A stretch of 64,000 nucleotides of DNA, from positions 23,537 through 87,536 of the forward strand of contig JAGYIT010000010.1 of assembly GCA_018402445.1 (NCBI GenBank), written 5' to 3'. The notes below the pieces were generated by a model. That model did no database searches. It was not told the origin of the DNA and saw nothing but the letters and a program-made list of their open reading frames with translations. The position numbers were made by a program, and so were the translations under genes. Source of the DNA: Akkermansiaceae bacterium (GTDB lineage: Bacteria; Verrucomicrobiota; Verrucomicrobiia; Verrucomicrobiales; Akkermansiaceae). Of this stretch, positions 1-64,000 are shown piece after piece. Position 1 is the first letter of the stretch; each line of letters starts with the position of its first letter.

Positions 1-1844
1 GCGATGCCGATGGCGAAGGCCGCCACGCCGACTGCCGCGATGCCGAATGCTTGGGCGATGTGGATGAATCCGGCGGGACTCCCATCATGAGCCAGCATCA
101 GCAGCTCGGGGCGGAACACGAACATGAAGGGCAAGAAAAAGCCGACGAGGGAAAACCGGAACGCGGCGAAGGCCGTGGCCATTACCGGCGACCCAGCGAC
201 CGAACTCGCCGCGAAGGCCGCCAGTGCCACGGGCGGAGTGACCATCGAAAGCATGCCGAAGTAAAAGATGAACATGTGCCCGGCCAGCGGCACCACCCCG
301 AGATCCCCCAGCACATCCCCGATCAATGTCGCCAAGAGCAGATAACACACCACCGACGGCAGGCCCATGCCGAGGATGATGGAAGTGAACATGATCAGGA
401 GCAGCGCGAGAAACAGGCTGTCTTGTGCGATCGGTAGGATCAGCGAGGGGAAGCGGGTGCCGACCCCTGTCAGCGTGACCACGCCGATGATGATACCCAC
501 ACAAGCGGCCGCGCAAACCAGCGGGATGACATCGCGCGCCGAGTCACGCATCGCACCTAACAGCGCGCCAAATTTCAGGCGGGTGGAATGATGCAGCGAA
601 CTCAGGACGATGATCACGACCAAGGAAAGCGAGACCGCGCGGAAGGGGCTGAAGCCTGCGAATAAAAATCCCAACAAGCTCGCGAAAGCCCCGCCGAATA
701 CGAGCCCGGCATAGGGGTTGAGCTTGGCCGGAGCCGCCGCTCCCGACTCGAAATCGGCGAGTGTGCCGGTTGTTCCGGCTAACGATGCAAGGCGTTTGGA
801 GTGGAAATGGACGATGAGGAACAGCGAGAAATAAAACAGGATGGCAGGCAGCAGCGCCGCTTGGACGATTTGCAGATAGGTGACCGGCGGGCTGACGATT
901 TCCAGCATCATGTAAGCCGCCGCGCCCATCACCGGCGGCACCAGCGCACCGCCGGAGCTTGCCGCCGCCTCGATGCCTCCAGCCATCGGCGCGGAATAAC
1001 CCGAGGCGCGCATCATCGGGATGGTGAAGGTGCCGGTGGTGACCGTGTTCGCCACCGCGCTACCCGAAAGCGAACCCATCAGGCCGCTGCTGAGCACCGA
1101 GACTTTCGCGGCACCGCCGACGCTCCTGCTGAAGAGCCGCTTTGCGAAATCGATGATGAATCCGATGGCTCCCGTTTCCTTGAGAAACGCGCCGAAGATC
1201 ACGAACAGGAACACGTAGGTGAACATCACATTCAGCGCCACGCCGAAAATCCCCTGCCCTTGCAGCACCGCCTGGGAAACGGTGCGCTCGATCGTGTAAC
1301 CACGGTGCGGCAGCAGCCAGTCCGGCAGCGAATTGCCATAAAGGCTAAAGGCGGCGAACAACAGCGCGAGAAGCGGCAGCGCGATGCCGATGGAACGTCG
1401 GGTCGCTTCCAACACCAGCAGGGCGAGCACCCCGCCGACCGCGAAATCCAGAGTAGTTTCCGAACCCGCGCGGTTTCCGAGGGACTGGCCGTTGATCCAG
1501 AATCCGGAAAACGTTGGCTCCGTCTGCACGACGAAGTATCCGCAGGTCAGCACCGCAAGAAAGGCCAGCAAGGAATCGCCGGCGCGGGAGAGTGGGTGTG
1601 ATTGGAACCTGCGTGCCAGCGGGTTTGTCAGGAAACAAAGCACGATTCCCAGCATCGCAAAGATCGCGAGTTGCGACTGCGGGGAAAGCCTTGGATAGTT
1701 GACTTCGGACAGTGTGAACGCGCAAAGCAAGGTGCCCAAGGCCGTTACCATGATTCCCTGCCAGCGGGGTGCCGGGTTAGCGGTTTGATCGGCCGGCAAG
1801 GGGCTCGAATCGGATACTGCCTGATGTTTCGAGTTTTTAACCAC
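1..1844 (-). CDS. TRAP transporter fused permease (4TM/12TM), C-terminus cut by the window edge
   Basis: Inner-membrane permease of a TAXI-type TRAP transporter, moving an organic acid with an ion gradient; the substrate cannot be read from sequence. The frame stays open from about 1844 to base 1, roughly 614 residues of mostly hydrophobic segments, so the C-terminus lies outside the window. The family signature SGSAVANTVTTG followed by TFTIPMM is present, as is a late TPPVALAAFAASS segment typical of the large DctM-like half. The start is uncertain: a GTG at 1844 gives a polar N-terminal tail, but it lies inside a dispersed 'ccacggatttcacggat' repeat; an in-frame ATG at 1751 also works. It lies downstream of the TAXI binding protein on the same strand. 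Confidence 0.88.
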   Translation of the reverse strand, partial: MVKNSKHQAVSDSSPLPADQTANPAPRWQGIMVTALGTLLCAFTLSEVNYPRLSPQSQLAIFAMLGIVLCFLTNPLARRFQSHPLSRAGDSLLAFLAVLTCGYFVVQTEPTFSGFWINGQSLGNRAGSETTLDFAVGGVLALLVLEATRRSIGIALPLLALLFAAFSLYGNSLPDWLLPHRGYTIERTVSQAVLQGQGIFGVALNVMFTYVFLFVIFGAFLKETGAIGFIIDFAKRLFSRSVGGAAKVSVLSSGLMGSLSGSAVANTVTTGTFTIPMMRASGYSAPMAGGIEAAASSGGALVPPVMGAAAYMMLEIVSPPVTYLQIVQAALLPAILFYFSLFLIVHFHSKRLASLAGTTGTLADFESGAAAPAKLNPYAGLVFGGAFASLLGFLFAGFSPFRAVSLSLVVIIVLSSLHHSTRLKFGALLGAMRDSARDVIPLVCAAACVGIIIGVVTLTGVGTRFPSLILPIAQDSLFLALLLIMFTSIILGMGLPSVVCYLLLATLIGDVLGDLGVVPLAGHMFIFYFGMLSMVTPPVALAAFAASSVAGSPVMATAFAAFRFSLVGFFLPFMFVFRPELLMLAHDGSPAGFIHIAQAFGIAAVGVAAFAIGI

Positions 1845-1982
1845 GGATTTCACGGATGATCACGGATAAGAAAGGCAAAACGAACTTCTTTTTCGGGTTC
1901 CAGAGATTCGTGTTCGTCCCTCTCCGCTGCGCTCCAGTTGTGGCTGAGAACCTTCTGTTTTACTTAAAGGAGGAACCCCCGA

Positions 1983-2959
1983 TTATTCGGTCGCCCCGTC
2001 CTCTTTCCAAATCCCGATTTCCTTGTAGAAACGGATGGCTCCCGGGTGGAAGTCGGTGCCGGTGTGGCGGATCACATTCGCGGGATTGATCGCCTTGCCG
2101 GCCGGGTGCTTGGCCACGACCTCCTCGCGGTTTTCATAGATCGTTTTGGTGAAGCGATAGACCATGTCCTCATCCTGATCGGCGGCGGTGATCAGGTGCA
2201 TCGAGCCGACGTTCAAGCCGTGGTAATCCTCATCCACCCCACGGTAGGTTCCGCCGGGAATGGTTGCCGGGTGGAAGAAATCGTAGTCGCGGATCAGCGT
2301 TTTTTCGCTTCCTCATCGAAGGGGATGAGCACGATGTCCTGCGAGGCAGCCGCTTGGCTGATGGAGGCGGTGGGCACCGCGCCGCCGAGGAAAACAGCGG
2401 AAGCAGAACCATCGGCCAGCATGTCCACCGCGCCGGCTTGGGTCGCGTTGAGCGGGGTGATGTCTGCGGCATTGACATCGTGCGCGGCGAGGATGGGCAT
2501 CACGAAACTTTCAAAACCCGCGCCCGCCGGGCCGATGACGACGCGCTTGCCCTTGAGTCCGCCAAGCGAAGTGATGCCGGAGTTTTTGGTGGTGATGAAC
2601 ATGGCGACGTTCGGCGCGAGGGTCATGACCGCCTGGACCGGTTGTTTTTGCTTCCATTCACCCTCACCTCTCACCGCGAAGTAGGTGATCGCGGCGTTCG
2701 ACATCGCGAGATCGAGTTCGCTCTTCGCGAGGCGGGAGATGTTTTCCTGCGAGCCCATGGTGGATTCCGCGGTGACCTGCCAGTTGTTGCCCTCGGCATG
2801 GGCGTTGAGGACTTCGCCCAGCGCGCCGCCGACCACAAAGAATGCCCCACCCGGAGGCGCGGTGCCGATGCTGACAAAATCCGCCCGTTCGGAATCCGAG
2901 CAGGCGATGAACAACAAGGCGAAGGCGGCGGTGGTGGTGGCGAGGCGGGAAAGGTTCAT
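1983..2959 (-). pseudogene. TAXI-family TRAP solute-binding protein, frameshifted
   Basis: Periplasmic or lipid-anchored receptor for the TRAP permease downstream. The N-terminus MNLSRLATTTAAFALLFIAC is a lipoprotein-type signal with a lipobox cysteine. The body (GTAPPGGAFFVVGGAL, STMGSQENISRLA, GLKGKRVVIGPAGAG) is typical of TAXI proteins. The frame stops at 2294 just after EEAKK; the rest of the protein continues one frame over (TLIRDYDFFHP to KEIGIWKEDGATE, ending at 1983). The break lies in a run of six A on the coding strand near 2301-2306, and one extra A would restore a continuous protein of about 325 residues. A base lost in a homopolymer, by mutation or sequencing error, is the likeliest cause. 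Confidence 0.85.
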
Positions 2960-3043
2960 GGGAATGATCTATGGGGAGTTTTATTACGGGTGCAACCTGG
3001 GGATTTATCGGTGGGATGGCGAGGAATTTGGCTGCTGTCGTTT

Positions 3044-3505
3044 TCAATCGCCACTCGATGAGGGCCGCTTCAAGGTCATGGTGCCGTGGTCACCTTTTGA
3101 CCGATAGGTCGCGGTGAAGGATTCACGGGTGAGGCGGCCCTCGACCTGATAGTTTCCGAAACCTCCGGGAAGTGACATTTCACCGCTGAGTTGTATTGAA
3201 CCATCGGCTGCCAGCTTGGCGTGCGTGGTGTGGGTGTAATCGCCGAATTTCAGCACTCCCCAACCGGCGCGGTAGCGGAAATCGTAAGTGCCCGGGCGAT
3301 CCGGTGTCGGTTGGACGATGCACCACAGCGGGCCGGTGTGGCCGTTGACATCGCTTTTCCAGGTGCCTAGCCACGGGCCTGCCGCGTTGGCGGGCGGGCG
3401 TGGGAGGGCGGCGGCGGCTTCGGCGAATCCGCGGTGGTAGGAATTCGTACAGGAGGAAACTGCAACTGCGATGGCGGCCGCGAGAGGGATGAGGCGGAGA
3501 TTCAT
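3044..3505 (-). CDS. Small secreted lipoprotein, unknown function
   Basis: About 153 residues. The start at 3505 (MNLRLIPLAAAIAVAVSSC) was chosen over an upstream in-frame ATG because it begins a clear lipoprotein signal with the lipobox VSSC. The mature part (GPWLGTWKSDVNGHTGPLW, DFRYRAGWGVLKFGDY, LSGEMSLPGGFGNYQVEGR, FTATYRSKGDHGTMTL) looks like a small beta-barrel domain resembling lipocalin-like or 'extracellular beta-sandwich' proteins. It begins just after the stop of the upstream PQQ-propeller gene and is probably cotranscribed with it. No function is assigned. Confidence 0.7.
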   Translation of the reverse strand: MNLRLIPLAAAIAVAVSSCTNSYHRGFAEAAAALPRPPANAAGPWLGTWKSDVNGHTGPLWCIVQPTPDRPGTYDFRYRAGWGVLKFGDYTHTTHAKLAADGSIQLSGEMSLPGGFGNYQVEGRLTRESFTATYRSKGDHGTMTLKRPSSSGD

Positions 3506-3518
3506 AGCTTGTTCGAAA

Positions 3519-4757
3519 TTACTTTCCGGTGATTTTCCAGAGGTGGTTTTCGGTGCGGAGATAGAGGGCTCCATCCAGCAGGACGGGTGAGGCGAGCGTT
3601 CGTTCGGCGATATCGGTTTCGAACTCGATCTTCGCGGCGTCGCGTGAGATTTTCACGACGTAGCAAACTCCGTCTTCGGTCACGGCATAGAGGGTGTCGC
3701 CTGTTAGAACCGGCGAGGCAGAGAAATTTCCGCGGAGTTTTTCGTTCCAAGCGGGTTTACCAGATTTCGCATCGAGGCTGGTGAGTGTGCCGGTGTCGTC
3801 GAGCACGAGGATCTGTCCGTTGGTGGCGATCATCGACGGGGTCTTGGGCATCCGGCGCGTCACTTCCCACGCGATGTGGGATTTCGTGACGTCGCCGGTA
3901 GCGTCGCCGAGGCGGATGGCGATGAGTTTGGGGACATTGTAACCGGTGGCGACGTAGGCCATGCCGTCGGCGACGATAGGGCGCGGGACCACCGAGTAGC
4001 CCTCGCCATAGGTGGCTTTCCAGAGCAGTCGTCCGTCCTCGGGCGCGTAGGCTCCGATCATGCCGCTAGCGGCGCTGAGGATTTCGGTGCGGCCATCCGT
4101 CTCGACGACCAGCGGGGTGCTGAAGGAAAACTTACTGCGGACTTCCTGCCCGCGCGGGGTCCGCCACGCAATGCCTCCGTCTTTCCGATGAAAAGCTACG
4201 ATGGTGGGATCGATTTCGGCGTCCGCGTTGACCACGAGCAGGTCGCCGACGATGACCGGCGAACCTCCATTGCCGTGCATGGGTTTGTAGGGAACCTGCC
4301 GTTTCCAGAGAGCCTCGCCATCATCGAGGCGCAACGCGGCGGTGCCCATGTGGCCGAAGTGGACGTAAACGACGCCGTCCGCGATGACCGGTGTGGAGGA
4401 GGCCAGGCTGTTCTTGCCATGGAGGGCGGCGGTTTCCTCGGCGGTGGGTTTAAAAAGATCGATATCCCAGATTTTTTTACCGGTGGCGACGTCGAGGGCG
4501 AAAGCGGTCAGAACCGTGGTTTCACTATCTTTGCGCGAACCGGTGAGGACAATTTTCCCGTCAGCGATGACGGGCGACGACCAACCTTGGGAAGTAAGCG
4601 GGACTTTCCATGCGATCCCGACATCCTTGCCCCATTTGAGAGGGCCGGGCCCGCTTGCGATACCTTGGCCGGTCGGCCCGCGGAATTGCGGCCAAGCATC
4701 GGCGGCTATCGCGGCGCTGGTCAGGAGGCAGGAGAGAAAGAGGCGACGTAATATCAT
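3519..4757 (-). CDS. PQQ-like beta-propeller secreted protein
   Basis: 412 residues with a signal peptide (MILRRLFLSCLLTSAAIA, then ADAWPQFRGPTGQG). Repeated blades such as SSPVIADGKIVLTGSRK, STPVIADGVVYVHFGHMG, GSPVIVGDLLVVNADAE and SASPVLTGDTLYAVTEDG place it in the PQQ_2/BamB-like eight-bladed propeller superfamily. The N-terminal WPQFRGP motif is common in periplasmic proteins of Planctomycetes and Verrucomicrobia. It is unlikely to be BamB itself: there is no lipobox and no bam neighbours. A structural or binding role in the periplasm is inferred; whether it binds PQQ cannot be told. Confidence 0.85.
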   Translation of the reverse strand: MILRRLFLSCLLTSAAIAADAWPQFRGPTGQGIASGPGPLKWGKDVGIAWKVPLTSQGWSSPVIADGKIVLTGSRKDSETTVLTAFALDVATGKKIWDIDLFKPTAEETAALHGKNSLASSTPVIADGVVYVHFGHMGTAALRLDDGEALWKRQVPYKPMHGNGGSPVIVGDLLVVNADAEIDPTIVAFHRKDGGIAWRTPRGQEVRSKFSFSTPLVVETDGRTEILSAASGMIGAYAPEDGRLLWKATYGEGYSVVPRPIVADGMAYVATGYNVPKLIAIRLGDATGDVTKSHIAWEVTRRMPKTPSMIATNGQILVLDDTGTLTSLDAKSGKPAWNEKLRGNFSASPVLTGDTLYAVTEDGVCYVVKISRDAAKIEFETDIAERTLASPVLLDGALYLRTENHLWKITGK

Positions 4758-4989
4758 TATTCAAACTGTAAGGCGCGGGATACACAAGTCAATCGTCGGG
4801 AGAGAAGTCACCGGGCAGAGTTCTACACTAGGGCGAAACTCGGGCAAATTGTAGAAGAGAACCACGCATGATTACAGGTGGACGCGGAATCATCCGTTTA
4901 TCAAAGGCAAATTTCAGATGCCTGAGGGTGATGGCAGGGCATTGAAGCTTTTTCGATCCTGATTTACCGACTACTGGCTGAAGGATGAA

Positions 4990-5139
4990 TTTGCTTTTGG
5001 GGTGAAGGCCGTTAACGGAGCTGGTGGCCAGACTTACAAGCTCCCCGCAGGCACCTTTTTTATCATCACCGGCGGAAAAATCAGCCGGATCACGACTTAC
5101 TACAACCTTAGTAACTGGATCGCGCAGGTGTCGGCGTGA
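4990..5139 (+). pseudogene. C-terminal remnant of a SnoaL/NTF2-like (ketosteroid-isomerase-fold) protein
   Basis: The frame ending at 5139 reads FGVKAVNGAGGQTYKLPAG, then TFFIITGGKISRITTYYNL and SNWIAQVSA. The pattern AGTFF..GGKI.RITTYYN..DWI.QV is characteristic of SnoaL-like polyketide-cyclase/ketosteroid-isomerase-fold proteins of about 120-150 residues. Only the last 50 or so residues survive; upstream bases (4870-4990) carry stops in this frame. The gene is dead. A REP-like element begins three bases after its stop. Confidence 0.5.
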
Positions 5140-5141
5140 GA

Positions 5142-5296
5142 CCTTGGACTGCTACAGCCTGCTGTAGCTTTCCGTGTGACAGCCCTGCTGTCCACGGCGG
5201 AGCACTGGGATATGGCAAGCCACACCGTGCCAATGCCGTCCGGCTCGCAGCAGGGCTGCATAGCCGAAAGCGGCAGCAGGCTGCCGCAGTCCAAGG
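5142..5296. repeat. REP/BIME-like palindromic element, copy 1
   Basis: A 155-bp element with 11-bp inverted ends CCTTGGACTGC and GCAGTCCAAGG. Each end carries a hairpin: CTACAGC-ctg-CTGTAG at the left and, read inward from the right, CGGCAGC-ctg-CTGCCG. The two stems differ but keep pairing, so the changes are compensatory. GGAC sits at the foot of each hairpin, as in REP sequences mobilised by RAYT transposases. Related copies lie at 43284-43465 and 63302-63368. Confidence 0.75.
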
Positions 5297-5304
5297 TCTG
5301 AAAC

Positions 5305-6006
5305 TCAAAGGCCTGCGGCGGAAAGCGCCTTGATGATCGCATCGGCGGCGAGCTGATGGCCTCGGAGGTTCGGGTGGTTTCCCTGGCTGAGGAGATCGTT
5401 CTGCGGGGTGCCTTTCGCGAGTTCCGCGACCCATGCGGCGGAAACATCGGCGAGGATCACCTTTTCGGAAACAGCGAGCTTGCGGATCAGGGCGGCGCGC
5501 TGGGTGAGCGGGTCGGCGGGATTCGCCATATCGGCCTTCGCATCGCCGGTGGGGGTGATGAGGGCGACAGGAACGCCCGCCTCCTTCGCCGCGCGGATCA
5601 TGGAAAGCCACGCGGCCTCGACCTGCTCCTCGGGCATGCGGCGGTCGTTGAGCGCGTAGTCGATGAGGATGAGATCCGGGCGGTGCGGCAGGACATCGCG
5701 GGCGAAACGCCCGGCTCCGGTGCCACTGTTTTCACCGCCGATGGCGGTGACGATTACGTTGAGCACGGCGTGGGGGAATTTTTCCTTCAAGCCCACGTGG
5801 ACGAGATGCGGGTAGGATTCGAAGGGCCGGACATCCGGGGTCTTGTGATAACCGGCCGGCACGCTGTGGCCATGGAAGACGATGTTGACCGTGCGGTTGC
5901 CGGGCCATTTTTTCAGAAGCTCCGCGTGCAGTGGCGCGAGGACTTGCGCAGAAGCCGATGAGGCGAGCGCGACGACGGAAAACAGGGCGAGGAGAAATTT
6001 TCTCAT
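5305..6006 (-). CDS. Secreted SGNH/GDSL-family hydrolase
   Basis: 233 residues with a signal peptide (MRKFLLALFSVVALASSASA). Likely an esterase or deacetylase acting in the periplasm. Block I is FHGHSVPAGY, with Ser in a GHS variant of GDS; a block-III-like segment has LIDYALND, and block V is GNHPNLRGH, giving the catalytic His. IGGENSG may supply the oxyanion Gly. It follows ilvH after 15 bases on the same strand and may be read with it, though no functional link is evident. Substrate unknown. Confidence 0.82.
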   Translation of the reverse strand: MRKFLLALFSVVALASSASAQVLAPLHAELLKKWPGNRTVNIVFHGHSVPAGYHKTPDVRPFESYPHLVHVGLKEKFPHAVLNVIVTAIGGENSGTGAGRFARDVLPHRPDLILIDYALNDRRMPEEQVEAAWLSMIRAAKEAGVPVALITPTGDAKADMANPADPLTQRAALIRKLAVSEKVILADVSAAWVAELAKGTPQNDLLSQGNHPNLRGHQLAADAIIKALSAAGL

Positions 6007-6021
6007 GGCCTGCAGGAACGG

Positions 6022-6540
6022 TTAGGTGGGCTGCTCCCCGCGGGCCATGACCACCTTGCCGGTGCGGACGGTCTCGATGATCTCGTATTGGGAGAACATG
6101 GTCACGGCGGCATCGACCTTCGGGCTGTCACCGGTGATCATCACGATCATGGAGGTGGGCGTGAGATCGACGGTTTTTCCGCCGAAGTGCTCGGTGATCT
6201 GGAGCGCGCCGGAGCGGTCGTCCGCCGAGCAGAGGATCTTGATGAGCACCATTTCCTTGGTGACAGAATCATGGCTGGTGTGCTCGAAGCAATGGATCAC
6301 ATCGATGAGTTTCCCGACCTGCTTGATGATCTGTTCAAGGCCGGAGGGATCGCCGGAAATGCCGATCGTCATCCGGGAAAAGGACGGATTGCGGCCCTGC
6401 GAGACGACGAGGGAGTCGATGTTGAAAGCGCGGCGTGAGAACACCTGGCAGATGCGCATCAGGACGCCCGGCTCGTTCTTGACGAGGACGGAGAGGGTGT
6501 GGCCGTTGGAGATGGGAGCGGAGTTTGGCATAACTTTCAA
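6022..6540 (-). CDS. ilvH: Acetolactate synthase small (regulatory) subunit
   Basis: 172 residues, the usual length. It is the regulatory ACT-domain partner of IlvB in isoleucine/valine/leucine synthesis, conferring end-product feedback on the enzyme. The N-terminal ACT domain reads HTLSVLVKNEPGVLMRICQV, then FSRRAFNIDSL and RMTIGISGD; a C-terminal ALS_ss_C domain contains LIKILCSADDRSGALQ and MIVMITGDSPKVDA. It is 36 bases downstream of ilvB. Its start codon is preceded after three bases by an AT-rich TTTGAAATTTGAAA repeat rather than a Shine-Dalgarno sequence. Confidence 0.95.
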   Translation of the reverse strand: MKVMPNSAPISNGHTLSVLVKNEPGVLMRICQVFSRRAFNIDSLVVSQGRNPSFSRMTIGISGDPSGLEQIIKQVGKLIDVIHCFEHTSHDSVTKEMVLIKILCSADDRSGALQITEHFGGKTVDLTPTSMIVMITGDSPKVDAAVTMFSQYEIIETVRTGKVVMARGEQPT

Positions 6541-6563
6541 ATTTCAAATCTCAAATTTCAATT
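6538..6563 (-). repeat. TTTGAAATTTGA-type repeat in the leader of ilvH
   Basis: On the minus strand this reads as alternating TTTGA/AATTT words and ends three bases before the ilvH ATG. A very similar block ends three bases before the OmpA-family gene at 50493. It fills most of the 36-bp ilvB-ilvH gap. Confidence 0.7.
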
Positions 6564-6575
6564 CCTGAAGCGGGA

Positions 6576-8303
6576 TCACGTGGAGCCGGTGGGTTTGCCC
6601 ATCTTGTGCTTGGGCGGCTCGGTGAGCATGTCCTCGAGGGCGGCACCCGCAGGAATCATGGGGAACACGTTTTCATGTTTCACGCACTCCGCATGAATCA
6701 GGATGGGGCCGTCGTTGTAGGCGAGGGCTTTTTTCAACATGCGGGTGACGTCGGCGGGGCGCTTGATGTTTACGCTCGGGATGCCGTAGGCGGCGGCGAG
6801 CTTGCAAAAATCGGGGTTGCCTTCCAGATCCACGCCGGACTCGCGGTTTTCGAAAAACAGCTCCTGCCACTGCCGCACCATGCCGAGATATTTATTATCA
6901 AGAACAACGATCTTGATCGGCAGCTTGTGGATGGCGGCGGTGGAAAGCTCGAACAGGGTCATCTGGAAACCGCCGTCGCCGGAGATCGAGATTACCATTT
7001 TGTCCGGACAGGCGAGCTGTGCGCCGATGGCCGCCGGGAAACCGAAGCCCATGGTGCCCGCGCCGCCGGAGGAGAGCCAGTGGTAGGACTCGTGGTTCTT
7101 GTAGAACTGCGCCGCCCACATTTGGTGCTGGCCCACGTCAGTGGAAACGATGGCTTTCCCTTCTGTTAGTTCGTAAAGCTCGTCGATGACCTGCTGCATG
7201 CGGAGGCCGCCCTGCTTCTTGTAGGAAAGCGGGAATTTCTTCTTGTAGCCGTCGAGCTTAGTGAGCCACTCGGTGGTCGGCAGCGGCTTGATGTGCTTGT
7301 TCAACGAGGCGAGCGCGGCCTTCGCGTCGCCGACGATCTGCACGTGCGGGCGGATCATCTTGTCCATTTCGGCGTGGTCGATGTCGATGTGAATGATCTT
7401 CGCGGTGGCGCAGAAGCGGTGCGGCTGGCCGATGATGCGGTCGTCGAAACGGGAACCGACGTTGATGAGCAGGTCGCACTCGACCATCGCCTTGTTCGCG
7501 TAGGCGGTGCCGTGCATCCCGAGCATTCCGAGGGAGAGGGCGTGCGTTTCCGGGAAAACACCCTTGCCGAGAAGCGTGGAGGTCACCGGGCAACCCAGGG
7601 TCTCCGCGAGTTGCATCAGCTCCTTGTCGGCGCGGGAAATCATCGTTCCCTGGCCGGCTAGGATCACCGGTCGCTGCGCCTGGGCGATCATTTCGGCGGC
7701 CGTTTGCACCGCCGCTTCATCAATGTCGAAGGCGGACTCGGGATTGTAGCCGGGAAGGTCGAAGGGCGGGTTGAGGTCGCCGGTGAACGGGCCTTGTGAA
7801 ATGTCTTTCGGGATATCGATCAGCACGGGGCCGGGGCGGCCGGTGGTGGCGATGTGATAGGCTTCGCGGGCGACGCGGGGCAGATCGTTGGATTTCCTGA
7901 CGAGGTAGTTGTGCTTCACCACGGGGATCGTGATGCCGAAAATGTCGGCCTCCTGAAACGCGTCCTTCCCGAGCATCCATGTCACCTGTTGGCCGCAGAG
8001 CACGATCATCGGCACGGAATCCATCATCGCGGTCATCAGGCCGGTGACGGTGTTGCCGGCGCCGGGGCCCGATGTCACAAGCACGGCGGCGGGCTTGCCG
8101 GTGGCGCGGGCGTAACCATCCGCCATGTGAACGGCTCCCTGCTCGTGGCGGACGAGGATGAACTTCATCTTCGTCTTCACCGTTTCGAGGGCATCGAAAA
8201 TCGGGATCGCCGCACCGCCGGAGTATCCGAAGATGTATTCGATCCCCAGATCGTCGAGCGTCGTGATGAGGGCTTGTGCGCCGTCGAGTTGTTGCTTGCT
8301 CAT
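6576..8303 (-). CDS. ilvB: Acetolactate synthase large (catalytic) subunit
   Basis: 575 residues. TPP-dependent condensation of two pyruvates, or pyruvate with 2-oxobutyrate, the first common step of branched-chain amino acid synthesis. The start [20 protein letters not shown] at 8303 gives the normal length; the frame continues upstream but without family similarity. An N-terminal TPP PYR domain has the glutamate in [15 protein letters not shown], a central Rossmann/FAD-type domain includes LIDIPKDI, and the C-terminal PP domain has [17 protein letters not shown] and [14 protein letters not shown] for Mg-TPP. ilvH follows. Confidence 0.95.
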
Positions 8304-8877
8304 AAAAATCGGGGTTGGGGCACGCAACATGGGTGATTTCACGCAGAAGACAACTCGAAAGATTGGGTAAATTTCAACAAGCGGCGATTTTTCACTTCCT
8401 TGCGATCCTGAAAATTCACCTTTTCCGGACAACAGTGCGGATTTCACTGCGGCTTTGACATGCGAATTCGTTTCGATTACGTGAAGGGCGGGGACGTGGC
8501 GAAAACCGTCGAGGCGATGAAAAACGATCTCGCGACGGTGCGGAAATGGCTGGGATAAACCTAGAATCCGTAGTGGGAAAGAGGATGAGAGGCGCAAGTG
8601 GGGTCAAGTAACGGCTGATGAGGTGGTTTGGGTGGGGTCAAACAGCAGCCACGGAGAAGCTTTGCCCATACTCAAGCTCAACTGCAGCGCAGTATGGCTC
8701 CGCCCTCTTCAAGCCACTGGTAGGCTTGCTTCAGGAAGCTGGCGAACTTGCTTCCAACCGCCAGTTTGGATTTGCCCTGACAGGCGTCCTAGCGGACGGC
8801 GGTGTTCGCCTTTTTTACGTTGGCGGTGAGTAACCGGATGGACTAAGTGAAGGGTGCGAAGCGTAAGCCGCATCCGA
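8304..8877. other. Gene-poor 574-bp gap between ilvB and the Xaa-Pro peptidase
   Basis: No convincing gene. A 32-residue open frame at 8460-8558 (+), [19 protein letters not shown] then [13 protein letters not shown], has a protein-like, possibly helix-turn-helix end and could be a gene fragment; I cannot name it. Bases 8604-8830 contain two GGGGTCAA words and several imperfect inverted repeats (for example around 8737-8770) with no open frame of interest. Likely repeat-derived sequence. Confidence 0.4.
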
Positions 8878-10077
8878 TCACGGAATCTCCCACTTGTAGG
8901 GAGCACGGGAAATCAGTTCGCAGCCGCCCGGGACGACATGCACCACATCCTCGATGCGGCAGCCACCCAGCCCCGGGTAATAGAGGCCGGGTTCGACGGT
9001 CAACACCATCCCTTCGCGGATCTTGAACGGAGCCTTTGAGCGCATGATGGGTTGCTCGTGGATTTCCAGTCCCACGCCGTGGCCAAGCGCATGGAAAAAG
9101 CCTTTGGGTTCCTTGCAGTCCCGCGCCGTCTCGTAGCCCTCCTTGTCGAAGAACGCCTGCACGGCATCGTGAACCTTGCCGCCGCTGATCCCCGGTTTGA
9201 TCATGTCGATCGCCAGCTTGTGCGCCTGTTTCACCGTGCGCACCAGGCGCCGCTGGGCGTCACTGGCACGGCCTTTCAGGTATGTCCGGGTCATGTCGCC
9301 CCAATAGCCGTCCTCGATGCGCCGTGGGAAAATATCCACCACGATCAACTCGCCCGCACGCAACGGGCCGTGGCCGACACAGTGGTTGTCCACGGCCTGG
9401 TCACCGGGTGCGGCGATGGTGTGCAGGGCCACCGCACCGGCATCGAGCACCGCATGGCCGATGAGCGCGCGCAGGCGCTCGGCGGTCAGGACGGTGCCGC
9501 CGTGGAAAAGCTTGCCGCCGCGGATCTCCGATTCGGCCAGCGTTTTCGCCACGATGCGGAAGCCCGCCTCGCTGGCCTTGTTGCCCTTGCGCAGCGCCTC
9601 CACTTCGGCGGCGGTCTTGATCTGCCGCTCGGGGAAAAGCCCGCCGTCCGCCGCGATTTCCAAAATCATGCCCGCGTCCCTGAGCTTGCGGGCGAGGCCG
9701 ACAGGAAACCGCGACCCCACCCGAAATGTCGGTATGCCGTGGATTTCCGCCAAATGGAGCGCCATCTGATGGATTTCCGGCCGCTTGCCTTTTGGCAAAC
9801 TGAAGCGCTTCGCCGCGCCTTCCCGGACATCCTCGAGCAGCAGGACTTCGTCGAACACGGACTCCTTGACCATGCGGCCGTATTCCCCGGCGCTGATCAC
9901 GGCCACACGCCTGCCGCCCACTGTGAAGGCGAGATACGGATCGAAGGCCTGGAACCGGCTGAAATACAGCATGTCCGGATCGCTGGCCTCGGCATGGAAC
10001 AGAATGGATGGCGCGCGCAGTGCTTGAGGCTTGCGTGTCGCCGGGCCGGAGCGGGCTTCTTGCTTGAAGTGGTTCAT
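8878..10077 (-). CDS. M24 family metallopeptidase, Xaa-Pro aminopeptidase-like
   Basis: 399 residues, start chosen at 10077 (MNHFKQEARSGPATRKPQ); the frame is open further upstream but with low-complexity shadow sequence. The C-terminal pita-bread domain carries all five metal ligands: Asp in VVDIFPRR, Asp in WGDMTRTY, His in HALGHGVGLEIHE, Glu in TVEPGLYY and Glu in CRIEDVV. The N-terminal creatinase-like domain precedes it. Predicted to remove residues ahead of proline from peptides in the cytoplasm. It stands alone between non-coding stretches. Confidence 0.88.
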   Translation of the reverse strand: MNHFKQEARSGPATRKPQALRAPSILFHAEASDPDMLYFSRFQAFDPYLAFTVGGRRVAVISAGEYGRMVKESVFDEVLLLEDVREGAAKRFSLPKGKRPEIHQMALHLAEIHGIPTFRVGSRFPVGLARKLRDAGMILEIAADGGLFPERQIKTAAEVEALRKGNKASEAGFRIVAKTLAESEIRGGKLFHGGTVLTAERLRALIGHAVLDAGAVALHTIAAPGDQAVDNHCVGHGPLRAGELIVVDIFPRRIEDGYWGDMTRTYLKGRASDAQRRLVRTVKQAHKLAIDMIKPGISGGKVHDAVQAFFDKEGYETARDCKEPKGFFHALGHGVGLEIHEQPIMRSKAPFKIREGMVLTVEPGLYYPGLGGCRIEDVVHVVPGGCELISRAPYKWEIP

Positions 10078-10407
10078 GATGTTCGCGTCCTTTTTGTTAT
10101 CCGGCGGGCATCGGAAAAATCGCGGACGCAGAACCCTTAGCTTGCCGCCCGGGATTCGGGAAGCCGGAAAGACGCCCGGAAGGTGATACCCCATATCAAA
10201 TTTCCAAGTTCATTTCCCCATCACTCCTTCGAAGCTCCAAGATCCTTGTGTCTTTCGATGATTTCGAGAGCGCGTTTGGCTTCCGCGGACTTGAGGTTGC
10301 TGATCGGGCGGGGTCCCCTCCCAGCGTCCTTTGCCGGCGTAGTTCTCGGCTTCCCTCTCGGAATCCGAATTCCTCGTCTCCTTTGCCCATCGCCTCGGAA
10401 AGACGGC
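10078..10407. other. Non-coding gap, no convincing gene
   Basis: About 330 bp. A minus-strand frame near 10221-10320 reads ISNLKSAEAKRALEIIERH then KDLGASKE, which looks protein-like and could be the tail of a degraded small gene, but it has no recognisable start or family. Otherwise nothing seen. Confidence 0.35.
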
Positions 10408-10578
10408 GTGAACGTCACCTTTCAGAGGCTCGCCAACCGCGAGGTCAACGAGATCTGCGAATATTACGACGGCAAATTGCGGGGACTTCGTGATCGCGAA
10501 GACGCTGCGGATATTGAGCGGGAAGCATTCACGCCGGGATACAGGCCTTGGAGCAGGGCGGAAGTAATGACCGCCTAG
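10408..10578 (+). pseudogene. ParE/RelE-like toxin remnant
   Basis: The frame reads VNVTFQRLANREVNEICEYY then DGKLRGLRDRED. This matches the first helix-strand of ParE-type toxins (pattern F..LA..E...I..YYD....GLGD). After about residue 27 the similarity stops and the frame runs to a TAG at 10576. No antitoxin is visible upstream. Taken as a decayed toxin fragment; short similarity, so only moderately likely. Confidence 0.38.
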
Positions 10579-10593
10579 CGGTCGACACCCTAA

Positions 10594-11568
10594 TCACGCA
10601 GCCGTGATCACCTTGAATCCACCCGTTTCCGCAAGAAGGCGGGGGCGTAGCCCCAAAGAGACCAGGTGCGCCTCGTAGGGGAGCTGGCGGTTGGCGACGA
10701 GGTGGAGGCTGCCGCCGCGTTTCAGCGAGCGGGCGGCGGTGGTGAGGAAAGCATGGCCGAGGCCGATGTCACGCGCTTGGCCAGTGTGGAAGGGCGGGTT
10801 GGTGAGGATGTGGTCGTATTTCCCCGGTAGGCCGGTGGTGACGTCGTGCCAGTGGAATTCCGCCGGGCCGGTGACGTTTTTGCGGGCGCAGGCGAGGGCG
10901 CGGGAATCTGCCTCGAAGAGATCGATGCGGGAAATGTTCGGGCATTTCGCCAAGGCGGCATGGCTGAGGAAACCCCAGCCGGCGCCCAGATCCGCGACCT
11001 CACCGCGCAGGGAGGCGGGGAGGTGTTCCGCGAGGAGGGCGGAGCCGGGATCGGTGTGATCCGCGCTGAACACGCCGGGAACTACGGTGAATGTAGTATC
11101 CGGGATGAGGCGGGGTTCGGAAAGCCTGCGCCACGCGGTGAGGGCGGCGTCATCCCATGGTTGCGTGTTCTCGACCGCAAAAGCGCGGCACTTGTTTTTG
11201 GAAACGGACAAGAGGAGAGGGGAGGCCTTGGCTAGCTCTTTCTCGAAACGGGCGGCCCCCGCCGTGTTCGCGAGCGCGGCGATGAGCATGCCCCCCGGCG
11301 CGAGGAAATCATGGGCGCGGGCGAATCCGGCGAGGGTCTCTTCCTTGGATTTCCCGGGGAGAAAAAGCACGGTGGCGAATTTCCCCTGTGGTCCATCGGT
11401 CAGCGCCATCCCGGCGGCCGCGCAAAGATCGGCCAGCGGTTTCAGAGGCTGCCAGGCGGTGGCGCGGAGGAGGTCCGGATGCGGCTCCGCGCCGAGGAAC
11501 AGAGCGCGCGCGGCGGGATCGCCATGTTCCCGGTAGGCGAGGGCGAGGGTTGCGAGGGCGGGGTTCAT
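10594..11568 (-). CDS. rsmC: RsmC-like 16S rRNA (guanine-N2)-methyltransferase
   Basis: 324 residues with the two-domain layout of RsmC/RlmG: a degenerate N-terminal methyltransferase-like domain and a C-terminal SAM domain. The SAM site is VADLGAGWGFLSHA, the acidic ribose contact is RIDLFEADSRALA, and the catalytic motif is LTNPPFHTG, the NPPF typical of N2-guanine or N6-adenine exocyclic methylation. RsmC methylates G1207 of 16S rRNA; RlmG (23S) is the main alternative. The gene is isolated, starting at 11568 with a good ATG. Confidence 0.82.
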   Translation of the reverse strand: MNPALATLALAYREHGDPAARALFLGAEPHPDLLRATAWQPLKPLADLCAAAGMALTDGPQGKFATVLFLPGKSKEETLAGFARAHDFLAPGGMLIAALANTAGAARFEKELAKASPLLLSVSKNKCRAFAVENTQPWDDAALTAWRRLSEPRLIPDTTFTVVPGVFSADHTDPGSALLAEHLPASLRGEVADLGAGWGFLSHAALAKCPNISRIDLFEADSRALACARKNVTGPAEFHWHDVTTGLPGKYDHILTNPPFHTGQARDIGLGHAFLTTAARSLKRGGSLHLVANRQLPYEAHLVSLGLRPRLLAETGGFKVITAA

Positions 11569-11772
11569 GGCTTGTGGCTGCGGAGAGCATCTCCGGTCGC
11601 ATCGGAGGCGGCGAGCGGGAACTGCTCCTTCAGAGCAAAGGCTTCATAGCGCCCGGGGCGGGCATGCTCCGTAGGGCAGGGGAGGTTTCCACGGGCATCC
11701 GAAACCCGAAAGCAGCCCTCTTCCTCAAAATTGAAGTTTGAGGTTTAAGGTTTATGGTTTCACCCTCCCCGC

Positions 11773-13098
11773 GTGAGCAACTGCAACAAATTGGGAATCG
11801 GCCTCGCGGGCTTCGGCACCGTCGGCTCCGGCGTATGGAACACCCTTGAGAAAAACGGCGAGCTGATCTCCGACCGCACCGCCAAGGGCGTTTCCCTCGG
11901 AATCACGAAAATCCTCGTCCGCGACCTCGCCAAAACCCGCGCCACCACCTCCGCCGTCCCCCCGGAAATCCTCACCACCGACTGGCGCGCCCTCGTCAAC
12001 GATCCCGCCGTCGATATCGTCGTCGAGCTGATCGGCGGCACCACCGACGCCTTCGAAATTGTCGTCGCGGCGCTACTTGCGAAAAAACCCGTCGTCACCG
12101 GCAACAAGGCTCTGCTCGCCGAGCGTGGTATCGAGCTGTTCGCGATTTCCCGGAAAATGGAGACCCCGATCTTCTTCGAGGCTGCCATCGCGGGCGGCAT
12201 CCCCATCGTCAAGACCGTCCAAGACTCCTTCATCGGCAACCACATCCACTCCTTCACCGGCATCATCAACGGCACCTCAAACTACATCCTCGAGCAGATG
12301 ACCCTGCGCGGTATCGACTACGCCACCGCCCTCCAGGAAGCCCAGGAACTCGGCTACGCGGAGGCCGATCCCGCCCTCGACGTCAACGGCTGGGACGCCG
12401 CCCACAAGGCCATCCTCCTCGCCACCCTCGCCTATGGTTTTCCCATCGATCCGGCCAAAGTCCACGTCTCTGGCATCGAGCAAGTCCGTCCCACGGACAT
12501 CCAGTTCGCGAAATCCCTCGGCTATGTGATCAAGCTGCTCGCCATCGTCCGCGAGCGCGACGGCGGCGCGGTCGAGCTCCGCGTCCAGCCGTCCTTCATT
12601 TCCCAGAAACACATCCTCGCCTCCGTCCACGGCGTCTTCAACGCCGTCTCGGTCAACGCCGACGCCGCCGGCGAATCCCTTTTCTACGGCCGCGGCGCAG
12701 GCCAAGGCCCCACGTCCTCCTCTGTCGTCGCCGATCTCGTCGAGGCCGCCCGCGACCTCGCCCACACTGCTCGCCACCGCGGTTTCCTGCCCTACCGGGA
12801 AACCGGAACCCTCGTCCCCATCGAGGAAACCACCACCGCCTACTATGTCCGCTTCGATGTCACCGACCGCCCCGGCGTCGTCGCGGAAATCGCCACCGTC
12901 CTCGCCAATCACCGCATCGGCATCTCCGGCACCCACTCCCCCATCGACGCCTCCAACCCCGACGCCGAATTCGTCGATATGGTCTTCCTCCTCCACTCCT
13001 GCCCCTTCGGAAAACTCACCGCCGCCCTCGCCGAAATCGAAGCCCTCGATTGCATCAACTCCCAACCCGTCGTCTTCCGTATCGAGAATTTAGGTTAG
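11773..13098 (+). CDS. hom: Homoserine dehydrogenase
   Basis: 441 residues from a GTG start at 11773. Reduces aspartate semialdehyde to homoserine, the branch toward threonine and methionine. The N-terminal NAD(P) site is GIGLAGFGTVGSGVW; the catalytic domain has GNKALLAERG, GGIPIVKT and IINGTSNYILEQMT; a C-terminal ACT domain (RPGVVAEIATVLANHRIGIS) is the expected site of threonine feedback. The leader at 11731-11757 is a run of TTTGAGG/TTTAAGG words resembling the leaders of ilvH and the OmpA gene. Monofunctional: no aspartokinase is fused. Confidence 0.95.
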   Translation: MSNCNKLGIGLAGFGTVGSGVWNTLEKNGELISDRTAKGVSLGITKILVRDLAKTRATTSAVPPEILTTDWRALVNDPAVDIVVELIGGTTDAFEIVVAALLAKKPVVTGNKALLAERGIELFAISRKMETPIFFEAAIAGGIPIVKTVQDSFIGNHIHSFTGIINGTSNYILEQMTLRGIDYATALQEAQELGYAEADPALDVNGWDAAHKAILLATLAYGFPIDPAKVHVSGIEQVRPTDIQFAKSLGYVIKLLAIVRERDGGAVELRVQPSFISQKHILASVHGVFNAVSVNADAAGESLFYGRGAGQGPTSSSVVADLVEAARDLAHTARHRGFLPYRETGTLVPIEETTTAYYVRFDVTDRPGVVAEIATVLANHRIGISGTHSPIDASNPDAEFVDMVFLLHSCPFGKLTAALAEIEALDCINSQPVVFRIENLG

Positions 13099-13102
13099 CC
13101 AA

Positions 13103-13380
13103 TTTTTCACCGCAGAGACGCAGAGGCCGCAAAGGATCGCAGAGCAAAGAGTTCAAACCACAGAGACTCAAATGTTGAGAAAGCCAGTTCAGAATCAATT
13201 TGCAACATCTAATCAAAACCTCTGTGTCCGCCGTGCTCTCCGTGGTTAAAAATTCCAAAACCCAAGTCTTCCTCAGCGTCCCTCAGCGGCCTCTGCGCCT
13301 CCGCGGTGAAACTCTTACCACAGAAAGCCCTGAATGAGCATCTTTGACACCCGCACCGATCCCCGCTAGACTCCCAAGCC
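13103..13380. repeat. Cluster of dispersed CACCGCAGAGACGCAGAGG-type repeats
   Basis: The gap holds one repeat at 13103-13149 (ACCGCAGAGACGCAGAGG, then CGCAAAGGATCGCAGAGC) and an opposite-facing one at 13268-13314 (CTCAGCGGCCTCTGCG, CGCGGTGAAACTC), with an 'accgtggttaa' type block at 13219-13258 between them. The same word family recurs at 15434-15478, at 16185-16214 and inside both 258-bp inverted repeats. No gene is seen. Confidence 0.7.
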
Positions 13381-13605
13381 ATGGAAGCGTCTCTCTCACC
13401 GGAAATGAACGGCTGCGTCACGCAGATCACATCCCACCTCCTAAAGCTTGAGCGCGATCAACAGATCATCGTCCTCAGCCAAGTGAATGATCGCCTCGAA
13501 GACCTGCAGGCGCTTGAAATCTGGGAGCGCATCAAAACAGGAGAGGAGCAAACCGTCGATCACGACAAGATGATGGCCACCTTGCGGGAGCGGTATGACC
13601 TTTAA
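13381..13605 (+). CDS. Antitoxin partner of a ParE-like toxin
   Basis: 74 residues, acidic and helical (LLKLERDQQIIVLSQVNDRL, EIWERIKTGEEQTVDHDKMM). It overlaps the downstream toxin start by 11 bases, the usual arrangement of ParD/ParE or addiction-module pairs. The sequence resembles short addiction-module antitoxins with a C-terminal toxin-binding helix rather than a classic RHH ParD; no DNA-binding domain is obvious. It should neutralise the toxin and repress the pair. Confidence 0.65.
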   Translation: MEASLSPEMNGCVTQITSHLLKLERDQQIIVLSQVNDRLEDLQALEIWERIKTGEEQTVDHDKMMATLRERYDL

Positions 13606-13873
13606 GCCTTCGGCCACCTATCAGAGGAATCTTCGGAACATCCTGGATTACTACACCTCCGTAGATCCCAAATTGGGCAAGAGCATACTCGACCACCTTG
13701 ACCGGATGAAAACCCACCTAACCGGCTTTCCGGAAGCTTGCCCGCTTACCTCAGCTCCACCTGTACGCAAGTTCCTGCTCCCGAAGTTCCCCATCCGAAT
13801 TCGTTATGTGTTCGAAAAAGACACCATCTTTCTGATCTCCGCCGAGCATACAAAACAAGACAAACCCCTCTAA
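13595..13873 (+). CDS. ParE/RelE-family toxin
   Basis: 92 residues. The layout is that of ParE/RelE superfamily toxins: SATYQRNLRNILDYYTSVD, then a long helix (KLGKSILDHLDRMKTHL), then beta strands RKFLLPKFPIRIRYVFEKD and TIFLISAEHTKQ. ParE proteins poison gyrase and RelE proteins cleave mRNA; which applies cannot be told, although the RYVFE...I.I....H pattern is closer to ParE. It overlaps the upstream antitoxin by 11 bases, giving a complete type II module. Confidence 0.72.
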   Translation: MTFKPSATYQRNLRNILDYYTSVDPKLGKSILDHLDRMKTHLTGFPEACPLTSAPPVRKFLLPKFPIRIRYVFEKDTIFLISAEHTKQDKPL

Positions 13874-13938
13874 CTTTCCCCTTTCATCATTTGCGAAAAT
13901 TCGCGTCCATTCGCGGTTAAATTCTTCCCTCTTCACCC

Positions 13939-15390
13939 ATGTCATTACTCGTAACCATCGGCCTCGAAGTCCATGCCCAGGTCAACACCGACACCAAGAT
14001 GTTCTGTGCCTGCCGCACCTCCTTCGGCGACGACCCGAACACGAACACCTGCCCCGTCTGCCTCGGCTACCCCGGCGCGCTGCCCGTCCTCAACCAGCGC
14101 GCCATCGAGAAAACCCTCCTCACCGGCCTCGCCCTCGGCTGCGGCTCGCCGGAGTTTTCGCGCTGGGATCGGAAGAACTATTTCTATCCGGACATGCCGA
14201 AAAATTACCAAACCACCCAAATGGATTTTCCCCTCTGCCTCGGCGGCGGCGTCCCGCTCTTCGACGATTGCTATCCCACCGACGCGCGGAAAAACATCAA
14301 GACCCCGAACAAGGTCGTCCGCCTCAACCGCATCCACCTTGAGGAGGATGTCGCGAAATCCACCCACCTCGCCAGCACCTCGCTCATCGATTTCAACCGC
14401 GCCGGCACCCCGCTCATGGAGATCGTCACCGAGCCGGATCTCGAATCCGCCGAGGAGGCCGTCGCCTACCTCCGCTCGCTCCAGCTCATCCTCCTCGAAT
14501 GCGCTTCCTCTGACGCCGACATGGAAAAGGGCAACCTCCGCTGCGACGTGAACATCTCCCTCCGCGAGAAGGAATCCGACCCTCTCGGCGCGAAGGTGGA
14601 GCTGAAAAACCTCAACTCCTTCTCCGCCATCCGCCGCGCCATCCATTTCGAGATCGCTCGCCAGAGCGAGGAACTCGGCATGGGCATCCCCCAGATCCAA
14701 TCCACCCGTCGCTGGAACGACGACCTCGGCGAAACCCAGCTCATGCGCACCAAGGAGGACGCCCACGATTACCGCTACTTCCCCTGCCCGGATCTCCTCC
14801 CCATCGCCACCGCGCCGCTGTTGGAAACGGTTAGATCCCTCGTGCCCGAGCCGCGTTTGGAAAAAATCCGCCGCTACGAAAACGACTTCGGCCTCACCGC
14901 CTACGACGCCGCCGTCCTCACCGCCGACCGCCATCTTGCGGAGTATTTCGAGGCCGCCAACCACCCCTCCATCCCCGCCAAGAAAACCGCGAATTTCCTC
15001 ATCAACAACCTCCTCGGCACCCTCAACGAGCAATCCCTCGCCATCGCCGATTGCCCCGTCACCCCGGAGAAGCTTCGCGATCTTCTCACCCTCGTCGAAA
15101 ACGGCACCCTCGCCCCGAACCAAGCCAAGGAAGTATTCGCCGTCCTCTTCACCAGCCCGCAGCGCGACGTGAAATCGATCGCCGACGACCTCGGCTTCAA
15201 ACCCACCTCCACCGGCGACCTCGAAGCCCTCATCGCTACCGCCATCGCCGCCAACCCGAACGAGGTCGAGGCCATCAAAGCCGGCAACGAAAAACTCCTC
15301 AACTTCCTCACCGGCCAGGTCATGAAAGCCGCCCCCACCAAGCCCAACCCCAAGCAGGTCACCGACCTCCTGCGGGCGAAGCTCTTGTAA
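13939..15390 (+). CDS. gatB: Aspartyl/glutamyl-tRNA amidotransferase subunit B
   Basis: 483 residues, normal length. Part of GatCAB, which converts Glu-tRNA(Gln), and often Asp-tRNA(Asn), to the amide. The cradle domain begins VTIGLEVHAQVNTDTKMFC and contains NTCPVCLGYPG, IHLEEDVAKS, DFNRAGTPLMEIVTEP and KVELKNLNSFSAIRRA; the C-terminal helical and YqeY-like domains (ANFLINNLLGTLNE, GNEKLLNFLTGQVMK) bind tRNA. gatA and gatC are not adjacent. Spacing from the upstream toxin is 65 bases. Confidence 0.96.
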   Translation: MSLLVTIGLEVHAQVNTDTKMFCACRTSFGDDPNTNTCPVCLGYPGALPVLNQRAIEKTLLTGLALGCGSPEFSRWDRKNYFYPDMPKNYQTTQMDFPLCLGGGVPLFDDCYPTDARKNIKTPNKVVRLNRIHLEEDVAKSTHLASTSLIDFNRAGTPLMEIVTEPDLESAEEAVAYLRSLQLILLECASSDADMEKGNLRCDVNISLREKESDPLGAKVELKNLNSFSAIRRAIHFEIARQSEELGMGIPQIQSTRRWNDDLGETQLMRTKEDAHDYRYFPCPDLLPIATAPLLETVRSLVPEPRLEKIRRYENDFGLTAYDAAVLTADRHLAEYFEAANHPSIPAKKTANFLINNLLGTLNEQSLAIADCPVTPEKLRDLLTLVENGTLAPNQAKEVFAVLFTSPQRDVKSIADDLGFKPTSTGDLEALIATAIAANPNEVEAIKAGNEKLLNFLTGQVMKAAPTKPNPKQVTDLLRAKLL

Positions 15391-15395
15391 GTGGG

Positions 15396-15425
15396 AAAGT
15401 GGGGGCGATCTTCGGTCGCCCTCCC
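15396..15425. repeat. Post-gene hairpin repeat AAAGTGGGGGCGATC
   Basis: Starts a few bases after the gatB stop; GGGGGCGA-tcttcgg-TCGCCC can form a hairpin. A close copy follows the VapC stop at 16899-16929, with GGGGGC...GCCCCC. It lacks a T-run, so a rho-independent terminator role is not clear. Confidence 0.55.
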
Positions 15426-15433
15426 TTTCCGAA

Positions 15434-15478
15434 AATTTTCACCGCAAAGACGCAATGACCGCAAAGGGTCGCAGAGCT
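15434..15478. repeat. Dispersed CACCGCAAAGACGCAATGAC repeat
   Basis: Another member of the CACCGCAGAGACGCAGAGG family, lying 24 bases before the pseudopilin-like gene. Slightly diverged (GCAATGACC in place of GCAGAGGCC). Confidence 0.6.
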
Positions 15479-15501
15479 AGTCTTCCATAAATCCAAACCT
15501 C

Positions 15502-16176
15502 ATGGATGCAGAACCCGAGAAATCAAAATCCCTGGAATACGGATTGGGAATTTTCATCCTGTTAGGCTCCATCGCTGCGATTTTCATCTGGATGGAAGCG
15601 AAGAACCGGCAGCGTGCCGCCGGGCGTGATTATGTGAGCGCCGCGAAGAACGCCCGCCAGATCGGACTAACCCTCTTTGAGTTCGAGAACGAATACGGCT
15701 CCTTCCCCAGCGATGCCACCGCCGCCGACATCACAAAGCATCATCCGGCGCACGGTTACAACCTGTCCGGCACGTCTTCGAACGCCCTTTTCCGTCAGTT
15801 GTTCGCTGCCGAAATCACACGATCAGAACAGATGTTCTTCGCAAAAATCCCCGGCACGATCAGACCCGATGGCAGGATCGCCCCACCCGGGGAAGCCTTG
15901 AAGAAAGGCGAGTGCGGTTTCTCCTACATCTCCGGCATGGCCACTGCCGACGATCCAGCCACCCCCATAGTCCTCACGCCCCTCATCCCCGGCACCACCA
16001 AGTTCGACCCCAAGCCCTTCGACGGCAAAGCCATCATCCTCCACATCGACTGTTCCGTCCGCACCTACGACATCCACAAGGACGGCCATATCTACGACAA
16101 AGGCATCGACCTCCTCTCCCCGAAACACCCCGTCTGGAAAGGCAAAGCCCCCGACATCCGCTACCCGGAGCTTTAA
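15502..16176 (+). CDS. Membrane-anchored pseudopilin-like protein
   Basis: 224 residues. An N-terminal transmembrane helix (LEYGLGIFILLGSIAAIFIW) is followed by AGRDYVSAAKNARQIGLTLF then EFENEYGSFPSD, the long-helix pattern of type II secretion pseudopilin-like proteins common in Verrucomicrobia. The C-terminal half (ALFRQLFAAEITRSEQMFF, SYISGMATADDPATPIVL) matches that group too. There is no clear prepilin peptidase site (G/F-T-L-x-E), so processing is doubtful. Function unknown; surface or periplasm inferred. Confidence 0.68.
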   Translation: MDAEPEKSKSLEYGLGIFILLGSIAAIFIWMEAKNRQRAAGRDYVSAAKNARQIGLTLFEFENEYGSFPSDATAADITKHHPAHGYNLSGTSSNALFRQLFAAEITRSEQMFFAKIPGTIRPDGRIAPPGEALKKGECGFSYISGMATADDPATPIVLTPLIPGTTKFDPKPFDGKAIILHIDCSVRTYDIHKDGHIYDKGIDLLSPKHPVWKGKAPDIRYPEL

Positions 16177-16260
16177 CCCCTTCTTCCTTTGCCTCTTCGC
16201 GCCTTAGCGGTTCAGCCTCTCCCCCATTGACTTTCCGACCCCCGCACATAATATGTGCAC

Positions 16261-16482
16261 ATGCCCAACATTACCCTCTCCATCCCTGAGGATCTGCTGA
16301 AAAACGGCCGCCGCTATGCCCAAACCCGCGGCACCAGCCTCAACGCCCTCGTCCGCGAACTCCTTTCCGAGAAGGTCTCGAAACCCGCCGATTCTGTGGA
16401 TTCCATGCTCACCCGCCTCCGCGATTCCACCGGAGATTCCAAGGGCATCCGCATCAGTCGCGAGGAACTTCACCGCCACTGA
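16261..16482 (+). CDS. VapB-type antitoxin
   Basis: 73 residues from MPNITLSIPEDLLKNGRRYA. The ITLSIPEDLL..GRRYA...G.SLNALVRELL pattern is a ribbon-helix-helix DNA-binding domain of the type seen in small antitoxins next to PIN toxins. The tail (ISREELHRH) is the toxin-binding part. Three bases separate it from the VapC gene. It should repress the operon together with the toxin. Confidence 0.8.
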   Translation: MPNITLSIPEDLLKNGRRYAQTRGTSLNALVRELLSEKVSKPADSVDSMLTRLRDSTGDSKGIRISREELHRH

Positions 16483-16485
16483 CCT

Positions 16486-16899
16486 ATGCCAGCCCGGACA
16501 TTCATCGACACCAACATCCTCCTCTACGCCATCGACCGCGCCGATCCCGCGAAACAGGAAACCGCCATCCACCTTATCGAGACCCATGCCAAAAGCCGCA
16601 CCGGCATCATCTCCACCCAGGTTCTCCAGGAATTCCACTCCGCCGCCACCCGCAAGCTCGGCGTCGATCCCACCGTCTCCCGCCAGCACCTCCGCGACTT
16701 CCGCGTCTTCGACATCGTCCAAATCACCCCCGACCTCATCGAGACCGGCATCGACACCAGCCTCCTCCACCAGACCTCCTTCTGGGACGGCCTCATCCTC
16801 GCCGCCGCAGCCGCCGCCAACGCCACTGAACTCCTCACCGAAGACCTCAACCACAACCAGACCATCCAGGGCGTCACGATCCGCAACCCGTTCCTCTGA
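16486..16899 (+). CDS. vapC: PIN-domain toxin, VapC family
   Basis: 137 residues. Predicted Mg-dependent ribonuclease. PIN acidic residues: Asp in FIDTNILLYAID, Glu in QVLQEFHSAATRK, and Asp residues in SFWDGLILAAA and LLTEDLNHNQ. Complete in length and active-site pattern. Paired with the RHH antitoxin just upstream. A short hairpin repeat begins at its stop codon. Confidence 0.85.
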   Translation: MPARTFIDTNILLYAIDRADPAKQETAIHLIETHAKSRTGIISTQVLQEFHSAATRKLGVDPTVSRQHLRDFRVFDIVQITPDLIETGIDTSLLHQTSFWDGLILAAAAAANATELLTEDLNHNQTIQGVTIRNPFL

Positions 16900-16929
16900 A
16901 AGTGGGGGCTATATTTGGTCGCCCCCATT
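16899..16929. repeat. Post-gene hairpin repeat, second copy
   Basis: AAAGTGGGGGC-tatatttggtc-GCCCCC beginning at the VapC stop, the same family as 15396-15425. It abuts the 258-bp inverted repeat at 16933. Confidence 0.55.
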
Positions 16930-16932
16930 TAA

Positions 16933-17190
16933 CCTAAATACCGCAGTTGGGTATCAATTTTTCACCGCAGAGTCGCAGAGGTCGCAAAGGAACGCAGAGC
17001 CTTGCATGTGGGAAGATAGAAAATTTGGAAAAACGATGGAACTGCATGGTTCACCCAATGGGTGAAATGGAATTGCCGTGAAAAATGCCCTGCACTATCC
17101 CGAAACACAAACTCTTCTCAGCGTTCCCTCTGCGACCTCTGCGCCTTTGCGGTGAAAATCTTCGTTTGAACTGCGGATTTTAGGTTCATG
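16933..17190 (+). repeat. 258-bp MITE-like element, left copy
   Basis: Begins CCTAAATACCGCAGTT and ends AACTGCGGATTTTAGG (plus TTCATG), imperfect inverted ends of about 16 bp. Inside are inverted CACCGCAGAG... / ...CTCTGCG...GGTGAAAAT blocks and the short palindrome TTCACCCAATGGGTGAA. No coding frame of its own. A nearly identical copy (one difference noticed, CACAAACTC versus CATAAACTC) lies in inverted orientation at 22036-22293. Confidence 0.85.
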
Positions 17191-20100
17191 GGCTGGGGCG
17201 GATTTTGATCCGCCCCTCCATGCCTACCACGACCATCAGCGCTGTGGAGATAAGCAGGCATTTCACCTCCGCCTGCGGGTGGATGGCTTGCATCGCGCGG
17301 CGGTAGGCTTCCATCTGACCGGCGTATCTGGTGTTGAGTTGCTCCGCCGAGTCCACGCGGTCGGTCTTGAAATCAATGATCTCCACCTTGCTGACCGAGC
17401 CGTCGCCGTCGCGGTGGATGTGGAGCCGGTCGATCACCCCGCTCAACCAACCGCCGTCCAGCACGGCCTCGATCCGCTGTTCGCGGTGGAGGTTGATGTT
17501 TCGTCCGCCCTTGCTGAGCAATGAACGGATTTCTGGAATGGAAAGCGCCTGCTCCATGGTGGGGCGGAGATCCTCGGGAAACACGGGATCATCTCCCTCA
17601 TCGATCCACCCGATTTTTTCAAACGCCGCATGGATCGCGGTGCCGAAGCGGCGGCCTTGCGCCGATCCACTGACGGCGTATTTCCCTTTCTCTCCGCTCG
17701 GAGTCCGGCGCTCACGTTTGGCGAGCGCCGCGCCCAATCGTGCTGGATTTCGTATCCACGGCCGCTGCGATTTCCTCCAATGCATCCGCCCAGCGCGGAT
17801 CGCCGGTTTCGAAAACCGTGTTCTCGCCGCCATCCAGCCCCAGCGATGTCATCAGCCAGTTCGGGAGGCTTGCCTTGCCTTCCTCCGCGCTCTTCGAAGG
17901 AGTGTCGAGAAACATGTAGAGGCCACGTTTCGAGCGGGTCATTGCGACGTAGAGTTTGCAGAAGGATTCGTAGGTTTGTTGCGCGGCCCAGCGGCTCTCA
18001 GCCTCGCACAGCTCCGGGATCAGCGCCCGCGCCCACCTCGCCGGCGGCATGCAGACCCATTCCTCGCCGATGACCGTGTGGTAGTGCTTGAAATTCGGGA
18101 TCTTGTCGGCGGGAAGGTCGGGGACGACCACCACATCGAAGCCGAGCCCTTTTGATTTGTGAACCGTCATCACCTGCACGGCCGCCACGCCGGGGCTTTG
18201 GGAAATTTTCAGCCGCGCGATCGCATCCGCCGCCTCCCGTGCGGTGACGACGCCGCGTTGGTCGAGGTCGCCCAGCGCCTCCAGCAACACCTCGGCCCGG
18301 CGCCGCCCGAACTTTTTCCAGCCGTCCTGCATCGGCTCGATCAGCTCGGCGATCATGCCCGCGAAGCCGACCTCCGAGACGCGCCCGCCCAAGCCCTCCC
18401 ACGCCGCCTGCCATGCCCCGCCGAAGCGGGTGTCGAGCGCGGCTTTCAGCGGCGACATCATCACCGTGCGCTCCGCGAAGCGGTCGGCGGGATCCGCGAG
18501 CCAGCGGAGGAGCTGCACCACCATCACGCCCACCGGATGATCCTTGCCCGGCTCCCGCGCGCCCTCCTCGACCACCTGGAAACCCGCCTCCCGCAGCCCG
18601 TCGGCGCAGGCCTTCACTTTGTCGTTGGTCTGCACCAGCACACCGCATGAAATCCGTTTCCGCCCGACGCCGAGATCCTTGAGCAGCGCGATGAGGCGCT
18701 CCGGCTTATCGTCCTTGTCCATCACCTCGATCTTCGCGTGACCCGCTTTTCCCGGACTCCGTAGAGGCTTTGCCGAAACGTGTTTTTCCCAATCCCACCT
18801 CGCCGCGACCGCACCGAACAGCTCCGCCATGGTCGCCTTGTCGCCGAATACGCGGTTCACCGGCTCCAGCACCTCCGGGCAGGAGCGCCAGGATTCCGCC
18901 ATCGTCGCGACCTCCAGCCCGCCGCCGTATGTCTTCGTGATCTCGTCGAAAAGCCCGACCTCGCCGCCGCGCCAGGCGTAGATGGCCTGCTTTTTATCAC
19001 CTACTATGAAAACCGTAGATTCGTCGTTGGTGAGGCCTTCCTCGACGAGCGGGAGCAGGGCGTTCCACTCGTCGCGGCTGGTGTCCTGGAACTCATCGAG
19101 CAGCCAGTGGCCGTAGTTCGAATCGAGCCGGAAATCCACGGCCTCGCGCCGCAGCCGGGCGTCCTCGTCGCCCATCCACCGGCCCATCAGCCGCTTCACG
19201 TCGTCGAAGCCGAGCTTGCCCTTGCGGCGCAGCTCCCGCTCCACGAGGCCGTCGTATCCGGCGATCACGCCCTCCACCCCGCGCGTCCGCGAGAGGGCGG
19301 CGGCGAACTCGCAGCGCGCCGCGAGGTTCACCATTTCCCGCAGGGCCTCGGCGGCCATGCCGGTGATCGCGAAGGGTTTGTAAAAGGCAAGCTCCAGCGC
19401 CCCGGAGCCATCCACCGCCGCCTCCATCACTTTTTCCAGCAGGCTCGAGGCCTTGTCCAGCGATCCGCTGCCCACCGTGTGCCGCTCCAGCGCATCGATC
19501 ATCGCCTCGATGGCCTTCTGCTGGCGCTTGTCGGTGAGCACGATGCCCGGAACATCGCGCCTCACCGCCGCCGCCAGCCCGGCCTTGCGTTTTTCCCATT
19601 CGGAAACCTCCACGCCCGCGAGCCCGGTCGGCCCCCATTGCCGTTTTCTCGGGGAAACATAAACCCCATGCCAGCCGCCGATGAACCCACGCAGCGCCTC
19701 CAGCACCTGCGCACCCTCGCTGCCCTGCGTGGCTCGGCGGAAGATTTCCGCGAACTCCTCCTCATCGTGGCCGTGCGCGCCGCCTTCCAGCAAACCCTCC
19801 AGCAGCTCCTCTTTCAGCGCCTCCGCCACCTCGCCCTCCAGCAGCTCGAAGCGCCCGCCGGTCACGCCCAGCTCGTATTGGAAACCCCTCACCACCTTCG
19901 CGAAAAAGGAATCCATCGTCCCCAACGTCAGGCGGGGGAGTTTCCTCGTCACCTTCTCCAGTAGCTCCGGGAAATCCACTTCCGACATCCCGAACCCCGC
20001 CTCCAGCTCCGCCGCCTTGCCGGGATCCTTCGCCGCGCCCGCCAGCTTCCGCAAAATCGCGTCCGCGAACTCCCCCGCCGCCTTCCGCGTGAACGTCAGC

Positions 20101-20222
20101 GCCACGATTTTTTCCGGCTCCGCCCCGCTTGCCATCAACCTGATGATCCGATCGGAAAGGCGGAACGTTTTCCCCGACCCCGCCGAGGCGAGCACGAGTA
20201 GGTTTTTCTCGGAAATTTTCAT
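17186..20222 (-). pseudogene. AddA-like UvrD/RecB helicase-nuclease, frameshifted
   Basis: About 1000 residues. Start at 20222 (MKISEKNLLVLASAGSGKTF). Helicase motifs: Walker A ASAGSGKT, motif Ia IVALTFTRKAAGEF, motif II WLLDEFQDTSRDEW, motif III VGDKKQAIYAWRGGE, motif V VMTVHKSKGLGFDVVV and motif VI LYVAMTRSKRGLYMF. The C-terminal PD-(D/E)XK nuclease (GVIDRLHIHRDG, VEIIDFKTDRVD) lies in another frame: the first frame stops at 17712 and the rest resumes at NPARLGAALAKRE near 17745, a +1 shift. One base removed from the AAA near 17751 would rejoin them. The last residues GMEGRIKIRPSP come from a palindromic repeat at 17187-17222, which now supplies the stop. No addB neighbour. Recombinational repair or DNA degradation role is inferred. 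Confidence 0.82.
17187..17222. repeat. GGGGCGGAT-ATCCGCCCC hairpin repeat, copy 1
   Basis: CATGGGCT then GGGGCGGAT-tttg-ATCCGCCCC then TCCATG. It overlaps the 3' end of the AddA-like gene and directly abuts the 258-bp element. A near-identical unit adjoins the other 258-bp copy at 22317-22352, and a degraded one lies at 54136-54174. Confidence 0.75.
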
Positions 20223-20605
20223 GGGTTCGCGCTCCCAGCCTCGCAATTACCCGTTGCTTGTCACGATTTGTTTGATGGGTTTTCCGGCGGGGTTCCTCCA
20301 TTAGGGAGAAAATCTGTCCGAATTGAAAAGAGAACCACAACCGGAGCGAAGCGGAGATAGCCGGACTGGAAGCCTCCAATCCTTCCGGCAAATGAACACG
20401 GATGGACACGGATAAGATGGCTGGCTGGATGCGTTTTTGGATATTTTGAGAGATCTTGATCGAGCCAGCACACAGCCAGAATGTTTACTCCTGTCTTTTC
20501 ATCCGTGTTTATCCGTGTTCATCCGTGGTTCGAATTCTTCTCATCCCTAGCGGAGGAACCCTGGGTTTTCCGGCGAATGATGATCGCACGGCGAGATTGA
20601 CCCCC
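20223..20605. other. Non-coding gap with 'CACGGATGGACACGGAT' repeats
   Basis: Holds members of a dispersed family: AATGAACACGGATGGACACG at about 20391-20410 and the opposite-facing TTTATCCGTGTTCATCCG around 20506-20523, with an ACAACCGGAGCGAAGCGGAGA block near 20337 also seen (diverged) at about 1934. No coding frame of interest. Confidence 0.55.
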
Positions 20606-20786
20606 TACCGGTAGGGCTGATCCGGCTCGGTCGGCCCTGATCAAAAACGGATGAGCCGTAACCCCGAAATGGTAGTGAATCCGCGGTGAGATGGGCTTTT
20701 TGTTCCGGGATTTCACTCCCGCCAGATTGAGCGGTGCGTTTGATTTTGGAAATGGGCCGACCGGGCCGGATCAGCCCTACCGGATA
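20606..20786. repeat. Fold-back element with 32-bp inverted ends
   Basis: The left end 20606-20637 (TACCGGTAGGGCTGATCC, then GGCTCGGTCGGCCC) and right end 20754-20786 (GGGCCGACCGGGCCGGAT, then CAGCCCTACCGGATA) are inverted copies with about one substitution and one extra base. The roughly 115-bp middle carries no gene. It resembles a small non-autonomous element. Confidence 0.65.
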
Positions 20787-20962
20787 AACTTGGGTATGCT
20801 GCGCATTTCCCGCCACCTTCCATTTTTCGTGTGGTTCGTGCCTTTCGTGGTTCCCTCTTCGGAACAAGGTGAACGGTGATTGGGGTGGCGGCGGACGGAT
20901 ATAGGAGATCTCACTAACGCCCCCACCCTCCGTCCCGCCGTCCCTCCGTATCCGCGTCCCGG

Positions 20963-21016
20963 ATTCCCCGACCCCGCCGAGGCAAGCACGAGGAGATCCT
21001 TTTCTAGGACGTTCAT
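20963..21016 (-). pseudogene. Duplicate of the AddA-like gene's first 17 codons
   Basis: Minus-strand reading from 21016: MNVLEKDLLVLASAGSGNPG, aligning with MKISEKNLLVLASAGSGKTF of the gene at 20222. Bases match closely across 50 nt (CCCCGACCCCGCCGAGGC.AGCACGAG), then similarity ends. Either a truncated paralogue or a partial duplication; no downstream helicase domain survives. Confidence 0.7.
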
Positions 21017-21094
21017 GGCGCGGATTTCCCCGGATTATCGTGGGAAACACGACGTTGTCCCGCCCGCTTTCCCGGAATTTACGCGCAAAATAAT

Positions 21095-21136
21095 GTGACG
21101 GAATTGTTCCCGTTCATCGGTGGCACGGGCGGTGCT
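21095..21136 (+). promoter_or_regulatory. Sigma-54-type promoter module P1, upstream of the PEP-CTERM gene
   Basis: GTGACGGAATTGTTCC at 21095-21110 and TGGCAC-N5-GTGCT at 21121-21136. The latter fits the -24/-12 consensus TGGCAC-N5-TTGCW with correct GG/GC spacing. The upstream word starts 26 bases before the -24 T, exactly as in P2 and P3. The coding start is 66 bases downstream of the -12 element. Confidence 0.7.
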
Positions 21137-21202
21137 TCTCTGTAATCTGAAGGTGTTTGGCCACGAGCTGACGGCCGACGTATAAACATCAAACACACAA
21201 TT

Positions 21203-21898
21203 ATGAAAAGAAAATCAACATCACTGGCCATCATGGCCTTCTCCGCCATTGCCGCGGTATCAAGCCAAGGAGCCGTTTTGGCCGAATGGGACACCACGGG
21301 ATTTACCGGCACGGAAACATCGATCACATTTTCCGGTGTGCCTACGGGACTTTCGGTGACTGCAATCACACTGGGTGCAGGACTAGGAACCGGTAATGGT
21401 GGAGGCGGTATCAATACCAACGGCTGGGTGGCGGCAGACCTGAATGGTGCAAATGGAAATTACTACGGATTTTCGATCACCGTCGCGGCGAGCTATGAGG
21501 TTGAACTCACCTCATGGGAGCTCGCTGTCAGGTCTTCCAACACGGGTCCACGTGATTTCGCCGTGCGTTACAGCGGCGACACGTTCGACAGCAACATCGA
21601 CACGTTTTCCACATCTGGCTCTGCGTATCGCAATGCCATCGTTGATCTGTCATCCTTGGGTGTCCTGACCGAAGGGACATATGAGTTCAGGGTTGGTCTC
21701 ACATCCAACACGTCGTCCAACGGCACAGCCACTGTTGGCACCGGCGGCACGCATCGGATCATGAACTTCGATTCGACAAGCTCTACAGCAGGCACTAAAC
21801 CGATCAATTTGAATGGTACTGTCACCCTCATCCCAGAGCCCACCGCCGCTCTTCTCGGCGGTCTCGGTCTGCTCACACTACTCCGCCGTCGTCGCTAA
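21203..21898 (+). CDS. PEP-CTERM sorting-domain exported protein
   Basis: 231 residues. Signal peptide MKRKSTSLAIMAFSAIAAVS ending near SSQGAVLA; a beta-rich, Gly/Ser/Thr-rich body; and a C-terminal PEP-CTERM tag: PEPTAALLGGLGLLTLL followed by RRRR. Such proteins are cut by an exosortase and moved to the cell surface or matrix. The body (GFSITVAASYEVELTSWEL, FAVRYSGDTFDSNIDTFS) resembles other beta-sandwich PEP-CTERM proteins; no enzymatic domain is recognised. Preceded by promoter module P1 and followed by a strong terminator, so it is monocistronic. Confidence 0.88.
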   Translation: MKRKSTSLAIMAFSAIAAVSSQGAVLAEWDTTGFTGTETSITFSGVPTGLSVTAITLGAGLGTGNGGGGINTNGWVAADLNGANGNYYGFSITVAASYEVELTSWELAVRSSNTGPRDFAVRYSGDTFDSNIDTFSTSGSAYRNAIVDLSSLGVLTEGTYEFRVGLTSNTSSNGTATVGTGGTHRIMNFDSTSSTAGTKPINLNGTVTLIPEPTAALLGGLGLLTLLRRRR

Positions 21899-21955
21899 AG
21901 CCATGACGGCCAAGGCCGCCGCCGCTAGTTTTTCCGGTTGTTCGGTTCATCGCAG

Positions 21956-21987
21956 ACCGGCGCTCCCGCGAGGGGTCGCCGGTTTTT
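21956..21987 (+). terminator. Rho-independent terminator after the PEP-CTERM gene
   Basis: ACCGGCG-ctccc-gcga-gggg-tCGCCGGT followed by TTTTT: a GC-rich stem with an internal C/G extension and a T-tail, 58 bases after the stop. Confidence 0.82.
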
Positions 21988-22035
21988 GCGTGGGGATCTC
22001 GCACGCGTGATCTCATGCCAAGCCCACGAAGCCCC

Positions 22036-22293
22036 CATGAACCTAAAATCCGCAGTTCAAACGAAGATTTTCACCGCAAAGGCGCAGAGGTCGCAGAGGG
22101 AACGCTGAGAAGAGTTTATGTTTCGGGATAGTGCAGGGCATTTTTCACGGCAATTCCATTTCACCCATTGGGTGAACCATGCAGTTCCATCGTTTTTCCA
22201 AATTTTCTATCTTCCCACATGCAAGGCTCTGCGTTCCTTTGCGACCTCTGCGACTCTGCGGTGAAAAATTGATACCCAACTGCGGTATTTAGG
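22036..22293 (-). repeat. 258-bp MITE-like element, right (inverted) copy
   Basis: Reverse complement of 16933-17190 with one difference seen. Together the two copies enclose about 4.85 kb carrying the AddA-like gene and the PEP-CTERM gene. The near identity indicates recent duplication or gene conversion. Confidence 0.85.
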
Positions 22294-22316
22294 ATGAAAC
22301 ACACCGACGCGCAGCG

Positions 22317-22352
22317 CATGGAGGGGCGGATCAGAATCCGCCCCAGCCCATG
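22317..22352. repeat. GGGGCGGAT-ATCCGCCCC hairpin repeat, copy 2
   Basis: CATGGAG-GGGCGGAT-caga-ATCCGCCC-CAGCCCATG, the inverse of copy 1 and likewise next to a 258-bp element. The flank continues CCCATGAGGTGA, a word also present with the degraded copy at 54136. Confidence 0.7.
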
Positions 22353-22460
22353 AGGTGAGCATGGAAAAGAGCTCCTGCGCCTCTCATTCACCTCCCCATG
22401 GACATCGGCGGATTTCCGATCCGCCGCTCCTTGGGATTGAATTTCCCAATAAGAAGAACG

Positions 22461-22502
22461 GTGACGAAATTGTTCTTGTTCTTCGTTGGCATAGGTGGTG
22501 CT
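22461..22502 (+). promoter_or_regulatory. Sigma-54-type promoter module P2
   Basis: GTGACGAAATTGTTC at 22461 and TGGCAT-N5-GTGCT at 22487-22502, with the same 26-base register as P1. It lies 61 bases before the start at 22564. Confidence 0.68.
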
Positions 22503-22563
22503 CCCTCCTAATAAGCACGCGCGACGGGTATGGTTTGGTGGTTGCCGCAAAAATTTAAAACAC

Positions 22564-23130
22564 ATGAGTAAGAAAATGAAATCCGTATCCCCCGCTGTCA
22601 TGGCCATCACTGTCCTAGCGGCGGTTACGTGCCGGGGGGCTACCGTCCTTATGGAATCATTTACGGACGCACACGCTGGTATCCTCGCTGCTTCAGGCGC
22701 ATCTTGGGAAAATCTGAGTGAAACGACTGGCGAGACGAGGTTTGGTTCATATGAGCCCGGGCTAACGGTTGGTGAGTCGCAGCATAGCGTCTCGCCGTTG
22801 CACCACCTGCCTGCTAAAGCGGGGCAATTTACCACTTCATATGAAGTTACCTTCACCGCCTTGCCGACAACTAACGCTAGCTATTTTGCGCATCTAAAAG
22901 TTGCCGGAATGAATTTCAGCGCCCGTCCCCTTGCGGCCACGGCGGCTTCTGGAGGGTTGTATCGTTTGGGTATCAGCAATGATGATAGCGCCACCATCGT
23001 TGTGGCCACTGATGTCTCTGTGAATCTTGTTTACCCTGATAATTATGGGTGGGATTTCACTACCAATCCGCCCATGCTTTCTTACATGGGAACTCAGTTA
23101 TCCCAGCTTCTGCGATTGCTTTTGCAATAA
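22564..23130 (+). CDS. Exported protein of the PEP-CTERM type, C-terminus lost
   Basis: 188 residues from MSKKMKSVSPAVMAITVLAA, a signal peptide ending near CRGATV. The body (LMESFTDAHAGILAASGASW, TSYEVTFTALPTTNASYFAH, MNFSARPLAAT, GLYRLGISND) resembles verrucomicrobial PEP-CTERM proteins, but the frame ends LSYMGTQLSQLLRLLLQ with no PEP motif, helix or basic tail. I infer a truncation or frameshift near 23050. Driven by promoter P2. The start was chosen for the signal peptide. Confidence 0.6.
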   Translation: MSKKMKSVSPAVMAITVLAAVTCRGATVLMESFTDAHAGILAASGASWENLSETTGETRFGSYEPGLTVGESQHSVSPLHHLPAKAGQFTTSYEVTFTALPTTNASYFAHLKVAGMNFSARPLAATAASGGLYRLGISNDDSATIVVATDVSVNLVYPDNYGWDFTTNPPMLSYMGTQLSQLLRLLLQ

Positions 23131-23232
23131 CAGCGAAATCAACCGCATCTCGCTAAATAGCCGAAGCCAGCACCAGTATCGATGCGGCCTCGGTTTCCGC
23201 AAATAGCGCCTAGGCCAGAGTCCATCCCTAGC

Positions 23233-23274
23233 GTGACGGAATCGTTTCCTCTTTCCATTGGCACGCCCAGTGCC
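23233..23274 (+). promoter_or_regulatory. Sigma-54-type promoter module P3 (apparently orphan)
   Basis: GTGACGGAATCGTTTCC at 23233 and TGGCAC-N5-GTGCC at 23259-23274, again 26 bases apart. No exported-protein gene follows; argD starts 144 bases downstream, with an 'ATTCGCGGTTAGAT' repeat at 23284-23297 between them. Probably the relic of a lost PEP-CTERM gene, or an argD promoter. Confidence 0.55.
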
Positions 23275-23417
23275 GGATTCGCGTTCATTCGCGGTTAGAT
23301 CTTCAACTATTTGGACTGGATTTCCCCTAGCTTGATCGCCCTGGTGTCATCCCGCCGCGAAAGTGGTTTGCCATTTCCCCTATCTAGGATAGCTTCCGCC
23401 CCTTTCCGTCCGAAGAA

Positions 23418-24667
23418 ATGACCACCCCCGAAAGATTCGAAGAGCACGTGCTGGGCACCTACGGGCGCTTTCCGCTGACTCTTGTCGAAGGGATGGGGAC
23501 ACGTGTTACCGATGACGCCGGCCGCGGATACCTGGATTTCTGCATGGGCATCGCCGTGTGCTCGCTGGGGCATTGCCATCCGCGCATGGTCGCCGCGATC
23601 CGCGAACAGGCCGGTAAGTTGATCCACGTCTCAAATCTTTATTACACTGATAGTCAAGGACTTCTGGCAGAGGAAATGAACCTTCACCATATCGGGTTGC
23701 CTGGAAAAAACTTCTTCTCAAACTCCGGTGCGGAAGCCAATGACGGCCTGATCAAGTCCGCCCGCCGCTATGGCCACCTAAAAACACAAGCCGACGGCAA
23801 GCCGCGCTTCGAGGTCGTCACGTTCCAGCAATCCTTCCACGGACGCACGCTCGGAAGCATGGCCGCGACCGGACAGGCAAAGATTCAACAAGGCTTCGAT
23901 CCGATGCTGCCGGGCTTCCGTTACCTGCCTTTCAACGACATCGCCGCTCTCGAAAATGCGGTGCGCGATGAGACGGTCGGATTTCTGCTCGAACCGGTCC
24001 AAGGCGAGGGCGGGATTCACGTCGCCTCGGCGGAGTTTCTCCGAGCGCTCGATGCACTGCGGAAAAAGCATGACCTGCTGCTGATGTTCGATGAAGTCCA
24101 GGCAGGCTTCGGCCGCTGCGGCGAGGCGATGGCATGGCGTGCGATTGCACCGGAGATCGAGCCGGATGGAATTTCCTGGGCCAAGGGTATGGGTGGGGGC
24201 GTGCCGATCGGCGCGTTCTGGCTTAGCGACCGCGCCGTCGATGAGAAGGGGACGCAGCTTTCCTCGCTGATGGGGCCGGGTTCCCATGGCTCCACCTACG
24301 GGGCAATCCGCTGGTCTGCGCCGCAGCACTGGAGGTTTTGAAGGAAATCCGCGAGAACAATCTTGCCGCCAACGCAACTCGCCAAGGCGCGAGGCTGCGC
24401 GCGGCCATCGAGTCATGGAAATTGCCCGTGGTCACCGAAATCCGTGGACTTGGGCTGCTTTTCGGAATCGGGCTTGATCCGACACGGATTGAAGTAGGGG
24501 AGGGGGAGACGGCAGCGCTGAAGATTGTTAAGTCGTTGATTGCCAAAGGGTTAATCACAGTTCCCGCAGGCGCTAACACTCTTCGTTTGCTACCACCGCT
24601 CAACGTGACAGACGCAGAAATCGACGAAGCGCTCGCCATTCTTAAGGACACGCTGTCCGGATACTAA
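23418..24667 (+). pseudogene. argD: Acetylornithine aminotransferase, one-base frameshift
   Basis: PLP-dependent transamination of N-acetylglutamate semialdehyde in arginine synthesis. Family motifs: YLDFCMGIAVCSLGHCHPR, NFFSNSGAEANDGLIKSAR, VVTFQQSFHGRTLGSMAATG, LLEPVQGEGGI, LLMFDEVQAGFGRCG and the PLP lysine in SWAKGMGGGVPIG. The first frame ends at 24341; the C-terminus continues in another frame (CAAALEVLKEIRENNLAAN to the stop at 24667). Bases near 24300 read TACGGGGCAATCCG where one more G gives YGGNPLVCAAAL, so one G is missing from a run. About 416 residues if restored. Ends 9 bases before argF. Likely functional in the cell. Confidence 0.88.
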
Positions 24668-24676
24668 TTTACGAAG

Positions 24677-25576
24677 ATGAAACATTTGCTATCCATCGAG
24701 GAACTGTCCGCGGACGAAATCACCAACCTTATCGACGATGCGATGAGGCTGAAAGCATGGCGCGGTCGGGACACCGAGCGGCCGCTTGCCGGGCAGACAT
24801 GGGCAATGATTTTCACGAAATCCTCTACCCGCACCCGGGTTTCCTTCGAAGTGGGCATTCGCGAACTAGGCGGTTTTACTATGTTCCTCTCTTCCAATGA
24901 CATCCAGCTCGGCAGGGGAGAACCCATCAAGGACACCGCCCGCGTGCTCGGCCGGATGGTGCACGGAGTGATCATCCGCACGTTCGCACAACAGGATGTC
25001 ATTGATTTCGCGAAATACTCAAAACTCCCCGTGATCAATGCCCTCACCGATGATGAGCATCCTTGCCAGATATTGGCCGATCTACTCACCGTCCGCGAGA
25101 AGCTGGGCGGCTGGGAAGGGCGGAAATTCGCGTTCGTCGGCGATGGTTTCTCAAACATGACCCGCTCCTGGATGTGGGCGGCGAAACGCCTTGGCTTTCA
25201 ACTCAAGGTCGCTTCCCCCCAAAACTGCCAGCCGCCCGCCGCTTTCCTGAAAGCTCTCGACTGCGATCTCGTCAGCGTTTGCGAGGATCCCCGCGAAGCC
25301 ATCGCGGGCGCGGATGTCATCAACACCGACGTCTGGCTATCCATGGGGCAGGAGGGGCAGAAGGAGAAAGAGGCGGAGTTCAAGGGCTTCGAACTGAATT
25401 CCTCACTGCTTACCGGCGCGGCCAAAGGTCACATCGTCCTCCACTGCCTGCCCGCCTATCGCGGTAAGGAAATTAGCGAAGAACTGCTCGAAAACCACGC
25501 CGATACCATTTTCCAGCAGGCAGAGAATCGGCTCCATGCCCAGAAAGCGATACTGGTCGAGCTGACGCGGGCGTGA
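24677..25576 (+). CDS. argF: Ornithine carbamoyltransferase
   Basis: 299 residues. Joins carbamoyl phosphate and ornithine to citrulline. The carbamoyl-phosphate loop KSSTRTRVSFE, MVHGVIIRTF, the HPCQILADLLT signature, the ornithine-side DVWLSMGQE, and the catalytic cysteine in HCLPAYRGKEIS are all present. Second gene of the arginine cluster after argD; cdd follows 12 bases later. carB in this window would supply its carbamoyl phosphate. Confidence 0.95.
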   Translation: MKHLLSIEELSADEITNLIDDAMRLKAWRGRDTERPLAGQTWAMIFTKSSTRTRVSFEVGIRELGGFTMFLSSNDIQLGRGEPIKDTARVLGRMVHGVIIRTFAQQDVIDFAKYSKLPVINALTDDEHPCQILADLLTVREKLGGWEGRKFAFVGDGFSNMTRSWMWAAKRLGFQLKVASPQNCQPPAAFLKALDCDLVSVCEDPREAIAGADVINTDVWLSMGQEGQKEKEAEFKGFELNSSLLTGAAKGHIVLHCLPAYRGKEISEELLENHADTIFQQAENRLHAQKAILVELTRA

Positions 25577-25588
25577 TAGAAATGATCC

Positions 25589-25981
25589 ATGACAACGGAT
25601 GACGAACTGATCGCGGCGGCATGGAAAGTCAGGGAAATGGCCTATGCGCCTTACTCGAACTTTCACGTGGGCGCGGCTTTGCTGGCGGGCGACGGGAGGA
25701 TTTTCCCCGGCTGCAATGTGGAAAATATCTCCTACGGGCTGACGAATTGCGCGGAACGGGTGGCGATGGGCGCGGCGATTGCGGCAGGGGCGCGTAGTTT
25801 CGAAAAGGTGGTTGTAGTGGCGGACACGGCACAGCCCATCTCACCATGCGGGGCTTGCCGGCAGGTGTTGGCGGAGTTCGGCGTGAAAACCGTGATCCTC
25901 GCGAACCGGACGGAGCGGGTGGAGTTTTCCCTAGAGGATCTGCTCCCAAGAGCCCGCACAGGCATCTTGGATCGCCCGTAA
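25589..25981 (+). CDS. cdd: Cytidine deaminase
   Basis: 130 residues, the tetrameric short form. Deaminates cytidine and deoxycytidine for pyrimidine salvage. Zinc and catalytic residues: NCAERVAM (Cys and the proton-shuttling Glu) and PCGACRQVL (two Cys ligands). The N-terminus AYAPYSNFHVGAALLAGDG and NVENISYG bind the nucleoside. It begins 12 bases after argF and is probably cotranscribed. Confidence 0.94.
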   Translation: MTTDDELIAAAWKVREMAYAPYSNFHVGAALLAGDGRIFPGCNVENISYGLTNCAERVAMGAAIAAGARSFEKVVVVADTAQPISPCGACRQVLAEFGVKTVILANRTERVEFSLEDLLPRARTGILDRP

Positions 25982-25998
25982 AGTTCCACGTGGAACTT
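25981..25998. promoter_or_regulatory. parS-like 18-bp perfect palindrome
   Basis: AAGTTCCACGTGGAACTT. The core GTTCCACGTGGAAC matches the parS form used by Pseudomonas ParB (general form GTTtCACGTGaAAC). It lies between cdd and mnmG, and a second exact 14-bp core lies inside mnmG. Confidence 0.6.
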
Positions 25999-26059
25999 TT
26001 CCAGCATCCAAGTCGGTGATTGCGCCCGCTAAAAGCCGTGATAGTCTCGCGCCCCGCGA

Positions 26060-27940
26060 ATGTTCCGCTATCCCACCCCATATGACGTAATCGTAATCGG
26101 CGCCGGCCATGCCGGGGTAGAGGCCGCGCTGGCCGCCGCCCGGCTTGGCGCTCGCGTCGCCGTGCTGACCCAGAATCTCGATACGATCGGTCAGATGTCC
26201 TGCAACCCCGCCATCGGTGGCCTCGCGAAAGGTCACATGGTGCGTGAAATCGATGCCCTCGGCGGCGCGATGGGAATCAACACCGACGCCACCGGCATCC
26301 AATGGCGGATGCTGAATGCCTCGAAAGGCCCCTCGGTTCGTGCCCCCCGCACCCAGTGCGACAAGAAGGCCTACCAGTTCCGGATGAAAATGGAGATGGA
26401 GCGGACGGAAGGGGTCGAGCTTCACCAAGGTAACGTCGCCGAACTCATGGTGGACGGAGAGGATCGAATCACCGGCATCCGCACCTCGCTGGGCATGGAG
26501 ATTTGCGGGAAATCCGTGATCCTCAGCGCCGGAACATTCATGCGCGGACTGATGCACGTCGGCCTTAAAAACGAAAAGGGTGGCAGGATGGGGGATGCGA
26601 TCTCCACCGTTTCCGATTCCTTGAAACACCTCGGATTCCAGGTCGAGCGCTTCAAGACCGGCACCCCGTGCCGCCTCAACGGACGATCCCTTGATTTTTC
26701 CAAGTGCGAACGGCAGGACGGCGACACGCCGGTGCCGAAGTTCAGCTTCATGGCAGATCGGATCGAAAAGGGGAGGGATGACATCTTCACCCTGAATCCA
26801 TGGGGTGATCCCGCGTTCCACGTGGAACAAATCCCGTGCTGGATCACTTACACAAACCCCGCCACCCACGAGATCATCGCCTCAAACCTCGACCAATCCC
26901 CGATGTATTGCGGGATCATCGAAGGCGTTGGCCCACGCTATTGCCCATCCATCGAGGACAAGGTCGTCCGTTTCGCGGAAAAGGAGCGCCACCAGATCTT
27001 CCTCGAACCCGAAGGCCGCCACACGCTGGAATACTACGTGAACGGGGTTTCCACCTCGCTTCCCTACGAGGTTCAGATGAATTTCCTCCGCACCATCCCC
27101 GGCCTGGAGAAATGCGAGATCCTGCGCCCGGGCTACGCGGTCGAGTATGATTATTGCCCGCCCACCCAGCTTCATCCGACCTTGGAAACGAAGCGGGTCG
27201 AGGGTCTCTATTTCGCGGGTCAGATCAACGGCACCTCCGGCTACGAGGAAGCGGCAGGGCAGGGGCTCATCGCCGGAACGAACGCCGCTCTGAAAGCTCA
27301 GGGCAAACCGGCTTTCATCCTCGGACGCGACGAGGCCTACCTCGGCGTGATGGTCGATGACCTCGTAACGCGCGGCTGCACGGAACCCTACCGGATGTTC
27401 ACCAGCCGCGCCGAATACCGCCTCCTGCTCCGCCAGGACAACGCCGACCTCCGCCTCACTCCCCGCGCCGCCGAGATCGGCCTCGCCACGGGCGAACGGG
27501 TCGAGCGCACCGCCGCCAAGCTCGCCGAGCTGAAGCGGGCGGACAAATGGGTGCGGGAAACCTCTTTCGAGGGCGTGAAACTGGATCATTGGTTCCGGCG
27601 CGGCGACCAGAGCTGGGAGGCCCTGCCCGCAGACATGCGAAAGGAATTTGCCGACGAAATTTGGCCGCTCATTGAAACAGATTTCAAATACGAAGGCCAC
27701 CTCGGGAGGCAGCGCTCCCAGATCGACCGCATGTCACGCCAAGAAGGGCGGCGCATCCCGCCAGATATCGATTTTACGGCCATCCCTGCATTGAAAAAGG
27801 AGGCACAGTTGCGGTTTTCCGAAATCCAACCAGAAACCCTCGGCCAAGCAGCTCGGATTCCCGGAATCACCCCGGCAGACATCGCGATTCTCACAATCTG
27901 GCTAGAAAAACGGGAACGGGTAGTAAGCGGCACCCCATAA
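26060..27940 (+). CDS. mnmG: tRNA uridine 5-carboxymethylaminomethyl modification enzyme MnmG (GidA)
   Basis: 626 residues. FAD enzyme that, with MnmE, installs (carboxymethyl)aminomethyl at U34 of several tRNAs. FAD motif [20 protein letters not shown]; family signatures [72 protein letters not shown]; and the C-terminal RIPPDIDF region that contacts MnmE and tRNA. Length is complete. gidB, parA and parB are not next to it, unlike in many genomes where this gene borders the origin. Confidence 0.96.
26815..26828. promoter_or_regulatory. parS-like palindrome inside mnmG
   Basis: Exact core GTTCCACGTGGAAC within coding sequence (codons of AFHVEQ), 834 bases from the first site. Confidence 0.55.
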
Positions 27941-28531
27941 CTAGTACAAATCTAGTAATTATCCCATCATTGGCCGTTTATCTTTATGGCACAGATCCTA
28001 GCTCAAATCAAGCCGTTACCGGACCCGAATAGACACAAATAAAAATTTGCCCCGGAGAAACTATAAGCAATGAAAAACACAAGCAGCAAGCAGCAAGCAG
28101 CAAGCAGCAAGCAGCAAGCAGCAAGCAGCAAGCAGCAAGCAGGAACGCGGATCGCTGGCGCTTACGCGCCAAGTTCAGACGGCAGCTGTACGAGCTAGAG
28201 CAAACGGCACGCGCACTGGCGCACCCAATAAGCTCAGGGTTTCAGTGGGGCGTCTGCGTGGTCACCACCTGACCTATATGCACTCGCGATAAAAGGCGCA
28301 GACTCTGGCAGGGTTTTTGTATTTAGGGAGAGTGGTAAGGATCAAACAAAATCCTCTGATAAACCCTGCTCTGACCTTTCCGGTTACATGCTAACACTTT
28401 ATCAGCGAAGTGAGACAACTCCCGGGAAAAGCGGAAGCAAGCCTAGCTTCAAACTAAATGACCCAATAGGGTTTCTAGCTGCCTTGCGGACCACTTGTTT
28501 GGGTTGTGGAAGCTACAATAGTGCATAGAGT
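27941..28531. other. Non-coding gap holding a heptanucleotide array
   Basis: Between mnmG and the decayed surface-protein gene. Apart from the AAGCAGC array it has a GCAGGGTTT (about 28309) / AAACCCTGC (about 28362) inverted pair. A GGAG at about 28054 and ATG at 28070 open a 42-codon frame through the array, stopping near 28196. No recognised gene. Confidence 0.5.
28081..28143 (+). repeat. Tandem heptanucleotide repeat AAGCAGC
   Basis: Eight perfect AAGCAGC units followed by a ninth with one change (AAGCAGG). A 7-bp unit changes reading frame with each gain or loss. It lies just inside the frame opened by ATG 28070. Confidence 0.9.
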
Positions 28532-31500
28532 AAATTACTACCAACCCTGCAGACACTTTCATTTGCCTGGCTTTTATCGTCAGCGGTCTGGGCGCAAGTC
28601 ACCATCGACCCTCCGACTCGTTCTTTCACGAAGGATGGGGGCGGAGGCTCCATCCTCACCTCTGGCACGGGGACTTGGTCTGCTACCACCACAGCACCAT
28701 GGCTATCCATCACACCGCGTACGACTGGTAGCGCAGGGACTTCATGCATCTACGTGGTCAGCTCGAATCTTTCGGCAGACACTCGCCAAGGAGTGATCAA
28801 CATTGCAGGAACCACTCATACGGTCACCCAGCTCGGCTACACCGCCACTCTCAGTCCGACATCCGCCACCGTGAGTTTGACCGGCGGTGCCAAAACGGTC
28901 AGCATCACGACGTCTGCCGGTGTTTCCTGGACAGCTACGACATCGACCCCTTGGATCACCGTCAACTCACCCTCGGGAATAGGCAGTGGCACCGTGACCT
29001 ATACGGTCGCCAATTACTCGGGGTGGTTACCCGCACGGGCTCCATCCTTATCGGCGGTCAGACTTTTACGGTCTCCCAAACTGGGACAGACGTGAACATC
29101 GCACCTACTCAGTCGAAAGGCCTACAGCTCGGACATCGTCATGGTCGAGGTTGCCGCTCTTTCTGCCACCAACTGGAATGTCACTTCCAACGCAAGCTGG
29201 ATCTCGGTCGTCGATCCTGGAGCCAAGAAAGGTAACTCCACAGTCACTCTGGCCACTCAATGCGTTAGCGAACAAATAACCTCGGATCAGCAATTTTCAC
29301 CATCCGTCAAAGTGGCACCTCTTCCCCTCAGCTTGATATCCTGCCCAAGACGGCTACTGCGGAACCTACTGGAGCCTTCGCCAATATCGCGGTCATCGCC
29401 ACGCCGGATGCCCCATGGACGGCGGAAAGCCTAACCCCGTGGATCATCGCTCAGGGGACCACCGGAGCTGGAAACGGCAATATCAGCTATGTGGCCTCTG
29501 CTAACCCCACCTTGACTCCACGTTCGGGCAAGGTGCGTGTTTATGCTCCGGCAGTTTTACCAAAAGCCGATCTGACACGCTCGGCAAACCTTTCAGGCGC
29601 ACCGACACTGGCATCGCCACATCGCCGGGCCCATCGAGAACCGCATGGACGGCTCTTTCCGCAGAGAACTCGATAGTGCAATGCCGTCCATTAAGCTGGA
29701 TACAGACGCGGGAAGTTTTGCGATCCGCTTCAGCGTTGAGAATCTTGGAGCCATCCATCGGCTCGCTGGTATCAATGCGAACGGAACCAATACGGGCCTC
29801 TATGTGAACGCTTCCAACAAAGTGACCTTCCAGTCTGGAGCGACCACCCTTGTTTCAGACTTCACCATCGAGGCCAATAAGGAATACCATGCAGTGGTCA
29901 CTGCGGATACGTCCAATCAGGTAAAAATCCATGCCGGCCTCGTTGGCACTTCGATTCGCCTTGCTGGCACCCAGACTTTTCCTGCACCCCCGTTCAAGCT
30001 GAGCGTCGCCACCCCGCCAGCTTCGATTAAAATCGGTTATGCGGACGCTCCATCTCCTGGATATCTCAACGGCGGCGTGCTCAAAGATTTCCGCTTCTAC
30101 GGACGGGCATTAAATGACGACGAAGTGGCCTTGCTGTTCGCTTCCGCTCTCACAGCCACGCCGCATGGCACCCCAGAAACTTCTCAGGTGCCGCCTGTCG
30201 CTGCTTATAATCTGCGTGGTGCCGCCACGCTTTCCAGCGGATCGCGCCCTCCCGTTACGAGTGTGGAAAACATCGTTACGCTCAGAGGATCTTACAATTC
30301 AGGGACAAGCACAGCTAGCGGGAATAGCGTGATAAATGGCAGGAAATTACAGCGGGCCTTTTAATGGTTTAAATACGAGGCCCAATTAGTAATTGGAGTT
30401 ACTAATGTGATTACACCGGGTTATAACGGTGGGTGGTCGGGAGGCGGGCAAGATGTAGTTATGAAGGCGGTTTACGTTTATGAAGATGGCACCGAGATAG
30501 CTACCGCCGAGCAACGTCTTGGAGCTGATTTACCAAATAACTCCAGCGGCGGCGGTAGAACCACCACTGCGAACTTCCGATTCAATAATCCCAATCCCTC
30601 AAAATGGACGAGATCTGTGAAAGATGTTTGACCGGCTACGGTAAGACAAACGGGTATACTCAGCCATCCAGCTAAATATTCTTACCAGCTTTCAAGCTTC
30701 ACCGCAACAACACCAAGCATCGCTGAGCGAGATTTTTCGGTAGCATGGAAATTTGATGAGAACACGGATCGATTTGGAGTCAAGCAGCGTGCATTGAAAG
30801 GAAATGCAGACTCGGACTTGGTCTTATGGAACCATCAAAGCTCGTTTTCAGGAAACAGTGCGAGCTACAGCTTCTGGATCCGCCCGGACACACTGCCCCT
30901 TGGCGGCAATCGCAAGAGAATTTTCAAGCGTGCCGGGCTTATCAGTCATTTGATGACGGCGGAATTGGATTCCAGCGGAAACATACATTGGAGCAATGGC
31001 TTTGAGACTGTGGTCATCGCCGCAGGCATTCAAGCGAATCAATGGCAAATGCTCACTTTCACTGGAGTTCCGGGTGGGGCTAAGACCGTCTATGTGGATG
31101 GCTTGGAGGTTGGCAATACTAACGCATTTGGAAATTACCAGTTTGGAAAGGCAGGAACTGATCCGATTGTCATGCGCATCGGTGGCTGGGAAGGCGGACT
31201 AAGCTCCCTCGGCTTTTACGATGGCGCATTGACCTCCGCCCAAGTGAAGCAAATTTACGATGAGCAGAAAATGGTCTTTATTGATCACGTCGTTTCCCAA
31301 GGGGTGGTGACTCCCGAGCTCTCACCCCAAACTGCGACTCTCGGTGCAGACGGTGGCACAACAAGCGCCAGCTTGACGCTGGCGAGCAACGTTACATGGA
31401 GCGCAGTATCTTCGGCCGATTGGCTACAGATCACCTCCGGTGCCAACGGTTCCGGGTCAACCACTCTCCAGGTATTCGCGGCAGCGAATCCGACCGTCAC

Positions 31501-32285
31501 CACCCGCACGGCGACCATCACGATCGCTGGCCGTGAGTTCACCGTGAGCCAAGCGGGCATGCCTGCTGAGATCGCCTACACCCCAGAAATCTTCACCACG
31601 GATGGCGGTAGCATGATGATCGACGTCATTGCAGGTGGGAATGCTCAGTGGACAGCGACAAGCGGAGTAAACTGGTTGACCGTTGCCCTCGGCGAAAGCG
31701 GGGAGGGAGACGGTTCCGTTTTCCTCATCGCAGATCCATACAATAACACATCTCAGTCTAGGACGGGTTCCGTGACTGTGGCAGGTAAGACCATTTATTT
31801 CACCCAGCGCGGCTATGCGCTGAGCATCAGCCCGCAGGTCGCTCAGATCGGAAGCAACTCCGGGGCCGGAGAGTTCGGTGTTGCCGCGCCACTGAGTGCC
31901 GTGTGGGAGGCTGTCGTCACCCAACCGTGGATCACCGTGCTTGGTAGCACCACGGGTATCGGTAATGGAACTTTGCGTTACACCGTCGCTGCGCCAGACG
32001 ACCGCGGGCGGCAAAATCATCGTTTCCGGCCAAGAATACTCCACCTCCGTAGTCCTGGCGATGCCGTCTTCCAGGCGCTGCGGATCATCGCCACCCCAGA
32101 AGCGCTCGGTGCCTTCCTCGTTGCTGATAGCGCGGGAAGTCACTCCTCGAAGGCGGGCAAGGCTCACGACCTGGGCAGACATGCCAGTGGGTTCCTCAGA
32201 TGTCAGCGTAACAAACGGGAAAATGAGCATTCAAGTCACCCCGCAGGGTAACGCGGCGTTCTACATACTCGAAGGAAACGAATAG
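28532..32285 (+). pseudogene. Large BACON/Ig-like and LamG surface protein, multiply frameshifted
   Basis: Originally about 1250 residues. The frame from about 28532 (KLLPTLQTLSFAWLLSSAVW, a signal peptide) has AGT where an ATG would be expected. BACON-like repeats follow: WSATTTAPWLSITPRT, WTATTSTPWITVNSPSG, NWNVTSNASWISVVDPG, APWTAESLTPWIIAQG, then later WSAVSSADWLQITSGANG, WTATSGVNWLTVALGESG and VWEAVVTQPWITVLGST. Two LamG-type laminin/concanavalin-fold domains lie at about 29645-30150 (FAIRFSVENLGAIHRLAG) and 30794-31260 (YSFWIRPDTLPLGGNRKR). Frameshifts occur near 29020 (one G missing), 29119 (extra G), 29250, 29560, 30360 and 31990. The end is NGKMSIQVTPQGNAAFYI to 32285. Probably a dead adhesin or carbohydrate-binding surface protein. 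Confidence 0.72.
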
Positions 32286-32401
32286 ATGCGAAAGTAAAGC
32301 ATGCTTCCTATCTCATCTCCCCATTTTTCTAAAAAAACCATTGCCACCGGTCGGGAGGGCGGATAGCTTCCGCGCCCCAACCGTCTAACCCCGCCTTTCC
32401 G

Positions 32402-32557
32402 ATGTCCAAGCACAACTCCCTGAAATCCGCAGCCACCGTCGGCGGCAAACGTTCCGTCCTCAAGCGCTTCGAGCGCGTGAAACTGCTCAAGGAGCGCGGC
32501 GAATGGAAAGCCGGAAAATCCCCGATCGGTCTGCCGAAGACCAAGAGCGAGGCCTAA
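32402..32557 (+). CDS. Small basic protein (Chlamydiae/Verrucomicrobia family)
   Basis: 51 residues: MSKHNSLKSAATVGGKRSVL then KRFERVKLLKERGEWKAGKS then PIGLPKTKSEA. About a third Lys/Arg. It matches my recollection of a conserved small basic protein family shared by Verrucomicrobia and Chlamydiae; the family function is unknown to me, and a ribosome or nucleic-acid role is only suggested by the charge. A good terminator follows within 60 bases. Confidence 0.75.
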   Translation: MSKHNSLKSAATVGGKRSVLKRFERVKLLKERGEWKAGKSPIGLPKTKSEA

Positions 32558-32584
32558 CCCTCGTTTTGCTATCTGCTCCCACCT

Positions 32585-32614
32585 CCGCGCCGCATCCCGG
32601 CGCGGTCATTTTTT
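32585..32614 (+). terminator. Rho-independent terminator after the small basic protein
   Basis: CCGCGCCG-catc-CCGGCGCGG followed closely by TCATTTTTT. Strong GC stem plus a T-run. The next ATG (32623) lies 9 bases beyond the T-run. Confidence 0.8.
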
Positions 32615-32622
32615 GAACCGTC

Positions 32623-33330
32623 ATGCCTGAGGGAGTCCGTCTCAACAAATACCTCGCCTCCTGCGGCATCGGCTCGCGACGGGGTTGTGAGGAATTGATC
32701 GAGACCGGTCGCGTCGAGGTCAACGGCTCGCCCTGCCTGAAGCTCGCCACCCGCATCACAGCCTCGGATCACGTCCGCCTCGACGGTAAGCGCATCCTCC
32801 CCAAGGAGGAGATGGTCGTCATTTTCCACAAGCCGCGCGGCTACGTCTGCACCCGCAGCGACGAGCTCGGGCGGCAGACCATTTACCACCTCCTGCCACC
32901 CGCGCTGCACGCCCTTCATCACGTCGGGCGTCTCGACACCGATTCCGAGGGCATGCTGATTCTCACCAACGACGGCGATCTCTCGCAGCGCCTCATGCAC
33001 CCGTCGAAATCGGTGGAAAAGGAATACCTCGTCACCGCGAACCAGGCCTTCGAGAACGCCCACCTCGACCAGTTTCTCGTCGGCGTTTTCACCGAGGAGG
33101 GCAAGCTCAAGGCGAAGCGCATCGAGCGGATGTCCGCACGCCGGATCAAGGTCATCCTCGACCACGGCGCGAAACGCCAGATCCGCGTGATGTTCGAGGC
33201 GCTCGGATACCAAGTCACCAAGCTCCTCCGCGTCCGCATCGGAAACCTCTGGCTCGGCGACCTCGAACCCGCCCAATACGCGATTCTGAACCGTAAGGAA
33301 ATCGCGATGCTCCTCGACGAAAAGGCGTAA
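32623..33330 (+). CDS. Pseudouridine synthase, RsuA/RluB family
   Basis: 235 residues. An N-terminal S4 RNA-binding domain (VRLNKYLASCGIGSRRGCEE, VEVNGSPCL) is followed by the TruA/RsuA-type catalytic domain with the nucleophilic Asp in HVGRLDTDSEGMLILTNDG. Further family signatures: IFHKPRGYVCTRSD, KEYLVTA, KRQIRVMFEALGY. It isomerises a uridine in 23S (RluB/RluE-like) or 16S (RsuA-like) rRNA; the exact site cannot be assigned. Confidence 0.9.
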   Translation: MPEGVRLNKYLASCGIGSRRGCEELIETGRVEVNGSPCLKLATRITASDHVRLDGKRILPKEEMVVIFHKPRGYVCTRSDELGRQTIYHLLPPALHALHHVGRLDTDSEGMLILTNDGDLSQRLMHPSKSVEKEYLVTANQAFENAHLDQFLVGVFTEEGKLKAKRIERMSARRIKVILDHGAKRQIRVMFEALGYQVTKLLRVRIGNLWLGDLEPAQYAILNRKEIAMLLDEKA

Positions 33331-33409
33331 ATTACAGGACGCCCAACCTTGCGCTTTTCGCCATTGCCCATGACGGGGCGGCTCCCTAACTTCCCGGCAG
33401 TTTCGACCT

Positions 33410-35392
33410 ATGAGCTCCAAAAAATCCAAAAAATCCGCCACCTCTATCGCCGCCGCCGAGCATGCCGCCGAACTCACGGCTGTCCACAAACCCAGCAAGG
33501 AATTTTCCAGGAAAGCACGCATCGGATCGATGGCGGAGTATGAGAAGCTCTACAAGCAATCCATCGAGAAGCCCGAGAAATTCTGGGCGTCCGAGGCGAA
33601 GGAGCTGGTCTGGCAAAAGCCTTTTTCGAAAGTCCTGAAATGGAAAGCTCCCGATGCGGAGTGGTTCATCGGCGGGAAACTCAACGTCGCGGAAAACTGC
33701 GTGGATCGCCACGCCTTCGGGCCGCGGGCGAACAAGGCCGCGATCATCTGGGAGGGCGAGCCCGGCGACAAACGCACGATCACCTACTCCCAGCTCCACC
33801 GCGAGGTCTGCAAGTTCGCCAACGTCCTGCTCGACCGCGGCGTGAAAGCCAAGGACCGCGTCCTCATCTACATGCCCATGATCCCGGAGGCCGCCATCGC
33901 CATGCTGGCCTGCGCGCGGATCGGCGCGGTGCACAATGTCGTCTTCGGCGGCTTCGCGTCCGAGGCCATTCTCGACCGCCTCGAGGATTCGGGAGCCACC
34001 GCAGTCATCACCGCAGACGGCGGCTGGAGGCGCGGAAAGGTCGTCGCCCTCAAGCCCGCCGTGGACGAGGCGCTGAAAAAATACGACAAGGTAAAAAATA
34101 TCTTCGTCGTCCGCCGTACGGAAAACGAGGTTTCCATGGCGCAGGGTCGCGACCATTGGTGGCATCAGGAAATGGAAAACGCCTCCGCAAAGCACGAGCC
34201 GAAGGGCTTCGATTCCGAGCACCCGCTTTTCATCCTCTACACCTCCGGCTCCACGGGAAAACCCAAGGGCATCCTCCACACCTCCGGCGGCTACCTCACA
34301 GGCACCTACGCGACCTGCAAATACATCTTCGATATGCGCGATGAAGATGTGTATTGGTGCACCGCCGATGTCGGCTGGATCACAGGCCACTCCTACATCG
34401 TCTATGGCCCGCTGGCGAACGGCGTCACCCAAGTGATGTATGAGGGCGCACCGAACGAGCCGGACTTCGGTCGCTTCTGGAAAATGATCGAGGAACACCG
34501 CGTCACCATTTTCTACACCGCCCCCACTGCGATCCGCGCCTTCATCAAGGCGGGCGACGCTTTCCCCGAGAAACACGACCTCTCCTCCCTCCGCCTCCTC
34601 GGCTCCGTCGGAGAGCCGATCAACCCCGAGGCATGGCACTGGTATTTCGAGAAAATCGGCGGCGGACGCTGCCCCATCGTGGATACCTGGTGGCAGACCG
34701 AGACCGGCGCAATCCTCATTTCCCCGCTCCCCGGCGCCACTCCCTGCATCCCCGGCACGGCCACCCGCCCCTTCTTCGGCATCGACGCCGCGATCCTTGA
34801 TGACGCCGGGAAGGAATGCCCGCCCAACACCGACGGCCGCCTCGTGATCCGCAAGCCATGGCCTTCCATGACCCGCACGATCCACGGCGACAAAGCCCGT
34901 TTCAAAAAAACCTATTTCTCCGACTACCCGGGCATCTACACCGCGGGCGACGGCGCGCGGCGCGACAAGAAAGGCAACTTCTGGATCATCGGCCGCCTCG
35001 ACGACGTGCTTAACGTCTCCGGCCACCGCCTCGGCACCGCCGAGATCGAGAGCGCCCTCGTCGCCCACCCCGCCGTGGCGGAGGCTGCGGTAGTCGGGCG
35101 CCCCCACGATCTGAAAGGCCAGGCCGTCGCAGCTTTCGTGACTTTGAAAGTAGGCTACGAAACCTCCGCCGAGCTTGAAAAAGAACTCCGCGACCACGTC
35201 GGCCACGTGATCGGAGCCATCGCCAAGCCCGACGACATCCATTTCACTCCCGCCTTGCCAAAAACCCGTTCGGGGAAAATCATCCGCCGCCTGCTGAAGG
35301 AGCTGGTCACCACCGGGGATATCACAGGCAGCGTGACCACGCTCGAAGACATGGGTGTCATCGAACACCTCAAAGAGCTGCTTAAGAAGTAA
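33410..35392 (+). CDS. acs: Acetyl-CoA synthetase
   Basis: 660 residues. Activates acetate to acetyl-CoA through acetyl-AMP. Signatures: the acs N-terminal domain ([20 protein letters not shown]), the P-loop-like [73 protein letters not shown] and the C-terminal [15 protein letters not shown] whose lysine is the known acetylation site. Full length. Followed after 8 bases by a coiled-coil gene. Confidence 0.95.
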
Positions 35393-35469
35393 CTTTCTCA
35401 ATGACCTCCACCCGCTACTTCATCTGCCTAGTCGCCCAGGCTTTCGGCTACAGCCGGAAAAACATCCGT

Positions 35470-36273
35470 ATGAGCGACGCCGCCGGTGAAACCCATCTCC
35501 TCAAGGAAGCGGAATCCTACCTCGGAAACGCGATCTGGGAGAAGGTGGAAGACATCGAGGCTCTCTCCGTCGAATACTGGAATCTACGCATGTTGATCAA
35601 GGAGCACGACCGTGTCGCAGCCAACCTGGAAACCGTACAGACCCGTCTCGCGGAAGCCCATGAGGAGCGGGCTAGCCTGTTCGGAGCCACGAACGAGCCC
35701 TACCAAGATCTCCTCGATGAACGCCAGATTATCCTCAACAAGCTCGAGGAACTCGCCCACGAGCGCGACCAGATCGTAACAAAGGCACGCGAAGTCCGCC
35801 GCAGCTACGACGGGATGAAAACCAAGGAGGATGTGCTCACCCGCGAGGGCAAGTATACCCCGGAGGAATCTACGCAATTGAACGAACGCCTCCACCAACT
35901 GAAGGCAGATTTCGCGGAACTGAAGGTCCAACGCCACGCAATAGCCGAAAAGTATGACCAAGGTGACGCGCAAATAGACAGGATCGACAAAGAAATCCAG
36001 AGACGTAAGAAAGAGCGTCGGGAAAAAGCCTCGGAAGCCTTCCAGCACGTCGGGGACGCGAATCAGAAAGTCTCTATCCACCGCGCGGAAATCGGGGTTC
36101 TCGATACGCGGATACGCCAAATCTACGGGGATATCGGAAGATACGTCAGCCGGAATGCCGCGACGGATCCGCAATGCCGGGATGCCTGCCAGGAGCACCA
36201 GGGACTGGTCGATGTCATGCGCGCCTTGCGCAAATCCATCCTTCTCAACCACAGGCTGGCCAAGAACGGATGA
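35470..36273 (+). CDS. Conserved coiled-coil protein, unknown function
   Basis: 267 residues from MSDAAGETHLLKEAESYLGN; an in-frame ATG at 35401 would add 23 residues and cannot be excluded. Almost wholly helical: heptad-rich stretches about 45-110 and 120-210 (LEELAHERDQIVTKAREVRR, KEIQRRKKERREKASEA), then a conserved-looking tail with two cysteines (DPQCRDACQEHQGLVDVMRA). No signal peptide or membrane segment, so cytoplasmic. Function not recognised; acs upstream may be cotranscribed. Confidence 0.65.
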   Translation: MSDAAGETHLLKEAESYLGNAIWEKVEDIEALSVEYWNLRMLIKEHDRVAANLETVQTRLAEAHEERASLFGATNEPYQDLLDERQIILNKLEELAHERDQIVTKAREVRRSYDGMKTKEDVLTREGKYTPEESTQLNERLHQLKADFAELKVQRHAIAEKYDQGDAQIDRIDKEIQRRKKERREKASEAFQHVGDANQKVSIHRAEIGVLDTRIRQIYGDIGRYVSRNAATDPQCRDACQEHQGLVDVMRALRKSILLNHRLAKNG

Positions 36274-36381
36274 TCTGGCATCGTCACAGTGCTCGTTTTC
36301 CGCACTCACCCTTCGCCTTGCCTTTACAAACCGGCGATCCCCTGCCACACCCCTGAAAGTTTAACCACCTCGCGCGTTCAC

Positions 36382-39566
<3,185 letters not shown>

Positions 39567-39576
<10 letters not shown>

Positions 39577-40973
39577 GAAGGAGCGCTTCCTAACCGATAC
39601 GCGTGCACCGCCGTCGGCTCGAAATGGATAGCGATACCTCCGGCTTGGGTTTTCTCATCTACGGTGCGCGTCGTAACTGTTAGTTCGCTCAGGCCGTTTT
39701 CCTTGCAGAAGTTGATCCATGGTTCCCATTCCCTTCTCTGTTTCGTAACACGGTCAGTGTATTTCACTTCGACTGCCTCAGTGACCCGCAGCCCCGGATC
39801 AAGAACAACCATATCCAGCTCCTGGTCTTTGCTTCCCAATTTCCAGCGGGCGTAGTGAAGATACTCGTCGATGCGATGAAAGCGTTGGGCGAAGACGGCG
39901 GTCTCCACAAGACTTCCAAGAGCAGGGTTTTGCTCGCCGACGAAGTTGAAAAGCCCGGTGCGGAGGGAAGGGTTCGTCAGCATGACTTTGTAAGCGCGGT
40001 CTCGCTGGAATCTGCCCGCTTTCTGATCCACACGCATTACGGGGCGGATCAGAAAAGCCGCTTCGAGGTATTCCATGTAACGCTTGAGGGTGTTCTTCGA
40101 AACGGCGGATTTCGAGGCGAGGGCATCGAGCGAAATCTCGTTTCCCGTGTTCAAAGCTAGCATGGTGAACAGGCGGTTCAGCTCCCGCACGTCGCTGATT
40201 CCGTACAGACTTGGTAGATCCCGGAGGAGGACTTTGTCGATGATGTCGGATCGCATGAAGCGCACGGCGTTTTGTTGGAGCGTCGTTGAAAGGGCAACTT
40301 CAGGATATCCTCCGAAGTTCAAGTATTGGAGAAACTCGCGGTTCAGTTCTTCGATATCTGTGGCAAACCATCCGTTTTCATCCTGCCCGACGAGGCTTCC
40401 CAGATCCCGGAGATTCAGAAATTCCGCAAAGGTCAAAGGAGGCAGAAGAAAGTCCGTGAACCTCCCCGCCCCCGACTCGCGGCTTCCCATGCCTAGAGCC
40501 GCATTCGCAGAGCCAGAAACAACAAAGCGGGTCTTCGTACCAGCATCGTGGAGCGACTTGAGATGCACCTCCCAATTCTTGAGATACTGGATTTCATCAA
40601 AAAATATGTAACAGGCTTTCGTTCTCCAATCCGTCCCTGTTACCTGTTTGAAGGAGTCCAGAATCTCAACCAAACTCGATCCCACGTAGATCGGATTATC
40701 GATCTGCGCGTAGAGAATCCGGTCACTGAAAACCCCACGTTCTAAAAGTGCCTGAATCGTGTGGTGGATGAGAAAGGTTTTCCCAACCCGCCTTGGCCCC
40801 AATAGGACGACCTCGCGGCGGGGTGATTCTGCCTCCACGAGTTTCATGAAATTGCCCAAAAAACCGCGTGGACTTGCGGATTTAAAGAACGGAGAAATGC
40901 CAAGAAGCCCTTCCCACCATGGATTTTCTTCCCACAGGGACTGCCCTAGCTGTTCTGGACTGATTTCAATCAC
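39567..40973 (-). CDS. AAA_14/DUF4143-type ATPase
   Basis: 468 residues from a GTG start at 40973. Walker [19 protein letters not shown], Walker [20 protein letters not shown], sensor-type [13 protein letters not shown], then an LTFAEFLNL box, a winged-helix region ([20 protein letters not shown]) and a C-terminal nuclease-like domain with [20 protein letters not shown] (DUF4143; E-V-K resembles a PD-(D/E)XK core). Proteins of this kind are widespread, often mobile, with poorly known roles. Its start codon directly follows a TTAAGAT/ATCTTAA palindrome. It may have been inserted after carB. Confidence 0.85.
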
Positions 40974-40974
40974 G

Positions 40975-40998
40975 TTAAGATTAATAGGCTGATCTTAA
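40975..40998. promoter_or_regulatory. TTAAGAT-N10-ATCTTAA inverted repeat at the ATPase start
   Basis: Perfect 7-bp arms 10 bases apart, one base upstream of the GTG. The surrounding 150 bp is AT-rich and contains AAAATAAGATCAAC and AAAATAAGGTCAGC as near direct repeats. Operator-like; no protein can be named. Confidence 0.4.
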
Positions 40999-41172
40999 GT
41001 GGAGTCAATCAAAATAAGATCAACGCATTGTCACTAAAGCTATATTGATAAAATAAGGTCAGCTAATTGCCTCTATTTTACCCTGCGCTGAGGCCCGCGC
41101 TCTGCTTGAAAGAAATATGAGGACATTATCTTGACATCTTTACATCTATAAAAAATGCATTATGATGCGTAT

Positions 41173-41451
41173 ATGAGAACCACCGTGCATCTGGATCGGG
41201 ATTTGGAGCAAGTTTTGCGCGAGACCGCAATACGCACCCACAAGCCTTTCAAGAAAGTGCTCAACGAAACCCTGCGCGCTGGCATCGAGCAGGCCACAGG
41301 GATGGGGCAGGCCGAACCATTTGTCCTGCGCTCGCGCCCCATGGGATTACGCGCCGGTTATGATCCCGCCGGTTTCAACCAATTGGCGGATGATCTCGAA
41401 GCGGAGGCGTTTTTGGAAACCACCCGCAAACTCATGGAGCGCGGCCGATGA
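41173..41451 (+). CDS. VapB-type antitoxin
   Basis: 92 residues. MRTTVHLDRDLEQVLRETA is a short RHH-like DNA-binding element, followed by a region ending LADDLEAEAFLETTRKLMER, the toxin-wrapping tail. It overlaps the VapC start by four bases (ATGA). An ATG at 41155 is possible, but MRTTVHLD is the typical beginning of this family. AT-rich DNA upstream suggests an autoregulated promoter. Confidence 0.82.
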   Translation: MRTTVHLDRDLEQVLRETAIRTHKPFKKVLNETLRAGIEQATGMGQAEPFVLRSRPMGLRAGYDPAGFNQLADDLEAEAFLETTRKLMERGR

Positions 41452-41873
41452 TCCTGCCGGATGCCAACCTGCTGCTCTACGCCTGCGACGAAAGCAGTCC
41501 CTTTCACGCCAAGGCGGCGGCATGGTGCGGGCGCATCATGAACGGCACCCAGCCGGTGATTCTGCTACCGACCGTGGTTTTCGCCTTCGTGAGGATTTCC
41601 ACTCATCCCCGGATCTTCACTGATCCGCTTTCCGTGGCCGAAGCATCCGCTCATGTGCGTTCGTGGCTGGGCCGGAGACAGGTGCGACTGCATGACATGT
41701 TGCCGGATGATGTGGAATCGACGCTTGGGCTGCTGGAATCCGCAGGAACGGCGGGAAACCTGACCACCGACGCCCAGATCGCCGCCGTCGCGCTCCGGCT
41801 CGATGCCGAAGTCTATACGGCGGATCTCGATTTCGGGCGGTTCGCGGGTGTGCGTTTCAGCAATCCGCTTTGA
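41448..41873 (+). CDS. vapC: PIN-domain toxin, VapC family
   Basis: 141 residues. Predicted ribonuclease. Acidic residues: Asp in MILPDANLLLYACDE, a helix TVVFAFVRISTHPRIFTDPL in the position of the usual Glu-containing motif (the Glu appears replaced here), Asp in LTTDAQIAAVAL and Asp residues in VYTADLDFGRFAG. The form with FVR..THPR.F..PL is a well-known VapC subgroup. Complete. Confidence 0.85.
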   Translation: MILPDANLLLYACDESSPFHAKAAAWCGRIMNGTQPVILLPTVVFAFVRISTHPRIFTDPLSVAEASAHVRSWLGRRQVRLHDMLPDDVESTLGLLESAGTAGNLTTDAQIAAVALRLDAEVYTADLDFGRFAGVRFSNPL

Positions 41874-41879
41874 GCCATC

Positions 41880-42833
41880 TCATTTCCTACCAGAAGTCCT
41901 CCGCCACCACGCCGCTAGGCAGCTTCCGATGATGCTGTGGAACACGGCGGAGATCGCGGCGGGGACGGGAGCCATCGCGATCTGCGGGAAATGCTTCGTC
42001 GCCAGCGCGGCTCCGAGGCCGCTGTTCTGCATGCCGACCTCGATGGAGACCGTGCGCCGCAGGGTTTCCGGACAGCCCGCGAGCTTCGCGAAAAAGTAGC
42101 CTAGGAAGAAACCGAAGCCGTGCAGCAGGAACACGGACAGGAACAGCGGCCCGGCGGCGGCGGCGATCCGTTCCTTTTCCCCCGCCACGATGCAGCCGAC
42201 GATCCCCACCACCACCAGCGCGCTCACCAGCGGCCCGAGCGAATCGATCCACGCCCGCGCCTTCCGCTCGTCCCTCATTTTCCCCAGCAGCGAATTCACC
42301 GCGATCCCCAGTAGCAGCGGCAGCAGCACCACGATGAGCATGGATTTGAAAAGCGCCCATGCGTCCACCGGCATCCACGCCCCGGCCAGCCAACGGGTGA
42401 GCCATGGCGTCGCAAATACGGCAGTCATAGTAGATGTCATCGTCATCAGCACGCTGAGCGGCACGTTCGCCCGCGCGAGATGGCAGATCACGTTCGACAC
42501 CGTCCCGCCCGGGCAGCAGGCGACGAGGATCAGGCCGAGCGCAAGGCCCGCCTCGAGCTGGAACGCCTTCGCCAAACCCCACCCCGCCAACGGCATGATC
42601 ACAAACTGCGCGAACACCCCCAGCGCAATGCGTTTCGGATCCTTGAGCACGGATGCGAAATCGGAGAACCGCAGGGTCAGCCCCATGCCGAGCATCACCA
42701 CACCGAGCGCGATGGAAATCCATGGCTTGAACCATCCCCAATCCTCCGGCCGCCCCCACGCCCACGCGCAACCCAACAGCAGCCACAGCGGGAAGCCCGC
42801 CGTCATCATCCCCGAAATTTTCGCCAAACGCAT
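41880..42833 (-). CDS. Bile acid:sodium symporter family (BASS) transporter
   Basis: 317 residues with about nine or ten hydrophobic helices. Diagnostic segments: SIALGVVMLGMGLTLRFSDF, VACCPGGTVSNVICHLARAN (the conserved cation-binding crossover) and VSIEVGMQNSGLGAALATKH. Family members carry bile acids, pantoate, pyruvate or sulfonates with sodium; Verrucomicrobia do not make bile acids, so a small organic acid is likelier. Isolated gene convergent with vapC (6-base gap). Confidence 0.9.
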   Translation of the reverse strand: MRLAKISGMMTAGFPLWLLLGCAWAWGRPEDWGWFKPWISIALGVVMLGMGLTLRFSDFASVLKDPKRIALGVFAQFVIMPLAGWGLAKAFQLEAGLALGLILVACCPGGTVSNVICHLARANVPLSVLMTMTSTMTAVFATPWLTRWLAGAWMPVDAWALFKSMLIVVLLPLLLGIAVNSLLGKMRDERKARAWIDSLGPLVSALVVVGIVGCIVAGEKERIAAAAGPLFLSVFLLHGFGFFLGYFFAKLAGCPETLRRTVSIEVGMQNSGLGAALATKHFPQIAMAPVPAAISAVFHSIIGSCLAAWWRRTSGRK

Positions 42834-42842
42834 CGCACACGA

Positions 42843-42981
42843 TCATTCCCGGAAACGGCGGGCCGTCGAGGAAATCAAACGCCTCGCCGATCTCAAGCTG
42901 CGCTGGGGCTACGGTTACTCCGCCCTCTCCATATGGGTCATGTTCCTCACCTGGATCAGCGAGCGAAGGAATGCGGGGTGA
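42843..42981 (+). pseudogene. Unrecognised small membrane-protein fragment
   Basis: The frame ends AVEEIKRLADLKLRWGYGYS then ALSIWVMFLTWISERRNAG: a charged helix and one membrane helix, convincingly protein-like, but with no ATG or nearby GTG start. It overlaps the start region of the BASS gene on the other strand. Either a truncated gene or a small protein with an unusual start. Family unknown. Confidence 0.35.
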
Positions 42982-42990
42982 GTCTTACCC

Positions 42991-43041
42991 GTGGCTGGGA
43001 CTTGCAGTCCCAGTCCGTCGTGGGGACATCCTGTCCCCACT
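42991..43041. repeat. Double hairpin CTGGGACTTGCAGTCCCAG / GTGGGGACATCCTGTCCCC
   Basis: Two adjacent near-perfect hairpins, 42994-43012 and 43020-43040, in the space between the fragment and the methyltransferase relic. Only one copy seen in this window. Confidence 0.6.
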
Positions 43042-43058
43042 TACTCTTCATCCGGCTC

Positions 43059-44055
43059 TCACCCCAACTTCTCCGCGATCGTCTCCCACTTCTTTTCCGT
43101 GGCCATCACGAAAAGGCACTTCCCGCCGCTCAATTCCTCCCAAAGCGCACCGATATCCCGGTCGTCCCGCGCATCGCTCCAGCGATCCTTGCCCTGTATT
43201 CCAACGCGAGGATGCGCCCGTCCTCCAGCTTGCGCTTGGAAGGTGTTCGTGGTGAAGGTCTTCGTTGTCGCGGCCCCCGCCGCCCTGGACTGCGGCAGCC
43301 TGCTGCCGCTTTCCGTGAAACAGCCTGCCTGCCCGCCGTAGCTTCAGCGAAGGCTGGGCTGTCAACGGCGGAGGACTGGAGGGGAACGCGCCGCCACATG
43401 CCAATGCCGTCCGGCTCGCAGCAGGCTGCATGGCCGAAAGCGGCAGCAGGCTGCCGCAGTCCAAAGCCTTCGCCGGGCTTGTGTAACCGCCCGCCACCCG
43501 CTCCGCCGTGCTCCCGCTCGCGATCTTCCCCCTCCATCTCCACAAGAATGAATTTCCGCGTCCCCCCGTCCTCCGCATTCTGCTTCAGCACCGCATGCCC
43601 CGTCGTCCCCGAGCCCGCGAACGAGTCCAAGATGATCGAGTTCTTGTCGGTGGAAAATTGGAGGATGCGCTGAATGAGACGACTGGGTTTCGGGGTAGAC
43701 AACGGGCATTCATCAATGATGCTGAGTAGTTCTGTCCGTGACTCCTGAGTGTGCTCGGTGTCGTCGTAGTGGAAAAAAGATCGCGGTACGACATCACCCA
43801 TCTCACTCAAGAATCTTTTGAGGCGTGGCATACGTGCCGCAACTTTCTCGGTCTCCATGTTTCTTTGTCACGAGCAAAGACCGCCACATACTCGTGATCA
43901 GTACTCAGATACTTTGCATCGTTAGCGGGTGATACTCGGCCTCCCTGCCGACGACGGAGCCGAGCCAGCGCTTGATCTCCGGGGAGTTGACCTTGTCGTT
44001 GTACACCCAGCCCTCGTTGCCGGTGTTGTAGGGTGGGTCGATGTAATCGGCATAC
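43059..44055 (-). pseudogene. Wreck of a Mod-like (type III) DNA methyltransferase interrupted by a REP element
   Basis: Pieces in order on the minus strand: YIDPPYNTGNEGWVYNDKVN then SPEIKRWLG near 44040-43950, containing the DPPY catalytic motif; then, after a deletion, STPKPSRLIQRILQFSTDK then NSIILDSFAGSGTTGHAVLK (43700-43600), the FxGxG SAM motif of a beta-class amino-methyltransferase; a shifted frame EGKIASGSTAERVAGGYTS; a REP element at 43284-43465; and an unassigned tail RWSDARDDRDIGALWEELSG then GKCLFVMATEKKW ending at 43059. It once methylated adenine for a restriction system; it is no longer functional. Confidence 0.72.
43284..43465. repeat. REP/BIME-like palindromic element, copy 2
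   Basis: Ends CTGGACTGCGGCAGCCTGC and GCAGGCTGCCGCAGTCCA. Hairpins CGGCAGC-ctg-CTGCCG at both ends. Same inner words as copy 1 (ATGCCGTCCGGCTCGCAGCA). Inserted in the methyltransferase relic. Confidence 0.75.
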
Positions 44056-44059
44056 ACCA

Positions 44060-44311
44060 TCACCAGCGGTATCCTTCGCGTTCCAGATCCATGGCGCTGC
44101 CCTCGATCATCGGCATGGATTCCAGAAATTTCCGCTGTTCCTTGAGCCATCCCGCCCAATCCAGTTTTTTCTCCTCTGGGGGTAGGATCGGCGTGATCTT
44201 GCAAACCTCTTCCCCCCGGCGCGTCAGGACGATCTCCCGCCCGCTCTCACGCACCTCGTTCACCAGCTTGGAAAGATGGTGCTGCGCCTCACGGATGGTA
44301 GCTGTCTTCAT
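44060..44311 (-). CDS. Phd/YefM-family antitoxin, apparently without its toxin
   Basis: 83 residues: MKTATIREAQHHLSKLVNEV, then RESGREIVLTRRGEEVCKI, a classic Phd/prevent-host-death DNA-binding fold, then a tail ending ESMPMIEGSAMDLEREGYRW. Partners of this type are usually followed at once by a PIN toxin beginning MVYAD. Here the next codons do read MVYAD but run straight into the methyltransferase DPPY fragment, so the toxin seems to have been replaced. An orphan antitoxin is inferred. Confidence 0.8.
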   Translation of the reverse strand: MKTATIREAQHHLSKLVNEVRESGREIVLTRRGEEVCKITPILPPEEKKLDWAGWLKEQRKFLESMPMIEGSAMDLEREGYRW

Positions 44312-44519
44312 TTGTCAACAACCATGACGCACATGATCTGGAAGTCAAGGAATCAGATGGCAGAGGGACAGGAATCAGGCGGAAAATCCTTAAGTAGTCT
44401 GCCCCCCCCGGTTTCCGAATCAAGGCAACCCCGCCCCCTTCCCGCGAATACGCCTTGTAAATTTTCTGGCGTAGAACCCGCACGTTATAGAAGGATGGCT
44501 GCGCAATCCAAAAAACCCT

Positions 44520-45812
44520 ATGCTCGTAACCTGCCCGCACTGCCAGACAGACCTCGCCGCGACCCCGGAACTCTTCGGTCAAACCGTGCAATGCCCGGCT
44601 TGCAAAGGTAAGCTCGAAGTCCCCTCCGCCGAGGTGAAAACCGAAACCTCCTCTACCCGCAGCCGCCCGCAGCGCTCCGGTTGGGACGAGCGCGACCACG
44701 CCAACGTCGATTTCATCAAGAGCCTTCTCATCGGAGCCGTGCTCACCGCCTGTTTCCTCGCCCTGCTGATCCCGTTCGTGGACACCGCGCTCGGCTCCAT
44801 CTTCCTGAAACGCGGCTGGGTGAACTTCGCGGAAACCTTTCTTTTCACATGGGGCATGACCATCCTCGTGATGAAATGGAAACAGAACAAGCGCCAAGAG
44901 CGCGCCGCGATGCTTGAGCTTTTCCCGGCCCGCCTCGGCAATGAAATCAACTGCGACAACGTCGGCGGCTTCATCGACAACATCTACAAGATCCCGCTCA
45001 CGATGCGCGACAGCCTCATCGTCAACCGCATCCGTAAGGCGCTGGAGCTTTTCGAAAACCGCACCGACAACGGCGAGGTCGCCGCCTTCCTCTCTACCCA
45101 GTCCGACATCGACGCGAACCGCTCCAGCGGCTCCTACTCGCTCCTGAAGGTTTTCCTCTGGGCCATCCCGATCCTGGGTTTCATCGGCACGGTCATGGGC
45201 CTCTCCACCGCAGTCGGCTCGTTGGCGATGGGCGACAACGCCGACCCCGAGGCGCTCAAGTCCTCCATCAACAGCCTCACCGGCGGCCTCGGCGTAGCCT
45301 TCGACACCACCTTGCTCGGCCTCATCCTCAGCCTGCTGATGAGCTTCCCGATGGCCGCCGTGCAGAAAAAGGAGGATGAGACCCTGACTCTCATCGACGC
45401 CTTCTGCACCGAGAAACTCCTGCCCAAGCTCAACGACAGCCGCAACCCCACCACCGGCGCGCTCCTCGAGCAGGCGGAGAGCATCCCGCAGCTCGTCGCC
45501 TCCCTCGCCCGCGCCCACGAGACGTTCCTGGTGAACCTCAACGGAGCCACCAAGATGCTCGGCGAGGCCGGCGAGACCATGAACAAGCGCCTCGCCACCC
45601 ACCAGGAAACCGTCGAGCAATCCTTCAAGGAATCCGTCGCGAAACTATCCGACACTGGCACCGAGGTCTTCATCCGCTCCCACGTCGAGCTCACCAAGAC
45701 CTTCGAGAAAATGGCCGTCGGCATCGACCTCCTCAACAATGCCCTGCGTGACATCGGCGAGAACCGCATCCCTGACAGCGCGAAAAAGAAACGCGGATTC
45801 TTCGGCCGCTAA
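44520..45812 (+). CDS. MotA/TolQ/ExbB-family proton channel with N-terminal zinc ribbon
   Basis: 430 residues. Residues 1-33 form a four-cysteine ribbon (TCPHCQTDL, QCPACKGKLEV). Hydrophobic segments follow: SLLIGAVLTACFLALLIPFV, a second near WVNFAETFLFTWGMTILVM, and the family pair FLWAIPILGFIGTVMGLS and GGLGVAFDTTLLGLILSLLM, the Thr-rich channel helices. A soluble C-terminal helical domain has SIPQLVASLARAHETFLVNL. It should form a pentameric ring around a dimer of TolR/MotB-like subunits, which the next two genes encode. Unlike TolQ or ExbB, it has a zinc ribbon and long C-terminal region. First gene of a tight trio (15- and 6-base gaps). Confidence 0.86.
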   Translation: MLVTCPHCQTDLAATPELFGQTVQCPACKGKLEVPSAEVKTETSSTRSRPQRSGWDERDHANVDFIKSLLIGAVLTACFLALLIPFVDTALGSIFLKRGWVNFAETFLFTWGMTILVMKWKQNKRQERAAMLELFPARLGNEINCDNVGGFIDNIYKIPLTMRDSLIVNRIRKALELFENRTDNGEVAAFLSTQSDIDANRSSGSYSLLKVFLWAIPILGFIGTVMGLSTAVGSLAMGDNADPEALKSSINSLTGGLGVAFDTTLLGLILSLLMSFPMAAVQKKEDETLTLIDAFCTEKLLPKLNDSRNPTTGALLEQAESIPQLVASLARAHETFLVNLNGATKMLGEAGETMNKRLATHQETVEQSFKESVAKLSDTGTEVFIRSHVELTKTFEKMAVGIDLLNNALRDIGENRIPDSAKKKRGFFGR

Positions 45813-45827
45813 CGCTTCCCAGAAACC

Positions 45828-46643
45828 TTGCCCAAACGCCGCAACAACTCCGGGGAGGCGGTCTCGCTCTTCCCTTTCATGAGCATTCTGGCATGTCTCA
45901 TCGGCATCCTCACGCTCATGATCAGCGTCTCCATGCAGATGAAGCAGATCGAAAACGAAGGCCGCACCGAGGAGGAAAAAGCCCTCGCCCTTGAGAACCG
46001 CGACCTGAAAAAACAAGCGGATAAGATCACCGAAACGATCCGCAAGGCAGAGGAGCAGCTGAAGAAGGAGAACTCCGCCTCCGCCACGCTGGCCGAGCTG
46101 AAAGACCGCAGAATCGTCCTCCGCGAAAAACTCGACGAACTCTCCAAGGCCGAGGATCTTGAGAAAGCCGACGCCGCCCTCCAGAAGACCATCGAGATGC
46201 TGCGCAAGGAGATCACCGCCCTGAAGACCGGCCGCCCGCCGCTGGTGAAACGGCAGGAGGAACTCACCAAGGAAATCGCCGCCCGCCAGAATCCGCCGAA
46301 AAAAGTAGAGTCCGTTGTCATCCGCCCCAGCGGCAGCGGCGTGCGTATGGCCGCCCGCATTTTCTTCGTCGAGTGCAACTCCACTGGCCTCGTTCTCATC
46401 GGCGAGGGCGGCGGCGAGACCACCGTCGCCACCGGAGCCATCCAGAACAGCCTGCCATACGCCTCTTTCCTGGAGGACGTGAAACGCACCCGCGATTCCA
46501 TGGTGCTTTTCCTCATCCGCAAGGAAGGAGCCAGCTCCTACGCATGGGCCGCAGGCATCGCGGAAAACAATTTCGAGGTCAGGACGGGCAAGCTCCCCGT
46601 ACCCAACGCCGGCAAGATCGACCTCTCACTTTTCAAGAACTGA
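45828..46643 (+). CDS. TolR/MotB-like subunit A, membrane Asp replaced by Ser
   Basis: 271 residues from a TTG start at 45828. A short basic tail (MPKRRNNSGEAVSL), one membrane helix FPFMSILACLIGILTLMISV, a long coiled coil (about 40-150; LEKADAALQKTIEMLRKEIT), and a beta-rich C-terminal domain (MAARIFFVECNSTGLVLIG, DSMVLFLIRKEGASSYAW). At residue 19, where TolR/ExbD/MotB have their proton-carrying Asp, it has Ser. No OmpA-like domain. The next gene has the same layout with Asp19. Role: partner in a proton-driven complex, likely reaching into the periplasm. Confidence 0.72.
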   Translation: MPKRRNNSGEAVSLFPFMSILACLIGILTLMISVSMQMKQIENEGRTEEEKALALENRDLKKQADKITETIRKAEEQLKKENSASATLAELKDRRIVLREKLDELSKAEDLEKADAALQKTIEMLRKEITALKTGRPPLVKRQEELTKEIAARQNPPKKVESVVIRPSGSGVRMAARIFFVECNSTGLVLIGEGGGETTVATGAIQNSLPYASFLEDVKRTRDSMVLFLIRKEGASSYAWAAGIAENNFEVRTGKLPVPNAGKIDLSLFKN

Positions 46644-46649
46644 CAAACC

Positions 46650-47759
46650 GTGGCCCGCAAGCGAACATCATCGGAAGGGGGGATCAGCCTCGACTCCCTC
46701 ATGGATGCCCTCACCAACGTGGTGGCCGTCCTCATCCTTGTGCTCGTCCTCGTCCAAGCGGATGTGAGCCAGAAAGTGCAGAAGTTTTTAGACGATCTCC
46801 AACCCGCCACCCCCGAGGAAGTGGCAGCAAATAAGAAGCTCGTCGATGAGCTAGAGCGCAAGCAGCGCGTCGCCGAAGCCCGCCTGCGGGAAAAACCCGC
46901 CACTCCCGAGGACATCGAGGAGGAGAAACGCCAGATCGCCCTGCTTGAGAAAAGCACGGAGGAAAACAAGGCCCTCCTCGCCGACCTCGACCAAGTGCGC
47001 GAGCTGGAAAAGAAAGTCCGCGCCGAGCGCGAGGCGGAGAACACAAAGACCGTCACCATCCAGAAAGAGATCGCGCGCCTCGAGGCCTTGCTCGACACCA
47101 TCCCATCCCCGGTGGCGGACACCACCACCGTCGTCAACATCCCCAACAGCCGACCCATCCCCACAAACGCGAGCACCTTTCATTCCATTGTTATCAGGAA
47201 CCGCGTCCACTTCATCGACACGCATGGCTTGCTCACCACATTCAGACGCGAGTTCGAGCGCAGGAAAGGCGACTGGCTGCACCAGCGCGTCAAGGTCAAG
47301 GGAAAGGCAGACCGCTTCATCTACGACGGGGCGAAGATCGCCGCCCATTTCAACAATTTCGACTGGGGGAACACGCGCGGCCAGAAGATCGAGATCGCGC
47401 AAAACCCCACAGCGTTCCACCTCTCCCTCGTAGTTCGCCCCGACCTGGAGAAAGGCGGCACGGCGCTAGAGGATCTCGCGAAGCCGGAAGGCGAGTTCGC
47501 GAAGGCGGTTCCCGTCATCCGGCAGACCCGAAATTCCGTCCTGCTTTATCGCGTCCATCCGGATTCCTTCCCTACCTACCTCGCCGCGCGGGAGCTCAGC
47601 GAAAAGGTGAACATCTCTGCGGGTTGGGACATTAATGGTTCGGCGGAGCTGCGTATCGCCGTTCCCGATCTCAGCGTCAGACGCCTCCAAGAACCCCCAC
47701 CCAGACCGCCGGGGGCCAGACCTCCCAGACCTCCGGCGCTCAAACCCAAGCTCGATTGA
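46650..47759 (+). CDS. TolR/MotB-like subunit B, with the membrane Asp
   Basis: 369 residues from a GTG start at 46650. MARKRTSSEGGISLDSLMDA begins a membrane helix LTNVVAVLILVLVLVQ, with Asp19 at the position of the TolR/MotB proton-binding Asp. A coiled coil follows (about 60-150), then a periplasmic alpha/beta domain (STFHSIVIRNRVHFIDTHGL, TAFHLSLVVRPDLEKGGTAL, NSVLLYRVHPDSFPTYLAAR), and a proline-rich end. The C-terminal domain is not an OmpA peptidoglycan-binding domain. Last gene of the trio; a hairpin terminator follows. Confidence 0.74.
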   Translation: MARKRTSSEGGISLDSLMDALTNVVAVLILVLVLVQADVSQKVQKFLDDLQPATPEEVAANKKLVDELERKQRVAEARLREKPATPEDIEEEKRQIALLEKSTEENKALLADLDQVRELEKKVRAEREAENTKTVTIQKEIARLEALLDTIPSPVADTTTVVNIPNSRPIPTNASTFHSIVIRNRVHFIDTHGLLTTFRREFERRKGDWLHQRVKVKGKADRFIYDGAKIAAHFNNFDWGNTRGQKIEIAQNPTAFHLSLVVRPDLEKGGTALEDLAKPEGEFAKAVPVIRQTRNSVLLYRVHPDSFPTYLAARELSEKVNISAGWDINGSAELRIAVPDLSVRRLQEPPPRPPGARPPRPPALKPKLD

Positions 47760-47786
47760 GCGAAAATTTCCCCACGCTCCCCACGA

Positions 47787-47823
47787 AAAGCCCTCCGCAA
47801 CCGTGAGGTCGCCGGAGGGCTTG
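47787..47823. terminator. Hairpin terminator between the trio and tRNA-Arg
   Basis: AAGCCCTCCG-15-CGGAGGGCTT. On the minus strand it ends GGGCTTTTCG, giving a short T-run for the tRNA gene; on the plus strand the tail is weak. Probably bidirectional. Confidence 0.65.
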
Positions 47824-47830
47824 AAGAAAG

Positions 47831-47907
47831 TGGTACACTCGAAGGGATTCGAACCCCTGACCCCCTGATTCGTAGTCAGGTGCTCTATCCAGCTGAGCTA
47901 CGAGTGC
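47831..47907 (-). tRNA. tRNA-Arg (ACG)
   Basis: Minus-strand cloverleaf: acceptor GCACTCG pairing with CGAGTGT (one G-U), D-stem GCTC/GAGC, anticodon stem CCTGA/TCAGG around loop CTACGAA (anticodon ACG), T-arm GGTTCGAATCC, discriminator A and encoded CCA. The ACG anticodon would be deaminated to ICG to read CGU/CGC/CGA. Confidence 0.95.
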
Positions 47908-47988
47908 GTTGCGGCATTAGCTGCGGGCGGGAAAAGAATCACGAACACCCCGGCCCTGTCAAGAACATCACCGATTTTTTACAAAATC

Positions 47989-48630
47989 TCACAAGCGGCT
48001 ATCCAAAGAAAATACCTGACCGGACGTGAACGGCAGTTTCTCCTCCAGAAACCGCACGAACCCGGCAGCGGCTTCCGGTGTATTGAACCCTCCCAAACAA
48101 TGCCCCTCCCGGATCACCGCCTTTCTCCTCTCGGACACCGCCTTCGTCATCGGCGTTTCCAAGAAACCGGGCAGCACCACATTGAAACGTAGGTTGTCCT
48201 TTCCATACCGCTCAGCCAGATCCCTTGCCAGCCCGTGCAAGCCGGCCTTCGCCGCCGCATACGCCGCCTGCCCCACCGCCGGACGCCGCGCTGCATAGCT
48301 CGACACGAAAACCACATGCCCACACCCTCTCGCCCGCATCCCCCGCACCGCCGCCATGGCACAACGAGCAGCCGCCCCGTAATTCACCGCCATCACCTCA
48401 TCCCATCCCTCCTCCTCCATCCGAAAAAGCGGCGCGTCCCGGATAATCCCCGCGCAGCACACCAGTAGATCACACGGCGTTTCATCGAAAAACCTCCCCA
48501 CCGCCCCATCCTCCCCCAAATCAAGATCCTTGCTCCCCAACGCCAATACCTCCCAGCCGTTTTCCGCAAATTCCCCGGCGATGGCCGTCCCCAGCCCGCC
48601 TGTCCCACCAGTGATGACCACGCGTTTCAA
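47989..48630 (-). CDS. Short-chain dehydrogenase/reductase
   Basis: 213 residues with a TTG start at 48630 (LKRVVITGGTGGLGTAIAGE); an in-frame GTG at 48645 is possible, and the frame runs further upstream without family likeness. Cofactor motif TGGTGGLG, LVCCAGI (NAG-like), catalytic Ser in HVVFVSSYAARR and YAAAK, and NVVLPGFLETPMTK. Similar to FabG-like reductases, but the substrate is unknown and no fatty-acid genes are near. It stands alone. Confidence 0.82.
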   Translation of the reverse strand: MKRVVITGGTGGLGTAIAGEFAENGWEVLALGSKDLDLGEDGAVGRFFDETPCDLLVCCAGIIRDAPLFRMEEEGWDEVMAVNYGAAARCAMAAVRGMRARGCGHVVFVSSYAARRPAVGQAAYAAAKAGLHGLARDLAERYGKDNLRFNVVLPGFLETPMTKAVSERRKAVIREGHCLGGFNTPEAAAGFVRFLEEKLPFTSGQVFSLDSRL

Positions 48631-48946
48631 CCCCGGAATCCTCACCCCCAACAAGCTGCGAATAAAGCCCCAATAACCTGTGATTTTCACCCAAAAACCG
48701 TTTCGGATCTCCGTATCACCCCGAGTTGAGACCCCACCGCCATCGGATGTGACCAGGTTATCCTTCGCATGGAACGCCCACCGCCAAACCGTGGAACCCT
48801 CGCTCGGACGACTTATCCACACGCTTATGATGAAGATCTTATGAGGTCAAAAAATAACATACTCATCATCCGGAAGGCACAACCCGCCCCATTGGCGCTT
48901 GGAAACGAGGGGCAAAGCTGCCATCTTTCCAAAAGTTCACCTACCC

Positions 48947-50440
48947 ATGCTGCCTGCCTTCAAACGCTTCCTCGTGCTGCTGTTCGTCTTTGCCTTGTTC
49001 TTCCTTCTCGTCATGGCGACGCGTACATGGCGCTCCGGAGGCGATCTCACCTCGCTGATCCCCTCTTTCCTGCGGAACACGGAAACAAACCGTCCTGAGG
49101 CCTTCACGCCCTCTAACGAGCCCGCGCTGAACCTCAGCGATGTGGAAATCATCTCCCGCCTCAACGAGGAATACGCCCGCCTCACGAGAGCTGTGGTGCC
49201 CTCCGTGGTTAGCATCGACACCGTAGGCGTCCGCACCGAGAGGCTCATGGATTTCTTCGGTCGTTCCAGTGTCCGTAGCTACCCCACACAGGGCCAAGGC
49301 TCCGGTGTCATCGTCAGCAAGGAAGGCCACATCATCACCAACCACCACGTCATCGCCGGGCAGAACAAGATCCGCATTACCCTGCACGGCGGAAAAACCT
49401 ACGGAGCCACCATGATCGGCGAGGATCCGCTTCTCGACATAGCCGTCATCAAGATCGACTCGAACGAGACCTTTGCACCGCTCAAGCTCGGCGATTCCTC
49501 GCAAGTTGAGGTCGGGCAACTTGTTTTCGCGGTGGGTAATCCCTTTGGCCTCGGCGAAACCGTCACCCAGGGCATCATCTCTGCCAAGGAACGCTCGCTC
49601 TCCGACAACCAGCGCGACCTTTTCCAAACCGATGCCGCCATCAACCCCGGCAACTCTGGCGGCCCGCTCGTTAATCTCACCGGCGAGATCATCGGCATCA
49701 ACGTCGCGATCTACAGCCCGGATCGCAACAACCCGGGCTTCCAAGGTGTCGGCTTCTCCATCCCATCCAACGAGGTGCGCGAGGCGCTGGAGCAGATTAT
49801 CCGCCGCGGACGCCCCATCCGCGGATACCTTGGCGTGCAGATGCGCGATCTCGACCCCGCCGTCCGCCTAGAGCTCGGCTACATGGATGGCAAAGGCAGC
49901 GCTGTCCTCGGCACCACACTTGGCGCGCCCGCCCATAAGGCTGGACTGAGGGCGGGTGACGTTATCGTTTCCTACAACGGAGAAATTATCAAGGACACCG
50001 CGCAACTCATTTCCCTCGTCCAGCGCTCCGGCATCGGTAAGCAGGTGAAAATAAGTATATGGAGGAAAGGCGAACTCATCGAACTGAAAGCCACCATTAG
50101 CGAGGCCACTTCACCTCCCGTTTATAGCCCGATCACGCCCGAAGAGAAAACGAAGGACAATCTCTTGATCCTCAGGAACATTGGCGTCGAAGTTCGCGAC
50201 CTCACCGCACCCGAGCGCGCCCTTGGATACACCGGCGTGCTTGTCACCAGCCTCCTTCCCGGAGGCAAGGCGGCGGGAATCCTCCAACCCGGCGATCTCA
50301 TCATCAGCCTAAACAACTTCCGCATCAGCAATACCAACGAATTTTATCTCCACCTCGCCGCCTCCGCCGCTGTGCAAGCCACCAGCCTCAGTGTGCTACG
50401 CTCCGGTTCCCCACTCCGCCTCAGCCTCCCAGCTCCTTGA
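48947..50440 (+). CDS. Periplasmic serine protease, HtrA/Deg family
   Basis: 497 residues from MLPAFKRFLVLLFVFALFFL, an N-terminal membrane anchor or uncleaved signal. Protease domain: His about 131 in ITNHHVIAGQN, Asp about 163 in LLDIAVIKID, Ser about 237 in INPGNSGGPLVN. Two PDZ domains follow: GYLGVQMRDLDPAVRLELG with GLRAGDVIVSYNGEIIKDTA, and GVEVRDLTAPERALGYTG with KAAGILQPGDLIISLNNFRI. Protein quality control in the cell envelope. Upstream ATGs are possible but spoil the signal sequence. Confidence 0.92.
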   Translation: MLPAFKRFLVLLFVFALFFLLVMATRTWRSGGDLTSLIPSFLRNTETNRPEAFTPSNEPALNLSDVEIISRLNEEYARLTRAVVPSVVSIDTVGVRTERLMDFFGRSSVRSYPTQGQGSGVIVSKEGHIITNHHVIAGQNKIRITLHGGKTYGATMIGEDPLLDIAVIKIDSNETFAPLKLGDSSQVEVGQLVFAVGNPFGLGETVTQGIISAKERSLSDNQRDLFQTDAAINPGNSGGPLVNLTGEIIGINVAIYSPDRNNPGFQGVGFSIPSNEVREALEQIIRRGRPIRGYLGVQMRDLDPAVRLELGYMDGKGSAVLGTTLGAPAHKAGLRAGDVIVSYNGEIIKDTAQLISLVQRSGIGKQVKISIWRKGELIELKATISEATSPPVYSPITPEEKTKDNLLILRNIGVEVRDLTAPERALGYTGVLVTSLLPGGKAAGILQPGDLIISLNNFRISNTNEFYLHLAASAAVQATSLSVLRSGSPLRLSLPAP

Positions 50441-50454
50441 TATCCATTTGGTTT

Positions 50455-50492
50455 TTTGAGATTTGAGATTTGAAATTTGAAATTTGAAACTT
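50455..50492 (+). repeat. TTTGAAATTTGA-type repeat in the leader of the OmpA gene
   Basis: GAGATTTGAGATTTGAAAT then TTGAAATTTGAAACTT immediately before ATG 50493, the same words and the same three-base spacing as before ilvH. It occupies the place of the ribosome-binding site; no purine-rich Shine-Dalgarno is seen. Confidence 0.7.
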
Positions 50493-51815
50493 ATGCGCCG
50501 CAACACCATTCCCTACTTCTTTCTTGCCTTGGCAGCGATCCTCGCCGCCGCTGCTCTCGCGCTGCTCATCATCCGTCCCGGATCCGAAAAGCCCGCGCCT
50601 CCAGCGCCCAAAGAACAGCCCGCCGAGGAAACCGCCGCCGAACCGGAGCCCATTGAGACCCTTGATGAACCCATGTCGCCCGGCACTCCCGAGGAAATAC
50701 TTGCGGATCTCGGCACCGGCCTTGCCGCCGCCGATCCCGCCGATCTTCTCGCCCGCATCGGAGAGGCTTTGGAAAATGGCGATATGACCGCCGTTTCCAA
50801 ACTCATCGGCAAACAAGCGCTTGGTGCGGAAAACCTCACCAAGCTCCAGGCTCTCGCCCTAGACGGAGCCCTCCGCATCCGCAAACCCGGCGGCGTCCGC
50901 GAGGTCGGAGAGCTGGAACTCAACCGCCTCGCACGCTGGGCCCTCGAGCTCGATGAACGCGAACCCGGCCGCGACCGCATCCTCTTCGATCTCCGTAATG
51001 AAAATGGCAAATGGATGATCGAGAAACTCACCCTCCCTCCCGCCCCCGGCGAGCCCATCCCCAAGGCCGTCCTCGCCGATTCGCTCGGTGTCGCCGACGC
51101 CTTCCTCCAGGCCGTCCTAAAGCAAGACTTCGACTTCGCCCGCGATTTCGTCGATCCCGCTACCGTATCCGACGCTAAGATCGCCGCACTCTGTATCCTT
51201 TTCGAGGAAAGTGAATACCGCATGCGCCCCACAAAACCCCTCCGCGCCATGTTCAACCGCGGTGACACCGTCGGCTACCTCGCCAACGTCGTCGCGGCGG
51301 ACGGAGCCGAGAGCGCACAGTTCGCCCTTAACCTCCGCCAACCCCCCGCACCCGCCAATTGGCGGGTCGCAGAGATCAACCTCGACGGCCTCCTCGCCGA
51401 TTACGCAAAGCGCATCGCAGGCGGCGACGTTTACTACTCGCCCCTCGTGAAAAACCCCGCTGGCGGCGAAACTCTTGCCCTCTATTTCGGCTTCGACGAG
51501 GACGTCATCAGTGACCGCACCCGCCGTCAGCTTGAGATCGTCACCGCCATGCTCAAGGGAGACCCCAACAAAAAAATCACCCTCAGCGGCCACACCGACT
51601 CTCTCGGCACCGACGACTACAACGATCGCCTCTCAGCCAACCGAGCCGCCATCGTCCGCGATTTCCTCGCCGCTGCCGGAGTCCACGCCGAACAGATTAT
51701 CACGCTCGCTAAAGGCTCCTCACAACCCCGCCGCCCCAATGTCACCGAAACCGGCAAGGACAACCCCGACGGCCGCCGCGCCAACCGCAGGACGGAGATT
51801 TACCTAGATTTCTGA
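50493..51815 (+). CDS. OmpA-family envelope protein
   Basis: 440 residues. N-terminal membrane helix MRRNTIPYFFLALAAILAAA; a Pro/Glu-rich linker (50590-50680); a middle domain of unknown type (NGDMTAVSKLIGKQALGAEN, DFARDFVDPATVSDAKIAAL); and a C-terminal OmpA/MotB domain with YFGFDEDVISDRTRRQLEIV, ITLSGHTDSLGTDDYNDRLS, ANRAAIVRDFLAAAGV and RRTEIYLDF, including the Asp and Arg that hold peptidoglycan. It links the envelope to the wall. It follows the Deg protease (52-base gap) and lies 2.7 kb from the proton-channel trio, whose subunits lack such a domain. Confidence 0.85.
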   Translation: MRRNTIPYFFLALAAILAAAALALLIIRPGSEKPAPPAPKEQPAEETAAEPEPIETLDEPMSPGTPEEILADLGTGLAAADPADLLARIGEALENGDMTAVSKLIGKQALGAENLTKLQALALDGALRIRKPGGVREVGELELNRLARWALELDEREPGRDRILFDLRNENGKWMIEKLTLPPAPGEPIPKAVLADSLGVADAFLQAVLKQDFDFARDFVDPATVSDAKIAALCILFEESEYRMRPTKPLRAMFNRGDTVGYLANVVAADGAESAQFALNLRQPPAPANWRVAEINLDGLLADYAKRIAGGDVYYSPLVKNPAGGETLALYFGFDEDVISDRTRRQLEIVTAMLKGDPNKKITLSGHTDSLGTDDYNDRLSANRAAIVRDFLAAAGVHAEQIITLAKGSSQPRRPNVTETGKDNPDGRRANRRTEIYLDF

Positions 51816-51914
51816 GAATTCGTGCGCGACCATATTTCCACCGGGATATGCGTTTCCCGATACTGCCGATAAGGTTGTTGATCACCGTCCTAACTCCCGC
51901 CTGCAAATGAGGTT

Positions 51915-52247
51915 TCAGAACGGCTTGCGGATGCCCAGATAGGCAGCGGCCGCGGCCGCGGCGAGGCAGAGCACGAAGACCATCCACGGAGCCAGCAACT
52001 TACGCTTGGCGAGAACGGGAGCCACGCCGATGAACAGCCAAAGGCCGAGCTTCACCATCCACCACTGCTGATCCATCGGCGGTTTTTTCAGCATGGCGAA
52101 GCCGATCAGGAGGATGAGGACGAGCGAGATGCCGTGCAGCATGGAGGCGGAGTTGCCCCTTGAGCCGGCGAGCAGGGACGCGCCGAGCGAGGCGAAAAGG
52201 GCGAAGGCGGCGGCGACGTGGAGGGTTTGCAGCAAAAGAAGATCCAT
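51915..52247 (-). CDS. Small integral membrane protein, unknown function
   Basis: 110 residues with four hydrophobic helices: LLLQTLHVAAAFALFASLGA, MLHGISLVLILLIGFAML, MVKLGLWLFIGVAPVLA and MVFVLCLAAAAAAAYLGI. The histidine in the first helix, the loop KKPPMDQQWWMVKL and the charged cytoplasmic turns resemble SirB/DUF-type four-helix proteins, possibly heme- or quinone-linked, but I cannot assign it. The start MDLLLLQTLH was chosen because upstream sequence is not hydrophobic. Confidence 0.7.
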   Translation of the reverse strand: MDLLLLQTLHVAAAFALFASLGASLLAGSRGNSASMLHGISLVLILLIGFAMLKKPPMDQQWWMVKLGLWLFIGVAPVLAKRKLLAPWMVFVLCLAAAAAAAYLGIRKPF

Positions 52248-52335
52248 TACGCGGCGGAGCTTCGGGGGGCGGCGGCGATGAATCAAGAGAAACCCGGAAA
52301 GTTGCGCGCCGCGCCGTCCGTATGAAACTCCGTTA

Positions 52336-52575
52336 ATGAAACGCAAACTCGCATGGATCGGAGCCATTCTCTCGGGATTGTATCTGCTAACAGTGGGGCC
52401 GATCCCGGATCCGATCCCTTTTATCGACGAGGCGGCCGCCCTCGCCATTTTTCTGAAATGCACCTCTTACCTAGGATTTGACCTTGGGAAATGGTTGCCC
52501 TTCATACGGAAAAAAGGCAAATCCAACACATCGCGCCGCGCCGAGAGTAAGAAAGGCGTGATCATCGACGTTTGA
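52336..52575 (+). CDS. Small protein with one membrane segment, unknown function
   Basis: 79 residues. MKRKLAWIGAILSGLYLLTV then GPIPDPIPFIDEAAALAIFL KCTSYLG and a basic tail (KKGKSNTSRRAESKKG). The GPIPD..PFIDE motif between hydrophobic segments is reminiscent of DUF1232/YkvA-like membrane proteins. Divergent from the gene at 52247 by 88 bases. Function unknown. Confidence 0.65.
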   Translation: MKRKLAWIGAILSGLYLLTVGPIPDPIPFIDEAAALAIFLKCTSYLGFDLGKWLPFIRKKGKSNTSRRAESKKGVIIDV

Positions 52576-52606
52576 GCAAACACCTCCCATAACCACCTAC
52601 CCTGAC

Positions 52607-54130
52607 ATGTCCCACGAAATCGACCTCGACTCTCGGCCCGCCGGAAAAGCGCTGCCCTGGTTTCTGACCATTACCGGCCTGCTCACCATCGGCGGCATGA
52701 TCGCCATGCCTTTCCTCGCCGGTGAGCCGGACGGGGAAAAAATGCCAGACATAGTGCGTTTCCTCGGCCGCTTCCATCCCGTCGTCCTTCATCTACCCAT
52801 CGGGATTTTCTCGCTGATCCTGCTCCAGGAGCTGCTGGGCATGTTTTCCCGTGAGAAAACGCGGCGCAGCGTGCTGCCGATCTTCATCGGCGCAGCGAGC
52901 GCGGTGGTCGCGGTGATTGCCGGTTTCCTGCTCTACCATGGCGGCGGATACGAGGGCAGCGAGCTGGCGGAAGACCACCTTTGGGGCGGGCTGGGCTTCG
53001 CCAGCGCCGCCGTGCTGACCATGATCGTGAAGGCGTGGAGCCTCGCCCCCACCGCATCGCTGGCTTTCTACCGTGTCCTGCTTTTCGGAAGCGTCGGCGT
53101 AATGACCTACGCCAGCCACAACGGTGCCTCCATGACCCACGGCACCGATTACCTCACGAAATACGCCCCCGACCCCATCCGCAAGGTGCTCGGGCTCGAG
53201 CCGAAACCGAAGAAAGAGGAGATCGAGGTCAAACCCCTTGAGGATCAGATCGTCTATGCGGACATTGTGCAGCCTATCCTCAACAAACGCTGCGTGGAGT
53301 GCCACAAGGAAGGGAAATCGAAAGGCCGCCTGCGCATGGACACCTACGAGATGCTTGTGAAAGGCGGCAAGGAAGGCGCGGCGATCGAGCCCGGCAGCGC
53401 GGAGGACAGCAACATCGTCTATCGCATCGAGCTGCCCGAGGACGACGAGGAGCACATGCCGCCCGAGGGCAAACCCGGCTTTGAGGAACCCGAGCTGGTG
53501 GTCCTGAAATGGTGGCTCGACGAAGGCGGCGATCCGGCGAAAACCGCCGGTGAGCTGAACCTGACCGATGAGATCCGCGCGGCGATCGGTAAGCTGGATC
53601 TCGGCATCACGCTAATCGAGACGGCCATAAAAGAGGTCGTCTCCGACCTACCCTCGGATGACCTCCGCGCCACCGTCGCGAAGCTCGGTGCGGAATTTCC
53701 CGGCGGCCTGACCTTCGAGTCGCAATCCACGGCGAACCTCACCTTCACCGGCGTTTCCATGCGGAAAAACCTCAACGACGAGCTTTTCGCGAAGCTCACG
53801 TCCGTGATCCCGAACATGGTCGCGGTCGATCTCTCCGCCACCTCGGTGACGGATGCGTCCATCGCCCTGCTTGCCTCCGCCCCGAATCTGCGCATGGTGC
53901 GCCTTTCCGAGACGGAAATCACCGACGCCTCGATGGACACATTGGCGCAGCTCACGAAACTCGAATCCGTGAACCTCTACGGCACCAAGGTCACCGACGC
54001 GGGCGTTAAGAAACTAAGCGCCCTGCCGAACCTGAAGCGCCTTTACCTCTGGCAGACCGCAGTCACGCCGGAGGCCATCGCGGAGCTGAAAAAGGCTTTG
54101 CCGGAGCTGGAGATCGTGACGGGAGTTTGA
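52607..54130 (+). CDS. Planctomycete-type membrane cytochrome c with leucine-rich repeats
   Basis: 507 residues. An N-terminal DUF2231-like membrane domain with about five helices (FHPVVLHLPIGIFSLILLQE; a second near GFLLYHGGGYEGSELAEDH); a periplasmic PSCyt1-type heme domain with CVECH in PILNKRCVECHKEGKS (one heme) and the family DSNIVYRIELPEDDEEHMPP; then LRR-like repeats about 390-500 (MVAVDLSATSVTDASIALLA, LRMVRLSETEITDASMDTLA, LESVNLYGTKVTDAGVKKLS). Likely an envelope electron carrier or sensor. Typical of Planctomycetes/Verrucomicrobia gene families linked to polysaccharide use; the partner is unknown. Confidence 0.85.
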   Translation: MSHEIDLDSRPAGKALPWFLTITGLLTIGGMIAMPFLAGEPDGEKMPDIVRFLGRFHPVVLHLPIGIFSLILLQELLGMFSREKTRRSVLPIFIGAASAVVAVIAGFLLYHGGGYEGSELAEDHLWGGLGFASAAVLTMIVKAWSLAPTASLAFYRVLLFGSVGVMTYASHNGASMTHGTDYLTKYAPDPIRKVLGLEPKPKKEEIEVKPLEDQIVYADIVQPILNKRCVECHKEGKSKGRLRMDTYEMLVKGGKEGAAIEPGSAEDSNIVYRIELPEDDEEHMPPEGKPGFEEPELVVLKWWLDEGGDPAKTAGELNLTDEIRAAIGKLDLGITLIETAIKEVVSDLPSDDLRATVAKLGAEFPGGLTFESQSTANLTFTGVSMRKNLNDELFAKLTSVIPNMVAVDLSATSVTDASIALLASAPNLRMVRLSETEITDASMDTLAQLTKLESVNLYGTKVTDAGVKKLSALPNLKRLYLWQTAVTPEAIAELKKALPELEIVTGV

Positions 54131-54135
54131 GACCG

Positions 54136-54245
54136 CATGGAGCGGAGGTTCAGAGATCCGCCCTTTCCCATGAGGTGACGATGGATGGCACGAAGGTATG
54201 CAGCTGCGCCTCCTATGGGCATCGGCTCCCACGCCACACTCGACA
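54136..54245. repeat. Degraded hairpin repeat, copy 3
   Basis: CATGGAGCGGAGGTTCAGAG then ATCCGCCCTTTCCCATGAGG, followed by ATGG...CAGCTGCGCCTC and GGGCATCGG, the same order of words as at 22317-22440. The outer arms have lost perfect pairing. Confidence 0.5.
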
Positions 54246-54247
54246 CC

Positions 54248-55414
54248 TCACACCAACCTCGCGCCCTCCGCCGGGCGGGTGGCGAAGATCTCCGGGGCGA
54301 AGCCGAACTCCGCTCCGTAGGATTTCACGAGAGCGGCGGCGATGGCTTGCGCCTTGCCCGCCTCGCAAAGGGTGACGGTGGAGCCGCCGAAGCCGCCGCC
54401 GGTCATCCGCGCACCGATCACGCCCTCAAGGCCGCTCGCAGTTTTCACGAGGTGGTCGAGCTCAGGACAGGAAACCTCGAAATCATCGCGCAGGGAATCG
54501 TGGCTGGCATACATGAGGCCGCCGAGCTTGGAAAAATCATTCCCTTTCAACGCATCCACCGCACCGATGGTTCGCGCGATCTCACCCACGACGTGACGGC
54601 TGCGGCGGTAGGTGATGGCATCCATTTTCCCCGCCGCGCCCTCCAGATCCGTAGGTGTGACATCGCGCCAGCTCGCCTTGCCGATGGCGGCGAGGCCGTC
54701 CTCCGTGCTTTTCCGGCGTGCCGCGTAGCCGCCGTCGGAAAGCTCGTGGGAAACCTTGGTGTTAGATACGAGGATAGTCAGCGCGGGATCGGCGAAGGGC
54801 ACCATCTCCGTTTCGTAGGAACGGCAGTCGATCAGGATGAGCTGGTCTGTCTCTCCGAAGGCGGACGCAAACTGATCCATGATCCCACAGGGCACGCCCG
54901 CGAAATCATGCTCCGCTTTCTGCGCCAGCAGCGCCTTTTCGCGCGTGCCGAGGGAGGCTCCCGTGAAGCCCTCCAGCAAGGTCGCCATGGCGCATTCCAG
55001 CGCGGCGGAGGACGAAAGCCCCGCGCCCACCGGCAGGCTGGAGACGATGAACGCATCGAACCCCGGCACCGCGATCCCGCGCAACCGGAAGCCCTCGATC
55101 ACGCCTCGCAGGTAGTTCGACCATTTCGGCTCTGAAATTTCCTGCGGGCCGCCGGTCGGCATCACTGTGCCCTGGCTATCGAACGAGGTCGCTACGCGCA
55201 CCTCCGAAGTCCCGTTCGGCGCGGCGGCGATGACTACCGCCCGCTCGATGGCGAAAGGCAGCACGAAACCGTCACAATAATCGATATGCTCGCCGATCAG
55301 ATTCACCCTCCCCGGAGCTACGGCAACCGTAGTAGATTCAACGCCGTAGCGGGAAAGCAGCGAATCCTTCGCCTCGGCGACGAGGTATCTGATGGGGGCG
55401 TTCGGGGAAAGCAT
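54248..55414 (-). CDS. galK: Galactokinase
   Basis: 388 residues. Phosphorylates galactose to galactose-1-phosphate in the Leloir pathway. GHMP-kinase motifs: PGRVNLIGEHIDYCDGFVLP (galactokinase signature), SLPVGAGLSSSAALECA (P-loop) and MTGGGFGGSTVTLCEAG. The catalytic Asp lies in GVPCGIMDQFASAFG. It is 15 bases downstream of an SSS symporter, suggesting a galactose uptake and phosphorylation pair. Other gal genes are not in the window. Confidence 0.93.
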   Translation of the reverse strand: MLSPNAPIRYLVAEAKDSLLSRYGVESTTVAVAPGRVNLIGEHIDYCDGFVLPFAIERAVVIAAAPNGTSEVRVATSFDSQGTVMPTGGPQEISEPKWSNYLRGVIEGFRLRGIAVPGFDAFIVSSLPVGAGLSSSAALECAMATLLEGFTGASLGTREKALLAQKAEHDFAGVPCGIMDQFASAFGETDQLILIDCRSYETEMVPFADPALTILVSNTKVSHELSDGGYAARRKSTEDGLAAIGKASWRDVTPTDLEGAAGKMDAITYRRSRHVVGEIARTIGAVDALKGNDFSKLGGLMYASHDSLRDDFEVSCPELDHLVKTASGLEGVIGARMTGGGFGGSTVTLCEAGKAQAIAAALVKSYGAEFGFAPEIFATRPAEGARLV

Positions 55415-55429
55415 GAGCGTCTTCCCTTT

Positions 55430-57022
55430 TCACCCTGCGAAAGCGGCGTAAATGCCGATGACCACGATCACTAGCGCGGCGCTGGCCCATTTCGCGCCCT
55501 TCCATGGCGTGAGGTCGATCTCGTTGTCGGTCTCGATCTTCCATGCCGTGGCACGCGGGGCGAGGCTGCCCATGGCGATGAGGAAAACGACCAGGATGGC
55601 GAAGACGATGCCGATGAAATGGAAGCCGTGGATGTTGGCGGCGCTGAGGGCGGCGGCGGCGGGTTTTACGAAATAACCGACCGAGATCAACACGATACCG
55701 GCCACCATCGCGATCGATGCGGCGTGCGCCGGGACGCGCGGATGCAACATACCCACGACCACTACCGAGAAGATCGGAATGAAATAGATCGCGTTCATTT
55801 TCTGCAGGTATCCGAAAATCGTGTCCTGCCCGATGAGGAAAGGCGCGCCGATCATCGCGGCGATGGCCACGATCACGACGAACCATTTGGCGGCGCGGAC
55901 GGTCTGTTGCTCCGTGCCGGAGGGGTTGATCACGTGCTTGTAGAGGCCGATGGAGAAAAGCGCCGAGGTGCTGTTTAGCGCGGCGTTGAATGAGCTGAGG
56001 ATGGCCCCGATCATCACCGCCGCGAAAAAGCCGGTGAGGTGCTCCGGCAGCAGGTTGCGGACAAGCGTGCCGTATGCTTGGTCGTTCGGGATGCCTTTGT
56101 CGAAATAGAGCTGGTAGGCGACGAGCCCCGGTAGCACCAGGTAGAGCGGCCCGAGAAGTTTCAGCGCACCGGTGAGTAGCACGCCCTTCTGTCCCTCGGC
56201 GAGGCTCGATGCCCCGAAGGTGCGCTGGATGATCTGCTGGTTCGTGCACCAGTAGAAAAGGTTCAGCAGCGCGACGCCGGTGAAGAGCGTCGAGAACGGA
56301 ACCTCGGAGCCTTCCGCTCCCATCGAGTTCATGCGGTCGGGCTGGCCCGCCTTGAGCGCATCCCAGCCGGCCGCGATGCCCTGGTTGTCGCCCGCCGCAT
56401 TGAGCGCGAAATAAGCGACCAGCATGCCACCAACCAGCAGACCCACGCCGTTGATCGTATCGAGGATCGCGAGCGTGCGCAGCCCGCCGAAACGCGCATA
56501 GAGGATACCCATAACGCCGATCAGCACCACCGTCCCGCGTAGCAGCGTGTTGTAGTCCTCGATGCCGGTGAGCTGTTGCAGGTCGATCATGCTGATCAGG
56601 CCGACGGCTCCCGTGTAGAGGATGAGGGGGATGAGCAGGAAGGTGTAGGCGATCAGGAAAATCGTGTTCGCGATGGACTGCGCGGTGCGGTCGTAGCGCC
56701 TTTCTAGGAACTGCGGCACCGTGGTAATCCCCGTCCGTAGGAAACGCGGCAGGAAAAATAGCGCCATGATCACCAGCGCCACGACGGCCACCACCTCCCA
56801 CGCCATCACGCTGAGGCCGTGCGCGTAGGCAGCTCCGTTGAGACCCACCATCTGCTCCGTGGAAAGGTTCGTCAGCAGCAGCGATCCCGCGATGATGGGG
56901 AAAGTCAGCGAGCGCCCGCCTAGGAAGAAGCCCTCGGAGCTATTCCGCTCGTCCTTGCGGGTGAGAAACCAGGTGAGACCCGCCGCGAAGAGGGTGAAGA
57001 GGAGGAAGGACAGGATCGTCAT
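55430..57022 (-). CDS. Sodium:solute symporter (SSS/SLC5 family), probable sugar
   Basis: 530 residues from MTILSFLLFTLFAAGLTWFL; upstream codons lack hydrophobicity. About 14 membrane helices. Family signatures: SEGFFLGGRSLTFPIIAGSL, LLTNLSTEQMVGLNGAAYAH (as in vSGLT-like galactose carriers), TTVPQFLERRYDRTAQ, GLRTLAILDTINGVGLLVGG, and FYWCTNQQIIQRTFGASSLA. The LSTEQ..G.NG.AY motif plus the neighbouring galK point to galactose. Sodium-driven uptake across the inner membrane. Confidence 0.9.
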   Translation of the reverse strand: MTILSFLLFTLFAAGLTWFLTRKDERNSSEGFFLGGRSLTFPIIAGSLLLTNLSTEQMVGLNGAAYAHGLSVMAWEVVAVVALVIMALFFLPRFLRTGITTVPQFLERRYDRTAQSIANTIFLIAYTFLLIPLILYTGAVGLISMIDLQQLTGIEDYNTLLRGTVVLIGVMGILYARFGGLRTLAILDTINGVGLLVGGMLVAYFALNAAGDNQGIAAGWDALKAGQPDRMNSMGAEGSEVPFSTLFTGVALLNLFYWCTNQQIIQRTFGASSLAEGQKGVLLTGALKLLGPLYLVLPGLVAYQLYFDKGIPNDQAYGTLVRNLLPEHLTGFFAAVMIGAILSSFNAALNSTSALFSIGLYKHVINPSGTEQQTVRAAKWFVVIVAIAAMIGAPFLIGQDTIFGYLQKMNAIYFIPIFSVVVVGMLHPRVPAHAASIAMVAGIVLISVGYFVKPAAAALSAANIHGFHFIGIVFAILVVFLIAMGSLAPRATAWKIETDNEIDLTPWKGAKWASAALVIVVIGIYAAFAG

Positions 57023-57180
57023 GTTTGAAGCTTTCAGATTTGTGCGGGGGCTTTCCGCACCGCGATTCTTAGGTTCCGCCCCGCCGGATGCGAGCGAAAG
57101 ATTGCCCGCCCTCACTTTCCCCAAATTTCCGGTTTCCAACCCCCATTTCCCGTCGTTGAATGCGCATGCATCCCCGACCC

Positions 57181-58854
57181 ATGAGCCCTTCCCCACTCCG
57201 CATCGCCGTCGGCGCCGATCATGGCGCCTTTGAAATGAAGAACGCCATCGTCGCCCACCTGCGCGCGGCCGGGCATGAGGTGGAGGATTTCGGGACGCAC
57301 GGCCCGGAATCCGTGGATTACGCGGACTACGCGAATCTCGTTTCCCGCAACGTCGCGGACGGCACTTTCGATTTCGGTATCCTCGCCTGCACCTCGGGCG
57401 TGGGCATGTGCATCGCCGCGAACCGCCACACCCACGTCCGCGCCGCGAACGTCCGCACGGTCGAGGAAACCGTCACCACCCGCAAACACAACGATGCCAA
57501 CGTGCTCTGCCTTTCTGGAAAGGCCACCGACACCGCGATCGCCCTGGAAATGGCCGAGGCCTTTGTCACCACCGCCTTCGAGGGCGGCCGCCACGAATCT
57601 CGTGTTTGCAAATCCTCCGGCAGCCGCATTTCCGTCACCGATCCCGAACTCTACGCGGCCATCGTCAGCGAGGAACATCGCCAGCGGAACCACATCGAGC
57701 TGATCGCCTCGGAAAACTTCGCCTCGCCCGCCGTGATGGAGGCGCAGGGCTCGCTGCTCACCAACAAATACGCCGAGGGCTACCCCGGGAAACGCTGGTA
57801 TGGCGGCTGCGAATACGTGGACGTTGTGGAAACCCTCGCCATCGAGCGCGCCAAGGAGCTTTTCGGAGCCGATCATGCCAACGTCCAACCGCACTCTGGC
57901 TCGCAGGCGAACACCGCCGTCTATTTCTCCGTGCTCAAGCCGGGAGATAAAATTTTCACCATGGATCTCGCCCACGGCGGGCATCTCACCCACGGCCACA
58001 AGGCGAACTTCTCCGGCCGCTTCTACGACGTGACCCACTACGGCGTCTCCCCCGATGACGAACGCATCGATTACGCCGAGCTCGAAAAAACCGCCCGCTC
58101 GCTCAAGCCCGCCCTCATCACCGTGGGTGCTTCCGCTTACTCGCGGATCATCGATTTCGAACGCATGGGGAAACTCGCCCGCGAGGTCGGCGCTTACCTT
58201 TTTGTGGATATGGCGCACATTGCCGGTCTGGTCGCCGCCGGGGTGCATCCCAGCCCGTTTCCGCATGCAGATTTCGTCACCTCCACCACCCATAAGTCCC
58301 TGCGCGGCCCGCGCGGCGGCATCATCCTCTGCAAGGAGGAGTTCGCGAAAAAAATCGACTCCCAGGTGTTCCCCGGCATCCAGGGCGGCCCGCTCATGCA
58401 CGTCATCGCGGCGAAGGCCATCTGCTTTGGTGAGGCGCTGAAACCGGAGTTCAAGGCCTACTCCGCGCAGGTCGTGAAAAACGCGCAGGCCATCGCCGCC
58501 CGCCTCACGCACCACGGTTTCCGCATCTGCTCCGGCGGCACGGACAACCACGTGATGCTCGTCGATCTCCGCCCGAAAGGCCTCAACGGCTCGGAAGCCT
58601 CCGTCGCCCTCGACGAGGCGGGCATCACGGTCAACAAGAACGGCATCCCCTTCGACACCGGCAGCCCCATGAAGCCCTCCGGCATCCGCATCGGCACCCC
58701 CGCCGTCACTACCCGCGGGATGGTGGAAAAGGACGTCGAACAGGTCGCCGACTTCATCGCCGAAGCCCTCGCCGCCCACACCGATACCGCCAAGCTCCAC
58801 GCCATCCGCGACAAGGTCTTCGCCTTCAACCGGGCGTTTCCGCTACCTTGGTGA
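57181..58854 (+). CDS. Fused ribose-5-phosphate isomerase B and serine hydroxymethyltransferase
   Basis: 557 residues in one frame. Residues 1-145 are Rpi[21 protein letters not shown], the active-site Cys in [20 protein letters not shown], and [13 protein letters not shown]. Residues 155-557 are SHMT (GlyA): [53 protein letters not shown], the PLP lysine in [16 protein letters not shown], and [14 protein letters not shown]. Both active sites look intact. RpiB interconverts ribose-5-P and ribulose-5-P; SHMT makes glycine and methylene-THF, so the fusion joins ribose and one-carbon supply, both purine precursors. Start at 57181; the upstream ATG at 57160 is less likely. The linker ([20 protein letters not shown]) shows no stop. 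Confidence 0.93.
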
Positions 58855-58931
58855 GCGGGTTTTGTGTTCCTCGAAATGGAGGCACGGGCTCGCTGCTCTA
58901 CGGAAAACCGAATCACGCTCACTCCGATCAC

Positions 58932-59015
58932 TCATCGAGCGGGAGCCTGAGATAGAGCATCGAGCTTTTTCCCTCGTAGAGAACGCCGATGTGATCCGGT
59001 TTCACCATGAAAAGG
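58932..59015 (-). pseudogene. C-terminal fragment resembling a sialidase/BNR-repeat protein
   Basis: FMVKPDHIGVLYEGKSSML then YLRLPLDE and stop. The end IGVLYE.....I...R.PLD is like the last strand of sialidase-type six-bladed propellers. The rest of the gene is missing. Weak, short evidence. Confidence 0.3.
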
Positions 59016-59125
59016 GTGGCGCAACGGGAAAGACGGCGGTGCAGAGCACGGAACATTTGGCGATCTATAAAAATGCAACACAGGGAGACCAAGAGCCGTC
59101 GGAATGGACGAAACGTGCGGTCGGG

Positions 59126-60382
59126 TTAAATTTTCCACGGTTCACGCATCGGCGCGTGGTTCAGCTCATTCGCCGTCGGGTCATCGAACCGCAGGGTCTT
59201 GGAGTCGAATTTCAGGTTCTTGTTCAGGCGGTGGGCGGTGACTCCCATGTTCACCAGCGTGCATGACCAGAAGCCGTTCTTTTCGTTCAGCGCGAAGGGC
59301 TTGCGGGTGCGAATCGACTCGTGGAAATCGGTGATCTGCGGCTCGGGATCGGGCAGCTCGGCGAGCTTCTTCTCGATGTCGGGAATGTCCGATTTGAAGC
59401 TTTTGAAAATCTTGCCTTTCGGGCCTTCGATGTAGGCGGCGTTCTTGTCCTTGTTTTCGCCGTCGAGGATGATCTTGCAGCCATCCGCGTAGGTGAACTC
59501 CATCCGCCGCCAGGTGCCGACGGCATCGTCGTCCTGCGGATCGGCGTCGATCTCCACGGAGATGGGCGCCTCGCCGTCCTTGCCGAGGATGTATTGGACT
59601 GGATCTAGGTAGTGCTGCCCCATGTCGCCAAGCCCGCCGCCATCATAGTCCCAGTAGCCGCGGAAAGTGCCGTGGGTGCGGTGGGCGTTGTATGGTTTCT
59701 TCGGCGCGGGGCCGAGCCACATGTCGTAGTTGAGCTGCGGCGGGACGGGTTGCTCCGCGAGGTCTGTCTTGCCGACCCAATAAAATTTCCAATCGAACCC
59801 GGTGACGCCGGAGACGGTCACCTTGAGCGGCCAGCCAAGCAGGTCGTGCATCGCCGCCTTTTTCAACTGCTTCACCGGCACGCCCATCCCGTAGAAGTTG
59901 TCCTTGAAACGGAACCAGGTGTTCAGGCGGAACACGCGCTTCTGCGCCTCGACCGCCTTCACCATCGCCACGCCCTCGCCGATGGTCCGGCTCATTGGCT
60001 TTTCGCACCAGATGTCCTTGCCGGCTTTCGCGGCCTCGATGGCCATCAGCGCGTGCCAATGCGGCGGGGTGGCCACGTGGATGACATCGATGTCCTCCCG
60101 CGCGATCATTTCGCGGAAATCCTCGTAGCCGGTGATGCCCTTGGCTTCGCCGCCGGTTTGCTTCATGCGCGCGGTGAGATGGTTCTTATCCACATCGCAC
60201 AGCGCGAGCAGCTTGCCAGGCATGCCGAGGTGGGATGCGGAAATGCCGCCACAGCCGATGATGCCGCGCGTGATTTGTTCCGACGGTGGAGTCTGCCCAC
60301 CCAGCCCCAGCACACGGCTCGGAACAATCTGGACGGTGGCAAACGCGGCAAGCGACTTCAGGGACTGGCGACGGGTGATCAT
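59126..60382 (-). CDS. Gfo/Idh/MocA-family oxidoreductase, Tat-exported
   Basis: 418 residues from MITRRQSLKSLAAFATVQIV, a twin-arginine (RRQSLK) signal. NAD(P)-binding GIIGCGGISASHLGM, ALCDVD, VIHVATPPHWHALMAIEAAK, then AGKDIWCEKPMSRTIGEGVA with the CEKP lysine; the C-terminal domain contains GYWDYDGGGLGDMGQHYLDP with the catalytic-type His. Typical of the many secreted sugar-related oxidoreductases in Verrucomicrobia and Planctomycetes, acting on sugar derivatives in the periplasm; substrate unknown. Upstream gene is divergent. Confidence 0.9.
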   Translation of the reverse strand: MITRRQSLKSLAAFATVQIVPSRVLGLGGQTPPSEQITRGIIGCGGISASHLGMPGKLLALCDVDKNHLTARMKQTGGEAKGITGYEDFREMIAREDIDVIHVATPPHWHALMAIEAAKAGKDIWCEKPMSRTIGEGVAMVKAVEAQKRVFRLNTWFRFKDNFYGMGVPVKQLKKAAMHDLLGWPLKVTVSGVTGFDWKFYWVGKTDLAEQPVPPQLNYDMWLGPAPKKPYNAHRTHGTFRGYWDYDGGGLGDMGQHYLDPVQYILGKDGEAPISVEIDADPQDDDAVGTWRRMEFTYADGCKIILDGENKDKNAAYIEGPKGKIFKSFKSDIPDIEKKLAELPDPEPQITDFHESIRTRKPFALNEKNGFWSCTLVNMGVTAHRLNKNLKFDSKTLRFDDPTANELNHAPMREPWKI

Positions 60383-60553
60383 GGTTTTGGCGGTAAATCT
60401 GATTGGCACGGGGTGGGATTGATACCGGAACTTTCCGCCCCGTTTGTCAAAAGATAATCCGGACAACATACTCCTCGGCGGGGCGAATGCCTGACACCCG
60501 CCTCCTGATCTTTCCTCTTTCCCGCGCGGGTCGGCGGCGGGTAGTCTGCAGGC

Positions 60554-60922
60554 GTGTTCCAGATCGTTTTCAATGAAATCAGCGCCGCGGAGATCTCCGC
60601 CTTGGGGACTTTGGAGCAGCTCGAGCTGCTGGAGGAGTTCCGCGTCACGGAGAAAGATCTCGCCGATACGGGCGGCGAGAGGTTCGGGAAAATGGAAAGG
60701 GACGGTCATGTGATGCACCGCTTCCGCGCAAAGGAATACCGTTTTTACTTCGAGGTGAAAGACGGCTCGGTCATCGTCCATCGCGTGCTCCACAAAGGCA
60801 CCCTCTCCGATTTCCTGTTCCGCGCGAAAATGCCGCTTGGCGAGGATGAGGCGCTTTCGAGCTCCAAGCATTTCTGGAAACTCATCGACGAAGGACGGAA
60901 TGCGAAGCGGAACCCGCCATGA
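60554..60922 (+). CDS. RelE-like fold protein, unknown function
   Basis: 122 residues from a GTG start at 60554. VFNEISAAEISALGTLEQLE, LLEEFRVTEKDLADTG, then GHVMHRFRAKEYRFYFEVKD and GSVIVHRVLHKGTLSDFLFR. Strand-helix order and the Arg/Tyr-rich C-terminal sheet (RAKEYRFYFEV) resemble RelE/HigB-type toxins. No antitoxin is adjacent. It overlaps the next gene by four bases (ATGA). A toxin role is possible but unproven; it may be a cytoplasmic housekeeping protein of this phylum. Confidence 0.6.
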   Translation: MFQIVFNEISAAEISALGTLEQLELLEEFRVTEKDLADTGGERFGKMERDGHVMHRFRAKEYRFYFEVKDGSVIVHRVLHKGTLSDFLFRAKMPLGEDEALSSSKHFWKLIDEGRNAKRNPP

Positions 60923-61334
60923 ACCTGCTCGCCTCCGTCCGTTTGTCCGACGCCGATCCCGCGTATCCCGTTTTCGAGATCAATCATCCGACATGCTCGG
61001 CGCGGGTGGCCTTGCACGGGGCGCAGGTGATGTCATGGCGGCCTGTGGATGAGGAGGAGGTTCTGTATCTCAGCACGGACGGGGTTTTCCGGGAGGGAAA
61101 GGCGATACGCGGGGGCATTCCGGTCTGTTGGCCGTGGTTCAACGCGCATCCGGCGAATGCCTCGCAGCCTTCCCACGGCTTGGTCAGGGGGCGCTTCTGG
61201 GAGTTACTGGATGCGTCCGAAGATGGCTCTGGAGTGACCATGAGGTTCGGAACCGGCATCGGGATATGGTTTTCGACAGGGAGGTGGACCGCATCTACGA
61301 GAGTTCCAGTAGCATACTCCTGGTGGAGGAATGA
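60919..61334 (+). pseudogene. D-hexose-6-phosphate mutarotase, internal deletion and frameshift
   Basis: First 100 residues intact: PAYPVFEINHPTCSARVALH, GAQVMSWRPVDEEEVLYLST, IRGGIPVCWPWFNAHPANAS, PSHGLVRGRFWELLDASEDG, all typical of YeaD-like aldose 1-epimerases. After VTMRFGTG the frame leaves the family; a nearby frame gives HRDMVFDREVDRIYESSSSI then LLVEE and stop at 61334, a later part of the enzyme. So a piece of roughly 60 residues is missing and the C-terminal 40 are gone. Not functional. Confidence 0.72.
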
Positions 61335-61346
61335 GGCACGGCGCCC

Positions 61347-61545
61347 TCAGGCCTTCGGCTCCGTGACGAACGCGGGTGGGTGGATGATGATGCGCGCCTC
61401 CGGCTTGTCGAAAAGGTAGGCGTATGCCCAGCCGAGGAGGACGGAGAGCTTGTTGCGTAATCCGACGAGGAAAAGGATGTGGATGAGCAGCCATGCGATC
61501 CAAGCGAAGAAGCTGATAGAGCAGCGGCTGTAAAAGGTGGTGGTT
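61347..61545 (-). pseudogene. C-terminal fragment of a type II NADH dehydrogenase
   Basis: SISFFAWIAWLLIHILFLVG then LRNKLSVLLGWAYAYLFDKP then EARIIIHPPA. This is the membrane-binding end of NDH-2 (pattern FLAW..WL..HI.FL.GFRNR..VL..WAWAY). The FAD/NADH domains are absent, so this is a 3' remnant. Confidence 0.6.
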
Positions 61546-61651
61546 TGTGCGGTCGAGCAGTGTGAATTTTTCCACAAAGTCATCGTGCGGGCTAGCCAAG
61601 GCCCACATGCGGGCTTGCGGAAGGGGTGGCGGGGTGTTTCCCTGCGTTCGG

Positions 61652-62116
61652 ATGCACATACGATTCACCGAACAGGAGTTGGCGACGCTGGTGGAGATGT
61701 TGAGCCTGGCCGCAAATGTCGCTTCCTGGAACCAGAAGGAGAGCGCGGACGCGAAACTCTCCGAATACGAGGCCTTCGAGAGCAAGATGCTGGAGAAAGC
61801 CGCGCACAGCGGGCTGAGCGCAATGATCGAATTCGAACAGGAGACGCAGCGTTTCCGCGTGAAAAAGACGGTGGAGGAGAGCCTTTTCTACCACGAGTGC
61901 TACGAGGAATTCCGTAACGAGAGTTTCTGGGACGAGCTGACCGTGCGTCTGGCCGACCGGGATCTGGCGAAATCCGTCGGCATCAAGGTCTGGGAGGCGA
62001 TGAGCGAGGAGGACAGGCGGGCGAAAACCGTTTCCTCGGAGAAACGCTATTGGGAGGAATTTTCCAAGAACGGCATCGAGCGCGTACTGGTGATGACCCC
62101 TCCGGACGAGGGATGA
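61652..62116 (+). CDS. Hypothetical cytoplasmic protein, Glu/Arg-rich
   Basis: 154 residues from MHIRFTEQELATLVEMLSLA. Helical, charged, with ANVASWNQKESADAKLSEYE, FRVKKTVEESLFYHECYEEF, SFWDELTVRLADRDLAKSVG and VWEAMSEEDRRAKTVSSEKR. No signal peptide or known domain seen. It has an intact frame and good codon use between two remnants and 91 bases before tRNA-Met. Function not recognised. Confidence 0.65.
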   Translation: MHIRFTEQELATLVEMLSLAANVASWNQKESADAKLSEYEAFESKMLEKAAHSGLSAMIEFEQETQRFRVKKTVEESLFYHECYEEFRNESFWDELTVRLADRDLAKSVGIKVWEAMSEEDRRAKTVSSEKRYWEEFSKNGIERVLVMTPPDEG

Positions 62117-62207
62117 TTTTCCAGGGCGTGGAATCTTCCGTTTGACAAAACCGAGGGTTTACGGATAAGGATTCCGCCCCGCCGGGCGCAACGGCACGCA
62201 GGGAAAC

Positions 62208-62282
<75 letters not shown>

Positions 62283-62297
62283 CTTTGTTTCAGGTGC

Positions 62298-62441
62298 TCA
62301 GATTTTGTCCGCCGAGTATTCCCAGCCATCGCGGTATTGGGCATTGTAAAATTTCCGGAAGAATGACGAAAGCCTTTGACCACCGGCATCGCTGATTGTG
62401 GAGTCCTGCGAGACGGCTCCAAGTCCCGGAATGGAACTGGC
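62298..62441 (-). pseudogene. Unrecognised C-terminal gene fragment
   Basis: Frame SSIPGLGAVSQDSTISDAGG then QRLSSFFRKFYNAQYRDGWE then YSADKI and stop, bounded upstream by a TAA. Strongly protein-like composition with no start codon. Probably a 3' remnant; family unknown to me. Confidence 0.35.
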
Positions 62442-62518
62442 TTAGAAGATCGCGGGGTTTGTCGGATAGACGAGGCGGGACGCCTCTTGAAGAGTCTGCC
62501 GCGGGACGCGGCAGCCAC

Positions 62519-62685
62519 CTAGAAATGGATCGCGTGGCCTTCCGCCGCGAGGGTGGCCTCGTGGATCACCTCCGACATGGTCGGGTGGGCGTGGATGGTG
62601 GCGTGGATCTCGTCGATGGTGAGTTCCTGGTCGAGGGCGAGTCCCATCTCGGCGATGTGTCCGTGACGTCCGCCGAGTGCTGGTG
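62519..62685 (-). pseudogene. C-terminal fragment of dihydrolipoyl dehydrogenase
   Basis: GGRHGHIAEMGLALDQELTI then DEIHATIHAHPTMSEVIHEA then TLAAEGHAIHF and stop. HAHPT.SE...EA is the catalytic His-Glu dyad region at the dimer interface of E3 (Lpd). The FAD and NAD domains are missing; upstream bases belong to a hydrolase relic on the other strand. Confidence 0.75.
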
Positions 62686-62707
62686 ACTGCAGGGCGCGGT
62701 CGGCGCG

Positions 62708-63289
62708 ATGGCGGATTGGCGGGATCTGGCGGGCCGTCTCGCCACACAGGGCATCGCCACCCGCGCGGTGGATCTCTGGCGTTTCCTCGAATGCGAAAGC
62801 GTGCCCATGCCCGAGTTCGGCAAGCGCCTGAACGCGGATGCGGAGGGCGAGGTCGCGCGCGGGAGGAAAAGGATCCTCGTCGGCTACTCGATGGGCGGGC
62901 GTCTCGCGCTGCATGCCCTGCTCGAAGGCGGGCCGTGGGAGGCGGCGGTGATCATTTCCGCAAACCCAGGTCTCCGTGACGCGGCGGAGGCCTCGGCGCG
63001 GCGCGGCGCGGACACGGTTTGGGCAACGCAGGCGCTGACCATGGCGTGGCCGGATTTCCTCACGAAATGGAACGCCCAAACCATCCTCGGCGGCGCGATC
63101 CACGATGACCGCGAAGACCGCAAGCTCATGCAGAGGCGGCGGGAAATCGCGCGCAGCTTCGTCGATTGGTCGCTGGGAAACCAGGAGCCGCTCTGGGAAA
63201 AACTCTCCGCGATCCAAATCCCCACGCTGCGGATCGCGGGGGAAAACGAGGTGTGGCTGGCGGAGCAGATCGCGGGATTTGTTTCCTAA
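62708..63289 (+). pseudogene. MenH-like alpha/beta hydrolase, truncated at both key ends
   Basis: MADWRDLAGRLATQGIATRA lacks the preceding beta strand and HGF/oxyanion motif of the fold. The nucleophile elbow GYSMGGRLALHALL is intact, as are WEAAVIISANPGL, the cap (FLTKWNAQTILGGAIH) and SAIQIPTLRIAGENEVWLAE, but the frame ends at 63289 before the catalytic His segment. The 5' end joins the Lpd fragment directly and a REP-like unit follows the stop. Almost surely inactive. Confidence 0.7.
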
Positions 63290-63301
63290 GCTGCCGTAGG
63301 T

Positions 63302-63368
63302 CTTGGACTGCTACAGCCTGCTGTAGCTTTCCGTGAGACAGCCTGCTGTCAACGGCGGAGGATTGGGG
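63302..63368. repeat. REP-like unit, copy 3 (single)
   Basis: CTTGGACTGCTACAGCCTGC then TGTAGCTTTCCGTGAGACAG then CCTGCTGTCAACGGCGGAGG. Identical left end to copy 1, with the CTACAGC-ctg-CTGTAG hairpin and GGAC foot; no right end. It sits between two truncated genes, about 430 bases from the transposase fragment. Confidence 0.72.
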
Positions 63369-63370
63369 GA

Positions 63371-63712
63371 TTGGTTCGCGCTCTCGCCCTGGCGGGAGCC
63401 TATGCCGAGTTTCAGGATGCCCATGGAGGAGCCGGCCTCAGCGAGACGGATCTCTCGGTGATCTATCTCGCCATACGGGAGGACGCGATGGTCTTTTCCG
63501 GCGACCGATTGCTCCGGATCACGGCTCAGGCCAGGCATTTGGAAATCCACGGCACGCTTTGGATCATGGACAAACTGGAGAGGGCAGGACTGCTACGTCC
63601 AAGGGTGACAGCTGATCGTTTGGAGGCATTGATCCGTCGCACGGGCAGTGAGCGGAAGTTTTTCCCGAAGGCGGATTGTGAGTCGCTGATCAGTCGGTGG
63701 AGCCGCAGGTGA
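63371..63712 (+). pseudogene. PIN-domain protein lacking its N-terminal half
   Basis: LALAGAYAEFQDAHGGAGLS then ETDLSVIYLAIREDAMVFSG then DRLLRITAQARHLEIHGTLW then IMDKLERAGLL. The SGDR.LR..A....IE.HGTLW..D.L...G.L pattern is the second half of DUF3368-like PIN proteins. The first catalytic Asp and neighbouring strand are gone, cut where the REP-like unit begins. The frame opens with TTG 63371 but this is probably not a real start. Confidence 0.62.
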
Positions 63713-63802
63713 TAATTCACCAATTTCCTCAGGTAAGAAGCCCCACTTGGAGAGGCCCTTGCCTTCTATTATGCCCCCATCCTGCCCAGCTTTTTCCCGC
63801 AG

Positions 63803-63937
63803 TCACTGGATTTCTGTCATTTTTCCGGGAATCTTGCAACAGTCATCATCCCCCTCGAAAACGGCTTTCCCCCCATCCCCGCGCGCCATCACATGATAAA
63901 CCGCTCCGGGGTATTGGTGGCGCAACGCTCTCGGCAT
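63803..63937 (-). mobile_element. N-terminal fragment of a REP-associated tyrosine transposase (Y1_Tnp/RAYT)
   Basis: MPRALRHQYPGAVYHVMARG then DGGKAVFEGDDDC. The start MPR..R..YPGA.YHVM.RG....IF.DD is the well-known beginning of Y1 transposases of the IS200-like/RAYT kind. After DDDC the frame leaves the family and stops at 63803; the HUH motif and catalytic Tyr are absent. Inactive here, but marks the family able to move REP sequences. Confidence 0.72.
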
Positions 63938-64000
63938 ACTGCGATTCCACTCCTCAACCTGTTTTCCGACAAGAAAAATGTTGCGATGAAGCACCTGACC

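Follow-up and report, generated by a model that had tools for sequence, protein, structure and literature searches.

Coupled switching of membrane-helix residues in a TolQ-TolR-TolR-like gene trio from an Akkermansiaceae bacterium

Here we describe a trio of genes, one for a MotA/TolQ/ExbB-like channel protein (g1) and two for different TolR-like single-span proteins (g2 and g3), in a 64,000-nucleotide stretch of an Akkermansiaceae genome (the window). In the window's clade residue 263 of g1, residue 19 of g2 and residue 15 of g3 alternate as a block. The window's type, the Ser form, has g2 Ser19, g3 Asp15 and Asp19, and g1 Thr263; its sister, the Asp form, has g2 Asp19, g3 Val15 and Asp19, and g1 Ala263. 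We consider it probable that the trio is one inner-membrane ion-driven motor, with a predicted pentamer of g1 around one g2 and one g3.

All three genes are on the + strand: g1 (430 aa, 44520..45812), the first gene of the conserved trio, g2 (271 aa, TTG start, 45828..46643) and g3 (369 aa, GTG start, 46650..47759). Their positions and tight packing, with gaps of 15 and 6 bases, are those given by the sequence-only reading. The terminator with which it closed the trio was not recovered, as a scan covering loops up to 8 bases gave no candidate terminator on the + strand; the T-run that accompanies a hairpin at about 47790-47822 belongs to the - strand, where it lies downstream of a tRNA-Arg. 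Both of the envelope proteins it had seen nearby are present. The OmpA-family protein (50484-51815) matches PF00691 at 66.1 bits against a cut-off of 27.2, and the Deg-like protease (48899-50440) has trypsin and PDZ domains above the Pfam cut-offs, with a score of 378.3 bits for the Do-family model TIGR02037, under its cut-off of 416.2. Neighbouring ORFs were searched against Pfam, and two of them against NCBIfam as well, and no Pfam match to a TPR or vWA gene was found among the 10 ORFs beside the trio (39567-54130). No neighbour is widely conserved with the trio in the window's clade: the commonest occurs at 11 of the 112 loci examined, and for this reason we dropped conserved neighbours as a clue to function. 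The neighbours at these 11 loci, judged by eye to be riboflavin synthesis, NusB-like and FtsY-like genes, belong to one group of loci and mark a common chromosomal place.

The sequence of g1 identifies it as a member of the MotA/TolQ/ExbB proton channel family (PF01618, 44.7 bits, cut-off 22.9). Two threonines probably line its pore. Thr224, in the motif GFIGTV (45189..45191, +), aligns with a threonine of three ExbB-like proteins from the same genome and is presumably equivalent to E. coli ExbB Thr148, while Thr264, the second of the pair Thr263-Thr264 (45306..45311, +), would correspond to ExbB Thr181. Both are invariant in alignment A1 and are kept in 84/84 Ser-form and 43/43 Asp-form rows. 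The N-terminal zinc ribbon of the sequence-only reading stands in part: Cys5, Cys8, Cys25 and Cys28 (CxxC...CxxC, 44520..44627, +) are invariant in the nine rows of A1, but Pfam zinc-ribbon models stay below their cut-offs, and we treat the ribbon as putative. The protein ends in a long C-terminal tail. A search of PDB sequences with g1 led to 8vvn, named MotA/TolQ/ExbB protein, which we take to be ZorA. Like g1, ZorA is a channel protein that extends into a long cytoplasmic tail, and ZorA models are the top matches of g1 (30.8 bits for NCBIfam, 40.3 for PADLOC). That the trio is a Zorya-like phage-defence motor is nevertheless highly improbable. The g1 scores are far under the NCBIfam ZorA cut-offs (100 and more), none of the neighbour genes is conserved widely alongside the trio, and g2 and g3 are without the peptidoglycan-binding OmpA-like domain of ZorB, which agrees with the earlier claim that neither periplasmic domain is OmpA-like (no match to PF00691 at E up to 1).

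AlphaFold2 models of g2 (mdc52f99f88a5, mean pLDDT 75) and g3 (m9010ab96c414, mean pLDDT 82.2) share one plan. The g2 membrane helix is predicted at residues 15-43 (45870..45956, +), long helices are predicted at residues 48-153 of g2 and 55-150 of g3, and these are followed by periplasmic domains, TolR-like in g2 (residues 172-259, 46341..46604, +) and with a TolR-like core in g3 (residues 163-330, 47136..47639, +). Neither protein matches a Pfam family above its cut-off, or PF02472 (ExbD/TolR) at E up to 1, a model that has nine matches elsewhere in the genome; PDB sequence searches returned chiefly coiled-coil or helical proteins. TolR is the top fold match of both after re-ranking. Foldseek alone is weaker, with TolR at E 0.011 for g2 and not among the best 50 for g3. 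As modelled, then, the periplasmic domains do not appear to be of a new kind, and TolR is what they best resemble.

The pairing of g2 Ser19 (AGC, 45882..45884, +) with g3 Asp19 (46704..46706, +), the core of the sequence-only reading, was confirmed. The motifs are PFMSILAC and SLMDALTN, and hhalign places the two residues opposite each other when the family profiles are aligned (probability 99.3, E 1.9e-20), a match by which we regard g2 and g3 as homologous to each other. Thus the membrane-helix aspartate of ExbD/TolR is present in g3, as the presumed ion-binding residue, and absent from g2. Of the 369 g2 homologues, all 120 that were listed have serine at residue 19, and of the 327 g3 homologues 119 of the 120 listed have aspartate, with the remaining one truncated before the site; the difference is therefore beyond chance. 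Asp19 of g3 is also invariant in alignments A3 (7 rows) and A5 (40 rows). However, the claim of a single Asp was too simple: g3 of the window's type also has Asp15 (46692..46694, +), one helix turn before Asp19, which the sequence-only reading had overlooked. As a side observation, one locus (L130) has an in-frame stop at g3 codon 16, and Asp15 and Asp19 can still be seen around the stop.

The three genes co-occur: among 80 named loci no uncut locus is without g2 or g3. The trio is complete at 19/20 family loci, and at 74 of the 80 named loci, the other 6 being cut by contig ends before g3. At 72 of the 80, g2 and g3 are directly downstream of g1. Two arrangements differ. In L134, which we had wrongly taken to be without g2 and g3, the pair is inverted and adjoins g1, and in L112 g3 is on another contig. 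The seeming absence of g3 from L055/L112 had suggested that two-gene systems carry an Asp g2 and three-gene systems a Ser g2. We dropped this idea, as a whole-genome search located g3 (Val15, Asp19) on a second contig, next to a transposase-like sequence of the same kind. L212, L213, L216 and L243 (4/76 loci) yielded neither g2 nor g3, their sequence ending soon past g1.

Comparison of these loci revealed the two forms. Among 150 distinct systems 84 have g2 Ser19 with g3 Asp15 (82 of them in the window's clade) and 43 have g2 Asp19 with Val15; the others are D/E15 (7), C/D15 (3), N/S15 (3) and 10 in which the g3 residue is unread. No system among the 150 mixes the Ser and Asp forms. Haloferula rosea (L062) carries the Ser form, Brevifollis gellanilyticus (L105) the Asp form. 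Residue 263 of g1 follows the form without exception, being Thr in 84/84 Ser-form and Ala in 43/43 Asp-form rows. The Ser19/Asp19 rule of the sequence-only reading, which had no place for an Asp in the first TolR-like protein, is hence fixed in the window's type but broken by the g2 Asp19 of the sister form (43/150 systems), and several deeper types carry such an Asp as well. In an otherwise Ser-type set of 75 hits one g2, protein P0305, is of the Asp type. The 150-row tree left out the long or odd rows L174, L178, L182, L183, L185, L192, L195, L202 and L204, which include exceptions to the rule and are covered by a separate residue tally and by a 112-row tree; the latter left out L111, L115, L128, L129, L134, L196-L201 and L205, together with copies identical over part of g1. 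L259 is in the D/V state.

The forms have been exchanged repeatedly. Trees of the periplasmic domains were built from 118 rows with g2 Ser/Asp, g3 Asp/Val and both domains readable, the window excluded. On these the form label changes 8 times for g2 and 11 times for g3, at least 6 and at least 7 of the changes falling on starred branches. Among independent pairs, a switch at g2 residue 19 is matched by an opposite one at g3 residue 15 in 6/6 (p 0.031) and 7/7 (p 0.016) cases. In 1512 quartets from 25 loci, columns favouring form stand at 40.5 v 11.1 in g1, 10.3 v 0.1 in the g2 helix and 10.4 v 0.2 in the g3 helix, whereas columns of the periplasmic domains favour the other grouping (form first, 6.3 v 15.1 in g2 and 7.9 v 43.2 in g3). 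A good example is a group of loci that hosts both forms at the same place: upstream DNA is 79-90% identical across forms, and the helices are 59-64% identical across forms and 91-95% within them.

Linkage could produce matched changes if neighbouring genes were simply inherited together, with no functional coupling, and the g1 tree, where the window's clade has its Asp form nested inside the Ser form with one apparent return, fits such a history. Yet the g2 periplasmic domain, encoded between both helices, does not follow the form label (at least 6 changes) while the helices do, and we judge linkage alone to be very unlikely. That the helices switch jointly and the intervening domain does not supports one common pore of g1, which would hold the helices of g2 and g3. 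Since the pore and the two shafts change together, all three probably act as one unit. The same joint switching, in 6/6 and 7/7 independent pairs, argues against two separate g1 motors, built around homodimers of g2 and of g3 respectively, as has been considered possible for AglR with AglQ or AglS. In favour of this arrangement, the predicted helices of g2 and g3 are alike in length, and PMC9389320 describes the pairing of AglQ and AglS, as hetero- or homodimers, as not known. A g2 homodimer with Ser19, however, would leave the ion site without an acid, and no uncut locus has lost either gene, all of which makes separate motors improbable.

Equally improbable is a g2 that serves as a non-conducting plug or regulator beside a motor in which g3 alone forms an ordinary dimer. 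Serine cannot take the proton role of aspartate, and residue 19 of g2 varies (S, D, C, A, N) while the Asp of g3 is constant where read. On the other hand, the g2 helix is 87-100% conserved in same-form pairs against 71-87% for the rest of the protein, and in 43 systems g2 has Asp19, together with the changes in g1 and g3.

Our favoured mechanism is that of a single motor. The helices of g2 and g3 would stand side by side in a single g1 pore, as we infer from their joint switching. Periplasmic ions would load onto g3 Asp19, and Asp15, a turn closer to the cytoplasm, would act as a relay, with g2 Ser19 in the mirror position, uncharged. Per turn against the pentamer there would be five loaded canonical-site positions, against ten in a two-Asp motor. 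The long helices, presumably paired as coiled coils, would pass the motion to the periplasmic TolR-like heads; g1 may face a cytoplasmic partner with its zinc ribbon and tail. As for the cellular job, our best guess is a Tol- or Ton-like transducer of force in the envelope.

Alternatively, the acid may have moved rather than been lost, with g3 Asp15 and Asp19 both carrying ions in turn, still ten per turn. All pairs read in the window's clade (82 Ser-form, 43 Asp-form) do hold two acids at positions 15/19. Outside the clade we rejected a rule that every pair has exactly two acids: the outlying loci L181, L184 and L194 (g2 Asn, g3 Ser15) keep one, and others have three, being g2 D with E15 (10 loci) or with D15 (L182, L183). 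Further outlying types keep two acids, residue 15 being Asn, Gly or Leu (L202, L192 and five of L196-L201). Residue 15 probably lies towards the helix end that faces the cytoplasm, a location at which a relay and a second site are equally likely. On balance a moved acid seems rather unlikely.

More tentatively, and with somewhat less than even confidence, we propose that the Ser form is a naturally occurring rotary motor of 5:1:1 make-up with a single canonical ion site. Over evolution it would have alternated, at the same locus, with a two-site form, and the pore, shaft helices and acids would have been exchanged as a matched set under unchanged periplasmic heads. If true, this would be a working motor that uses five, not ten, ions per turn. 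Matched one-site and two-site versions of what seems to be the same motor would then exist in nature, in some genomes at the same locus, a natural experiment on the number of ions required for each turn of such a motor. With the co-varying residues named, the question can be put to a direct test. The joint switching further provides evidence, at the sequence level, that one pore can be shared by two different TolR-like proteins.

How does the trio compare with known systems? To our knowledge ExbB-ExbD and TolQ-TolR have no long coiled coil and no zinc ribbon, unlike the trio. They share with it the channel family, two pore threonines and, probably, the TolR-like periplasmic fold, and differ in having a single kind of central subunit and two essential aspartates (PMC12215075). 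Heterologous tolR-like pairs beside tolQ have already been published from the same bacterial group (PMC12204202). The tolQ-tolR-tolR-vWA cluster of the PVC bacteria described there likewise has one tolQ-like and two different tolR-like genes, and it has adjacent TPR and vWA genes, which the 10 scanned neighbours of the window's trio lack. Our outlying loci L169-L175 look more like the first family of that work; in its second family, vWA proteins on TolR-like helices, there is one aspartate per monomer. Its section on the cluster makes no mention of an acid-less partner or a coupled switch such as we see in the trio, and full-text literature searching found no earlier description of either the Ser/Asp asymmetry or its coupled switch. 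Similar in subunit make-up is the gliding motor of Myxococcus, AglR-AglQ-AglS, which according to PMC9389320 also combines one MotA-like with two MotB-like proteins, AglQ and AglS, with a conserved aspartate in both. An aspartate in both B subunits is absent from the window's trio, with its g2 Ser19, and present in the sister form (43/150).

At the two acid positions of the TolR-like subunits the residues follow a strict pattern within the window's own type. The upstream gene, g2 (45828-46643, + strand), encodes Ser at residue 19 in all 120 homologues among the matches listed (120 of 369). Its partner g3 (46650-47759, + strand) encodes Asp in 119 of the 120 homologues listed from 327 matches, the remaining one being an incomplete sequence. 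A g2 query from a deeper branch (L166) returned 75 matches, including members from Kiritimatiellae, Phycisphaera and Planctomycetes bacterium Pan216. Ser was found in 72 (70 by pattern, 2 by eye), one has Asp (P0305), and two start past the site. The sequence-only reading had asked whether this Ser/Asp pairing is constant; it holds for the window's type but not in the wider family, where a sister form carries g2 Asp19 with g3 Val15-Asp19. That reading had also overlooked Asp15 in g3, a second acid one helix turn ahead of Asp19.

After the exclusion of nine long-branched or odd rows, 150 distinct systems could be counted. Ser/Asp15 is found in 84 (2 of them from an outlying clade) and Asp/Val15 in 43, with no mixtures of these two main forms. 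The rarer states are Asp/Glu15 (7), Cys/Asp15 (3) and Asn/Ser15 (3), and the g3 residue is unread in 10. Outlying types pair the acids differently, e.g. g2 Asp with g3 Asp15 in L182 and L183, and the complementarity is therefore confined to the window's clade. A distant clade with a tolQ-like and two short tolR-like genes (L176-L181, L184, L193 and L194) carries Cys, Ser, Ala or Asn in g2 where the acid would sit, and three members are also without an acid at g3 residue 15; true single-acid motors possibly occur here.

The forms are also marked in the TolQ/ExbB-like channel gene, g1 (44520-45812, + strand). Next to pore threonine 264, all 84 Ser-form systems have Thr at residue 263 and all 43 Asp-form systems have Ala. 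Similarly, Arg98 (83/84), Glu105 (70/84) and Val211 (79/84) of the Ser form stand against His, Asn and Ala in the Asp form, each in 43/43. However, Thr263 also accompanies g2 Asp in the Asp/Glu15 type (10/10), and has its equivalent in three ordinary ExbB-like proteins of the window's genome, which counts against a wider reading of this mark.

Do these residues switch together? The g1 tree of 150 rows places the Asp/Val form within the Ser form and shows a single apparent reversion (L186), 3 changes in all, too few for testing; a 112-row g1 tree that covers outlying types as well yields 5 changes, with 4 pairs (p 0.25). The periplasmic domains have a history that differs from the g1 tree. Trees of g2 and g3, each built from 118 rows without the membrane helix, show 8 and 11 changes of the Ser/Asp label, of which at least 6 and at least 7 fall on well-supported branches. 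On the starred branches, g3 residue 15 and g2 residue 19 switch jointly in 6/6 and 7/7 independent pairs (p 0.031 and 0.016), the two tests having loci in common. In 1512 quartets drawn from 25 loci picked from the periplasmic tree, g1 and both helices group by form, whereas both periplasmic domains favour the other grouping. Both forms can occupy one chromosomal place, as found in seven loci aligned jointly (nine pairs compared): upstream DNA has 79-90% identity between the forms and 86-91% inside a form, while the g2 and g3 helices share 60-64% and 59-64% between the forms and 91-95% inside a form. The g2 periplasmic domain, although encoded between the two helices, does not co-switch with them; on this sequence evidence, therefore, g1, the g2 helix and the g3 helix behave as a single matched set.

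The three genes themselves travel as a unit. They are consecutive in 19 of 20 loci of the same family, and g2 and g3 lie directly downstream of g1 in 72 of 80 named loci (the best 80 of 566 fetched with g1). Six others are cut by contig ends ahead of g3 (L103, L111, L121, L128, L129 and L133), L134 (985-3113) has g2 and g3 inverted beside g1 with the Ser19, Asp15, Asp19 pattern retained, and L112, from the same genome as the sole exception among the family loci, has g3 on a separate contig. No member is missing from any named locus free of a contig-end cut. Four of 76 further loci were unreadable for g2 and g3, the sequence ending shortly past g1. The split trio of the L112 genome has g1-g2 (L055, 5800-9300) and g3 (L296, 1498-2604) on different contigs, and similar transposase-like sequence adjoins each part. 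The distribution is patchy: of 386 genomes from the order, 178 contain a g1 match at E 1e-60 or better. In L123, L212 and L213 the g1 frames run to ~900 aa, with the putative zinc ribbon and the channel motif within the first 270 residues and then a long C-terminal part.

No widely conserved gene lies beside the trio in the 112 loci compared; in the window's clade the most frequent adjoining gene occurs in 11. The trio had been described as closed by a terminator; the scan, covering loops of up to 8 bases, gave no + strand terminator-like site, and the hairpin behind g3 faces the opposite way. This hairpin (47790-47822, between g3 and tRNA-Arg) has its T-run on the minus strand, and is probably the terminator of tRNA-Arg. 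Just upstream of the trio, minus-strand pieces at 43130-44204 resemble a broken DNA methylase gene (PF01555, with the match confined to the end of the family model), and a small two-gene unit at 41155-41873 includes a PIN domain protein and is toxin-antitoxin-like by layout. The window's genome also has ordinary ExbB and ExbD genes, with 9 matches to PF01618 (g1 included) and 9 to PF02472. Further double sets occur there (L001, L006, L285 and L286): one contig has two adjacent MotA_ExbB matches, and another has a pair of ExbD matches beside one ExbB-like match.

Sequence comparison establishes co-inheritance, g2-g3 homology, and the existence of two forms that exchange in a coupled way. We propose that a g1 pentamer would most likely house one g2 and one g3 helix, with g3 Asp19 as the ion site and Asp15 as a relay in the direction of the cytoplasm; force would reach the periplasm via the long helices and TolR-like heads. 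With Asp19 as the only site, the motor would take five ions per turn. Alternatively, both g3 acids might carry ions, a less likely but plausible reading.

The gene plan, a tolQ-like gene with two different tolR-like genes, is already published, yet the section of PMC12204202 on the tolQ-tolR-tolR plan does not mention the missing acid. We recognised no report of the Ser/Asp asymmetry or the coupled switch in the open-access literature searched; PMC12505986 and PMC12215075 served as background. For the Myxococcus gliding motor AglR-AglQ-AglS, passages of PMC9389320 describe a conserved aspartate in both AglQ and AglS, give their dimerisation as undetermined, and state that five ions per turn would demand an entirely new model.
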